From Tricholoma matsutake (taxonomy: Eukaryota > Basidiomycota > Agaricomycetes > Agaricales > Tricholomataceae): DNA of 64,000 nt. Numbering within the stretch: position 1 is the first letter of the stretch; the number at the start of each line of letters is the position of its first letter. Under the pieces are notes generated by a model, which worked only from the letters and a program-made list of their open reading frames with translations, did no database searches and was not told the DNA's origin. The position numbers and the translations under genes were made by a program. Positions 1 through 64,000 of this stretch are shown here, piece by piece. The stretch lies in the NCBI GenBank assembly GCA_026075535.2, contig AP026548.1, positions 4,774,001 through 4,838,000 of the forward strand, in the 5' to 3' direction.

Positions 1-53
1 AACACATCCTTATACTTACAGAGATTGGTTTTATTGTTCGTGCATGTCTCTAG

Positions 54-2149
<2,096 letters not shown>

Positions 2150-2741
2150 ACTGTTGAAAGAAAGTGGTGACGGCAAGTGGGAAGTACATAGGAAAAATTG
2201 CGTGCTCAAATATGAAATGACGGATCACCGTGACGATCACGCCATCGCTGTTGCTTTTGGCTCCCAGCTGACCTCCTTGCATGCTGAGCGCTGAGGCCCT
2301 GCTGAGGCCTCGAGGGACGAAAAAGTCCGTCAACGAAGCTGTCGAGAACTATGTATCAGTACCGTGATATCATCAGATGGAGATAAGATAACAGTCGACT
2401 TCTTCTTGTCTCATTCTTGAGCACTTTAGCAGGTACTCTCGCAGACAATAACGACCGGATCGAACTGGAACCCAGCATTAACAACCGTTGGCCAAATCGT
2501 CATCCGAATGGCCCCTCTTTGGCCCCTGGTCAAAGCTGGCTGTAATTCTTAGCGTACCGCCTACCTCGTGTGGCCAAAGCTAGTCATGATACAGGGTGTT
2601 AATTGCAGTTCGGATCTCCGACGAGGCCAAAGAGGGTGATTCCCCGCAGGTATTTAAGTGCGACAATTCTGCACGGTGAATTCAGCACAAACCTCCCACT
2701 CGACCCATTTGCTATCAGTTCTAGTATCATCGCTCAGTGCA
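2150..2741. promoter_or_regulatory. Shared upstream region of two divergent genes
   Basis: This 592 bp interval lies between the start codons of the sulfhydrylase (minus) and the Ser/Pro-rich gene (plus), so it should hold both promoters. A TATA-like TATTTAAG at 2651-2658 lies about 85 bp before the plus-strand ATG. No upstream element could be assigned with confidence. Confidence 0.4.
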
Positions 2742-4504
2742 ATGCCTAAAGTCCCCACTACCACTACTCGTCACCGATCTCTCTCTCCTCATTTACCGGA
2801 CAAGAAGCTTCACAAGCTCTTCGACCAGCTGGTTGGTACTATAAAAGTCCACACGGAGAAAGAGCCAGAGATCCTCGATAATGCGAGTGACCACTCTCAG
2901 TCGTCCTCGACGCGACGAAAGAGGACCATGATTACCGAGTACGAATATTTTACAATGCAAACCACACCGTATCTGACTCTCTGCAACAGTTTGTTGAAAC
3001 TCGGCCGCAAGTCCGAGTAAGCATCAAATATCCCTGCATCCCTGTATTTCAGAGTGCTCAATATCTTCACGACAGATCAGACAATTCCTCCCCGTCAACT
3101 CGGGCCCAGAGAAAGTTTATCGCGCGGTAAGATCATTTCCCTGCTACACCTGTCTGTTTGTCTCATGGACCTTCGACAGGATGCTAAAATTTGGAAAGTC
3201 AGAGAAGTCAGAGTAAGTGTCCGTTTTGTTATGTAATCTCATATTTTTGATTATATTTCCAACACAGGGCGGTCTCTGACATGGCGTCCTGTTCTAGCTT
3301 CAGCGTCTCCTCCGATGCACCTAGCTCTGCCTCATCCTCTGATGCAGAAGATTCTGGCTCTCACAAAGAGATCGACGTAGAAGAGCCGCTTCCCACCTCT
3401 ATCCCAGTCCTCCCTCCCGACGTGCCTGATGCCCCCTCCATCACATCACCTCTGAGCCATTCGACCAGCGATGCGGCCATACAAGCCGCTACTCGGAAGG
3501 AGAGTGCAGCAGAGATGGAGAGGGAAGGTGTTACGTCGGTCAACCTTGACGCCGACGATGAAACTGAGGAGGTTTCCAAGAAGAAGTCTGCGTCGAGGAA
3601 GAAGAAACGGAGCTCAAGGAAACAGAAATCCACCAGCAAGGATTCAACTTCCACCCTTGTGTCCGAGTCCGGTTCTGCAGATCAAGTCGTCGCCCTCGGC
3701 ACGACCACCGACGCTCCCCTTGTCTCTGCTTTGGCCCTCGAATCTGGCTCTGCAGATCATGTCGTCACCCCTGCTACCACCGCTACGACCACTGTCATCG
3801 ACTACTCCGCCCCTGTCTCTGTTCCTGCTGCCTCCTCGGGCCTCGCTCCTGCTCCTGCTCCTGCCGCTTCCTCTGCCTCCACTCCTCCCCCTGCCCCTGC
3901 TACAGCCCTCGTCCCGAACCTCACTCCTGCCCCTGTCCCCTTGACTGTTTCTGCCTCTGTCCCTGCCTCTGCCTCTGCCTCTGCCGCTGATTCCACTAGC
4001 CCAGCCCCAACTCCCTCGCCCACCCCCTCCTTCCCATTTAACCACTTCCCCCCCACCCCACGTCCCGAAGGCACGCCCAGGGCCCTCCGTCGCGAACACG
4101 GTTTCTATCACAAAAGCCACTACGAGATTGCATGGGTACCCGAGTTTGGAGACCGTGATACTCCCCCGCAGACTTTAGAAGAGGTCCTCCCGCCCTGGTA
4201 CCCGGTGTTAACCCGCGATGCGGGTGCCTCGTCTAGATCTGCGACCCAGGGCTCTTCCCTGCCCGAGTTGGGTGCATCCATCGCAGCCGCCGCGGCGTAT
4301 CCTTCACATAAAGAGTCCCCTCCCTCTGCTCCGGCTACCAATGCAGGTATTGGGATTATCACAGGTGCGAGTTCCAGTGGGAGTAACAGGGCAACCGTTT
4401 TGAAGCGAGGGAGGGAGCCTGAGGATGAGAACGTCGACCCTACGGAGGCACGGAGGTCAATGAGGAAGAGGAGGGTTGGGTTGAACAAGGCGGTTGGTGT
4501 GTGA
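2742..4504 (+). CDS. Ser/Pro/Ala-rich, mostly disordered protein of unknown function, four exons
   Basis: Four exons (2742-3016, 3055-3126, 3180-3212, 3268-4504) join into one frame of 538 residues; introns begin GTAAG and end AG, and the phases agree exactly. Residues 1-130 are basic and polar with one ordered-looking patch (ITEYEYFTMQTT). Then come Ser/Asp-rich sequence and a Lys/Arg/Ser tract (SRKKKRSSRKQK near 3595-3630) that could be a nuclear localisation signal. A long Ala/Pro/Ser low-complexity block covers 3750-4020. A more conserved-looking segment (HYEIAWVPEFGDR near 4117-4160) and a basic C terminus (SMRKRRVGLNK) follow. No catalytic domain is recognisable. The second acceptor (AG at 3053-3054) was chosen because it keeps the frame open. 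A nuclear or regulatory role is only a guess. Confidence 0.72.
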
Positions 4505-5680
4505 GTCTGATGAATCAGCTACGGAGTGAATCTTCCCTTCTGCTTTGTTCCATTGTCCTATTTTCTTCTGCTGCTCACGGCGTCAAGTTCTAGCTTGTAG
4601 TTTGTGGCTTATCTCTTTTCATCTCTATATAGACTGTACTAGTAGTAGTGTTCTCAGTCGCCTGCTGCTCGTGTAATTAAATTCATTTCTGATTCGAAAT
4701 TCTGAACTCAAGTGATCTACAATCTTCATCGTTAAAAAAAGTAACAGAAACCACGTTATCCTTGGCGTCTATCGATATCCTCGATGGCTGTAGATCTCCA
4801 TCGTTAGGACAAGGCTTTGGGTTGCTACAATATTATTACTGCGGTCTATCGAAGATTTTCGCTCAGGATGCACAGAATGTGAGCTATTGTTCTCAGGCTT
4901 CCAATGGGTTTCCTAATATTAATCACTTGGCAGACCAATATTTTCCAGAAAGACCAAGCCTCCTGAGGCAACACAGCCAGTGGAGGCCCAGTTTATGCCA
5001 TCCAAACTCGAATAAGATAAAGAATTTGGTCGAAGCATGCAAGAGCGAATGCAGGAGTACATAAACGAGAGCCACCAAATCGGTCGGGGAGAAATCTAGG
5101 ACCACTCAATTCGATCGCATGGTGAATAGGGCTGCCGCAGCCCGGTTCCGAACCAAAGTTCGTACCTGCAGAACCGGACCAAAGTTCGGTCCAAGGTTTG
5201 GGTGGATGGGTAGAACCACTAACACGAACAAACAGATAGAATTAAGCAGTGGGTTCGCATTCACGATGCGGTACTTACACGAGTACACCAATCTTCCCAT
5301 GCCATCGCCAGCTCTCTAATAATCTGTTTCTTTCCAATGTATTGCCCATGAGGAGACAGATCAGTTGCTCAAGCTCTCTTGCGTGGATCTCAGTGAGGCC
5401 AGCAGGGGGGGTAGCAGTAAACTACGAGATACAGTAATATGAATACGAGAAGAGAACAGCCATATTGCAGCCATATAACTGGGTAAGATTCATACACGTC
5501 CGAGTCCTTCCACATTTTTTGAATTCTTATTTCGGTCTGCCTTACGGAATTATGTTTGGACATCAATCAGAGCCATGATCCCATCATGTATACGTACAAT
5601 ATATAAGTTTACAAACATTGTTCTTGGAGAGTCTGCAACACGATATGTGGACTTCATTTCGGCACTGCTGAGAAATAGAC
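4505..5680. other. Intergenic region, no supported gene
   Basis: The interval contains the 3' flank of the Ser/Pro-rich gene (AATTAAA-like signal near 4675) and about 1 kb without a convincing coding signal. Short open frames near 4760-5060 and 5120-5320 have no splice pattern or recognisable motif. Confidence 0.5.
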
Positions 5681-7677
5681 TCACTGGAGCTTCAACAAAC
5701 GTGTACAGACTTCTCCACAGATATCTGCAAAAGTGCTAAGTTCACCAGTATCAGAAGGCACTTTCTGCCATGATCAGACTTGAAATAATATACTCTTACG
5801 GTCATGGACTTTCAGCATATCACTGCGTTTGTCGTTCTGGTGGGAGAATGAGGGCATTGGATGTTGTATGCTATAATGCCTTCGTTCTCCATCCGGTAGG
5901 CTGCTAAGATGCATGGCCTGGGGCCTGATATCATGGGATTCAGTAGCAACAGACTTTCTCATGAATGTTTTATCTGAATTCCGGATGTTCGCCATCGATA
6001 TGATACTGTCATCCAACTGCTCAGCTGAGTATGTCCGTGCATTGAGCCTGTCACAGTACGTGGTCAGCATCCAACATGGGCAAGTTTATTGAATTGTTTA
6101 CATGGTCACTGGAGTCAGTAAGTTAATCACTTTTCTGATCTGGAAGATGATCACACACCCATGGAGAGCACATGCAACTTAGGGTTGAACAAGAGGAACG
6201 GAACCCTAATGAAAAATGACATGAAGATCTCGATGTGCAGTCATGTAACAAGACCACGTACCATGTCATACTATCGGCCTTTGTTTCATATGCAATCAAG
6301 AAGGCAATTGTGTTCAGTGTCACAAGCAAGCCTCGTGTAACAATAAATAGGAGCAACCGTTGTAGTATTGTTTCGGTCCTGCTATTTTTCGGATCAAAAA
6401 GAATTGAAATAAGAGTAGAACAACACAGATCATTACCTTTTGATGTTGGTGCGCACTTTGGACAGTTTTATAGGCAGTACGGTTGTGATGATTGTGACAC
6501 TGGCCACGGAAAAGGCAAGACCTATCCCCAGTCGGAACTAGGGGTTTCTTATCACTGGCAATTCGAGAATGTTGGTGCAGCAACGGCCATACCTTCATAG
6601 AATGAGTTGCAAAGTTAGAAAACAGAGGGTTCTTCCGAACACTGTCGAGTAACCCTGTCAACATGTCAGATACAAACTTGCCAAAAAAAGAAAACGAGGC
6701 CTAATCACAGATAATAATGACTAAAAGCAGTGTTGAGGCACGATGTTGGAGTACACATGACGGATGCGATGGGAATAACTCACCAAAATGAGCAGTCGCG
6801 AAAAGTGCCTGTAACAGGCTGAGTGAGAGAGACACGTATTACATGGGACGACTCTGCTTACCGTAATTGCTGCAGCCCACGGAGAGCGTTTATCGACTGA
6901 CGTGATACAAATACATAAAATGTCAATCAAAGAAAGCGAACAGAAGGTACATCACTCACGCAGGTAGATCCGTGAGGCAAAAAATAGTGTACTTCTGCAT
7001 GCTTAAAAGGTCAATATGGCGACGGACATGAAGCACCCCCAAACGAACAGGTAGGTTATAATAAAAGTAAGACCAATTGTCCCCATCATGGTTCTGACTC
7101 AGATATGTCAATCAATCTTGTCATTGAGGAAAAGTAAAACATACTTCGTGACCAGACGAAGTGCGGCAGGATTTCCAAAATTTATCATCTGTTTGAAAAC
7201 AATGGAAAGCTAGTTGTGATGGAGCACAAACGAGTAAATATAGTAAATAGTACCAAGTAGAACCGGAGATCCAGACAGTTCAGACATGTGATAGCAAGAT
7301 CCATCAAGCTGCAAACGAAGGCTCGTCAGGTTACTCTAACGGCAAGTACATTTGACCCACATCAAAGCTGCAACCTGACTCTTATCAGTGTGGTTCTATA
7401 CAAATAAATGTGTAACATAAATGACTTACAAGGAGGCGAAGATGCCACTTGTCGCTGTTATTATAGGTATATGTCCAACCTTGAGAGATGGTGATGCCGA
7501 AGAGCCTTGGGCCAGAAAAAAAAGCTATATGAACGATCCAGCCAGAGAGCAGTCATACGCATACATGGTAGAAATCAGAACCCCTAAAGGTAGCCAGGTC
7601 TCGTGAGAATTCCAAGTCTGCGGACTTAAGGATTACGTACCCCAATACAGCCCATCCACAAGAGAAGTGATATCCAT
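5681..7677 (-). CDS. DUF6534-type multi-pass membrane protein, intron-rich
   Basis: Belongs by pattern to a large agaricomycete family of seven-helix-like membrane proteins (DUF6534) of unknown function. ATG at 7675-7677 begins MDITSLVDGLYWG followed by a GTACGT donor. Later exons read LFGITISQGWTYTYNN, FGNPAALRLVTK, a TM segment TMMGTIGLTFIITYLFVW, SVDKRSPWAAAIT, and IVTRGLLVTLNTIAFLI. The conserved LNAR motif is followed by a hydrophilic tail ending ADICGEVCTRLLKLQ before TGA at 5681-5683. These segments and their order match the family as I know it. Several introns were placed only approximately, and whether every exon joins in frame was not proved, so a decayed copy is not excluded. Expected location is a cellular membrane. 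Confidence 0.7.
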
Positions 7678-9610
7678 CGTAATAGATAAAGTCAGTGGGG
7701 GCAGTGGACGTACGGTGAGGGGGTTTATTCTTGAAAGATAGAACTCGACCTTATATATCCCCGATCACACCTACCGAAGTCTATTTTACGATCGTTTAGC
7801 TTCAAGCATTACATTAGATCGCCGTGCGAGTATCAGCTATGTTACGGCCCGATTTTACACTGACCGGCAATCGCGTCTGTCGTATAGTTTTGTAGTGAGT
7901 GTAACGCATGACTGCTCGCAACACGAATGATTGATACCCCGATGCTAATTTCAGGATGGTCTCACATGATTTCCAACTCTGCCCATTGAACACGAAAAAC
8001 AGTCAGAGTACCGTCATCACGGTGCTCGCGAGCGGCCCGATGATTCTTCACGAACATTAAGTGGTGAATAAGCGAAACGAGAGGAAACGAGCCTCTTCCA
8101 TAAACGTGGAAGCCTCATGGCCACTATTTCGGTAGGCTTGGGTGGCGTACAACTGAATGATCCGGGTTTGTTATGATTCTACTGCTATGACTTCTTGTCC
8201 ATGAGTTGTCCGTGTGTTACCTTGACCTTGATGAGCGGCCCAGCCCCAGGTGCTACGATCGTCAGATTCGCCCAGTCGAAAATGGCTCGCTATAGCTCAA
8301 TCAGAAATTCAGGGACGTCAATTGCGAGGGAACGCAGAACGTCACCTCGGACATTCGAGGGAAATAAAGTGTTCGAGGCAGTCCATCAGAGATAGTACTA
8401 AATTTAGAAATGCGTGTAAGACGACCATTCGTGAGTTGTATGCTACCTATTATTAAGTGACGTGATGATAGAGATTAGATCCGTATGTTACCATTGAACC
8501 AGAAGGAAGATTATTGACCTTAATGTCCGGCCGCAGCATTGAGCCCCCTTGATCCTCACGAACAAGTTGTGCAGCCACAAACTACAACAGCCAGAAAAGG
8601 TCAATGGAGGGTCTTGTAGTGGATTCTGAAGGAGATCAGGTTCAAGTAAGGCTTCATAGGAGGTGATTGCCAAGACATCTGGTGTGAGACATCTGTGAGA
8701 TCCCCGTTGTTCAAGAGTAATGATGTTAGCAAAGCAGTGGTATTAGTAGTATTAGTAGCACGACGTGAGCGGCAGAAGTCCGTCGTCCCATATTAGCTCC
8801 GCAACAATGCTGTCGAACAATGAAGCTCGTGCCATGCACCGCGCTATCAAGTGCGGCTCGGAGGCGAAGAGGTCCTGAATATTTCCGATGATATTTTCTG
8901 GGGATATTATAAGCAGTGGGGAAGAATACCTTGGTTTATTCTGTCGGGACAAGCTCTAAGTTATAGGTGTCAGTTCCTCCAACGGCCTAACAGTTGTTGC
9001 AGGGGACATCCACTTTTGAACTTGGGAACTGTACAGGTGCCGGGCCAATACCTTCAGCGCAATAGCATCAGCCTTGACCTTCGTGAGACTCCTCAGGCTG
9101 GACCATTTGCGTTGTCTGTCATGGGCATGTGGTCACAGTTGCGCAGAGAGTATGCATATGAGTACAATTGCAAAGAGAATGTCGAGTAAAGTTACGTCAC
9201 GACCGTTCAACGGCGTGTGCGTGACAACAATTGCCACGTTTCGTGATCAATATAAACCACAAGTTGTCAATCGCTGCGCGAGCACGCTGATCGGATATCC
9301 TGACATCCGTGAGAATGCGATGGTTCACAGCTTCACACTTCACAAGGCTCCAATATGCACCAAGATACCAGTAGAGTGCGGCATCACGTCGAAGTTCTAT
9401 CAGTAAGTACCCAATTCACGGTCTCACTGTGTCACTTACTATACTACTCCAGTTCCCGTACTAGTTAAGTCTCATCGAGGTATATAATGCGCCTTCCATT
9501 CATACACGGGAACCTCGATGGGAGCCTTTCTATTCTTGCGATGCCTCCTATCAGTACAGCGTTGTTGCCTAAATTACGAAGTACGCGCCAAGACGGAGTT
9601 GCTATTATTT
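7678..9610. other. Intergenic or unresolved region
   Basis: Nearly 2 kb with no gene I can support. The longest plus-strand open stretch (roughly 9074-9403) ends at a GTAAGT donor-like site, and a minus-strand stretch near 8752-8950 is also open. Neither shows a known motif or an obvious exon partner. A single small gene with many introns could be hidden here. Confidence 0.35.
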
Positions 9611-9615
9611 TGCAG

Positions 9616-10330
9616 TTAATCTGGGTAAAGTAACAGATGAAAGAATATGGTATGGATTTGAACGGGTCGCTCTAACGTGGCCCTGGTCAAACGGTTGGCA
9701 ACGCTCGGGAAACAAAGACATAACTCACAATAGAGTGTGGCAGACCCATTAATCCTCTCTTCAAAATTCCGGGGCACATCATCGGTACCGTTGCCGCTGG
9801 AAGCCACTGTAGCCGACTTAAACTGGATGGCTGGATAGACGGTTTCGATGTCCGAGACAGGCACTGAATGGCAGTATGCAGAGGACCGCGATTAGAAGCC
9901 TGTTGGAGAAGATGCTAGCACAGGCGAAGGAGAGCGGGGAGTCCCAGCGCGATATACTAGAAGATGTCAAGGAAAAATGCAAACGCCTACCTGATTCGAT
10001 TCCAAAAACACCAAATTAGCGAGATACACCCAAAATGTCCTGATATCAGGAACGGTAAGCTGGCGAAACTGGGAAATCAAACATGAGCCCACATGAAGAA
10101 ATAGAATACTGAATCTTTGGTGAGCTCTCGCATAAGGCGGCTTCCACCTTGGGATGCACGATGCATCCAAGCTTTTCGAAGTGCCATCCAGAGGAACATA
10201 GTCTCAACGAGGATGCCGACATAGGCATACAGTGAGCTGCGCAAAAAATATTTCCGAAAAAAGGCTCGCTCGTTCCTAAGTACAACAGATGCAGGGAAGC
10301 GAAAATTCGCCGCCAAATCCAGCAAAAGTA
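9616..10330 (-). pseudogene. 5'-truncated multi-pass membrane protein gene
   Basis: Minus-strand exons encode YVGILVETMFLWMALRKAW and RELTKDSVFYFFM, followed after a probable intron by FWVYLANLVFLESN and then IALGLPALL and NRLLIAVLCILP. The last exon is a hydrophilic tail with SDIETVYPAIQFKSATVASS. Alternating hydrophobic helices and short basic loops resemble fungal DUF6533/DUF6534-type proteins. No N-terminal exon is visible: the frame runs into an AT-rich MITE at 10348, where the transposon nest begins. I infer that TE insertion or rearrangement removed the 5' part. Family assignment is tentative; a diverged paralogue of the gene at 5681-7677 is the best guess. Confidence 0.45.
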
Positions 10331-10347
10331 GCGGTCAAAGTTGAAAG

Positions 10348-10569
10348 TAGGGCGATTATCCGCGGATTATGTCCACGATTTTTGGGACATGGATAATCGC
10401 GATTATTTGACGTGCTTACTTTTTTGCTTATATCATGCAGAAGATCATAGATCTGTCAAAATAATCGTGTCCATAATTGCCCCATAATTGCCCTTCATAA
10501 TCATCATGGTCAAGGTGACTCGGATTATTGACATGATTTTTGATTCATAATTGTCCAATAATCACACTA
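10348..10569. mobile_element. 222 bp AT-rich MITE
   Basis: The ends are inverted and related: TAGGGCGATTATC at 10348 and the reverse complement of ATAATCACACTA at 10558-10569 (TAGTGTGATTAT). The body contains repeats of the GGATTAT / GATAATCGCGATTATT type. No clear target-site duplication was found, perhaps because the next element abuts it. Confidence 0.5.
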
Positions 10570-10826
10570 TTACAGCGGTTTGCATAAGAGATGACAGTTG
10601 CCAAAAATTTGATAAACATGAGCAAATTTGATCTCGTGGTCATTTTATGGCTTCCACTGGCACAACAGTTTTCTGGCTTAGGTTTTGGTGAGGGAAGTGT
10701 ATATAAATACTATCAGAACAAGACTGTCAAGTAAAAATCCTATTTAACATGGTTTCTGAGGTGCTATGTTGAGAAATAACAATATTAGATCACATGCAAG
10801 CCAGAATCTTCGAGAGATTGATTTTG

Positions 10827-11131
10827 TGTTGGAGCAGACTATATATGCTGCACAGGGGAAGAGACAACACGTTCCTTACAACCTACCTGGGGTTTAGTTA
10901 GACTTACAGCTAGGGTTAGCAGAGGTAAGAACACTGTATTCCTACTACGGTACAGGTTCTCCTTATATACATAATATTAAGGATGTCACATGACTCAGGA
11001 ATGTGTTTACTGCATGTATGCGCAGTAAGCGCAGTAACATGCATATGCTGCATGTATCGCCTCATGTATACATGTGTATGCTGCATGTATTGCCTCATGT
11101 ATACAGCATGCATCAGGGATTAATTTCAACA
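10827..11131 (-). repeat. copia 3' LTR
   Basis: 305 bp, TG...CA termini. It differs from the partner LTR at four bases, all explicable as CpG transitions (see findings). It contains internal repeats of the TGCATGTAT and GCCTCATGTATACA type. Confidence 0.95.
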
Positions 11132-11163
11132 CCCCCCCTCAAACTATACAGTGCTCTAAGCAG

Positions 11164-14100
11164 CTAAGTTTGAATCTCGAAAGTAATTCTGAGAGAGTCT
11201 CTAAATTTCCTGAATAGGATGGCGCCAAGGTTCTTTGTGAACATGTCAGCCAGATTATCACTTCCAGGAATGAAAACGACTGTGACTTTGTCATTTTCTA
11301 TGCATTCGCGGGTGTAGTGGTAGCGAATGTCTATATGTTTGGTCCTTCTTTCCTGAACTGGATTTGATCCAATAAAGATGGATCCTTGATTATCAGCGCA
11401 GATTGGTATGCGCTTTAGTGTATATCCAAGTTCCTGGAATAAGGACTCTATCCACACTATCTGCTGACAAGTGTCGGAGAGAGCCATGTATTCGGCTTCT
11501 GTGGATGACAGTGCTACAGTTTTTTGTAAATGGGACTGCCAGCACACAATGCCACTCGCCAGAGTAGCAAAGTAACCCGTTGTAGATCGGCGCTTGACTG
11601 TGTCAGCTGCCCAATCAGAATCTGTGAAGGCCTGTAGCCCCTCGGATTTCTCTCCATCATAGACTATACTGTACTTCTGGGTTCCCACCAGATAGCGCAT
11701 TATGTACATTGCTTTGTCTAGATGTTCTTGGCTAGGATTAGCTGAGAATTGCGACATCTTGATTACCGCGTAAGCGATATCAGGTCGCGTTCCGAGCATC
11801 AGATACAATAAAGATCCGATCACAGACTGATATTTCGATCTAAGCGCCGCGTTTGGCATCACTGTGTTCTCCGATGGTTTGTAGCCAGTCGGGAGCGGAG
11901 TGGGGGCAATCTTGGCATTTGTCATCTCGAACCTCTCAAGCACTTTGGCGAGATATTCTGTTTGATCGAGTTTGACTTTTGCAGCGGTCTGGGTGATGCG
12001 CATGCCTAAGAATTCCATGACTTTTTCAGTACTATGGCACTCCCAATGCTTCAGGCAAGCATTCTTCTTTTCATCCACAAGTTTCTTGTTCTTGCCCATG
12101 AACAAGCCATCATCAACATAGACTAGCGCAATAACGATGCTGCCTGTCTTAGGATCCTTGTGTATGAAGATGCTGGCATCGGAGCTGGCGCGCACGAACC
12201 CAATGGTGCGCATAAATGCCTCTAGCTCTTTCCACCATGCTAGTGAAGCCTGTTTAAGGCCATACAATGCTCGGCGTAAGCGCATTACTTTGCGCTCTTT
12301 ACCCTCGAGTTTGAAACCCTCGGGTTGATCCATATAGATCTCCTCATCAAGTTTGCCATATAAAAATGCGGTTTTTACATCTAGACTGGTCATATACATG
12401 CCTTCTAGAGACGCAAGGGCAAACATGAGGCGTACGGTCTCGTAGTGGACTACTGGTGAGAAAATCTCATCAAAGTCAACGCCTTCAACTTGTGAAAAGC
12501 CTTTGGCCACGAGTCTGGCTCGTTTTCTTCCGTCCGATTTCACGGAGAAAACCCATCTATTTTTGATCATTTTTTGATCATGTGGAAGATCGACAATGTC
12601 ATAGACTTGTTGCTTGCAAAGAGCCTCTAACTCTTCACGACAAGCCTGTTTCCACTCAAGTTGCTGCTGCTGGGGTAGGCGCGCAATATCGCGAAATTGG
12701 TTTGGAACTAGGCTTTTTCCGCTTGATGGTGTGACTGCTTTTGACAACAGCCAGCAGATAAGCTCATCTCCACCTTCCTTGGTTATCTTTTTAATATAAC
12801 CTGCTTCGTCCGGTTCCCCCATTGGGTAATCATGTTCTTGATTATTGGAATCGGGCACACTCTCATGGGGTGCCAAACTCGGTCCAGTAACCGGTTCTTG
12901 CTGTTGAGGTCGTGGTCCTGTTCGGTTATGATCCGAATCTTGACCCACAGACTTCTTCCAATATCGATCATGCGCAATGTCTCTCTCTATGTCAGAGGGG
13001 AGTCGCTGTTCTCCATAGGTATTGCCGGGACGGTTTGGGATTTTCCTCTGCCTGCCTGATCGACGGGGCAATTGCTGCCATTATAAGGGCAACCTAAGCC
13101 TCTAGCAAAGGGAAATCCGAAGTTAAAATTATACTACATAATACAGGCATTGGGGGCGCACCTAGCAAAGGGAAATCTGAAGAGAAAACTCTAAGGATCC
13201 CCTTGCTGATGCCCAGTATATGTGAAGACGACGAAAATCAAATATAACCTAAAAATAGAAAAAGGCGGAGATAGGCGGATCAAGGCCGCCGAATGACATC
13301 ATACCAAGGGGTATGTGTCGGAAGGGGTACTCCGCCTCTAAATATAAAAGTGTCAACATATACAAACATGATAGCAAGGGAAAATTAGTAATAAAATCCG
13401 GAAAAATCATAGAAAATGAAGAATAGAAGGAAATGAGGTGGGGAAAAATATGGGACGAACATAAAAAATAGGAAAAACACACAGGGCACCCCCTTAGTCC
13501 CCTTACAGCCATTCCTGTTGATCTTCACATCTTGGACGAAAGTCCTCAGTGGTAACTGGAGGCGGCGGAGGAGGAGCGTTAGTCGCATCGTCATGCGCCT
13601 TTTGCTCGCTTGGTAAATCATCATCATCATCTTCTGATGATGGAGGAAGGGGCGGATTTTGTGGCGGTATAGGGTCATCGCCATCCATTCCAGATGAGTG
13701 GTCATCATCTTCTGGTTCTGGTGGAAAATCACCAAGGTCTGTCTTGGCAGGAGTTTTAGCTCCGGGACAGCATGGGAACATCGTTTCATCAAATAGTGCT
13801 GTAGCACCAATGAATATTGCGCCGTTTCGTCGCATGAAACGATATGCTTTAATGCCATCTTCTACTCCAAGGTACGTCATTAGCTCCGATCGAGGAGACA
13901 ATGTTGTTGGACGTTTTTCCTTTGGTAGATAGACATAAGCACCGCAACCAAAGACCTTCAGATTGTTTAGATCTGGGCGGACCTTTGTCAGGTCCTCAAA
14001 AGGTGTCAGCCATTTCAGGCGCCTTATTGGGGTTCGGTTGTATAAATGTGTTGCATGTTCTATGCAAAATTCCCACCATGATTGTGGTAGACAAGTGGTA

Positions 14101-16460
14101 AATCGCAGGGTTTGGGACTTTTCCATTATTGTCCTTATAGCGCACTCTGCGCGCCCGTTCTGTTGATGAACGTGGGGTGCAGACATCTCTATTTTGATGC
14201 CTAAATCCTTGAGCTGTTTTTGTAGCTCACGATCCTTGAACTCCCCCCCTGGATCGACACGCCAGCGCTTGATTGTAGCGCCATATTGGGTCTTAGCCAT
14301 CGCTTGAAATTGTCTAATCGCTGCAGCAGCGTCAGATTTCTTTCTAAGGCATTGGACCCAAATATGTGACGTTTTGTCATCCAGAAATACAATGAAGTAT
14401 TTATGTTTGTGGTACGATAGTACTGGGAGTTCCTTTAGGTCGGAATGTATTAATTCAAAGGATTTGTCAGCTCATGAGTCTGACTCGGGAAAAGATTTTG
14501 AGGTCATTTTCCCTTCTGCACACCCTGGACATATAATTTTGTCTTTAGGAATAATTAAGTTCCTTGGGAATTGTATGGTGCTTTTAGGCATTTTCCCTAG
14601 CGCCTCTTTGGATGGGTGTCCAAGTCGCCTATGCCAAGTCAAGTAGTCAGCGACATAAATGGTCGCGACATTAACCTTTTTGGTGCTCAATATATGAGTC
14701 CGAGCCCAATAGATCGTGTCATTCCTCCTTAGAGGGACACAATGCATGATTGGGTTTCCATGCTCGATGAATGAAATGTATGCGGAGGAACCACGCACAT
14801 CACTTCCGTCTTGTAAAAAGACCCCCATTGACATCAATCGAGTATTAATGTCAGGTATGTAGTAGACAGGGTATAGCCGCATTTCACGCGTCTCTGACTT
14901 CCCATTACATACTACCTGGTGTCTAATGAAGACTGCTCCTTTTCCTACTATATGAGTAGTACCAGTGGCCGTTTGGACCAAGGTAGAGTCCTTTCTCGGT
15001 AAAGGCTCGTAAGAAGCGAAATCTTTCATTTCACCAGTGAAGTGTTTTGATGCGCCTGAATCCATGATCCAGTTGGCACCTTTCTTACAATCTCCCTTTG
15101 CACACATAGCACATATATTAAGATCTACATAATTCCATGATACATTTAATAGCGGTAAAATTTCACATGAAAAGTTCGCTGTATTCATAGGAATTTTAAT
15201 CTTAGTGCTTGTGGCAGGGAAAAGGACTGACCTGTCATCATATGCCCCTGTGTCAAGGGGTTCATCGATGAGCATTTCGTCGATGGCTTTCCACACTTCC
15301 TCGTCAGTTACTGGAGGTTCGGATCCGAGGGAGATGGTATCGTCTTCTACCTCCTTGATCATTGCCTCGGTTTCTGGCTCTATCCTCCTTCTCTTACCTT
15401 CTCGCACCGTAATGTGCTCTTCCAGCGGTCGCAGGTTTTTCGCGCTGCGCGGAAGTTGCATGCGCTCGAGGGTGTCTCAAGCTTGCTGGTATTCGGTGTA
15501 AACCGAGCGAGAAGAGGAGGCCGCGCCCGTGTATGCCTGTGCAGGCAGTCGGCAGCGAGGATCCCTTGTGGGAGTGTGTTCGCGTCACTCGATGCGCTGT
15601 ATGAGCGGCATCGGCGGTATGATGGTGCCATTACCATTTATGGTGGTAAAGGCGTTGGAGGCGAGGTGGGTATGTTTCTCCTTTGGCTTCTCCTCCTTAG
15701 TCTTTCTGTCCCCACGTCGTCCACGTTTTCGGGACGAGTCTCCATTGCTGTTTTGCCCTTCTTTGGGCTGCCATTTGGGGTTTCCCCCCTTGCGCTTAAC
15801 AGCGGAAAGTTTGTTGGCCTGAGGCTGGCCAGCGGGCTTTCCAACTGCTGTGCACCTTGAGGCTTCAGCAACAATGGAGTCCTTGACATGTTTAAATGTC
15901 AAGGTGCTAGTGGCGGTCGTGTTAAGGACCGTTGCAGACAATGAGCCGTACTCGTGCGGCATCGCAGCAAGTAAAATCATCGCCTGTACTAGCTCGGGGA
16001 TGGCGACATTAGCAGCCGTGAGGCGCTCAAATTTGTCAGCCATTCTTGCAATCTCCGGTGCGGGGTTCGCAGCCAGGATTTTGATTGCTATTGCGGACCT
16101 AAAGTCTGCGAAGACTTGGGAGGGGCCGTCCACACCATAATCGGTGCGGATGAGATCCCACACCTCCTCAGCAGTGTCCTTTGTGTTGGCACGCTGCCGA
16201 ATGGAGGGGGCCAGGCGGAGCACTAGGCTACCAATAGCCTGGTCGTTTTTGTTGCTCCAGGTCTGGAGCTTGGCATTAGCATCCGCTACCAAGGTAGCGT
16301 TCGTCACCGTCAAGGGAGGCGCCGGGGGCGGTTTTTGCTCCGCCCCACTAGTTATTTGCCAGAGGCCCTGAGACCTGAGCCACGCCTTCATTGAGTCGGC
16401 CCATAGAATGTAATTTGATCCATCAAAAGTTTGAACAAGTTTTTCAAGAGTTGAAGACAT
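11164..16460 (-). pseudogene. copia gag-pol polyprotein, broken by a MITE and three TGA stops
   Basis: ATG at 16458-16460 opens Gag (KLVQTFDGSNYILWADSMK, the usual copia Gag N-terminal pattern). Protease: WIMDSGASKHF near 15050. Integrase: zinc region (HRRLGHPSKEAL...CPGCAEGK) near 14530-14620 and catalytic-core motifs VDPGGEF and HQQNGRAE near 14130-14250. RT: ALVYVDDGLFMG near 12100-12130. RNase H: STEAEYMALSDT and ADNQGSIF near 11390-11510; end at TAG 11164-11166. In-frame TGA codons near 14472, 15475 and 15583 all sit where Arg fits. The MITE at 13083-13507 interrupts the integrase-RT linker; on either side the frame is otherwise continuous. Confidence 0.9.
13083..13507. mobile_element. 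425 bp MITE inside copia pol
   Basis: Termini are ATAAGGGCAACC (left) and CCCCTTACA (right), i.e. inverted TAAGGG ends. It is flanked by the 6 bp duplication GCCATT (13077-13082, 13508-13513). Removing it and one GCCATT restores the copia reading frame exactly. A diverged longer copy lies at 28404-29722, also with a 6 bp TSD. Confidence 0.85.
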
Positions 16461-16709
16461 GATTCTGTGGTGGCAGCTGTTAAAAGTGCTCAATCAGTCT
16501 TTTTACTCAATAAAACACGTTTAACATTCTCAGGAGAAAACACTCCTTCAGAGTGGTTAACCCTAGTCAACCTAGGTTTTATATGCAGCTCGCAGGGAGC
16601 GCAATGCAGCTCACGAAGAGCGCAAGGTTATAATTTGGAGACGATGAAGTCAACGTCGTTCGCAGCTAATTAAAGCGCGTTCGTGACGTGCCCAGCAGGG
16701 CCCATAACC

Positions 16710-17014
16710 TGTTGGAGCAGACTATATATGCTGCACAGGGGAAGAGACAACACATTCCTTACAACCTACCTGGGGTTTAGTTAGACTTACAGCTAGGGTT
16801 AGCAGAGGTAAGAACACTGTATTCCTACTATGGTACAGGTTCTCCTTATATACATAATATTAAGGATGTCACATGACTTGGGAATGTGTTTACTGCATGT
16901 ATGCGCAGTAAGCGCAGTAACATGCATATGCTGCATGTATCGCCTCATGTATACATGTGTATGCTGCATGTATTGCCTCATGTATACAGCATGCATCAGG
17001 GATTAATTTCAACA
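16710..17014 (-). repeat. copia 5' LTR
   Basis: 305 bp partner LTR. The internal sequence that follows on the minus strand begins GGTTATGGGCCC, the expected position of the tRNA primer-binding site; the primer tRNA was not identified. Confidence 0.95.
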
Positions 17015-17162
17015 TTTTGGAAGTGTAAAATTATACTCAGTCAATTATTTACAGACAAAGGCACTGATACCATTTATATACACTTCCTTCACCAAAATCC
17101 AATCCAGAAAACTGTTGTGGAAGCCATAAAATGACCGTGAGATCAAATTTGCTCATGTTTAT

Positions 17163-18180
17163 TGTAATGCAATGTTACATATTTATGCTTATTTACTACT
17201 CGGACTGCATCTTCGGACAGATACGGACAACTGGGGTTTTCTCACCTTCTTTTCTTACCATCATCATCTCCATAAACACTTAGAGATATCTCACACTTAT
17301 AAAACACTTCTTGTGCCTGTTTATTCTGAGCCTTACTCTAGTGAAGCACCGCGCATGCTTCAAGGGGGTGACAGGCCGCACATTTTAGACATCCACTCAT
17401 AATTTTTTTAAGCGGCCTTCCAGGACCCCCTCCCCATCCTTCTATATATAGTAGTTTCCCATCATGTGTCAGCCTATTTTGGGTAACTCCCCAGATCAAA
17501 ATCATCAACCAGCCTGTCACACGCATGTCAAACTCAAGTCAATGAGTGGACAAGGTGTTTTGTGACCTGTGTGATCAACTCCCTCAGTCATCACACCTCC
17601 TATACACCTTCAGTGTCGGCTACCTTGTGCACTGAAGGCTCTTCTGTAATTTTCCCATTCTTCCTCTCTTATCAGCCAGATATTTACACTTGATTTACTA
17701 GTAGTACACCAGTGCACCTATTACTTATTTGGTAAGAGCTCGTGAGGCAAATGGATCATGTGTCAGACTACTGCAACTGCAAACCATAATGAGAAACCTA
17801 GGAAAACTAAATGTAGAAAACAAATAACAGGGGGCAGCATCATGCAACTTGCAAACCCAAATTCCAACAATTTAAATACTTTGAAAGAATTGACAAGGTT
17901 TGGTGGTATTTCCAGTACAATGATGCCAATGCATTATTATAATATACTAGGGAAGGTCAGGAACAACACTGAGTGTGGGCTGGAGGCTGAATCTGCTGCA
18001 TTGGGTGGGGAAACCAAGAGACAGAACATGTTTTGGAGCCAAAGTTGCAGCTCTAGAGCACCCTAAACATGACCTGACCTTTCAAAACTTCAATGTCAAA
18101 ATTTTTTTTAGTGGGTCCTCTGGACCCCCCCCACCTGATGTGCGGGATTTGGGTGCTGACACCCCCTTGGTGTGCTTACA
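17163..18180 (+). repeat. gypsy-1 5' LTR, split by a MITE
   Basis: 17163-17360 matches 25019-25211 nearly base for base. The last bases (GTGCTTACA) are found only after the MITE, at 18172-18180. The following internal sequence starts with a T-rich run and shows no clear tRNA primer-binding site. Confidence 0.85.
17361..18169. mobile_element. 809 bp MITE in the gypsy-1 5' LTR
   Basis: Inverted termini CAAGGGGGTGACAG (left) and CAAGGGGGTGTCAG (right, reverse complement). Flanking octamers GCATGCTT and GTGTGCTT match at 6 of 8 positions, and both mismatches are transitions. No coding capacity. 8 bp duplication and size suggest a non-autonomous hAT-like element. Confidence 0.75.
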
Positions 18181-18293
18181 CTTTTTTTTAAACTTCACAC
18201 AACAAGGTTTGCATTTCTGTCGATGTTCTTGGACACCATTGCTGTCCCGCTGAACTCTGATCATTCTTGCTGTTTACAGGTTGAAAGACCGCG

Positions 18294-19415
18294 ATGTCCA
18301 AACTGCCTGTCATGCGCAAGCAAGCGCTAGCTGCCCCTGACACCCTGCAAGGCCCATTGTCCCTGTTGTTACCTGCTCTGACCCCTTCTGAAGGACGCTT
18401 GAAGTCCCCAGCTGACCTAAACAAAGACGGAGACCCTGTAGAAACACCTGGTGTGCCCGCTGAAGTGCATATAGCCACTCAGGCAACTGTCGACTCCAAC
18501 TCTGATGACTCATCCTCTGACTACGACTACTCACTGCGTGCACCTAGAATGAAAATGTCCCCAATGGGTACTGCCGAGTGCCTTCATGCTGAGCCAAAAC
18601 ACATCCTGCTTCTGACTCCTGGCATTGTATCGCCTATGGTCATGCAGCAATGGGAAATGGCTTGTATCAATTTCTTCAGAGCTAACAAGAAAATCACAAA
18701 TGAGGAACAGGTCACTGCCATCTTGCCAGGACTGAAAGACATGCGAGCCCATGATTGGGTTGTGACTCACGGAGATCATCTCACCAAGCTAAAGTTTCCA
18801 GAATTCATCAAAGAACTACAGAGAGAGCTCCTGCCAGATGGCTGGGATGACGAACTACATGCTAAGATATGCAACTACCGTTTGAAGTCTTCTGATTCGT
18901 TCCCCAACTGGGTGAACAATATACATCACCTGAATATTGTCTTGTGTAACACAGAATACTACTTTTCAGATGTCGCTCTCTGCCTGCAGCTCGACAGCTT
19001 GCTGGATGCTGATTTACAAAACCGCTGCAAAAACTGCAATGTAAAGGGGGTTGTTGATAAAATCACAAAGGACACTCCTGTTAAAACGGATGAAGCTTGA
19101 TTGACATGTTGGATTGCAGAAGTATGGAAACTGGTGGAGGAATGCACTAATGACACAAAACGGTACTTGGAAGCAGTGGAAGATCTTCAGTGTATGCCAA
19201 AGAGACAGGCCCTCGCGAAGCTTCCCAGAACTCAAATGCTGTGGGTGGTTACAAACCCTGAGGATCAACCACTTCATCAGTGCAAGGAACGTCGAGCTCA
19301 GGTTCCCATAAACCTCCTCACTTGAGCGAGAATGAACACTCATTGCTTTTCAAACATCAAGGCTGCTTGAAGTGTTGACATGGTTATCAAAACCACCATG
19401 CAATGGACTGCCCAA
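18294..19415 (+). pseudogene. gypsy-1 gag with remnant zinc knuckle
   Basis: ATG at 18294 opens 268 codons with a Gag-like middle (MQQWEMACINFFRANKK, LKFPEFIKELQRELLPDGW) before TGA at about 19098. Translation continues in frame with recognisable Gag sequence (EVWKLVEECTNDTKRYLEAV) until another TGA near 19323. A knuckle-like CLKC...H...DC follows near 19365-19410, itself containing TGA after the second Cys. All three stops fit CGA to TGA change. Confidence 0.75.
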
Positions 19416-22400
19416 ACAATTTTCTGGATGGACAGAACTACAAAGAAGTATCTGAAGAGACACTGCTCAGTCAAAAACAGCAGTCGAGTGTGCCATTGGG
19501 GAGCAAGCCAGTGGGAGTGGTAGCGGGTGCCTCAGCACAAATTGAGGAGGTGTCCGAGGACAAAAACTCATTCGTGGTGGGGGCAGTGATGCCGTCTGGG
19601 GTGCTAGGTTCTGGTTCTGAAACTGAGGAGGAGGTAAGCCCTCTTATGGTTCCACATCTGCACTGGATGTGCTCCTTGATGGGTCCCTCAGCTGATGAAC
19701 CGATTTCAGTGAACACCATGCTAGATTGTGGGGCACACATTGTCCTTATTGACAGTGCACTGGTCAAAAAGCTTGGTCTGTGGCATTTCCATCTCAACAA
19801 ACCATTACCCATTTCCATTGCACTGAATAATATGAACTCTTCCAACTCTTTCCTGCATGAATACATAAAAATAGCACCTTTTGCCCCAAACTCTGCATGG
19901 ACTTCCTGAAACTGTAAAGGCTGTAGTGACCCCAAGCTTATGCATACCAGTTTTATTTGGGCTGCCATTCCTTACTGTAAACTGTATTATCACAGACTTT
20001 GAAGCGAGAACCGCAATAGATAAAACAAATGGATATGATCTACTGAATCTGGTACCTAGACATCGTAAAAAACTAGTGGACCCAAAGTGGGTCATTGCAA
20101 GGACAAATAAATATAAACAGTTGATGTTAACTGAATTGATCAACATTTGAAAGAACATCTAGTGGATGGGAAGATGGTACCAGAGCCGGTTAAGCAATTG
20201 GACATGGCCACTGCCAAGGATTGACGACATCTTGAATGACTGTGCCAAAGGTAAAGTTTGGGGGACAATTGATATGACAAATAGTTTTTTCCAGATGCCT
20301 ATGGAGCCATCCGATATTCCCTTGACAGCCATGTCCACTCCTTTTGGCCTTTTCGAGTGGATGGTCATGCTGATGGGTTTGAAGAATGCGCTGGCAATAC
20401 ATCAACAATGAGTGACTTCAGCGCTACATGAGTGGATTGGAAAAATTTGCCACATTTACTTAGATGACATTGTCATCTGGTCAAATATGATCGAGGAGCA
20501 TCGCGAAAACATCTGAATTATCTTGGAGGCACTCAGAATGGCAGGGTTGTACTGCAATCCTAGAAAGACACACTTATTCCAGCTCGAGATCAATTTTCTA
20601 GGTCATCATGTGTCGGCTCAAGGAATTGAGGCAGACTCTAAAAAGATGGACCAGATCTCACAGTGGCCCCAACCCCAGTCTGCGAAAGAAGTCCACCAAT
20701 TTCTGGGACTTGTTTGATATGTGTCTTCCTTCCTACCTCACATAACTGATCACACGCGGGTTCTCACAGAACTCACATTAAAAGAGTGCAACAAGTCTTT
20801 TCCGTGTTGGGAGGACAAGCATGAATTGGCATTCAACTCAATCAAGAGGGCAGTTATAAGCCAGGAGTGCTTAACGACTATAAATTTTGCCCTTATGCCA
20901 GGACACAAGATTTTTGTAACAACTGACGCCAGTGATTACCAGTTTGGGGCCGTCCTTTCCTTTGGGGAATCTTGGGAGTCCGTGCGGCCTGTTGCTTTCA
21001 ATTCTATGACATTCAAGGGAGCGGAATTGAACTACCCCATGCACAAAAAAGAGATGTTGTCCATCATCCGGGCTTTGCAAAGGTGGCAGTCTGATCTCAT
21101 TGGGGTTCCTTTCATAGTTTACACTGACCATAAAACACCTGAAAATTTTGACTGCCAATGAGATTTGTCCTGACAGCAAGCCTGGTGAATGGAGTTTATG
21201 TCACAATACAATTGCAGGATAATCTATGTCAAGGGGGAGGATAATGCCACTGCCGATGCATTGTCACGCACCTCATTTGAAGCAGAGATTGGGGCCTCGG
21301 CTCTGTACCCCCCCGACAACTGTGATGCAGTAGCCATGATTTTGGGTTCAAAGCTAAGTGCCTTTAGGTGCATGTTATGACCAAACCAGAAACCTTGCCT
21401 CTGCCGATTAAAATGGTGGTGGCAACGCTAACAATATCTGTGGATGGGGAGCTGCTGGATGCCATCCAGTCAGGCTACACAGAGGACAGCTGGTGCACCC
21501 AACTGCTTGGTGCCAATTTCTTGCCCCATGGGGTGAGGAAAGTTGACGGTCTACTGTATGTGGGTGACCGATTAATTATCCCAAGGAAATCAGCAGTACA
21601 TGAGTCACTTTTCCACCTTGCTTATGATGTCCTAGGCCATTTTGGATTTATGAAATCATATGGGTCTCTCTGGGACTCTTTCTACTGGCCAAATATGTGA
21701 CATGACCTGGAATTAGCATATGTGCTGAGTTGTGTGGATTGCCAATGGAACAAGCCAATGACCAAGAAGCCTATGGGTCCCTTACATCCACTACCGATTC
21801 TGGACAAATGTGGCAATTCGGTAGCAATAGACTTCATTGGGCCACTACTGGAGGATGAAGGGTACGATTGCATTGTGACTTTTACTGACAGGTTGAACAG
21901 TGATGTTCAGATCATGGCGACGTGGACCAACATCACAGTGGAGGAACTAGCTGTCGTGTTTTTTGACGAGTGGTACTGTGAAAATGGTCTGCCACTTGAG
22001 ATCGTCTTGGACCGAGATAAGCTATTCATGTCAAAATTCTGGGGGGCATTACACAAAATTATGGGCATTAAACTAAAAATGTCATCTGCATACCACCCAC
22101 AGTCTGACAGCACTAGTGAATGATCTAACAAAACAATAAATCAATGCTTGCGGTATCATGTGGAACAAAACCAGCTTGGTTGGAGGAGGGTGTTGCAACA
22201 GGTACAATTCAACATTATGAACACTATAAATGGATCAACCAGATTCTCCCCCTTCCAACTACAAATGAGATGTAGCCCATGCATTATTCCACCTTTGGTA
22301 AGATTGCTGGAGGGGGAAGTCAAAGATATACGGGTGATGGACATCATTGAGAGGTTGCAACAAGATGTTAAGGAGGTGCAGGATAACATGCTGTGCACTA

Positions 22401-24030
22401 AGATTTCTCAAGTGCTCTCTGCGTTGATAGGTCCACCTTGTTGTTCAAGCTTGGAAAACACATCTACGATCATTGTCGAAGCTCTATGAAGTTCTACAGA
22501 CCTCTACAAAGCTCTATGAACCCATACAAACCTCTACAAACCTCTACAAAGTCACAACAATGCTTTGAAATTCTTCGCATGCCTTCAGCCACTGTGATAC
22601 AATTCCCCTGACCTTCGTACAGCTCAGAATATACACTTGGAACATCGTTGATGAGTTCCAAACCAGTCTCGAGCAATATCACACCAATTTCGGGCCACGA
22701 ATGAAGTCCGAAGAAACTTCAAAAATCTTCAAAAAACCTTGAACCTTGAAAAACATCTTTGGACACAGTATTTCCTATTTGAATGATCATTGGATGCATG
22801 CTGGACACATGGGACACTATCTCGAGTATATTGAACACATTTCGACCACATGTGCATGCATACAATCCACTCGAAGCAGTTTCCGATGTTTTATGTAATT
22901 TATGACAAGGACAGTCCGCTTTTAGCTATTCTTTCTTATTATTTCTTCATCATGTGTTATATTCACCCTTTCTAGTCTCGCTTTATCGTTCTGATATACT
23001 TCTATGGTCTTTTGCCTTGAGTTTTCCACATGTTTGCCTCATGTTCTCTAGCCTCTTTAGGTAGTTTCTTTATTTTATATAAAAAGATGTACTAGATACA
23101 AAGAAAAACAAGAAAGTCATGGTCTTCCTCCCAGCTCACAGTGATTTGAGAGTTCAGTTTGGTCTTATTCAGTCCGAAGTTTGGTGTTTTATGCTAAACT
23201 TCTTTGAAAATCTTTGAAAATCCTCGAAAATCCTCACATTACGCTATTTTTGCTCTTGTTTCCCTCGATTCACCTTTGCTTCACTTCTATTACTCGTCTA
23301 GTCCCCTGATATTGCATCCAAACATATTTGCGCACTCCAAATTTGTTGACCTAGCCACAAAATTCATGGAAATTCCACGAAACACATTCTTTTAGCTTTG
23401 AATTGCTTTGACAAGCAGTCCTTTGTGACTATTTGACGGTCAGTCTGACAGGTGACATCTAGAGGGCCTCACATCCTTCCTCTAAATTGTGTTATACCAT
23501 CCGAAGCCATTTAGTAGGTTTTGTTTGGGTTTCTGGGTTGAGCATCATCAGCAGACCAACATTGTACTAATGATTTTTTGTTTGTTGAAGGGGGTTGCAT
23601 TGTGCTATCTACATTGCACAGGTGAAGGGACTACAAGTCGAAGGGAGAAAAACATGTTGCCAAGTTTATGCCATGGTACAATGGACCATACATTGTGACA
23701 AGTATGGCACCCAACATTTTGACAATCACAGTTGATATGCCCAACAACCTGAACATGTTCCCTACCTTCCACACGTCACAAGCACTGCCTTTCATGGAAA
23801 ACAACAAGGAGTTGTTCCCTTCTTGGAGGCAGGAATGTCCAGATCCAGTGATGATCGAGGGGCAGGACAAGTACTACATGGATAAAATTCTAGAAGAGAG
23901 GAAATGAGGTAGGGGTACACAATACCTAGTAAGGTGACATGGATATGGACCTGAAGATGATCACTGTCTCCCTAGATGTGAACTTCAAGACTGCAAGGCT
24001 TTGGACATCTGGTTGGTGCGAAAATAATCA
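19403..24030 (+). pseudogene. gypsy-1 pol: protease, RT, RNase H, integrase, chromodomain remnant
   Basis: Protease motif MLDCGAHIVLIDS near 19720-19755. RT from about 20160, with [12 protein letters not shown] and catalytic YLDD at 20457-20468. RNase H: FVTTDASDYQFGAVLS near 20910-20960. Integrase: zinc-binding region near 21640-21750, then AIDFIGP, VLDRDKLF and AYHPQSDSTSE near 21820-22120, supplying the D,D,E residues. The C-terminal part resumes at about 23600 after an insertion, with MPWYNGPYIVTSM and a short chromodomain-like end. In-frame stops lie near 20409, 20513, 20716, 21159, 21171, 21698, 22121 and 23905; all are TGA at Arg-compatible positions. One more stop replaces a Trp near 23934. 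Confidence 0.85.
22425..23550 (+). repeat. ~1.1 kb solo-LTR-like repeat inside gypsy-1 pol
   Basis: Starts TGATAGGTCCAC and ends GGGTTGAGCATCATCA. The reverse complement matches a second copy at 28648-29537 at both ends and at scattered internal blocks (for example AACATGAGG...AACATGTGG, GACTGTCCTT). It contains TTATATAAAAAG near 23078, a possible TATA box. TG...CA ends, non-coding content and length suggest a solo LTR. No clear TSD here. No internal retroelement partner is present in the window. Confidence 0.55.
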
Positions 24031-24046
24031 AGTTGCAGTATGTAGC

Positions 24047-24885
24047 TAGTGTTTAAGGGTCCAGTCCAGTTCAGTTTTTTGACCCAAAAATGTAAAGACC
24101 GCAACCTAAACCAGTCCAGGACCGACCCAGATACTGCTAGAACCGAACTGGACCACCTAGGACCAGTCCTTTCCAGTTAAAAGACCGAAAAAGACCAGTT
24201 AAGACTGGTTCAGACCGATGTTTTGTCCTGAAATTTGTCGTATTAATATAACCCATATGTATCTTAGCAAATATTACCTGGACCTTATAACCACTGTACA
24301 GATAGATAGACATTGTAATTTCCCATCATTCGGTCTAACTTTTAAGACATTTTATCAAGATTTGACTTGGCTATGATCAATATAAAAATACATCTACTGA
24401 ATGACTTGTGCTGAACACCAAGAAATGTAATGTGACAACGATAAATTATGTGATGCATAGCATGCATTGACAAATGGTGGGAGTATGATTATACATGTTA
24501 GTCCTATGATCATTAATAGAATCAAGCAAATGATCAACATATGAGTAAGATGAAATGAAAATCAATCTGATACAACAAAATACTCATGCAAAAATAGATT
24601 TGGTTATATCTTGCTCAATTCTTAACCATTTTCTATGAACCAGAGGTCGAATTTGCCGGATTTCATGTGGGAACATGGTACAATATATGTTCCCATGATA
24701 AAGCCAGTCCTAACTGGTTTAGACCGGTTTTCTTCGGTTTTACAACATTTTTCAAAATGGAAAGACTGCTAACTGAACTGCAAAAGACTGGTCCATAAAT
24801 AGACCACTGGTCCGGTCTTTTCTGGTCCAATTCAGTCCAATTTCGGTCTTTTTTTCGGTCCTATGGACTGAACCCTTCAACACTA
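24047..24885. mobile_element. 839 bp hAT-like MITE
   Basis: Inverted termini TAGTGTTTAAGGGTCCAG (left) and TAGTGTTGAAGGGTTCAG (right, reverse complement), with perfect 8 bp TSD TATGTAGC (24039-24046, 24886-24893). Subterminal sequence is rich in GGTCCAGTT / GACCGG variants. No ORF. It shares termini with the foldback element at 30890-32837. Confidence 0.88.
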
Positions 24886-25018
24886 TATGTAGCTTTTTTT
24901 TCGTTCACTGGCCAGTAGCTTTTCCCCACTGGGGTTTTTAATGCACCTGCACACGTGCACCTTTTACTTACCTTTTTGCTGCTTGAAGAGATTTTTTATT
25001 TTTCAGGGTGGGGGAGGG

Positions 25019-25217
25019 TGTAACGATGTTACATATTTATGCTTATTTACTACTCAGACTGCATCTTCGGACAGATACAGACAACTGGGGTTTTCTCACC
25101 TTCTTTTCTTACCATCATCATCTCCATAAACACTTAGAGATATCTCACGCTTATAAAACACTTCTTGTGCCTGTTTATTCTGAGCCTTACTCTAGTGAAG
25201 TACTGCATGTGCTTACA
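25019..25217 (+). repeat. gypsy-1 3' LTR
   Basis: 199 bp, TGTAACGATG...GCTTACA, directly followed by the TSD TTTAT at 25218-25222. Confidence 0.9.
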
Positions 25218-25292
25218 TTTATCAAATTTTTGGCAACTGTCATCCCTTATGCAAACTGCTGTAATCATACAATAATCCAGAAAGTCTTCAGG

Positions 25293-27065
25293 AAAGTCTG
25301 TGACACTGTCTGGCTGTCCAGTTGTGCAGTTGTTTGGCTGTCTGACTGCCATAGCACAGCCACCCCACCCTCATTTTAATGCTTTTCAGGTCACAGCACC
25401 CAGCGGTGAGCAATGTTTTGAGCACCTGCCCTGTGTAAAACTGACATATATGCATCTTTTGACACCCCTTATCCTCTTTCCATCATGAAAAAGGCATATA
25501 GTTGTGCCTATTGTTGACACGAACTTATGCCCATCATGACAATGACAAACACCAATGGAAAGCTTGGATGCTGGTACATCTTATGCATAGCTTGGCCCCA
25601 AGGCAAATCTGGGCCAGGAACGATATCACATCAGTAATATTTTCATTGGGTCAATCATACACCATCGCCGCTGTCGACATTGACTGCCCAACCACCTTCT
25701 ATGCCTCTACCTTCCCCTCCTTTGACAGCCCCAGCTTTGAACATGAGCACATTACCTGCATTCCTTCCTCCAATTGCCCTCCAACCAGCAACTTATTGCA
25801 GTTTTGCAGGCTGCAAATGGAAACAAGCACCTGCTTGTGATTGCAATCAGAACATGTGTCAAACCTACTGCCAACTCAGTGGTGGTTGCCAATGCAAAGC
25901 CCATATCAGCAAAATGAGCTCACAGGACACCCCTCTCCTCTCTGCTCTCCCCTCTGTTCCTGCTTCCTCACCATCTCTCCACATTGATGACTCCCTCATT
26001 GATCCCTTGCTACAAACACATCCACACTTGATGCCCCAACCAATCCCACCACCACCACCACCTCCACCTGCCAATCCCTCTCCACCAGCCCCTCAATATG
26101 CAGTCCAGATGCCTCCAGTCTTTATGGAGCAGCAAGCAGCATTACAGCATGCTGATGCTGACAGATGGGTGCTCCAAGCAACATTACAACAGAGTGAATC
26201 TCAGTTGAAGAACATTGTGCGGGCATTTGCTTGGTGTCAAGGCAACTGTGAGCCCATTTCATTCAACTTTTTGCTACCACCTGGTTCATGCAATTTCCAG
26301 ATCACTGAATCTGTCCTTCACAATCTAGCACTCATTCAGGAGAGTGACATTACTCCCGATCTCATTTGCTTACAGAAGTATGATGCCACAGAAGGACTAT
26401 GGGTAGGGTTCAAGATTGGTCAAGCATTCAATGCCAAATTGCATCATCGCTGCTTTCTCATCAAGTGCCAGGAGGTGAAGCAGTGTATTGGGGTTGAGAG
26501 TTGTGTAGAGCAGGTCCACAGTTTACATATGTGGGATAACTGGACAGGGGAACAAAGTTATGTCTGTGATATTCTCAGCCAGAGACATGCCACACTCATC
26601 TTACCTCCATCACATACCCCATCCTCCATTCCTCTGCCTCCCATCCATAAAAAATCACTTGCTCCATCCTCTGCACCTCCACCTCCTATCCACAAGAAAC
26701 CCTCCCCTTGGTATGATGACATGATTCTCAGAACCCTCAGCTCATTCCACAATAAAGCGACATCCTCTAACAAAATCCCACAGCTATCTGCAAGTAGTTC
26801 AGTCATGCTTGGGGGTAGGACTGGGCTTGATGTTCAGGTTCTTCAGCTGGTTGTGCAAGTAGTATATATCATCTTTGAGTTGTTTGGCTATGTGAATGAA
26901 ATTAAAGAGACCAATAAATGAAAGGGTGGGCACTAGAGCTGAGATAGTTGCAAGCTCACTACATGACTCAACCATGGGGCTGATGGGCAGACTTATGTCA
27001 TGTGGCTTTGTTGTCATGTTGGACAGCCAGACAGCTGGACAAATGGACAGTCGGACAGACAATCA
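25293..27065. mobile_element. Possible TIR element carrying a cysteine-cluster ORF
   Basis: The left border (25300-25350) and right border (27010-27060, reverse complemented) share repeated CTGTCTGGCTGTCC units and are inverted relative to each other. Exact ends and a TSD could not be fixed. The ORF at 25680-26921 lies between them. This could be a DNA transposon or simply a repeat-flanked gene. Confidence 0.35.
25680..26921 (+). CDS. 413-codon protein with Cys-rich putative zinc-binding module, unknown function
   Basis: One uninterrupted frame of 413 codons, notable in a region where other frames are full of stops. Residues ~40-75 hold a cysteine cluster (CSFAGCKWKQAPACDC, then CQTYCQLSGGCQCKAH) resembling a small Cys/His module that recurs in expanded agaricomycete protein families. 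A proline-rich tract (ten prolines near 26046-26075) follows, then a folded-looking middle (VRAFAWCQGNCEPISFNF, LWVGFKIGQAFNAKLHHRCF) and Ser/Pro-rich C-terminal repeats (two IHKK motifs). The stop is followed by AATAAA-like sequence (the TGA is in AATAAATGAAAGG). Start choice is uncertain, because the frame is open only a little further upstream. TE-associated or host gene cannot be decided. Confidence 0.5.
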   Translation: MTAQPPSMPLPSPPLTAPALNMSTLPAFLPPIALQPATYCSFAGCKWKQAPACDCNQNMCQTYCQLSGGCQCKAHISKMSSQDTPLLSALPSVPASSPSLHIDDSLIDPLLQTHPHLMPQPIPPPPPPPPANPSPPAPQYAVQMPPVFMEQQAALQHADADRWVLQATLQQSESQLKNIVRAFAWCQGNCEPISFNFLLPPGSCNFQITESVLHNLALIQESDITPDLICLQKYDATEGLWVGFKIGQAFNAKLHHRCFLIKCQEVKQCIGVESCVEQVHSLHMWDNWTGEQSYVCDILSQRHATLILPPSHTPSSIPLPPIHKKSLAPSSAPPPPIHKKPSPWYDDMILRTLSSFHNKATSSNKIPQLSASSSVMLGGRTGLDVQVLQLVVQVVYIIFELFGYVNEIKETNK

Positions 27066-28403
27066 TATCCAGGACACAGATGTCCTCCAATAATTGCCCT
27101 ACTTTGATTGCACTAATAGCTTACTGATGGCTTTATATGAGGAAATAATTGGGGAACCAATGACAGCCAACAACCTTAAGAATTGACAGGTACAAGACTT
27201 TGGTGGATATCATTATTATCTAATTGTTCATGGTAGAACAAAATGTCAAAGTTTAGTTGTGTGAAATGCTCACAAAGAATATACAAACATTCTGATGTCT
27301 CCCATACATTGCATGCAATAGGTGGGCCATAAATAGCATTCATCAATGTGACCAGTATTATGAGTCCAAGGTACAAGGACTCATCTTTTTAACCTGACCA
27401 ACCTGCCAACAAAAGTGATACATTAAGTCTGATGGCTGCTTGGGCTGCATTGGGGTTTTAATCCCATCTGGAGTCAGGCTTACATTTTGAAGTCAGTTCG
27501 ACCCTCTACCCTCTACTAGATTTCACACTCAGCGGGTTTTACTGACACACAGATTTTGAATGAAAAAGGCAATTGTCACATTCAGTCACACATCTGCACA
27601 CAACACCTAGCCTGAGCAAACATGACATATGGCTGCAAACAACCTGTTTCACACACAATGGACCCAAACAATGTCAGTTTTTATGTCCTTTTACTGTTTT
27701 CATTTCAACTAACATCTTTTCATTATCTTTTAGGTTTTAACAACAAAACAACACAGACCAATGCAACCACATGCCTAACTACTGCAGCACCATTGTGGCA
27801 AGCCCCTGGGAGCAGGTGGATGGCATGGCTATGACAACCAGCCATGAGAGCCACTGAGGGATGATGAATGACTTTAATCTAGTAACAAAAAACAGGGATG
27901 GCAACAGCAACAATGAATGGGAGACAGTGAATGTGCATGGGGGCCAGGTAAGCACTAGCTGCACCACCTTACATCCCATGATTACTAAATCTGTTGTCAT
28001 TTAGGCTGCAGGGGGGTTGTTTTGTTTTCATTTAACAAATTGTTTCCCTTCATTTTTAGCATCTTAATGACTGGTAACACCAACACTATGTGACCCATGC
28101 CCATCCACCCTCCTCCCCATCTAAATGGGATGTGAGGCTCTTGGAATGGACAGGAAATAGAGAGGAGGTGATGGCAGAGGGTTGCCAGGAGACCCATGGA
28201 GGGAGATGCCCACCAAGTAAGCACCTACCAGTGTGCCAACCAGCGCCATGTCACTGACAGCTGCCTAACCCCCTCAACTTTACAATCTCAGCAGGACAAC
28301 ATGATGATGTACCAGATAACAGTGCTCACGTCCCATGCCTATGAGCCACTGCTTGTAGGGTGGATCACAAGTGTGCATAGCAGATGACACCAATGGCAAT
28401 GCT
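27066..28403. other. Non-coding repeat-derived region
   Basis: No supported gene. It contains one copy of the dispersed palindrome (28338-28359, CCTATGAGC...GCTTGTAGG). A block near 28115-28140 is the inverted counterpart of one at 34155-34185 (CCCATCTAAATGGGATGTG against CACATCCCATTTGGATGGG). Confidence 0.5.
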
Positions 28404-29722
28404 CTAAGGGCAACCTCAGCCTCTAGCAAAGGGAAATCCAAAGTTAAAATTATACTACATATTACAGGAATTGGAGGTGCACCTAGCAAAGGGAAATCCA
28501 AAGAGAAAACACTGAGGACCCCTTTGCCAATGCCCAGTATATGTGAAGACTGCAAAAATCAAATAATAATCTAAAAATGGAGAAAGGCAGATCAAGGCTG
28601 CTGAATGACATCATACCAAGGGGTAGATGTTGGAAGGGGTGCTCTGCTGATACTCAACCCAGAAACCCAAACAAAACACCTAAAAGGGTCCTATTTGGTA
28701 TAACACAAGTCAGAGGAAGGTTGCGATTCATTCTAAACTTTCACCGATCTCCAATAATAACAAACTAGATGATCCAAACAAAGTTCAGGATGTGCAAAGT
28801 AGTTTCAAAATTTGCAAAGTAGTTTTGAGATGTTGCAATAATTTTAGGGATTGCGAAATCAAGAGAGAATGTTGATAATATTGAGAGGCAAAATGAGGAT
28901 GAACGAGTTTCGATGAAATCCAAAGAATTTTTGGACTAAAACTTGTGACTCAAATGATGAGAAGAGAGTTTTTAGCTCTCTAGTACTAATACTATACTTG
29001 GGGGATGCTTCCCTTGTTAATAATACAAGGCTTTATATGTTAGAAGGAAATGTAGCTAAAAGGGGAAAGGAAACATGAGAGAAACATGAGGAGATGGAAA
29101 ACATGTGGACTTCAGGGATGAAGTGATAACCAATATGGAACAATAAACAAGTCTAGGGAGTGGGTGAGACAATAAATTGAGATACAGACTGTCCTTTTGT
29201 TCTAAAAATCACTAAAATTGCAAAATATCGTGTGATGCGCCTTGAGGTGATGTGTGCCATGTGAATATAGCCAAAATGTGGGCTGTAAAAGTCGATTATG
29301 TAATGGGAAAGTGAGGGAAAGCATGCAAAGTATCGGGGTCCATGCTGAAGTGTGCGAAGTAGAAACTAAAAATCCAAAATCCTTGAAATGTCCGAAATTT
29401 GATCAGAAGCTTGCAAAATAGTTGAAAAAGGTTCGAAAGATGCTGAAAGGGGATGTGAAATGTTTGTGGCTGTGCATTGACTATCTGTGAATCCGCAAAA
29501 TTGATTTCAGAGCTCGTACTGGCTAGTGGACCTATCACCACCTCTAAATATAAAACTGTCAACATGCACAAATGTGATAGAAAGGGAAATTAGTAATAAA
29601 ATAAGGAAAAATCATAGAAAATGAAGAATAGAAGGAAATGAAGTGAGGAAAAATATAGGACGAACATAAAAAATAGGAGAAACACACAGGGCACCCCCAC
29701 AAGTCCCCCTAGTCCCCTTACA
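28404..29722. mobile_element. Longer copy of the TAAGGG MITE, split by a solo-LTR-like repeat
   Basis: Left part 28404-28647 and right part 29538-29722 are clearly homologous to the 425 bp MITE at 13083-13507 (shared TAAGGGCAACCT and CTAGCAAAGGGAAATC blocks on the left; AAAAATCATAGAAAATGAAG and GGGCACCCCC on the right). Flanking hexamers AATGCT (28398-28403) and AATGCC (29723-29728) form a 6 bp TSD. The middle is an ~890 bp inserted repeat. Confidence 0.8.
28648..29537 (-). repeat. ~890 bp solo-LTR-like repeat inside the MITE
   Basis: Starts TGATACTCAACCCAG and ends GTGGACCTATCA; opposite orientation to the copy at 22425-23550. Flanking tetramers CTGC and CCAC would both derive from CCGC by CpG transitions, so a 4 bp TSD is possible but unproven. 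Confidence 0.55.
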
Positions 29723-30889
29723 AATGCCACCAACAATAACAGCCAGCCAGCCCTGTGAGCAACTGCTTGCAGGGTGAATCACAGGTGCTACAGCTGATGA
29801 TGATGACAATGGACAGCACACCATCTGCATCCAGCCCCCTCAAGCAACTGCTTGTGGGGTGGATTGTGGGAGGAATGGTGATGGCAATGATGGTAACTAG
29901 CACCACCTCCCTGGCTGCTGCAAGTATCTGCTCACATGGTGGATGGGGTGCCGAGGCCAATGCAACCCCCAACCCCCAACAATGAAGCACTAGGACCCAG
30001 GACCCACCCCTGCCCCTGCTGCCCCAGGCCCAAACTTAGTACATATGGTTGTCATCCTCCCCATCCCCACATCAATGCAAAGGGGGGAGGATTAACTTTT
30101 TTGTTAGAGTAGTTCTGTCAATGACACTGACTTGTTTGTATTTGAATTTTTTGGGAAGATAATTGAGGACTCATTCATGCCAGGCAGAGCTGTGGCCCAA
30201 CTTGAACAAGTACATATTGTAGGGACAGACTGTGTGTCAACAGTACTTGTACTTCCTCTGCTGCATGCTCAAGAGTGAAATTGCAGCAGAAAACAGAGGT
30301 CCACCTAGATGGACCCTGAAATCAGATAGGCACAGGAGCAGACATGCTACAATACAAAAAGACATATGGTTACAGTAATAAACATAGAGTAGGCAGAGAC
30401 TGTTTGACTACAAGGCAATGTTAAAATTATTGTTAAAAAGAGGGAGAGATGGGAGGGCTGTGAAAATCAAACATTGACTAAATGATTCAATATCTATATG
30501 TAACCATGTAAGGAACAAGCTCAGATAGAAGCAGATGAGAACACCTACTCACTATTAGGATTCAACTGGATGGAGAAGTGAAGCTATACAATACCAGATG
30601 AAACCTGTTGAGTCAAAATCTAGATGAGTCTAATCCATTGAAAACTGTGAGAACTGTTATGATGCAAGTAAATGTTATCACAAGAGGTGAAGCCTTTGAG
30701 TAACAATACCAAAAAAGTAAGGAGCTGGGACAATATGCAGCACGAGATGCTTACCTGTGTTGATTGTGAGTGAGATGGGAATTAACAAGGAAGCAACACA
30801 GGACCCCCTAGTCAGACTTCATCTGTCTTATACCTGGCATCTGCTAGCCCCTAGCACCACAGCACAGACCATGCAAAAAGGGGGTCGAG
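29723..30889. other. Non-coding region with three palindromic repeats
   Basis: Palindromes of the dispersed family lie at 29751-29774, 29836-29859 and about 29914-29945, within roughly 200 bp. The remaining ~900 bp shows no coding signal. Confidence 0.5.
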
Positions 30890-32837
30890 TAGTGTTTGAA
30901 GGTCCAGTTCAATGAACCAGAAAAAAACCGAAACTGAACTGGACTGAACTGCAAAAGACCAGACCGTCAGTCTCGGTTCATTGCAGTTGTGTCTCGGTCT
31001 GGTTCACGGTTCATACATTAGCAAGAACTACTACAAACTAACCAAAACTGGTTCAAGTCAGTCATAGACCGACTCCAGTTCCTACTTGCTAATAAGTCAC
31101 TAATATGCAGTATCAGACACTACTAAAGCTATAGTAATAAATGTCAAACACTATTAAAACTATACTAATGAATTTTGAACAGTATTAAAGCTATACTAAT
31201 GAATGTCAAACACTATTAAAGCTATACTAATGAATGTCAAACACTATTAAAGCTATACTAATGAAATTCAGTCACTATTAAAGCTATACTAAGGAAATTT
31301 GGTCACTAAGAAGGCTACACTAGTAAAGAAACACTCGAAAATCAAGTGTGGAAAGAAGGGGGGCAAGCCCAAAGAAAATTGATGGAATTTGGGAGCCTTT
31401 ATATACCCAAAAAAGCGCAGGACCATGTAGTCACATGTGTTTGTAGCACGGGTCACACCATGGGTAAAGTTTCACACACCGCACCTGCACCTGCCAACAC
31501 CACACCCATTCTAACACCACAACCGCGGTGACAGGTTTTTACCATGGTCTGTCATGAAACACTGCAGGTGTGACACCACATATATACACCATGGATTTTT
31601 GCCTCGTATTTAATGTTCTATGTTGTTAGACATCCTGTATTTGTATGGTATAAGCCTTTAACTAACTTACCTACACACTGTACACAGTAACACAATACCT
31701 ACTGAGCTACAGATATTTTTTTAAATTTGAATAACACAAGCAACAGGATTTTATTTGATAATTCCATATGTAGCAAAGAAATACACCTTGTTGCTCATCT
31801 CAAGTGGTGGAGGGTTTTATTTAGTACTTAATAATTCTACACAATACTACAAAAAGAAAAAAACCCATCTCACTGCGAGCGAAACAGCAAGGGGCAAGAG
31901 GTCATCATGGTGGTGCCCTTCCCACTCATCACCCCCAACAAGAAAACCAGATTATTAGTAGTAAAAAGATGAGGCAGAAATTACCTTTAAAAGGTTGCTT
32001 AGTACTTACTATGAGGGCAGTGTGATGGAAACGTTGATCGAGTTCGATCATGTTGTCAGTCACATTCCCACAGTCTCAACATGTTGCGCTTTTCGTGTTA
32101 TTGGCCACAGTGACCATTGCACAATTAATGAAGATTGAAATAGATAAATTAAGTGTGATTATGATAAGTTACTGGCTAGCTGGGCCCAACTTGGTAATAC
32201 CTGTGAAAACCTGCGACACCATGTGTATGGGTATGGTATGACACAGGTTGAGCATTTCAGGCACCATACCTGTACCCATATACCCCATGACCTAAACACC
32301 ACAGGTTTACCCACACCCATGCTATTCCCTATTTACACACATGTGACTACATGGTCTGTGCGCTTTTTTGGGTATATAAAGACTCCCACATTCCATCAAT
32401 TTTCTTTGGGCTTGCCCCCCTTCTATCCACACTTGATTTTCAAGTGTTTCTTTACTAGTGTAGCCTTCTTAGTGACTGAATTTCCTTAGTATAGCTTTAA
32501 TAGTGACTGAATTTCATTAGTATAGCTTTAATAGTGTTTGACATTCATTAGTATTGTTTTAATAGTGTTTGAAATTCATTAGTATACATTTGATATAGCT
32601 TAGTAGTGTACAATAGTATTTATTATATCAGTTCTGACCAGTTTATGACCAGTTTTGGACCGGTCTTAGCCAAGACCAGTTTGAACTGGTTTATGGACTG
32701 GAATAGGACTGATGTGAACTGGTTTTAGACAGTCCGGTCTGGTTATTGTAGCATTTTGAATATTTATGAACCAGTTTCAGTTCTGGTTTGTCCAAATTAG
32801 GCAAAAAAACCGGACTGGACCAGACCTTTAAACACTA
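30890..32837. mobile_element. 1.95 kb foldback element, hAT-like termini
   Basis: Termini TAGTGTTTGAAGGTCC (left) and TAGTGTTTAAAGGTCTGG (right, reverse complement), with 8 bp TSD GGGTCGAG / GGGTTGAG (30882-30889, 32838-32845); the single difference is a CpG transition. The arms remain inverted repeats for about 0.65 kb each: both carry tandem copies of a ~33 bp unit (ACTATTAAAGCTATACTAAT at 31100-31300, inverted at 32450-32600) and a conserved block with AAGTGTGGAAAGAAGGGG and TTTATATACCCAAAAAAG. The centre is AT-rich. No ORF above noise. Confidence 0.85.
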
Positions 32838-35007
32838 GGGTTGAGTGATGCTCTGTGCAGATAGTAGTGCTAGTCGTGTGATGTTGAGGTGATGCAGATA
32901 CCCTAGATAATATATGGCACCTGCAAGAACCACAGAATTATTGATTAGTCATGGTGTAGTCTCCTGTAGGCAGACTGAAATATAAGAATTCAGAACCTTT
33001 TGATATGGGAGGACATTGATTATTGTAATGGCCATCAACAGTATGAGACTGCCAAAAATGAATTACATCTTTAAGTGACACAAAATGATCATATTTCTGG
33101 CATCAACACTATATGGTGAAAAAACAAAGTGTGTTCAAGGAGCATACAGCTATGAAATTGACAAGTATCAGTAAACTGCTCAGCAACAGGCAACTTGGCT
33201 TGTGTCTAGCATCAGCAGCCTTTGCAAAACAAAACAAGAATTGAAATTGCCCTGACTACTAGGAAAAGGGTCTTTCCCACACACCACTGCTTGTCTGTAA
33301 AATAGAATACCAGTAGTATGCCTCTGGAACATGGTGCTTGTGAAGCCTGAGTGCTACTACCCAGGACAGTTCTACCCATATTAATAATGACATCCTTCAT
33401 GCCGGTGGACACACATACCTCATGGTCAAGCTGAAGGATTCATCATCATCAAAATGAGTTGGATTGCATGGATATTCATGATGTTCATAAAACCACAAGA
33501 GCAGCACAAGCCACTCAGTGTACATCAGACTTTTCCTGCAGTAAATCATAGCACTTTACTAATTCCATAGTGACTCATAGTTCATATAGCATGTGCAGTA
33601 CAATACATAGACCTTCATAGCACTTGGCAGTGAAAAACTTTAGCTTTCAAGGAACTCATATGGACCCCTTCTGATGTTTTTAATACAATCTTGTTGTGAT
33701 GATAGATCCCAGTCCATGGCACACATGCAGTGCAAAATCACAAAGTAAACCAACGTCATTCTGATCACAGTTTCCATCAAGCCTGAGCATCAAAGCAAAA
33801 AATAGGTCCTTTGTGAAATATCTGTCTAACCAAAATTCTGAACAGTAGGCACTAGTGTTCACCTGTGTCAAATGTCCATCTTGGGTGTAAGCTCAATGAG
33901 TGTCCAGGCCTGATCCAGAGGTACAATGTCACCAAGAAAAGTGTGGACTGTGTGATCTGTGCACTTCACCTGCCTGAGAACATAAGTACATCCCTGATGC
34001 ACAATCTGGGTGAGGTCCTTTACCATTTATCAAGCCAACAGGTTTTACCTGTGGAACAATGTTGAAGTGTTGTACATGAGCAATAAATTGATCAGATTGA
34101 GACAAAGCTGTGCAACAACATGCCCTAGCACTGCTACTTGGTCTCCTAGACATAAATGAGGCCCCACATCCCATTTGGATGGGGAGGAGGGCCATAGAGT
34201 GGGCATGGTTGGGTGTGGGCCATCTCACATCCACCATTGTAGCTTACATCCTAAAAAGATAAGTAAGGCAATTAGATCATAAGAACAAGAAACAAATAAA
34301 AAAAACAGCTTACCTAGGGCCTAAATGACATCTACCATCATTTGGGCCTCCATTGCATCCAAAATACCATGTTTTCCACCATGGGTAACACTTTTGGCAT
34401 GGTGGGTGGTGGTGGAGTGGAGGTAGTGGTAGAGCCCTGATGGAGAGAGGAAGGTGGTGGCATCTGATGAGACAAAGACAGGGGAGCAGACAGAAGGATG
34501 AGATTGATGGGAACACAGAGCTTGACAATTTTCTATCAGATTCAACATACATGTGACTTAACATTAGGGCAGATTTACTCAACTTATGCACAAAGATCAA
34601 CATTGGAGTAGGGTGTGTGGGCACCTACTCCAGTAGTCATGTGACCACATAGTCAGTAGAGTCACTGCATGTACATAGTCATGCTACGCTATCACTACCA
34701 CTGCAATGCCATAGCCATAGTGGAGACTCCCAGAATGTCTCCATCTTGGTGATGAGAGCATGATTTGATGCATGCCACTGCTTGTTTTCTTGGGTCCATC
34801 ACAGCTCTTGCATCTTCTCTCGTGTGCCACACCATCACATGTGAAGTTTGCACCTTGCTTTGCTTTCTAGTCACAGGCTCACGGCTCTCAGGTCCTCAGT
34901 TTTAGCACCCAGTTTTAGCACCAGAACCTCAGTCTTGCAGAACCTCAGTAAACCAGTCACACAGAACCAGTATCAGCACCAGTCTACCAGTCTCTCACTC
35001 AGTCTGA
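32838..35007. other. Non-coding, repeat-derived region
   Basis: No supported gene in ~2.1 kb. At 34241-34360 there is one diverged copy of the ~150 bp unit tandemly repeated at 54.92-55.52 kb, including its palindrome (GGGCCTAAATGA...TCATTTGGGCC at 34318-34352). Confidence 0.5.
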
Positions 35008-35790
35008 ACTCAACATGCCAGGTCCAGGAAAAGGCAAATGAAGCAACAAGAAAAAGTGGCATGAGAACATGCACCTGAATGCAAACATCACAGCTGTAAA
35101 TGCTGTAATGAGCATGGATGCTCTAAACATGAGAATGGCCATGTCAACATCGCCATCTAGCAATGCCACCACCACAAACTCACTTACAGATGAAATGGCA
35201 CCATATGCGAGCTCATACATGGCTCTACAAACTACTACAGCCACCACTACAGTTACCACAGTGGACACAGCCACAATCAACCCAAATGACACCAGCAATG
35301 TGACACACATCAATACAGCCACAGCCATGTCACCAACAAATGATGTCGACTCAGAATGATATCCATTTACCTACAATGAAGTACAAGACCTAATAGATGA
35401 AGCAAGACTCAAAGGATAGAGAGAAGGCATGGAAGAGGGCTACAAGGGGGAAGAAACAGGGTGCTGAAAAGATGCAGGAGAAATGGAAGAATGGCCAGTG
35501 AAAGAGAATTGAGCAAGGAATACAGCTCGGAGAGTATGAGGAATGAGAGAGGTGGATAGCAGAGGGACATGGCCCCAGTCTGTGCACCAAAACAGATGAC
35601 AAGAGGAGGAAGGGACAAGAGGAAGGGGAAGATGAGGAACAAAAAAAGTGGCTCACAGAAGGACACAGCACTGGGCTCTGCCTATTGATGGTGGCCCATG
35701 CGCATGCACTCTTCTGTGGTGTGGTTCTCCTGGAGGAGGCTGAGACCCAGACTGACAACACCACCACCACCAGCATCTGTAGAAAATCAA
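35008..35790 (+). pseudogene. Decayed ORF of unknown function
   Basis: A coding-like frame begins ATG at about 35014 (MPGPGKGK, then TGA, then SNKKKWHENMHLNAN), runs through a Thr/Asn/Ser-rich stretch to 35359, and continues past TGA with YPFTYNEVQDLIDEARLKG and a charged Gly/Glu-rich tail interrupted by further stops. Start context and composition resemble a recurrent agaricomycete repeat-associated protein of unknown role. Several stops fit CGA to TGA or TGG to TAG change. Confidence 0.45.
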
Positions 35791-35841
35791 CCTAGAATAG
35801 ACAAGGCTAAAACTCAGTCCTTGCATAAGCGACTCAGGTAC

Positions 35842-36545
35842 TGTTAAGAACTGATCCTGGAAGGTTCGTTGGAAGCCGATCGGACACTGCGGGCATGTGT
35901 ATGGAAGGTTGTCAGGTCATTGCGGATTCTGCGGGAGGGGGAATGGAAAGGACTTGGCTTCAGCTTGTAAGAAGCTGCACCCTTCACCTCGTCTGGTGTC
36001 CTAATTTCAAGTTGAAGGTTTGGAGGTAGGAGTGGGAAAGTGTGGGTAAACATGGGAAGGAGTATGGAGGGACTTAGGTTAAGTTCAGATGAGGTTAGAA
36101 CTTCAGAGGGAGACTGGAGGTCGAGTCGAATGGAGTTCAGACTCTTAGAGAACTGAGGTTGGAGTAGAAGGAGGTTTGGATTGGCAGATTAAGTCGAGTC
36201 TATGTCGATATACAAACTGAGGAATACAGGGCGAAACTAACTAAGCTTAAATACTGTAGTCTGGAATAATGCGGAAGAGGAATGAAGACTGCGGCAGTGT
36301 CTCAACTGCGTAGATAAATTATCTAGCGGGAGCCACACAGGAATCTGTAGTTGAATTTGCAATAAAGATGGCAGCCTTGGGAAGGCAGCCGTGGATGCTG
36401 TACAAGGCAGCCTGGTGCACAGCAGTGTGGGCAGTGCAAGGCAGCCGGGAACAAAATCGGGAGGCATAGACAAAAGTCAGGTTCGACGTGCGGGAAAGGG
36501 TCAGATGGATGTGGGTTCCGATTGGGTGAGGAACGGTTCTTGACA
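35842..36545 (-). repeat. gypsy-2 3' LTR
   Basis: 704 bp, TGTTAAGAAC...GTTCTTGACA on the plus strand, with mutually inverted termini. The partner is at 53977-56666. Confidence 0.92.
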
Positions 36546-36655
36546 GTATTTCCCCCTTAGTACCGAGCCTACGAGGCATGTGAGGGTTTGAGTCCAAATG
36601 AGGAAGTTGGTTGAAAAATTTTCATGTCATTTCCTACTCCCATCACCTATCAGAA

Positions 36656-37614
36656 ATGTCCACCCCAGCAGTCTCTGCGCAGATCAAAATGGCCGCGACA
36701 AAGGCCCAACACAAACAGAGGGAGCGGGCACTGAGGGAGCAGATGGAAAGGGAGATGAAGGAGCTAGAGGAAGTGGCAAGGGAGGAGGAATGCCAGGCAC
36801 AGGAGGTGCAAAAGGCAGCAGAGGAGGCTGCAAAGGCTGAGGAGGTGCACCAGGCAGAGGTGCAGAAAAAAGAGGCAGCAGCCGCAAGACGAGCGGAGAA
36901 GAAGCGGGCGGCTGCGGATGTGGGTTTGGAAGATGAGGCCGAGGGGAGCAAGTCCCCAAAGAAAAAGAAAGTTGCCAAGTTGAAGCCGCGAGTGGGGTTG
37001 GAGGAGTTGGAGGGTCCGGTGTGGGTGCAGGCCGCATTGCCCTGCAAAAGGTGTGTACTTGTTTCCCTTCTCAGTCTTCTTTTACTGATAAGTGGCCTAG
37101 ATGCAAATATCAGAAGATTGCTTGTTTCAAGATGGGTGCAAGGGGACAAGTGTGCGACAACTGCATGCACATCAAACATAAGTGCGAGGAGGTAGTGTGG
37201 GAGGGGCAGGAAGCCCCTGCAGCAAAAATGGTGGGAATGACAGGGGCGACCGGGGAAAACCCAGAGGTAATGCAACAAATGATGAAGTTGATAAGAAAGG
37301 AATTCACTGAGGTGGCCAATGCGGTGCGGGAGTCGATGGGGGAGATCCGGGATGCTTTGAACCCAGAGTGGGTGGAGGAAGAAAGCACCGGGGAGGAGAG
37401 TGACGAGGGTGATGAAGAGGTGGAGTGGGCAGTGCGAGAGTCCCGGCAGGAAAGATGTGGGATCCACAAGTCTGGAGATGACTGGGCAGCCTTCCAGAGA
37501 TATCTGGAGAAAAGGTGGGCGGATGATGAGGAGGAGAGCAAGAGTGGAGATGAGGAGGGTGGAGAGAAGGGAGAGGGTGACGAAGACGGAGAGGGAGAAG
37601 TGGAGGTAGTGTAG
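36656..37614 (+). pseudogene. Antisense Zn2Cys6-like ORF of gypsy-2, frameshifted
   Basis: Plus-strand ORF between the 3' LTR and the chromodomain, opposite to gag-pol. ATG at 36656 opens a highly charged coiled-coil-like N terminus (REQMEREMKELEEVAREEE, residues ~20-90) and a Lys-rich patch (SPKKKKVAKLK). A cysteine cluster follows: LPCKRC, then after a one-base frame change near 37055 WPRCKYQKIACF and VCDNCMHIKHKCE, a Zn(II)2Cys6-like spacing. The C terminus is acidic (GEEGGEKGEGDEDGEG) and stops at 37612-37614, with AATAAA at about 37655. Such antisense ORFs occur in related basidiomycete gypsy elements; a DNA- or RNA-binding role is inferred, not shown. Confidence 0.65.
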
Positions 37615-37619
37615 GGATC

Positions 37620-37910
37620 TGGTCAGATCCAGAAAAAATCTTTTTTTTATTTTAATAAAGTTTGTTTCTGAGTCCAGACTGAGTGAATAAGTAATGTGAA
37701 TAGTCTTTGAGCGGGTAATGGTCCGGGTTTCTGCGGGTAGCAGGTGTGAAAATCCGCAAGGAGTTCTTGGGTGTGGTCTAGTTCCATAACAGGTAGCCAG
37801 GAGGTCTCTTCATCAGTTCCCTGGTAACCTTCCCATTGGATGAGGTAGAGAATCTTGCAGCAACATCAGTTGTCGACTTTGGAGTCGAGGACTTCGGTGA
37901 TCTCATATTC
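37620..37910 (-). pseudogene. gypsy-2 pol C terminus (chromodomain)
   Basis: Minus strand reads EYEITEVLDSKVDN, one TGA, then KILYLIQWEGYQGTDEETSW and ELLADFHTCYP: a chromodomain of the retroelement integrase C-terminal type, with aromatic/acidic Y-x-x-x-W-E-G-Y motif. It is the direct continuation of the frame that breaks off at 49047 on the other side of the KDZ transposon. Confidence 0.88.
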
Positions 37911-37919
37911 ACAATAGTA

Positions 37920-38455
37920 GCTGGCATTATTGTTAACAATCTATCGGTGCTAGTCAATAGGCCATTGTGCACAGTACTGATGGTTTTATTACAATGACAT
38001 TGTAATAGATATCCGATAGATGTAGTAGATGTTATTGTTAATGATTGTTGATGATTGTAGATGGTACCACAACCAATTGTAATACATTGTTAATGATACT
38101 GGCAGGCATTGTTAATCATTGTAAATGGTACTGGCACCCATTGTAATACATTGTTAATCATTGTAAATGGTACTGGGGCCCATTGTTAATCATTGTAAAT
38201 GGTACTGGCACCCATTGTAATACATTGTTAATCATTGTAAATGGTACTGGGGCCCATTGTTAATCATTGTAAATGGTACTGGGGCCCATTGTTAATCATT
38301 GTAAATGGTACTGGGGCCCATTGTTAATCATTGTAAATGGTACTGGGGCCCATTGTTAATAATTGTAAATGGTACTGGCATCCATTGTAATCCATTGTTA
38401 ATCATCATAAATGGTACTGGGGCCTATTGCTAATGGTAAATCATATTGTTAACTC
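37920..38455. repeat. KDZ left terminal inverted repeat with subterminal array
   Basis: Unique TIR to ~38060, then about ten copies of a unit reading ATTGTTAATCATTGTAAATG + GTACTGGGGCCC or GTACTGGCACCC, sometimes with an extra TTGTAATACA. The unit itself is partly palindromic (GGGGCCC). It probably serves as transposase-binding sites. Confidence 0.85.
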
Positions 38456-38459
38456 AACA

Positions 38460-41400
38460 TCAGTGATCTAATTCAAATGGATCATAATTGTCATCCTTTT
38501 CAACTTCTTCATCCTCCATCTCATCCTCATCCTCTTCATCCTCCTTCTGATTGCTTGATCCATTACTTTCTGGATTATTCATAGTCTTGGATTTCAAGGG
38601 ACCTATTGCATTAGAATTTTTATCAGTGATCAAATGGCTATACCGATGACCCCATTCTGTTTCCATCTTGTTTGCTTGCATATAAGGCAGCCATGCCTTT
38701 GCAAAGCTCTCAGCCAAAGCTTTGCAAAAAAATGCTTGCTTTTGTGCATATGCAGTAACTCCATGGATAATGGAATTTTCAGCTGTAAGAGGACCAGGCT
38801 CAAGCTGAAGCCACCAGGATGCCTTCCACTCATAATATACGATCGTTCGGCACATTTCCTCCTGGAGTAGCTCAACCTCCTCCTTCCACCGCATCTTTCT
38901 TGCCTGAGATTTAGACCACTCTACACGCATTCCTTCATCCAAAATCTCCTCTGAGGCATCCACTTCAGTCTCTGTTGCTGGCCTTGGCACCAGCCAAATC
39001 CATGAGATTTCAAAGTGGCCTTTGCTCGTGTCCAGTGCATCAGACATCTCCATAGAAAAATCCATCCTCCCTGGTCCACAAACATCAGACTTCTTAAGCT
39101 CCTTTAGTCTAGAATTCCATTTGCCCATTGGATCAGCTGCAAGCAAGCAAGTACGTGCAGCAGAGTAGTACAGCATTGAAAGTTTTATATGATGGTTGAA
39201 CCGATTGAACAAGGTGCGCATCCGAGTATTTGGGCGATTTCCAGTTCCACTGATGTTGACTTTTTTAAATTGCCAGAAGCCTGAGATAAGACGCAGATAA
39301 TGCTGTATATCAGCTAAAGCATCCTCAGCTTGGGCAATGCACAAGCGGACTTCACACAATAGACATTTAGCAAAAGCCAGAGAAGGTTGCTGATTTGGTA
39401 GAAGTGATGAGGGAAGGAATAATGGAATGGCCTCAGCTGTGAGTGATTCTTTGCTTGATTGTACCTCTGATAAAAGATTGGTATAAACCACCGTAACAAG
39501 AGAACCAGTTGAAGGAAGATAGGCCAATTGGACCTCTCGCCAAAGATTGATATGCATCATAAGAGTGCACCGCTTTTCTTCTAAATCTGCCAGCTGGGTT
39601 TGTGTCTTGTACTTTTTTAAAACTTTGATATCATATGTGATAATGTGTCTTGAATCAAACAAGTTAGAGAAGATATTAGCCAAACAAATTAAAATTGCAT
39701 ACTGCTCTTCTTCAAGTTCTAGTCCAGTTGTAAGAAAAGTTGTTAAACTTATCTCATGAGTTGCAACTTCTCCCAGAGCAGCTGAAGTTGAATCTTCTTT
39801 GGTGAGTTCAAGCCGCACATCTTGTAAAGTAGTGCTTGCTGAAATAACATTAAAAACCTTATTGCAAGAAGACAAATTTCTACTTACATCGTCCTGGTTC
39901 CAAATATGGATTTGGTTTTGAATGGTCTTCCTTCCAAACATTAATCATTGCTTGCCAATCAGTAATCATAGCTGGTCGGAAAGTTGCTGAAAATTGATCA
40001 AACAGCTGCTGGTGCTTTGCATGCATTACAACTGCCTTTTTTAAGTGGCATAAAAATTCTTGACCTATTATAAATATGGTAATAGCTTATTGAAGGAACA
40101 CACAAAAAAAAAAAAAACTCATGGAAAACAAGTATTCTCCAAAAATTCAAACCACCCCATTGACCATTCAAAGTCTCGTGATGGGCACCTGGACCCATCT
40201 CCCATGTTCTTGGACCCAAAGGATTAGTCCTAGCCCATGTACTCTCAACTTCTTCACCACAAGTATGCCCAACTCCATCCTGAAAGCCAAGTCCAAAATC
40301 TGCCTGACAATCAGGACCATGAGCATTGATATGCCAACTAGGGACTCCAAACTCGATAATAATTCCTTTACTCAGCTGCAGCTCTGGTGAAAACTTGGAC
40401 ATCCATTGGTCAAATTTTTTGGAGTATTGGCATCCAATATCATAAGTCAAAACAATGCGGGAAAAGGCTTCTCCCTTGATTGATGATAAGATTACATAGT
40501 CAATATTGCAGAATCTATTGGACAATCAACATCCATTCAACAAATAATAATTATAGTGCACTATACCATTCTCCTTTTTGCATATCGCCAACTCCATTTC
40601 TGCGAATAAGACCATGGTGGGGACAAATAACAAGTATAACACCAGTAACCTTATATCCTGGTGTAGAACAAATAGCTGCCTGCACCAATGCATCATGCTC
40701 TGACTGACATGTGTTAATCTTGGCAGATATTAGATCCACTATAAAACTGGCATCACACACACATACCTCTGGCTGGTCAATAAAGTTTCTGATAAATGCT
40801 TGATAGTCTTCTTCCTCAACAAAATATGCCCACCCAGGAGCAAGTTCTGGATCATTTATTCCATGCTCCTTCAATCGCAGTTTAAAGTTTCCATCAACTG
40901 CCAGAAATTGTGTATACAAATATCTACAAGTCATATATTAGGGCTTAATCACCATTGAGAATAGTGCTTACTGCTTTGGATCTGTGACATTCCAATTATC
41001 AGGTAGGTTTCATCCAGGATGGGGGCAGGCAGGACATTTGATAGCCACTTCACCATGTGAAGTTGACAAGGCACCTTTAGAACAATGTCCGCGGCCTGAT
41101 CGTTTGAGCATTAGAAGATGGCGCCATATGTGAATAGCCTGTCAGAACTCAGATAGGCGATTCTAAAAAGGAACTTACAATAAGCATGGCATAATCATCA
41201 TTAGGAAAATCAAAACCAACAGGAGTTTGCTCAAGCTCAAGACTATCTGTGAGGCGAAGGACTGTGTGGCAAAAGTCATATGCATTTACTTTGCCTTGTA
41301 GAGTCAACTCATGGTAGAAATCAAGACAGCGAAAGGTAAAGGCATTTTGGGGCCGATTAAATGTTGCTGGAAACCACCCTGCTTGTAAAAGCTGTATATG

Positions 41401-42265
41401 ATGAGGGACAATTCCATTTTGGTGGCAGTCACAGAAGTCCACTGCAACACAATGAACACCAGACAGATCTGTTACAGTGAATGCAGGAGGCCCAGATATT
41501 GGTGAAATGCATTTGGCACCATCATGCCCCAGTTGGATGCAAAGTCCTGCTTCATGAAGAGAAGACCTGCAAAAATAGAATCCATTCCATTGCTAGGTTT
41601 TATCAGTATTGAAAAATTGATAATGGTAATAACTATATTTACCTCAATCCAATGTAGAGGGTGTGAAGCATGGGCAGCAAGCAAACAACCTCTGCATCGC
41701 AGTAAACCACCATCAATACAATCTAGACATTTCCAGCTGGCATCGGTTTGTTGTTGACAACTAAAATAAGTGTCATGGCCTAAATGGCTAGCCAGACCAT
41801 CATGCCGAAGCAGCTCAAGTAAACAGGCTTGATGATATGAAAGCCAATCCTGAAGTTTCGACTACAAATATAATTAAGTATGATGTCATTATAAAGCAAT
41901 TGTACTCTTACTGTTGTTGTATTCTTTTTCTTGAGTTTAGGCTTTCCAGGAGATACATCGTCACTTTCTGCTGTTTGAATATCGGTAACCAATCCAGAAG
42001 TAGAATCCAAGGCTGCTGCTTCAGACAAGGGTGTAAAGCAATCGTCAGGAGTGGGAGATGAGATGGAGAATCTATGTCTTGTGTTTAATATCCACGACGA
42101 CCACTAGCACTAGTTTGTAAAGTGACAATCCGATTTTTCTTTGATGTCGCTGCCCCCACTGTGGTTAAGCCAGAACTGGCAGTGGTAGGTGTATGAAAGG
42201 CTGGTTTTGTTCATTTTGCAGTTGATCCAGCAGATGATACTGAGCTATTGTCTTTCCGCTTCGGT
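38460..42265 (-). pseudogene. KDZ transposase with CxC2-like cysteine cluster
   Basis: Cut-and-paste transposase of the Kyakuja-Dileera type. ATG near 42265 opens MPPKRKDNSSVSSAGS. The zinc-cluster region follows (WKCLDCIDGGLLRCRGCLL, then VDFCDCHQNGIVPHHIQLL, LLQAGWFPATFNRPQNAFTF), the CxC2-like signature. The RNase H-fold core has FLAVDGNFKL, then TYDIGCQYSKKF, WHINAHGPDCQADF and GHTCGEEVESTWA, where the acidic catalytic residues are expected. The C-terminal 490 codons (38460-39941) are open and end in an acidic tail. Several introns interrupt the frame. TGA near 42213 and 41020 and a frame change near 42070 indicate a dead copy. Confidence 0.85.
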
Positions 42266-42311
42266 GGCATGGTTGCAAAAGTAATGAGGTACACAAAAAA
42301 ACAAAGACAAA

Positions 42312-43885
42312 CTAAACCAACTCAAAGCCCCCATCCGAGTCACCCCTCTCATCACCCTCCTCAGGCTCTTCATCATCTGACACTATACTCTCTAACATCT
42401 CATCTAAAGCTGCCTGCTCCATAGCATATTTCTTCCAAAGCCCTGGAATCCGATTGGAGTAACAATAGCAAGCCCAACCTGGTTGTATTGAGAAATGGCA
42501 TCTGTCTTGGGAGGGTAATCTTGGAGGCTTGTACCATGAAAATGCAAGGGATACCATGCAATGATTGTATCATTACCTCCTTTGGCCCGAATACCATACT
42601 TACAGTTGTAGAAGTGGCCACCCTGATCTTCTCTTAAAGTCCTCGATATCGTCCAGGCAGTAGCAAACTTATGTGGCTGATTGACCTCTTGATGAACAAA
42701 CCTAGAAGAGAAACATTGTTAGTCAGGAGAAGCTGTAATATAACTGGTGGTAAATGCCTAGAATAATTTGCAGCCATTGCACCTGAAGGATGAGTGAGCT
42801 CTGCCCATTCAAAATTGAATGATTCTTCTCCAATTTCCAACTCTAACTCCCCTTTAACACTATTCTCCTCAAAGCCCCCAACAATCTTCTTGTTCATCCG
42901 ATAAATCCCAGTCTCAGCAAGCCAAGTGAGGATATCATCTGATAGCTCATCAGGAAGTCGTCTGTGAATAAGCATCCACAGAAGAGAGAAAGCATGGGCA
43001 GTCTTCTCATCGAGACGATCGACAAATTGATCAGACAGCTTCTTTGACTTGATATTTTTGACCCAACCAATTGTAGGCTTGCTTCGTGATCCAGCAGAAA
43101 CTCCAGTCTGAATGATGCTGCCTGGATCAGCAAGCTAAAAAAAGGCTGAATCAAGATAATGAATATTAGAACAAAATGCTTACTTGCATGCTCTTGCGAT
43201 ACTTTACATTATCTTTGATGATATCTTCCATGCAACAAAGAAGTGCTGGATGGCCAACAAAATTCCAAATGATAACCATCACCAGCTCCTGTGTTCTCTT
43301 ATTGTAGACAATAACAGTATCCTGCTCTCCAAAATCCCCCTGAAGTTTCTTAGGATCAACAAAAAATAAAGGATATCGCTTGTGCCTGGGATCGGGCTGC
43401 TTTCCTGTTTCGATGTACCCCTTCCATCTCTGCTCAATCACCAAAGATTCCACCATCCAGTGGTATTTGGGTGGATAGGGGGTTTTGAGCTTGGAAACAT
43501 ATACGACTCGGATCTTGCCCAGAAAGGCCGACTTGTCATCATCGGTCCAATCCAAACCGATTGAGGTACTGAATTGCCTCTTGCTGAATCAGTTCTGCAG
43601 GAAGTATTGCTGCCGCTGGTATAATGCACCACTGATGCGACAAAAGGGGGTATGGGACTGGTCATAGTTGCCAAACCAGGTGGTGAAGATGTCAAACAGC
43701 TGTGCAAGCTCCTTGCCCTCAAACCAATCAAAAGCACCAGGCAGGGATTTGCAAAGGTGGGCAATAAAGATTGCTTTTCTAGCAGGGGATGTCGCAATTT
43801 CCAGAAGATTGAGAAGATCAGGATCTTCCTCTACAGTGGCAAAGATTGCAGATTGCTCAGCTTTTGCTTTCAGATTCCTGGACAT
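42312..43885 (-). CDS. KDZ-borne predicted TET/JBP-like 2-oxoglutarate/Fe(II) dioxygenase
   Basis: ATG at 43883-43885 begins MSRNLKAKAEQS. Blocks separated by short introns: WTDDDKSAFLGKIRVVYVSK, QRWKGYIETGKQPDP, DTVIVYNKRTQELVMVIIWN, then near 42770 NYSR joined to FVHQEVNQPHKFATAWT, and after another intron KYGIRAKGGNDTIIAW, HFHGTSLQD and a stretch with GLAIVTPNRIPGLWKKY. The order His-x-acid (HQE), distal His (HGT) and Arg (PNR) fits a double-stranded beta-helix dioxygenase. Fungal TET/JBP genes are known to be linked to KDZ elements (Iyer and colleagues, from memory). Glu instead of the usual Asp in HxD, and a frame that may be disturbed near 43560-43590, leave activity in doubt. The intron at ~42708-42763 has a GC donor. 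Confidence 0.5.
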
Positions 43886-43899
43886 TGTCAATCAGCAGG

Positions 43900-44606
43900 T
43901 AGGTTTGGTGATTAGATGTGGTGCAAGTGGTTGGCAACAATGTGGCTATGATGTGGCTATGATGTGGCTATGCATTGTGGCTGCCCTGTAACTGCCACGT
44001 CCATCTTGGCCTGTGAAGGCTGCAGCACCACTGCGCATGGTCCAAGAAATTCCTCTGGACATCCAGGTTTCGCTCACCCAGTGGTAGCTGTAGCTGTAGC
44101 ATGTGCCAGATGGCTCATTACTAGCCAGGCAAGTCATCGAGGGCCCCTTTTGTGACTTTTGTATCGCTGCCAACAATGGTGGCTAGTCCTGCTGCAAAAC
44201 CTCCTCAAATGACAACTTTGACAATGACTAGCACACAGACAGCTACTACGACATCGATGGCATGCCCCTGTCCCCCCTGTTCCATACCCCTAACCATCCT
44301 GTTTCACTGCCAAATCGTCGTCGGTCAACGATGACATGTCGATGGTGGCATGTCGACAGTGACATTTTGCTCAGTGGTACAGGACTGCAAACCCCAGTGA
44401 CAACCCACACCTCCTCCCAGACGACCTTTCTAACCACCCAGTCCCACTGCCACATCGTCATCATCGTCAATGATGTGCCGACAACATTTTTTTTTGTCGA
44501 CGGTGACATGTCCACCGGCAGTACAGGCCTGAAAACCCCAGCAACAACCCACACCTCTCCTCCCAGACGACCTTTCTAACCACCCAGTCCCACTGCCACA
44601 TCATCG

Positions 44607-44640
<34 letters not shown>

Positions 44641-45120
44641 CGACATGCTGACAACATTTTTTTTTGTCGACGGTGACATGTCCATTGGCAGTACAGGCCT
44701 GAAAACCCCAGCGACAACCCACACCTCTCCTCCCAGATGACCTTTCTAACCACCCAGTTCCACTGCCACATCGTTGTCGTTGTCGTCATCAACGTGCCGA
44801 CAACATTTTTTTTTTGTCGACGGTGACATGTCCATCGGCAGTACAGGCCTGAAAACCCCAGCGACAACCCACACCTCTCCTCCCAGATGACCTTTCTAAC
44901 CACCCAGTCCCACTGCCACATCATCGTCATCGTCGACATGCCAACAACATTTTTTTTTGTCGATGATGGCATGTCCATCAGCAGTACAGGCCTGCAAACC
45001 CCAGCGACAACCCACACCTCCTCCCAGACGACCTTTCTAACCACCCTGTCCCACTGTCACATCGTCATCATTGACGATGATGTGTCAATGGTAGTATGTC
45101 AACAGTGACATGTCGATCTA
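43900..45120. repeat. Tandem repeats of ~150-170 bp between divergent KDZ genes
   Basis: From about 44240 to 45120 there are five to six imperfect units. Each contains CCCACTGCCACATCGTC, a variable GTC/GTT-rich run, ACAACATTTTTTTTTGTCGA, a GACATGTC motif, GTACAGGCCTG and CTCCCAGACGACCTTTCTAA. One unit has a (TTG)n expansion at 44602-44640. Open frames across it are repeat artefacts. Confidence 0.85.
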
Positions 45121-45124
45121 CAGT

Positions 45125-45415
45125 ACAGACTTATCTATAACAAGTTCTGCAAACACTTATGTCCCATAAGATCTTTCATGCCTATATGTACTGTCAATGT
45201 AGTACTATACAGATGGTTAATCTATTTAGAATATATTTTAATTGCGAAACCACCACTTCAGCTGGACCAACGATGCTGGGGACTTATCTATGCCAAGTTC
45301 TGTGAACACTTATGTCCCATAAGATCTTTCATGCCTATATGTACTGTCAATGTAGTAGTGTACAGATGGTTAATCTATTTAGAATATATTTTAATTGTGA
45401 AACCATCATTGCAGT
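45125..45415. repeat. Direct duplication of ~130 bp
   Basis: Two nearly identical copies (from ACTTATCTATAACAAGTTCTG at ~45128 and ACTTATCTATGCCAAGTTCTG at ~45283), each ending in ATATATTTTAATTG(C/T)GAAACCA. They lie directly upstream of the plus-strand KDZ gene and may hold its promoter. Confidence 0.8.
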
Positions 45416-45509
45416 AAGGCCACTTTGCTTGGCTGCGAAACACGGTCACATGGGTCTGCCTTGTTTGTCATGTTGCACATCGCCAAATTTCTTTGCGGTT
45501 TGCACTACC

Positions 45510-47680
45510 ATGCCAAAAGCAGCTTGGACGACTCCTGAGCAGCATGCCTGGCTTTACAACCTGCTTGCAGGGTTTCGAGAAGCACAGGAGAGTAAAACAG
45601 TTCCCACCTTTCTTGCTAAAGCTTACAAAGACTTCCATGACAAATGGCCTGCCGATGCCCCATCTGCTAAGGAGATAGAGTTCGCAAAAGGAAATGAGGA
45701 GCATGCAAAACTCTCCAAGCTCAAGTCAACCGAAAAGGTAAGTTGTCCAACACTTATATATTTTTGTTCAGCATATGATAATATTGGGCAGCGAATTCAC
45801 GATTGGATTTATAATAAGAGTCATGGTTTGAGTTCAGGTTCTGGCACTCGAAAGGTTCTAAATCTCAAGAGCACTTCATGACTGTTACATCCCTGGCAAG
45901 CATTTGCAAAGTTATATGGAGAAGAGCTTAAACCAAAGTTCAACACTGTGTGGGAAGCACATAAAGAAGCCAATCTGACTAAGGAGTTTACACATCATGA
46001 TCACTTCACCTTTCATAACCAGAAGATGCAGGAATGGTACAATTCAGCTGATGAAACAACCAAGGAAAAGGTAGAAGAGTTTTGGCAGGAGTATAAGTCC
46101 ATGGATAGTGAAGGCGATAATCCCAATCGCATACTACAAGGGTAAGTGTTACAAATCTGGGCCATAATGACTTGAATCATATTTTAGTTTGCAATAGCCA
46201 TATTGACATGCTCCCTCGTACAATTGAAGATGCTGCCAAGAATATCACCAGGCAAACAGGTTGGGCTTGTACGATCATTGTGGGAGGACCGATGCCTCAA
46301 GAGGGAGGTGCCATTTAAACTCTTGTGTAAGTGACTCGACCCATCATTTCTCATGAATCTAACCTTCAAATTGATAGCTCGAATGAAGGAGCTACATTAA
46401 AGGGTCAAGCATTGGACCAGTTTCTAGGAAGCTCGTATAATGATGATTTTCTATCACACTTTGATAGGTTTCTTGAAGCTGCTTATGGTGACGGTCTTAA
46501 AAGCATCCAGTATTCAGAGCTGATTGTTTGCAATAGATAAGAAGACTTGTGATTCCCGAGCATTGGAAAGTCTCTCACATGAAGCCACTCCTGCACCTGC
46601 TGATGTCAGTACTACCCCTTCTGCATCTTCTGATGTCGATACTACCCCTTCGGCATCTACTGTGAAACTTTCTGATTATGAGAAGGAATGAGCTCGTAAT
46701 ATTGCAAGAAATAAGCAATTATTACATGAACTAGAATTGGGTAAAGGGGCTTCGGATTTGATCATCCAATCATCAAAAAAGGGAAAGGGCAAGAAAACAA
46801 AGTAAGCAATATTTATTTGCTTTGACTATGAGGCTAATGCAAATGAAGAGCTGATTCTAATGCTGGCGACACAACAAGGGCATCGTCACCTGGATTTCCA
46901 CTGACTTCTAATGTTGTAAATTCAACCCAATCAACTGTTATGAAGGCAACCAAAACCATTCCAAGTGCACCATCGCTGATATCATCTTCTGCTTCCACAC
47001 CTTCCAGCGATGCTATCATTGTACCCCAACTTCCTACAGCTGACAAAGCAGACAGTGCTGTCATCGCTATTCTTCCTTTCTTGAAGAAGATTTCAGATGA
47101 AGAGTTTTGGGTCAATTTATTGAAAAACTGGGTTCTGTTCGAGACTGAAAATCCACCAAAAACTGTAAGTGCTAGGCTAATTACCAATTCACAATCTAAT
47201 AGTAGTAATGTCTAGCATTTGCCTACCAAGAAACAACCTGGTGAGATTGGAGTATGGCTGAAGAATGGTCGCCAGTTACAAGGCAATCAAATGCCACAGT
47301 TGAAGAATATCAAAGATTTTGGCAATCACTGGCTTGCATGGTGGAAGGCTATTCAGCCAGGCTGGCACGGCGATGAACTCTCTCAACTCATACCTTCTGA
47401 CCCTTCATGGTCACAGCTGTTATGTGGTGGAGCGAATGGCTTTCTTGTTGTTATTCTTGCTTTGGCTTGGTGGATGCAAGGTAATACTTCTTCTGGTGGT
47501 TCTGATTTGCCTCACTTTAAAACAGCAGTGGTGGATGTTAGTTGGACTTTGGCCCAGCTGAAGATTGCTTTGGATGCCAGAGAGGATCAGGGGAAAAAGC
47601 AAGGGATTGACGATGCTGACACCGAGGAATTGCCTGCCACAAAAAAGTATGTGGTGTCCTTTTTTTTTTTAGATTAAACT
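45510..47680 (+). pseudogene. Third KDZ-associated gene, unknown function
   Basis: ATG at 45510 begins MPKAAWTTPEQHAWLYNLL, an HTH/Myb-like-looking N terminus that recurs next to agaricomycete KDZ transposases. Further segments: SGTRKVLNLKSTS, one TGA, then HPWQAFAKLYGEELKPKF, FHNQKMQEWYNSADETTKEK, and near 46700 ARNIARNKQLLHELELGKG after another TGA. A C-terminal domain follows (LPTKKQPGEIGVWLKNGR, WLAWWKAIQPGW) to about 47650. Exons are separated by short introns. Transcribed divergently from the other two KDZ genes. The two TGA codons fit Arg. Its partner role in transposition or DNA binding is inferred only from linkage. Confidence 0.6.
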
Positions 47681-47863
47681 AACATTTATCAGATCTCGAA
47701 CTACACATCCACATTAATTATACTTTGTGGTATCCAATAGACTAGAATTATACTCACATTTGTTTGGCAATCATTTCTGCTATGACTTAAAATAGAGTGA
47801 AATACTATTTATTCATTAGCAATGGTTTACAATAGTTCAAATATTATTTACGAGCATTAACAA

Positions 47864-48434
47864 TAAGGTGTGACACGGGTAACCCTCAGGTATATTTTCT
47901 TATACCCCTATCCATACCCATGAACACCATACCCACACGGGTAGGGGTACAGTGTTACCATGGGTTTTCACAGGTTACCCATGGTTATTCACGGGTATTG
48001 ATATTTTTCATTATATTTGATAGGAAAAGATGTTTGCATCTTCTCATGGGGGGTAAACCCGCGAGTCATGTCACCCTGACTCATGAATATGTCATCAAAA
48101 AGTACCCCTGCATTGTTTACTGTTATTTTTCATGATATTTGATAGAAATTTGCTGAAAAAGATGTTCACATCTCATCACAGGTGGTAAACCTGCAAGTCA
48201 GGTCACCATGATTCGTGGGTTTTTCCTGTGATATGTCATTAAAAAGTCGAAATCTCAACACAGATGATCACTCACCTGACCAAAAACCGGGTACCAGCAT
48301 ACCCACACATACCTGTAACACCATGGAAAAGGGTACGGTGTTGCCTGGGTATGGCAATCCCATACCCGTACCCATACCCGTGCATACCCGTGACCAAAAT
48401 ATCATGGGTTGACCCGGACCCATGTCACACCTTA
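47864..48434. mobile_element. 571 bp hAT-like MITE inside the KDZ transposon
   Basis: Inverted termini TAAGGTGTGACACGGGT (left) and TAAGGTGTGACATGGGTC (right, reverse complement). Perfect 8 bp TSD ATTAACAA (47856-47863, 48435-48442). Subterminal regions repeat CCCATACCCG / CACGGGTA variants. Non-coding. Confidence 0.9.
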
Positions 48435-49033
48435 ATTAACAATGAGTTCCAGTACCATTTACAATGATTAACAATGGGTGGCAGTACCATTTACAATGAT
48501 TAACAATGTATTACAATGGGTGGCAGTGCCATTTACAATGATTAACAATGGGCCCCAGTACCATTTACAATGATTAACAATGTATTACAATAGGTGGCAG
48601 TACCATTTACAATGATTAACAATGGGCCCCAGTACCATTTACAATGATTAACAATGTATTACAATGGGTGCCAGTACCATTTACAATGATTAACAATGGG
48701 CCCCAGTACCATTTACAATGATTAACAATGTATTACAATGGGTGCCAGTACCATTTACAATGATTAACAATGGGCCCCAGTACCATTTACAATGATTAAC
48801 AATGTATTACAATGGGTGCCAGTACCATTTACAATGATTAACAATGCCTGCCAGTATCATTAACAATGTATTACAATTGGTTGTGGTACCATCTACAATC
48901 ATCAACAATCATTAACAATAACATCTACTACATCTATCGGATATCTATTACAATGTCATTGTAATAAAACCATCAGTACTGTGCACAATGGCCTATCGAC
49001 TAGCACCAATAGATTGTTAACAATAATGCCAGC
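48435..49033. repeat. KDZ right terminal inverted repeat with subterminal array
   Basis: Mirror of 37920-38455: about a dozen units built from CAGTACCATTTACAATGATT + AACAATGGGCCC or AACAATGTATTACAATGGGTGC, then the unique TIR (CAGTACTGTGCACAATGGCC to GCCAGC at 49033). Confidence 0.88.
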
Positions 49034-49038
49034 CACAA

Positions 49039-52000
49039 CTCATATTCGAGCTCGTTGTCGATGGTGATCAGAGGAGGTGGAGGTTCTACTCAATTTGGAA
49101 TTGTGTTTGGGGAGTGTTTTTCTAGTTGAGAGACATGGAAAACAGGGTGGATGGCCCGCATGTGATCCAGGAGCCGCAGGGTGACTGAGTGAGTGCCCGG
49201 GCAGGCGATGATTTTGAAGGGGCCATGGTTCTTTTCGGAAAGTTTCTTGGAAGGATGAGTGGTGCAGATATTTTCTGCAGTGACGTAGGCAGAGTCACCA
49301 ATGTTGAAGTTGGGTGTGGGTGCCTGATGTTTGTCCGCAGGGCCTTGATAATGCTCTTGAGCGGCTGCAAGCTGTTTCCGAAGTTCCTGATGAAGGTCGT
49401 CTAAGTCAATGACGAACTTGCAGGTGCACTGTGAGGCTAAGTCGTGTTTGGGGAAGATGGAAATGTTTGGGTGATAGCCTTTGTTGGCAAAGAAAGGGGA
49501 TATGCCTGTAGAGGTGGAGGGAGCATTGTTGTAGGCAAATTCACCCAAGGGTAAGAGGTGAGACCAGTCATCCTGCTGATAATTGCAGAAGATCTGAAGG
49601 TACTGCTCCAAGGTCTGATTAAGTTGTTCTGTCTGACCATCACCTTGTGGGTGATAACCAGAAGTGAAGTGGATCTGCATGTCGAGCACTTTTCCAAGGG
49701 AGCAGAAGAAATGGGAGATGAACTCGGATCCCCGGTTGCAAGTGATGTGCGACAGGACGCCATGCTTGGAGAAGATGTGGAGGATGAACAGGTTGGCTAA
49801 TTCTTGGGCTGTGATTTCATTGACAGTTGGGATGAAGATGCCTTGTTTGCTCAGGCAGTCAACAATGACCAGGATAGCTGTGTGGCCATCGGAGTCGGGT
49901 AGTTGTTCGATGAAATCCATGGATATTGAGTTCCAAGGTCGTTCTGGGACTGGAAGTTGCTTTAGGAACCCATAGGGCTTGTGTCGAGGTGATTTGGATC
50001 ATTTGCAAGTGGTACAGAATTTGCAGAATTCCTGCACAAAGGTGCGGAGGTTTGGCCAGACATATTCCCGGCGGACAAGCTGCTGGGTTTTGTTTTGTCT
50101 GAAGTGGCCAGAGAGGATATGATCGTGTTTGTATTGAAGGACTTTGAGGTGGAGGTCCGCGATGTCCGGAACATCAATCCGGTCAAAGTGGCAGAGAAGA
50201 CCTGCCTCATCTATGGTCCAGTTGGGGTCTACAGGTGTTGGAAGATGTGCAGATGATAAGGGGTCAAGGGGTAGGGAGGTGTGGATGTCGTTATGGAGTT
50301 TCTCAACATCCATGATTATGGCTTGTTGAAGGATAGGTGTTGCAAGGTAGGAGGCACAAAGGGAAGAGATGAGTTGTTCCTGTGTGAATACAGGTCAGAA
50401 GTTGGTTGGGTTTATGGAGGCAAAGTCGCTATTTCCCCCTTTGTGGTAGATGTCCCAACATCTAGTGAGCGCATCTGGCTTGGCCCCTAATTTTCCGGGG
50501 CAGAAGCGGATGATGAGATTGAACTGGGAAAGGTACTCAGACCAACGGGCCTGGCAGCAGGTGAGCAACTTGGTAGTGCTGAAGTACTCAAGATTTTTGT
50601 GGTCGGTGACCACATCAACCGGGTTTGTGGAACCCTCAAAATACTGCTGCCAGTGTTTGAAGGCTTTGAAAATGGCCAAGAGTTCCTTATCATGGGTGTT
50701 GTAATTTAGTTCAGCGGGATTGAAGTTCAGCGGGATTGAAGGAGCGGGAATGAAAAGTGACCGGATGGATTTCTCCATCCACAGTGTAAACCGAAAGGAT
50801 AGCTGCTAAGGCATAGTCGGAAGCGTTGGTTTTGAGTACCATCTGTGAGTCAGGTACCCATTGCATTAAGATGGGGGCATGAGTGAATTCTTGTTTGAGC
50901 TTTTCAAAAGCATCGCAGCACTTCTTGTTGAAGTCCCAGGGTGCAGATTTCCGTGTCAAGCAGGTGAGTTGGATGACAATGTCTGAATAGCCATTAATGA
51001 AGTGGTGGTAAAAGTTGCAAAAGCCTAAGAAGGATTGTATATCCTTAACTTTCCTAGGCTCAGGCCAGTCAAGCATGGTTTTGACTTTATCCTCGGACAT
51101 CCACAGTCCATCCGGTGAAAGGATGAAACCTAAATATTCAATGGTGCCTTTGTGGAACTCACATTTCTGTGGAGAGGTGTAAAGTCCATTTTTCTGGAGA
51201 TGGTGGAGGACTTCTTTGATGTGAGCCCCGTGCTGGGACTTGTTGTCGGAATAGATTAGAATGTTGTCGAGGTACACGATGACACAAACATCCAGCATGT
51301 CGCTGAAGATGTCGTTCATAAACCGCTGGAAAGCTGCGGGTGCATTAGTGAGTCCAAAGGGAACCACCAACCACTCAAAGGATCCATAGCGGGTGCGGAA
51401 AGTAGTTTTCCACTCATCACCATCAGCGATGCAGACTAGGTGATAAGTGTGCCACAAGTCTATCTTGGTGAATAAGTGGGCTTTGCGGGGAGAGTCAAGG
51501 AGGTCGGAAATGAGAGGAAGTGGGTAGCGGTCTTTCTTCATAAGACGGTTGAGTCCTCGGTAGTCGACACAAAGTTGGAGACTACCATCCTTCTTCTTGA
51601 TGAAGAGAATCGGAGCGCCATGTGGAGACTTGGATGGGCGGATGAAACCTGAGCGTACATTTGGTCAATAAAGACTCATAAGGCTTCTAATTCAGAGGGG
51701 GAGAGAGAATACATGCGGCCCAGAGGCGGAGGAGTATTGTCTTCTGTCTCTATCTTGAGGTCATAAGACTGATGCGGAGGAAGGGTATCCACTTTAGTCT
51801 TATTAAAGACATCAGCAAATTTGTGATACTCAGGTGGAATATCGGAGAGGTCGGATGAGTTAGCGGATTGGGTGGAGCGGGCGGATAACCCTTCTGGAGT
51901 GAAGGTCATCTGAAAAGCTACTGCCCCAGGAAGTTTGCTAGCATGCACATAAGCGGCAGCATTGATGAAAGAGATGTCGGGAGGTGTAAACCTAGGAGGA

Positions 52001-52544
52001 ATGGGGGTTTCGGAAAGTGTGGAGGAGTCAAGGATTTCTACCAGAAGATTCGGGGACAAAGGTGACGTCAGGGGTGCTGGACCTCTATGATCTGCAGAGC
52101 GGAAAGCGAGTTGGCTTGAAGACCAGTCAATCAACGGATTGTATTGCTTCAGCCAGTTATGACCAAGTACGGTGGAACAGGAAGAGTTGAGCGAGGTTAC
52201 ATAAAATGACAAATTGAACACTTCACTGGCAGGGAAGGTGACCAGAAGTTTGACGATCTGAGTTATGGTGGAGTTGCAAGATCCATCAAAGAGTCGTAAA
52301 CTGATCGGATTAATGGATTCTGTGCTGAGTTGGTTATTCAACACAAAAGAGGAGTCAAGGAAGCAGTGGGAGGAGCCAGAGTCAATAAGGGTTCAGAAAG
52401 GGGCGGAAGAGTCAGGAAAGGTTAAAAGGATGGTTAGGGAGTCAGGGTCAGAAAGAGTGGACACATTGAGACGAACGTAGGCAGCCAAATGGGTAAGGTC
52501 AACGCAACCCCCAGCCCCAATGGCTGTATCCTGAGGGTTGCGGA
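49039..52544 (-). pseudogene. gypsy-2 pol: protease, RT, RNase H, integrase
   Basis: Protease LIDSGSSHCFLDS near 52370. RT 51.65-51.0 kb with [27 protein letters not shown]-type core replaced by [17 protein letters not shown] and active site [10 protein letters not shown] near 51260-51290 (YLDD changed to YLDN). RNase [19 protein letters not shown] near 50.7 kb. Integrase: zinc region near 50.0-50.1 kb, MDFIEQLPDSDGH, and YHPQGDGQTEQLNQTLEQYL near 49640. A -1 relation to gag is open from the gag stop. Stops near 52390, 51673, 50393, 49998 and 49088 are all TGA at Arg-compatible sites. A one-base deletion near 51650 and a 16 bp tandem duplication near 50709-50740 shift the frame. Confidence 0.9.
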
Positions 52545-53813
52545 CTATTTTTCCGAGTCCATAGTCGTGGGAACGACAGTGGATGCACCAGCTTTTGCGG
52601 CTTTGGATTTCAGGCAGTTTCCTGCTACATGCCCTTCCTCACCACAGTAGAGACAAAGTTGTTCTCTCATGCGACATTCTCGTTCCTCCCCAGTAAGCTT
52701 GCCGTTCTTCCCCAACTTATTGGAGATGGACGACTTGGGCTTGTCCTGGGAAGTGGTCACATTCACGGAAGACTGCTGGTTGGAGGTGTTACTGTGGGTG
52801 GAGTTTGAAGAGGCTTGGTTTGTCGATGGGGAAGGACTTTTGGAAGAGTCCTTCCGACTAGAGTTAGTGACGTTACTGGAATTCTTTGTTTCAAAATGGG
52901 ATTCATCTTCTTGCATCCAGTAGATGTCATCGCTGTCCTGCACTTTCAAGTGCAGTTCTGCAAGAGTATTGGGTTTACCACCCCAGAGAACTTCTATGCA
53001 AAGTCGGAGTGGAAGACCGCGGAAATAGTGGTCACGAAGGGCTGCTTCATTCCAGTTGACCCTAGAAGCTAATTCCTGGAAGTCAACATTATATTTCGTG
53101 ATACGACCACCTTTCTTCATTGCTAAGTCAGAGAGAGCTTTTTCCGCATCTCCGACTGGGTTGTGCGGACCAAAGTTGCTTTCCAGCTTGGCGAGGAAAG
53201 CTTCATAGTCCCACATCCAGTGTGCAGAATTGGTTGGGTCATTAAGACCAGGCTCAAACCAACTGAGAGCTGATCCTTTAAGATAAGAAAGGATGAATAT
53301 GATCTTTTTCTCATCAGAGGAAAATACGTGCGGACAGTCACAGAAATGAAGATTGCAGGAGACTAGGAAGTCTCTAAGTTTCTTTGGATTGGCACCATTG
53401 AAAGTGTCGGGGTCGCAAACTTTGATTTTCTTGGTCTTGTGTGCGTTATTCTGATGAAGGGTGCAGATACTCTCCGAGAGGTTGTAAAGGACATCTATGA
53501 ACCTATCCCCTGGGTCAGGGTTTTCCCCTGCAGGAGGTTGATCCTCAGGATCATTGGGATCGGGGTCACCCCCAGGGCCGTCAGGACTGCTAGGGTCATC
53601 AGGTCCACCAGGGGGTGCATCCTCTAGACCAGGATCTTCCAACCCAAAGGGTTCAGGCTGGTTGATGCCCCCTATGTACTTCCCTTGAGTTCTTGATCGA
53701 AAACCTTCTGGGTTGGCGGAAGGGTGCAGGGCACAGGTGGACATGAGATTGGCACTGATTGAGGGGGCTCCTGAGCCGATTTGTTGGAAGATGTTTGAGG
53801 GTCTGGAAGACAC
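52545..53813 (-). CDS. gypsy-2 Gag, open frame
   Basis: Retrotransposon capsid-nucleocapsid protein. The frame is open over 422 codons; the first in-frame ATG is at 53744 (MSTCALHPSAN), so the N terminus is uncertain. An acidic Pro/Gly/Asp-rich stretch comes first, then the capsid-like retrotrans_gag region (FLVSCNLHFCDCP, KKIIFILSYLKGSALSWFEP, ITKYNVDFQELASRVNW). A Ser/Asn/Thr-rich linker leads to a CCHC zinc knuckle (CLYCGEEGHVAGNC) near 52615-52660. It ends with TAG at 52545-52547. Pol is in a different (-1) frame, open from immediately before that stop. Confidence 0.88.
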   Translation of the reverse strand: MSSRPSNIFQQIGSGAPSISANLMSTCALHPSANPEGFRSRTQGKYIGGINQPEPFGLEDPGLEDAPPGGPDDPSSPDGPGGDPDPNDPEDQPPAGENPDPGDRFIDVLYNLSESICTLHQNNAHKTKKIKVCDPDTFNGANPKKLRDFLVSCNLHFCDCPHVFSSDEKKIIFILSYLKGSALSWFEPGLNDPTNSAHWMWDYEAFLAKLESNFGPHNPVGDAEKALSDLAMKKGGRITKYNVDFQELASRVNWNEAALRDHYFRGLPLRLCIEVLWGGKPNTLAELHLKVQDSDDIYWMQEDESHFETKNSSNVTNSSRKDSSKSPSPSTNQASSNSTHSNTSNQQSSVNVTTSQDKPKSSISNKLGKNGKLTGEERECRMREQLCLYCGEEGHVAGNCLKSKAAKAGASTVVPTTMDSEK

Positions 53814-54284
53814 TCCAAAAGTAGTGGTGGGTCAAGGGTCGGAAAGGGTGGATCGCTGGATTGCAGAGATCACTGGAATAGTACCGGCGCGTTGGGAATT
53901 TCTTGTTGTGCGCTGGCAGGTCTCGGTAGGGGTCATAGAGAGGAATTGGACAAGTGAAGTGTGAGTTCATATATACTGTTAAGAACTGATCCTGGAAGGT
54001 TTGTCAAAATCCGATCGGACATTGCGGGCATTGTTTATGGAAGGCAGTACTTTACAGTCCCCCACCTGTCCTAGTGGACTCCGGCTGGACTGACCAGAGT
54101 CCACTGAAGTCCGAGTGGAGTCCGAGTGGAGTCCAATTGAACTACACTAAGTCATGTAGAGTTCAATCCCCCATTGGAGTCCAACTGGAGTCTGAGTGCA
54201 ACCAAATGATAAGTCAATTAGATATGAGCTCAAAGGACTTTGGACTTGGTGAATTTCATAAAGTACCCACAAAATAAATTTGTG

Positions 54285-54375
54285 TACTGCAGGAATTGAA
54301 CTCAAGACCTCACCATAAGGAATCACATGACAAACCAAACAAGTGTGCTCAACCACTTGAGCCACAGGAGATTTA
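54285..54375 (-). other. tRNA-like Pol III promoter module (A and B boxes)
   Basis: Minus strand has a box-A-like TGGCTCAAGTGG followed after about 50 nt by a box-B-like AGTTCAATTCC. A complete tRNA cloverleaf does not fold convincingly. A tRNA-derived SINE head or decayed tRNA is the likely origin. Confidence 0.5.
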
Positions 54376-54469
54376 TTGGGGATCAATATAAGGTTTATTT
54401 ATGACTCAACTTTTCATATTCTTCGAGGAGGCATTTTTCAAACAATTAAGATCAAAAAATTTTAATTAA

Positions 54470-54671
54470 CCACATCCCTCATGTAGGACACGAGGGAGTG
54501 GGTATAATATAATAATAAACAAAAAAAAACCCCTCTCACATCTTGTGAGAGGGGGGGGATTATTACTATGTACATAAAAAACTAAACCCCTCGCATTCGG
54601 TGCGAGGGGGAGGGGCAGAGATAAATTAAAAATAATAAAGACCCCTCCCCATGCAAAATGCAGGGGAGGGG
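54470..54671. repeat. Four consecutive GC-rich hairpins
   Basis: Stems: CCCTC...GAGGG within 54470-54500; CCCCTCTCACA/TGTGAGAGGGG (54530-54554, loop TCT); CCCCTCGCA/TGCGAGGGG (54587-54609, loop TTCGG); CCCCTCCCC/GGGGAGGGG (54642-54671). The outer bases are the same, the inner bases differ yet stay paired, and spacers are A/T-rich with ATAATAAA-type sequence. Confidence 0.85.
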
Positions 54672-54760
54672 GGGTTGGGGGATGCAGTCTGGGGTGGGTG
54701 TCGTCGCCCACCCCTCCTCGCACGCATCTGTCGCCTTAGCAAGCTGCACCTGTCATCCAC

Positions 54761-54901
54761 CCTACGAGCAGTTGCTCGTAGGTGTGGGGATGGGTGCCAT
54801 GGTTGTCTTATCCCTGGTGTGCCTGCCATCCACCCGACAAGCAGCTGCTCGTTGGCATGGGCTCTCACCACCCATCCACCCTGCGAGCAGGGGCTCGCAG
54901 G
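54761..54901. repeat. Three dispersed-family palindromes
   Basis: CCTACGAGCA/TGCTCGTAGG (54761-54782), CGACAAGCA/TGCTCGTTG (near 54834-54854) and CCTGCGAGC/GCTCGCAGG (54880-54901), each preceded by CATCCACC. Related palindromes occur at 28.3 and 29.75-29.95 kb. Confidence 0.85.
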
Positions 54902-54916
54902 CGTGGGGTGGGTGTG

Positions 54917-55520
54917 TTGGCTCGTTTGCGGGTGGTGGTGTTGTTACTAGTAGATTATAACCTAGAAAACTAAAAAAACAAGTTAGTTAGTTCATAAAAA
55001 CAAAAAGCAAATGAAAAAAACTCATGTAGGGCCCAAACGACGCGATCTGCATCATTTGGGCCCGCATTGGCTCGTTTGCGGGTGGTGGTGTTGTTACTAG
55101 TAGATTATAACCTAGAAAACTAAAAAAACGAGTTAATTAGTTGATAAAAACAAAAACCAAGTGAAGAAAACTTACATAGGGCCCAAACTATGCGATCTGC
55201 ATCGTTTGGGCCCATGTTGGCTCGTTTGCGAGTGGTGGTGTCATTACTCGTAGATTATAACCTAGAAAACTAAAAAAACAAGTTAGTTAGTTTATAAAAA
55301 CAAAAACCAAGCAAAAAAAACTTACATAAGGCCCAAATGACACAGATCGCATTGTTTGGGCCCATGTTGGCTCCTTTGCAAGTGGTGGCATCATTGCCAG
55401 TAGATTATAACCTAGAAAGCTAAAAAAACAGGTTGGTTAGTTTATAAAAACAAAAAGCAAACGAAAAAAAAACTTATGTAGGGCCCATCCATTGGGCTCA
55501 TTTGCAGGTGGTGGTGATGG
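54917..55520. repeat. ~150 bp tandem repeat, about four copies
   Basis: Units start at TTGGCTCGTTTGCGGGTGG (54917), again near 55068, 55219 and 55368. Each has TAGATTATAACCTAGAAA and a long palindrome GGGCCCAAAC...GTTTGGGCCC (for example 55029-55063, 55178-55213). A diverged single copy sits at 34241-34360. Confidence 0.88.
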
Positions 55521-55719
55521 CAGATTGGGCATGGGAGTGGTGGCGGTGGGTGTCCATGCAGTGGTGGTGGTAGAGAGAGGAGGGAGGGAGGTGGCCATCG
55601 ATGGTGGTGGTGGTGGTGGTGAGTGATGAGCTGGCACATTTGATGACGTGGCTATATGCTTTGTCATACACAGCTGCACACAGTACCTAGCACAAGTAGA
55701 TGATACCTTAAACAAGGTA

Positions 55720-55795
55720 CTGTGGTGTAATGGTTATATTGTGTGTTATGATTACGTAAGCAACTGAAAGGGATCTGGGTTTGATTCCTTTTCTT
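55720..55795 (+). other. tRNA-like Pol III promoter module (A and B boxes)
   Basis: Box A TGGTGTAATGG at 55723-55733 and box B GGTTTGATTCC at 55778-55788, 55 nt apart, a functional spacing for tRNA genes. The acceptor stem is not recognisable. It faces away from the minus-strand module at 54285-54375. Confidence 0.55.
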
Positions 55796-56671
55796 ACACA
55801 CTTTTTGAGAGGAATCCAACTGGACTCCCAGTGGACTCCAACCGGACTCCAACTGGAATCCAACTGGGATCCAACTGGACTCCAACTGGAATTCAACTGG
55901 AGTCCAGTCGGACTGGACTGGGACTGGACTGGCAACTTTGCAGGCAGTTGGCTGGTGACCAGTCCCAGTGGACTCCAGTCAGAGTCCAACGGAAAAGGTG
56001 GGGGAGTGTAAAGACCTCATGGAAGGTTGTCGGATCATTGCGGATTCTGTGGGAGGGGAAACAGAAAGGACTTGGCTTCAGCTTGTAAGAAGCTGTGCCC
56101 TTCACCTCGTCTGGTGTCCTAATTTCAAGTTGAAGGTTTGGAGGTAGGAGCGGGAAAGTGCAGGTAAATGCGGGAAGGAGTACGGACTCGGGACTTAGGT
56201 TAAGTTCAGATGAGGTTAGAACTTCAGAGGGAGACTGGAGGTCAAGTCAAATGGAGTTCAGACTCTTAGAGAACTGAGGTTGGAGTAGAAGGAGGTTTGG
56301 ATTGGCAGATTAAGTCGAGTCTATGTCGATATATAAACTGAGGAATACAAGGCGAAACTAACTAAGCTTAAATACTGTAGTCTGGAATAATGCAGAACAG
56401 AAACGAAGACTGTGGCAGTGTCTCAACTGCGTAGATAAATTATCTAGCGGGAGCCACACAGGAATCCATAGTCGAATTTGCAATAGAGACAGCAGCCTTG
56501 GGAAGGCAGCCATGGATGCTGTACAAGGCAGCCTGGTGCATAGCAGTGTGGGCAGTGCAAGGCAGCCAGGAATGAAATCAGGAGGCATAGACAAAAGTCA
56601 GGTTCAACGTGCGGGAAAGGGTCGGATGGATGCGGGTTCCAATTGGGTGAGGAACGGTTCTTGACAGGTAC

Positions 56672-58930
56672 AAACTGTACTGTACCTAGAATAGACAAGG
56701 CTAAACTAAGGTACAGTAAGTAACTCTGGCCAAGCGACACTCTAAGATAATACAATACTCACCTCAGTCCTTGTATAAGTGACTGAGGTGGCAGGTAATG
56801 TATCTAGATATATATATATGTTCAGTCAGACAAAGAGGGAATGAGAAAGGGAAACAAGGTGTTTGTTTGTATGCATCAAAGGGTTGTGATAAAAATAGCA
56901 CACACATCAAAAAGTGATGCATCGTTCCATGGTGTGTCTCTCAACACTCCTCCTCACTGTGGTACTCCTCCTCGCATGGAATCGTGTTATCGTAGGCCCA
57001 GGTGACCCTGTAAGTAAGTAAATTGTTTGACATCAAGGGGTTTAGTGAACATGTTGGCAATATTTTCCCAGGTATTGACATATGTAAGGTGTAGGTCATT
57101 GGACTGGACGTGCTCGCAAAGAAAGTGATATTTAAGGTTGACATGTTTAACATGGCAGTGAAGGAGGGGGTCTTCAGACAAGGTCTTGGTGGTGGAGTTG
57201 TCACAATAGATAGTCATTGGCGATAATTGTTGGTAATCAATAGAGGCAAGCAACGTGCATAACCACACACATTCCTTGGCAGCTTCAAAGGCTGCAATGT
57301 ACTCTGCCTCACACAAGGATGTGGCAACTACCTTTTGTTTGCAGGCAGTCCAGGAGATAGCGCCTGAGCCAAGAGAACATATGTATCCCCCAACACTGCA
57401 ACATGTGTCAAGACAATTAGCCCAGTCAGAATCGCTGAATGCATGGAGGGTGAGAGGGTTGTCTCCTCTGAGATAAAGTTTCAGGTCTCTTGTCCCCTTC
57501 AGGTAACATACCAGTCTGATAGCAGTTGCCCAGTGATTGAAGGAGTAGCAGTCAAGATATTGGGATAATTGTTGGACTGCATAGGCAATATCGGGATGCA
57601 TAGATATGGCCAAATATAGTAAGCAGCCAACAAGTGATCGATATGGAAGTTTGTTGAGTTGTAATTGATCATCAGGGGTTATAGACTGTCTATCAGGATG
57701 GTGGAGCTTGGACCCATTCTCTAGAGGAGCCAATACTGGGTGGTCTTTCTGACCAAACTGTTCAATGATTTTGTCAATAAGAGCCATTTGTGAAAGGGCA
57801 ACTGTATGCATAGATCTGTCCCAGGTGACAGCGATTCCAATGATGAAATGTGCAGTACCCAGCTTGGAAATAGTCCATACTTCTCACATCTGACCTTTGA
57901 AGCATTTGTTCTCAGCCTGCGAGTCCGCAATGGATAGAAAATTGTTGATGTGAATGGCTACAATAACAATCCCAGTGTCAGATTTGTGATAGTAAATGCA
58001 AGATTTGCAAGACAGGTGAGTAAAACCCCAGGCGATCATCTGTGCGTTGAGTGTCTGGTTCCATATGCATCCACTCTGTTTCATACCATATAGCCCATGC
58101 TGAAGCTGCCACACCCAGTCTTCTTTCCCAGTCTCTTCAAAACCCACAGGTTGTTGCATATATTGAATTTCGTTGTTGGGTAGTAAGCCATATAAGAATG
58201 CCATCTCAACATTGATCTGTTGGGCATCCCAGCCCAGAGAGGTGGCAATGTGTAATAGAATCTGCCAAGATTTTATGCGCCCAGTCGGTGAGGTAGTTTT
58301 AGTGTAGTCTTTTCCATATATTTGTTTGAAACCTTTGAAAACTAGATGTACTTTCCACCTGACCACTTTTTCTGCCTCATCTTGCTTAATATGGAAGACT
58401 GGTTTCCCTTTTCGGACCTGCTTCCCCTGAGGTACTTCATCCCCAGGAATTAATTTGTAGATGCCCATGTCCTTCAGGGATTGCAGTTTGTCAATGTAAC
58501 CTTCCTTCCATCATTCAGCATCAACAGAATTTATGGCCTCCTCCTACGTCCTGGGGTCATCCTCAAACTGAAGAGACTCGGGATCAAAGTCTGCCATCTC
58601 TTAAATGAGGGCTCAGAATTGATGTGCTTGATCACTGAGATCAAGATTATCAAGAGATTGCCATAGTTCCTCAATGATGTCATGATCATGATCGAGTTCA
58701 GGGTCTGGTGGGCAACCAGTGTCTGCCGTTCAGGTTGCTATTATTGCTGCTCTCCATTCCCATTGTTGTTCCTTCACCCGGGCAGCACTCTCTCACAATT
58801 CCTGGATGGCTGTTACAATTTTGTTATCGTAACCCAAGACGACCAGATGTATGCCGGCAAGACCGGGTACTTTATTTTTCCTTTGCATTCGACACGATTC
58901 ATCCCAATGGACCCTCCAATATGACTCCCA
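56672..58930 (-). mobile_element. 3' part of a second Ty1/copia element
   Basis: 56672-56945 looks like the inner part of its 3' LTR (ending CTCTCAACA), followed by a purine-rich tract on the minus strand (GAGGAG) and pol sequence. Gypsy-2 seems to have inserted in this LTR, because 35785-35841 and 56688-56800 share CCTAGAATAGACAAGGCTAA and CTCAGTCCTTG blocks. Gag, protease and integrase are missing; the element ends near the gypsy-3 LTR. The left LTR boundary was not resolved. Confidence 0.65.
56946..58620 (-). pseudogene. copia-2 RT and RNase H
   Basis: RT begins near 58600 (DPESLQFEDDP) and includes MGIYKLIPGDEVPQGKQ, VFKGFKQIYGKDYTKTTSP, MAFLYGLLPNNE and GLYGMKQSGCIWNQTLN. The active-site region reads VAIHINNFLSIA where copia has VDD. 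RNase H includes FSDSDWANCLDTCCSVGGY, SLCEAEYIAAFEAAKECVW and YCDNSTTKTLSEDPLL. End near 56990. In-frame TGA near 58491 and 57894 fit Arg; one TAG near 58545 does not. The linker between RT and RNase H continues in frame after the TGA. Confidence 0.85.
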
Positions 58931-59245
58931 CTGATTGACAGGCTGCGCCGCAGCAGTCCTTGACATTGGATCCATGACATTGGATGCCTCATGCTTGGCA
59001 TGAGGCTTATCTGCTATTTCTTCTTCAACATGCTGCACTGCAGCACCCCGTGACATCGGACGCCTCATGCTAGGCATGAGGCTTATTGTTCTATTGTTCT
59101 TTCTATTATTACTTGACAAGGATCTCATATTCCAATTGGACGATAGACATCTCTGAACCATATATAAGCTACAGTAATACTGCCTGTATTCCTTAGCTTG
59201 ACCTAATTTAATCAACAGTCTTAGACTCAATCCGAACACTCAACA
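58930..59245 (+). repeat. Probable 5' LTR of gypsy-3 (boundaries approximate)
   Basis: Contains two related blocks with perfect hairpins GCCTCATGC/GCATGAGGC (58987-59007 and 59063-59083), each preceded by TGACAT(T/C)GGA. Then follows an AT-rich part with TATATAAG near 59160 (TATA-like) and an end ...ACTCAACA near 59245. TG...CA termini are plausible. The partner LTR is outside the window, so the limits are unproven. Confidence 0.5.
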
Positions 59246-59463
59246 GCCTAGGAAATCCCTAGCTGTGATAGACTCAAACTCGACAGTTGGAAAGCCTCCA
59301 ACTGTGATACATGAATGAACTGTCTACTCAGAAAGCCTCTGAGTACGGATAGCCATGACTACTTGAGGAAGCACCCAAGCAAAGCCCAAAAGCCCAAAAC
59401 ACTAGGAAAGCCTCCTAGTGCAATAAACGAAGACAAGTTTGAGTTAAGACCAATAGTCTTAAC
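59244..59463 (+). ncRNA. Leader of gypsy-3: array of six stem-loops before gag
   Basis: Hairpins start at 59244, 59283, 59325, 59361, 59400 and 59443, about 40 nt apart. Stems: CTAGG/CCTAG; ACAGTTGG/CCAACTGT; TACTCAG/CTGAGTA; CTTGAGG/CCCAAG (bulged A); CACTAGG/CCTAGTG; GTTAAGAC/GTCTTAAC. Loops of hairpins 2, 3 and 5 are the identical AAAGCCT; 1 and 4 have AAATC and AAGCA. Stem sequences differ but pairing is kept. It lies between the LTR and the gag ATG at 59482, so a role in packaging, dimerisation, priming or translation is inferred. Confidence 0.75.
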
Positions 59464-59481
59464 AAAAGGTCAAGCTGATCT

Positions 59482-60600
59482 ATGCAGTCCACCTACCTAG
59501 GTGCAGACACAACATCTTTCAGACAAAGCCCAGACAGACCTCCAACTGGAGCATCATCATCAGGAAGATCCCCGTGGTATAGATACCAGGGTCGACTAGT
59601 ACAATACTCAGAACCAGCACAGAAGTGGTTCTCAAGGAGAACCAGTGACAAAGAACCCCGATACCTCAACAAAGAGGATTTCAGATCTTTCGATAAAGAA
59701 GAAACCCCAGAACAAGATCCATTCTCCCTATTCAATGACAATGCCAATATGTCTACCAAACCCACCACATCGACCAAAGAGATCAGAATATGAATCCCCT
59801 CTGACTTCACAGGGGACCGAACCAGAACTGCAGAGTTCTTACAAGAAGTGAAACTCTACTTGAGAGTAAACCATGGAATCTACAACATCGATGAGAAGAA
59901 GATCATCTTCACGTTGTCCTTCATGAATGGAGGAACCACTGCACCCTGGGCACAGACATGGGCAGAAAAGGAAGACCTAGGGACCTGGTCAACCTTTGAG
60001 ACTACGCTCAAGTCGGTGTTCACACCAATTGACAAAGCTGGCAGAGCCAGGACAGAAATGAAAACACTGAAGCAGGGACAGGACCTGGAGGACTACATTG
60101 CGCAGTTCCAAATCCTGCAAGAGAAGGTGGGGATCAATGATGACACCACCCTCATTGAACTCTTTATGGATGGGTTGAACCCCAAGCTCCTCAAAAGAGT
60201 TTTTAACATGGAAACAATCCCCACAACCCTGGAGGGGATGATCAGCACCACCTCCAAGTAGGACGGAAAATGGAGGAGAGCAAAGGCCATAACAGGGAGA
60301 GCACAGGAGGCTTTGGCGAAAAGGCTGCCCAGCTCCAAACCAAAAGAGGGCCCACTTGAGATTAACTGACTCTCCTACCAGGAGAGGATTGAGCATATGA
60401 AGAAGGGATTATGCTTTGTGTGCCACCAACCAGGACACAGAGCGACCAAACATAAGAAAGGGGAGACGAGGACCGAAAATTGGTCATTCCTGAAGAAGAA
60501 AGGCAAAGAAGCCTACTCGAAGATCCGGGCAATCATGAAAGAACTTGATGAAGAAGGAAAGGAGAAAGCTCTCGCCTTAATAGGGGACAAGGGTTTTTAA
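59482..60600 (+). pseudogene. gypsy-3 gag
   Basis: ATG at 59482. After a polar N terminus, the frame reads IPSDFTGDRTRTAEFLQEV and LYLRVNHGIYNIDEKKIIFT, the typical retrotrans_gag core of Tf1/sushi-like fungal gypsy elements. FETTLKSVFTPIDKAGRAR and MKTLKQGQDLEDYIAQFQIL follow, then a CCHC knuckle (CFVCHQPGHRATKH; last position His) near 60410-60455. Stops: TGA near 59791 and 60369 at Arg sites, TAG near 60259; the natural end is TAA at 60598-60600. Confidence 0.85.
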
Positions 60601-60617
60601 AGAGGTGGCCTGCCTCG

Positions 60618-63600
60618 ATGCCAGGTACCACCAAACTCTCTGTCTGCTCTGTACTACTAGCCACTTTGAAGAATCAATCTCTGCATTTAGATGTCAAAGT
60701 GCTAGGAGCAGGCAAAGGGAAAGCCATCAAAACTGAAGCCCTACTCAACTCAGGAGCATGAGGAATATTCATGAGCCACAAATTTGCAAAAAGTGGCAGA
60801 TTCGAGTTACACCCCCTCAAAAGGACAATCAGGGTCAAGAATGTGGATGGAACCCCGAACAAGAAAGGGGAGATCTCCCACTATGCCAAGGGATTCTTAA
60901 CAATCAATGGAAGATCTTTTCCAATGACCTTCCTCATTGCAGGATTGGGAAAAGAATCAATCATCCTGGGTCTGCCGTGGCTCAGAAGAATCAACCCAGT
61001 GATCGACTGGAGAATTGGAACCTTCCAATTCTGAATGACCGACAGAACCCACCCCAAATTCTCATTTGAAGAAGGGAGAACCCTTATTGGGAGGACACAA
61101 ATGAAGAAACCTGATGATGAACATCTGGCATGGCGCCAGAAGACAGTCAAAGAAGAAGGAAAACCCTTCAAAGAAATGACGAGAGAAGAGAAATGGGCAT
61201 GGGCCCAAAAGATGGTCACCAAGGCAAGAGAAAAGATGGGACTCAAAACAAAGGCAAAAGAAGAAGAGCAACTAATGTGGCGCCGCATAGCTGCTAAAGC
61301 ACTGGAGAAACTCACCCTCAAAAAGAAACCAGCAAGCGAGGAATGGCTAGCACTATGCTGAAGAGTTGCCGCTAAAGCAAGAGAGATGGGAGAAGCCCTC
61401 CAAACTAAATGGGAAGGGAGGAAGACACCCACTGAAACAAGAAAAGCAACGATCAAAGAGGTGGAAGATGAAGAGATCGCAGTCACGACTCTTCAGAATG
61501 CAGAGCCCATTGGCCCACAAGACGAAGAAGACACTGGGAAGGAAAACCTGGCACTGGCAAACTACAAACAGGCAATGGAACAGGCAACGGAACAGGCAAT
61601 GGAACAACTGGAAGGAACACCCAAACAAGAGATTGCAGACGACAAGCTACTAGTCGCCTACATCCGAGGAGAACCCATCATCGGAATATTTGAACTGGCT
61701 AAAACACCACTGACAGAGGAGTATGACGAGCCAAGATACAGATACTCCCAGACAACAAAGACAATCTCTCGGATCGTGAAGGCAAAAGGATCACCATGAT
61801 ATGCATATGGACAGAATATCTGGATTAGGGCAAAAACATCGGTCTCACAGCACCTGACACACAAGAAGGAAGGAGACCCCAAACAAAAGACCCTGGATGA
61901 ACTACTCCCTGAACAATACAGGGAGTACCAATGGATATTTGAAAAGGAAGCATTGGAATGATTCCCAGAATCAAGACCCTGGGATCATGCGATCAAACTG
62001 AAACCAGATTTTATAGCAAAGGACTGCAGGGTTTACCCATGATCGCCGGTAGAACAGAAGAAACTCGATGAGTTTCTTGACAAAAGCCTAGAGAAAGGAT
62101 ACATCCGACCATCAAAATCGCCCATGGTATCACCATTCTTCTTCGTTGCGAAGAAGGACTTGGATGCCTTGAGACCATGTCAGGACTACAGGTACTTGAA
62201 TAATGGAACAATCAAGAACACCTACCCACTGCCGCTGGTAGGAGACCTGTTGGACAAACTGAGAGGGGCAAGATGGTTCACAAAGGCTGGACATCTGATG
62301 GGGATATCACAACATCAGAATCAAGGATGGAGATCAATGGAAAGCAGCTTTCAAGACAAACAGAGGCCTGTTTGAACCAACGGTGATGTTCTTTGGATTA
62401 TGCAACTCACCGGCGACCTTCCAGGCGATGGTGAATGAGATTTTCCATGATATGATTGGAGAAGGATGGCTCATGATTTACATGGACGACATCCTAATAT
62501 TCTCCAAGGATCAGAATGAACAGCAGGAAAGGACAAGAAGAGTGCTGCAAAGATTGGCAGAAAATGACCTATACCTGAAACTGGAGAAATGCAAGTTTGA
62601 CATCCACGAGGTAGAATTTCTGGGTCTGATCATCTGACCCAATGAAATTGCAATGGACAATACAAAGCTGGCAGGAATACAAGATTGGCCCACCCCGACA
62701 AATGTAAAGGCAGTTAGATCCTTCCTGGGGTTTGGAAATTTCTACAGGAAATTTATTGGACATTTTGCGGAGACAAGCAGACCGCTTAATGAATTGACAA
62801 AGAAGGACAAGATGTTCAACTGGACAATGGAGTGCGAGCAGGCCTTTCAAACATTGAAAAGGAAATTCGCAGAAGCACCGGTACTGCTGATGCCAGACCC
62901 AATGAAACCATTCACAATCGAATCAGACGCCTCAAAACACACTACAGGAGGAGTGCTGAGACAGAGGGACATGAATGGGGACTGGCATCCGTGTGGATAC
63001 ATATCGCATGCACTAACACCAATGGAATGGAACTACGAGATATATGACAGGGAGTTACTAGTGATTGTGCAATCGCTGGAGACCTGGAGATACTGCCTAC
63101 TGGGATCAGGACACCCAGTGGTAATCCTGTCGGACCACAAGAATCTAACATACTTCTGGACAGTGCAGAAACTGAACAGATGACAGGCAAGATGGAGCTT
63201 ATTCCTATTGGAATTCGAATTCCAACTCATCCATGTGCCCGGATCACAAATGGTGCAAAGCGATGCATTGTCGTGAAGGGCTGATCACATACCGGAAGAA
63301 GACAACGATAATGAAGATGTCATGATGTTACCTGAAATGGTATTCGTGAAGTTCATTGATACAGAAATTCATGATCTACTTGCAGGAGGTATCATGAAAG
63401 ATGACCTGGTGAAGAGCACAATTGAGGTGCTAAAGACGAAAGGAACCCCGCCAATAAAATTGGCGTTAGAAGACTGGAAGATAGAAGATGGCCTTCTATT
63501 CTCCCGAGACAGATGCTATGTCCCTGACAACAGAGATCTACGGAAGAAGCTGGTACAAAAATACCACGAAGGAGTAACCAGCAGACACCCAGGACAATGG

Positions 63601-64000
63601 CAAACAACTGAAATGATCAGGAGAGACTACTGGTGGCTGTGGATGATGATGATGTACATCAAGAACTACATTGCTGGATGCGCAATATGCTAGCAGATGA
63701 AGGTCAACACGCACCCGATGACCCCCCCTCTACAACCAATTACATCTGAAGCAACGAGGCCATTTGCAATGGTTATGACTGATTTCATAACCAACCTACC
63801 AGAATCCGACGCCTATGATGCTCTCATGGTTGTGGTAGACCATGGTCTTACGAAGGGGGTAATTTTTATCCCTTGCAGAAAAACCATGGACGCATTTGGA
63901 GTGGCCACCCTCTATCTAGACTATGTCTACAAATGATTTGGCCTCCCGGACAAGATCATCTCCGACAGAGACCCACGATTCGCCTCGCAGCTGTTCCAGG
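60618..64000 (+). pseudogene. gypsy-3 pol, cut by the window edge
   Basis: Protease ALLNSGA followed by TGA and GIFMSHKFA near 60730-60785 (catalytic Asp replaced by Asn). A long charged Lys/Glu linker lies between 61.05 and 61.7 kb. [17 protein letters not shown] near 62120, FFGLCNSPATFQAMVNEIF and active site MIYMDDILIFSKD near 62475-62510. RNase [17 protein letters not shown] near 62910. Integrase zinc region near 63560-63700 and VMTDFITNLPESDAYDAL near 63775. In-frame TGA near 60759, 61032, 61361, 61797, 61960, 62041, 62296, 62635, 63181, 63274 and 63934 fit Arg; TAG near 63691 fits Gln. A one-base insertion lies near 62285. The integrase continues beyond 64000. Confidence 0.88.

Follow-up and report, generated by a model that had tools for sequence, protein, structure and literature searches.

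What are the regularly spaced hairpins at the 5' end of a retrotransposon of Tricholoma matsutake, and what maintains them? We addressed this question in a window (C11:4774001-4838000, the whole stretch of 64,000 nucleotides analysed) of a genome of 161,040,721 bases in 13 contigs. An initial annotation had described six such hairpins. They are present, with starts 37-43 nt apart, together with a U5-IR-like stem predicted to close the array:

59243..59266, plus strand: hairpin 1 (b), found by folding, with a bulged C and loop AAATC; 74 of 98 ungapped copies have standard pairs throughout
59283..59305, plus strand: hairpin 2 (c), loop AAGCC on a 9-bp stem; 89 of 99 copies have standard pairs throughout
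59325..59345, plus strand: hairpin 3 (d), 8 bp, loop AAGCC; all pairs standard in 90 of 99 copies
59362..59379, plus strand: hairpin 4 (e), bulged A, loop AAGCA; all pairs standard in 73 of 75 ungapped copies, two outer pairs excluded
59400..59420, plus strand: hairpin 5 (f), 8 bp, loop AAGCC; all pairs standard in 73 of 79 ungapped copies, outermost pair excluded
59443..59463, plus strand: hairpin 6 (h), loop CAATA on an 8-bp stem next to the end of the LTR; all pairs standard in 83 of 100 copies
59218..59230, plus strand: 5' arm of the U5-IR-like stem, pairing with 59439-59450
59439..59450, plus strand: 3' arm of this stem, found by folding; overlaps and competes with hairpin 6

The array is far beyond chance. 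Four perfect hairpins (stem of at least 6 bp, 5-nt loop) were counted in 59193-59464, against a mean of 0.06 and a maximum of 2 in 2000 dinucleotide shuffles, and the fold of 59190-59490 reached -92.8 kcal/mol against -57.8 kcal/mol for shuffles (z -8.2; 0 of 100 shuffles as good). For this class of hairpin 59193-59464 is the densest 272-nt stretch of the window. In a looser class (stem of at least 7 bp, loops of 3-8 nt) it ties with a stretch near 54.5 kb, where the hairpins are GC-rich palindromes with unrelated loops; four perfect palindromes lie there at 54530-54782 and adjoin tandem repeats at 54915-55487. The likeness of the loops was confirmed, since three are the same (AAGCC closed by A-U), AAATC and AAGCA are close variants, and the last is CAATA. 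The stems had been described as fully or almost fully paired; four are perfect, hairpin 1 is bulged, and hairpin 4 is weak in the window copy (6 pairs with a bulge). The U5-IR-like stem has 14 pairs as defined on copy L046, each of them paired in 80 to 98 of 97-98 copies, shows little covariation, and excludes hairpin 6 when it forms, as hairpin 6 excludes it. No Rfam covariance model matched 58811-59520 at E of 1 or below. A simple tandem repeat was considered and rejected because TRF found no array of period near 40.

At first the array was placed downstream of the LTR, filling the stretch up to the gag ATG. This placement was not borne out. The LTR runs to 59464 and the downstream LTR carries the array as well, so the array lies inside the LTR, and a leader between LTR and gag was rejected. 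The element consists of the following parts in the window:

58811..59464, plus strand: 5' LTR (U3-R-U5, TGTTAC...TTAACA, 654 bp), delimited by alignment to other LTR copies
59482..60600, plus strand: gag frame, interrupted in the window copy, with PF03732 on 59848-60258
62299..63693, plus strand: pol fragments with reverse transcriptase, RNase H and integrase zinc-binding domains (RVT_1, RT_RNaseH_2, Integrase_H2C2)

The main alignment starts at 58811 in 13 of 29 other loci, among them the downstream LTR (L002), which aligns with 58811-59465 at 92%. The 3' LTR matches end at 59464 or 59465 in most loci (at 59472 in L027), and 17 nt separate the LTR end from the ATG at 59482. The LTRs are flanked by ATGGC and ACGGC, apparently a 5-bp target-site duplication with one C/T difference (a transition); another copy pair (L005/L014) has an exact CCAGG duplication. 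A chromodomain follows past the window (L002:211-696; Chromo 1e-14, SH3_Tf2-1 1.4e-18), and the pol with chromodomain integrase is that of Ty3/gypsy, an assignment that applies to the window's element only. A Copia pol fragment on the minus strand adjoins the element at 57884-58810 (RVT_2 on 57884-58468), and the array-bearing element is therefore probably nested in a Copia copy. T. matsutake is also the host of marY1, described as an LTR retrotransposon of about 6 kb with hundreds of copies and an LTR of 426 bp (PMC10211490). The LTR studied here, of 654 bp, differs from that of marY1 in length, the feature on which the two are compared.

The following sequences lie on the two sides of the array:

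59161..59167, plus strand: TATATAA box, followed by the self-primer at a spacing of exactly 32 nt in 97 of 100 copies
59193..59204, plus strand: self-primer TTAGCTTGACCT, putative RNA 5' end, pairing with 59467-59478
59467..59478, plus strand: primer-binding site (PBS) AGGTCAAGCTGA, 2 nt past the LTR, complement of the self-primer

In the window copy the self-primer, which begins 32 nt after the start of the TATA box, and the PBS form 12 pairs, one of them G-U, and bracket the array in the layout of Tf1-type self-priming. This arrangement is general among the copies of the element (family A). Of 100 exact PBS places listed, 94 were taken in (30 + 60 + 4) and 6 left out. Distinct copies with a PBS number 105, some of which were picked for the similarity of their LTR; in 100 of the 105 the self-primer occurs with at most 3 mismatches, 200-345 nt before the LTR end. 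Of the 30 loci that were cut out by the exact PBS alone, 29 have it with at most 2 mismatches. Across the genome the PBS pattern occurs 668 times with at most 3 mismatches, against 139 for a reversed control. Transcription would start at the self-primer, judging from the TATA spacing of 32 nt here and of 33 nt in 18/18 copies of a second family (B). We consider that the array probably constitutes R-U5 in the LTR of a chromovirus (a chromodomain-bearing Ty3/gypsy element) that primes itself.

LTR elements more commonly use a tRNA as primer, and the element might in principle do so too, with an incidental complementarity between RNA start and PBS. This is extremely improbable because the PBS does not begin with TGG and because, from one family to another (A, B and C), a change of primer goes with a change of PBS. 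Neither primer core (A or B) had a match with at most 1 mismatch in 20 tRNA loci, which is a weak check in that 15 of the 17 loci recognised by ARAGORN are for isoleucine.

Family B was reached through the related gag protein P0008 and was thus selected by gag, not by PBS. Of 20 leaders fetched in this way, 18 belong to family B and one (L169) to family A; L170 is in neither count. All 18 have the primer TAGTTTAGATCT, the PBS AGATCTAAACTA and the TATA box at 33 nt, with 1-2 mismatches in 4 of them. Compared by eye, A and B disagree at 6 of 12 positions of the primer, with a complementary change in the PBS; as read from these sequences, primer and PBS have changed together. The R-U5 of family B aligns to that of A in patches only and has only one perfect-stem hairpin, with loop AAGCC, while folds of three copies gave imperfect hairpins with loops AAGGC or AAGCC and AAGCA. 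With primer and PBS removed, the fold excess is still a mean z of -7.0 in A and -4.5 in B (8 copies each).

Family C, the window's other gypsy family (52545-53813, minus strand), has the self-priming layout without a hairpin array. It was sampled in 4 of 99 listed copies found with the window's other gypsy gag. An 11-nt primer, AGTTCGTATAT, matches a PBS, ATATACGAACT, 2 nt past the terminal CA; the pairing is perfect in two copies, with one G-U in a third and one mismatch in the fourth, and TATTTAA lies 35 nt upstream in 3/4 copies. Family C has at most one perfect hairpin of stem 7 bp or longer and no folding excess (core z -0.9, 4 copies). A self-primer with a PBS 0-5 nt past the 5' LTR is thus present in 100/105 A, 18/18 B and 4/4 C copies when mismatches are allowed, the LTR end having been compared with the 3' LTR in family A and read from ...AACA in B and C. 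All three families have the self-priming layout but only two have the array, which is therefore an elaboration and not a requirement. Self-priming had been one of three suggested roles, next to a packaging signal bound by Gag and control of initiation. A self-primer and its matching PBS do bracket the hairpins, but the array itself is not the priming element.

The number of hairpins is variable. Distances from primer to LTR end fall at 238-240 (6 copies), 270-276 (13), 301-306 (65) and 344-345 nt (12), with 4 others, and these clusters step by about one hairpin unit. When copies are folded one at a time, some lack entire hairpins and others have extra ones. Gain and loss concern complete hairpin units. 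Within the units the loop is kept while the stem is not: the perfect hairpins of family A combine seven different 6-nt inner arms with AAGNN loops, of which 286 are AAGCC and 35 AAGTC.

It had been claimed that stems which change but remain paired indicate selection on RNA structure, and the other copies support this. An alignment of 100 copies has 5650 stem cells, of which 5286 are Watson-Crick, 121 G-U, 192 A-C and 51 other; hairpins e, f and g account for 118 of the 192 A-C cells through their outermost pair. Covariation, the check proposed at the outset, was assessed in two ways. In a G-test with an R-scape style null only 2 of 32 pairs passed Bonferroni correction, and 1 of the top 40 column pairs was in the structure, because subfamily history dominates. 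A pair-aware score with the same kind of tree null, used after the G-test, was 1.20 against a null maximum of 0.34 in 300 tree simulations of the 100 copies (31 pairs variable on both sides, none dropped), with 9 covarying pairs against at most 2 in the simulations and zero at six slides. The null is a harsh one, since it places changes by branch length and lets mean pairing drop to 0.57 against 0.94 observed.

Raw rates of change first suggested strong conservation of the stems (linker 6.13, stem 1.75 and loop 1.90 changes per column), a candidate argument weakened by CpG decay: with CpG columns removed the values are 2.34, 1.41 and 1.90, the contrast of stem to linker shrinks from 3.5-fold to 1.7-fold, and loops barely differ from linkers. 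Transversion and branch tests were used for this reason. Transversions per column on internal branches were 0.41 for linker, 0.19 for stem and 0.07 for loop, the loop value being based on about 2 events. Outer pairs that are often unpaired (two in e, one in f and one in g) were set aside in advance, and the pairs left are the core pairs. Changes in core pairs that keep and that break pairing were 25:14 on internal branches and 28:58 on terminal ones (Fisher p 0.0009); changes to G-U and to A-C were 14:8 and 21:36, respectively (p 0.03). Hundreds of copies in one genome are a natural record of a structure under selection (internal branches) and of its decay after insertion (terminal branches). 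Together with family B, which has a similar architecture with other stems, these tests support the view that the hairpins are kept by selection on pairing.

The hairpins might instead be palindromes acting at the DNA level, or mere products of tandem duplication, without a function in RNA. They do look like duplicated units, the U3 of the same LTR has repeated palindromes (58986-59006 and 59062-59082), and the antisense strand folds at least as stably, with the lower energy in 40/40 copies tested. However, the excess over shuffles is smaller for antisense (z -5.0) than for sense (z -6.2; 10 copies), and the sense linkers are 40% A. The diverged stems keep their pairing beyond tree simulations, the internal excess of G-U over A-C fits the sense RNA, and the array begins after the predicted transcription start in both A and B. 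We therefore regard this explanation as improbable.

A stronger competitor is that the array is a packaging signal only, with the loops as sites for the zinc knuckle of Gag in RNA selection or dimerisation, unrelated to priming; its place in R-U5 would reflect the frequent occurrence of packaging signals in the 5' leader. The loop that stays constant while stems change is in its favor, as is the fact that the priming layout of family C does not need the array. A CCHC motif, CFVCHQPGHRATEH, was recognised by eye in the Gag of an open copy. In the window copy a CCHC-like motif lies near 60410-60455, but its Pfam match (zf-CCHC_2, E 0.065) falls under the cut-off. Moreover, the Gag of family C also has a CCHC motif (by eye) and no array goes with it, and in both array-bearing families the array lies wholly between primer and PBS. 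Packaging alone is a possible explanation, though one that we hold to be less probable than a role linked to priming.

Our best reading, which we consider probable, is that the array is a scaffold and at the same time a multivalent protein-binding RNA, whose binding partner we infer. The RNA would start with the self-primer, and its first 10-12 nt would return to pair with the PBS that closely follows the 5' LTR. The intervening stretch of roughly 240-345 nt would then form a row of 6-10-bp hairpins with AAGCC-like pentaloops and A-rich linkers, held in a loop closed by the primer helix and by the U5-IR-like stem (59218-59230 with 59439-59450), which would alternate with hairpin 6. Such a compact scaffold could keep the RNA 5' end beside the PBS. 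The repeated loops may be shown to the element's own Gag or reverse transcriptase, and several weak contacts would aid primer cleavage and packaging. The A-rich loop exposes a G and Gag has a CCHC motif, which makes Gag the first candidate for the loop binder. By analogy with Tf1, RNase H would free the primer (PMC7175516, PMC10085805).

Tf1/sushi elements (Tf1, Tf2, Tj1, Tosmo1-3) are likewise chromodomain Ty3/gypsy elements, for which self-priming and a 'pretzel' of three duplexes have been described (PMC4600332, PMC10085805, PMC7175516). The matsutake element resembles them, as described there, in a putative RNA 5' end complementary to a PBS just past an LTR ending in CA, and in a PBS-adjacent sequence predicted to pair with an LTR segment downstream of the primer. 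This pairing would correspond to one side duplex of the 'pretzel'; its mean z is -2.4 in A (20 copies), -1.6 in B (18) and +0.8 in C (4), and the second side duplex was not found by inspection by eye. Unlike the three duplexes of Tf1/sushi, a structure taken from citing papers, the matsutake loop encloses about 4-8 covarying hairpins that share a single loop motif. In the accounts consulted, self-primed reverse transcription is described mainly from fission yeast Tf1.

The Tcn1 clade, with members in basidiomycetes and non-seed plants, is another point of comparison, made by description only: the element studied here is, like Tcn1, a chromovirus in a basidiomycete host. Cryptococcus Tcn1 has been proposed to prime itself, and most plant members of the clade are predicted to do so (PMC2864245, PMC6317226, PMC7175516), while neither mechanism, self-priming or priming by tRNA, was found in Selaginella SM-Tcn1 (PMC2864245). 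The descriptions of the clade that were consulted mention no hairpin array, in which the matsutake element differs. More generally, no hairpin array in a fungal LTR element was found in the titles and abstract openings of the literature searched. As far as these sources go, a known priming trick is here combined with a modular RNA scaffold of an unfamiliar kind.

Retroviral R-U5 and packaging leaders also have hairpins with exposed loop purines between the RNA start and gag, and in this they resemble the array. They are tRNA-primed, and to our knowledge their hairpins are few and are not gained or lost as a modular series. The matsutake element differs by its self-primer and by its modular series.

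The start of gag bears on a further possibility. The ATG at 59482 that had been taken for the start of gag is doubtful, since the triplet is ATG in only 42 of 105 copies, ACG in 33, ACA in 26 and other in 4. Codon 12 is similar (ACG 19, ACA 13, ATG 12 in 44 copies), as is the start-equivalent codon of family B (by eye, ACG 8, ACA 5, ATG 5 in 18 copies). Such mixtures resemble what CpG decay would make of an ACG. Up to and including codon 91, the sole invariant ATG is codon 91 itself (59749; 44/44 copies). It is possible that Gag has a non-AUG start and an N-terminal extension; if so, a translational role of the array becomes more likely. The hairpins would then stall or route scanning ribosomes and favor the non-AUG start, which would fit an array that makes up nearly the whole predicted 5' UTR and first gag codons that read as decayed ACG. 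The extension also resembles database relatives P0002, P0008 and P0012 (by eye), and residues about 18-84 of P0008 match at E 1e-5 to 8e-4. On the other hand, changes by codon position in the extension (15/11/28) show a weak third-position excess compared with 72/57/232 after codon 91, its transversions (26/16/23) show none, and the kept loop would be left unexplained. We therefore think translation control rather unlikely as the explanation of the array.

Scaffolding, protein binding and an extended Gag might also be joined in an expandable U5 device, in which AAGCC-type loops on interchangeable stems would set the recruitment of Gag or reverse transcriptase and the same 5' UTR would drive the non-AUG extended Gag. 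This combined proposal is unlikely as it stands. If it were true, modules added or lost would tune the strength with which Gag or reverse transcriptase is recruited to the self-primer. The three families, two with hairpins and one without, and each with a matched but different primer and PBS, make the role of R-U5 structure in self-primed reverse transcription directly testable.

Relatives were not found in viral contigs, except for one 25-residue match. Stops inside the genome-wide gag matches are mostly TGA among the matches listed, as decay of CGA at CpG predicts. U3 has a repeated palindrome, GCCTCATGCTnGGCATGAGG, at 58972-59010 and 59048-59086; it is present with at most 3 mismatches in 96/105 family A copies, in 3/3 family B copies inspected and in 0/2 of family C, and is perhaps a promoter element. 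Just past the PBS, at 59490-59503, CACCTACCTAGGTG recurs in 4/5 family A copies inspected and in 18/18 family B copies despite their diverged LTRs. It can form a 5-bp hairpin and also encodes TYLG.
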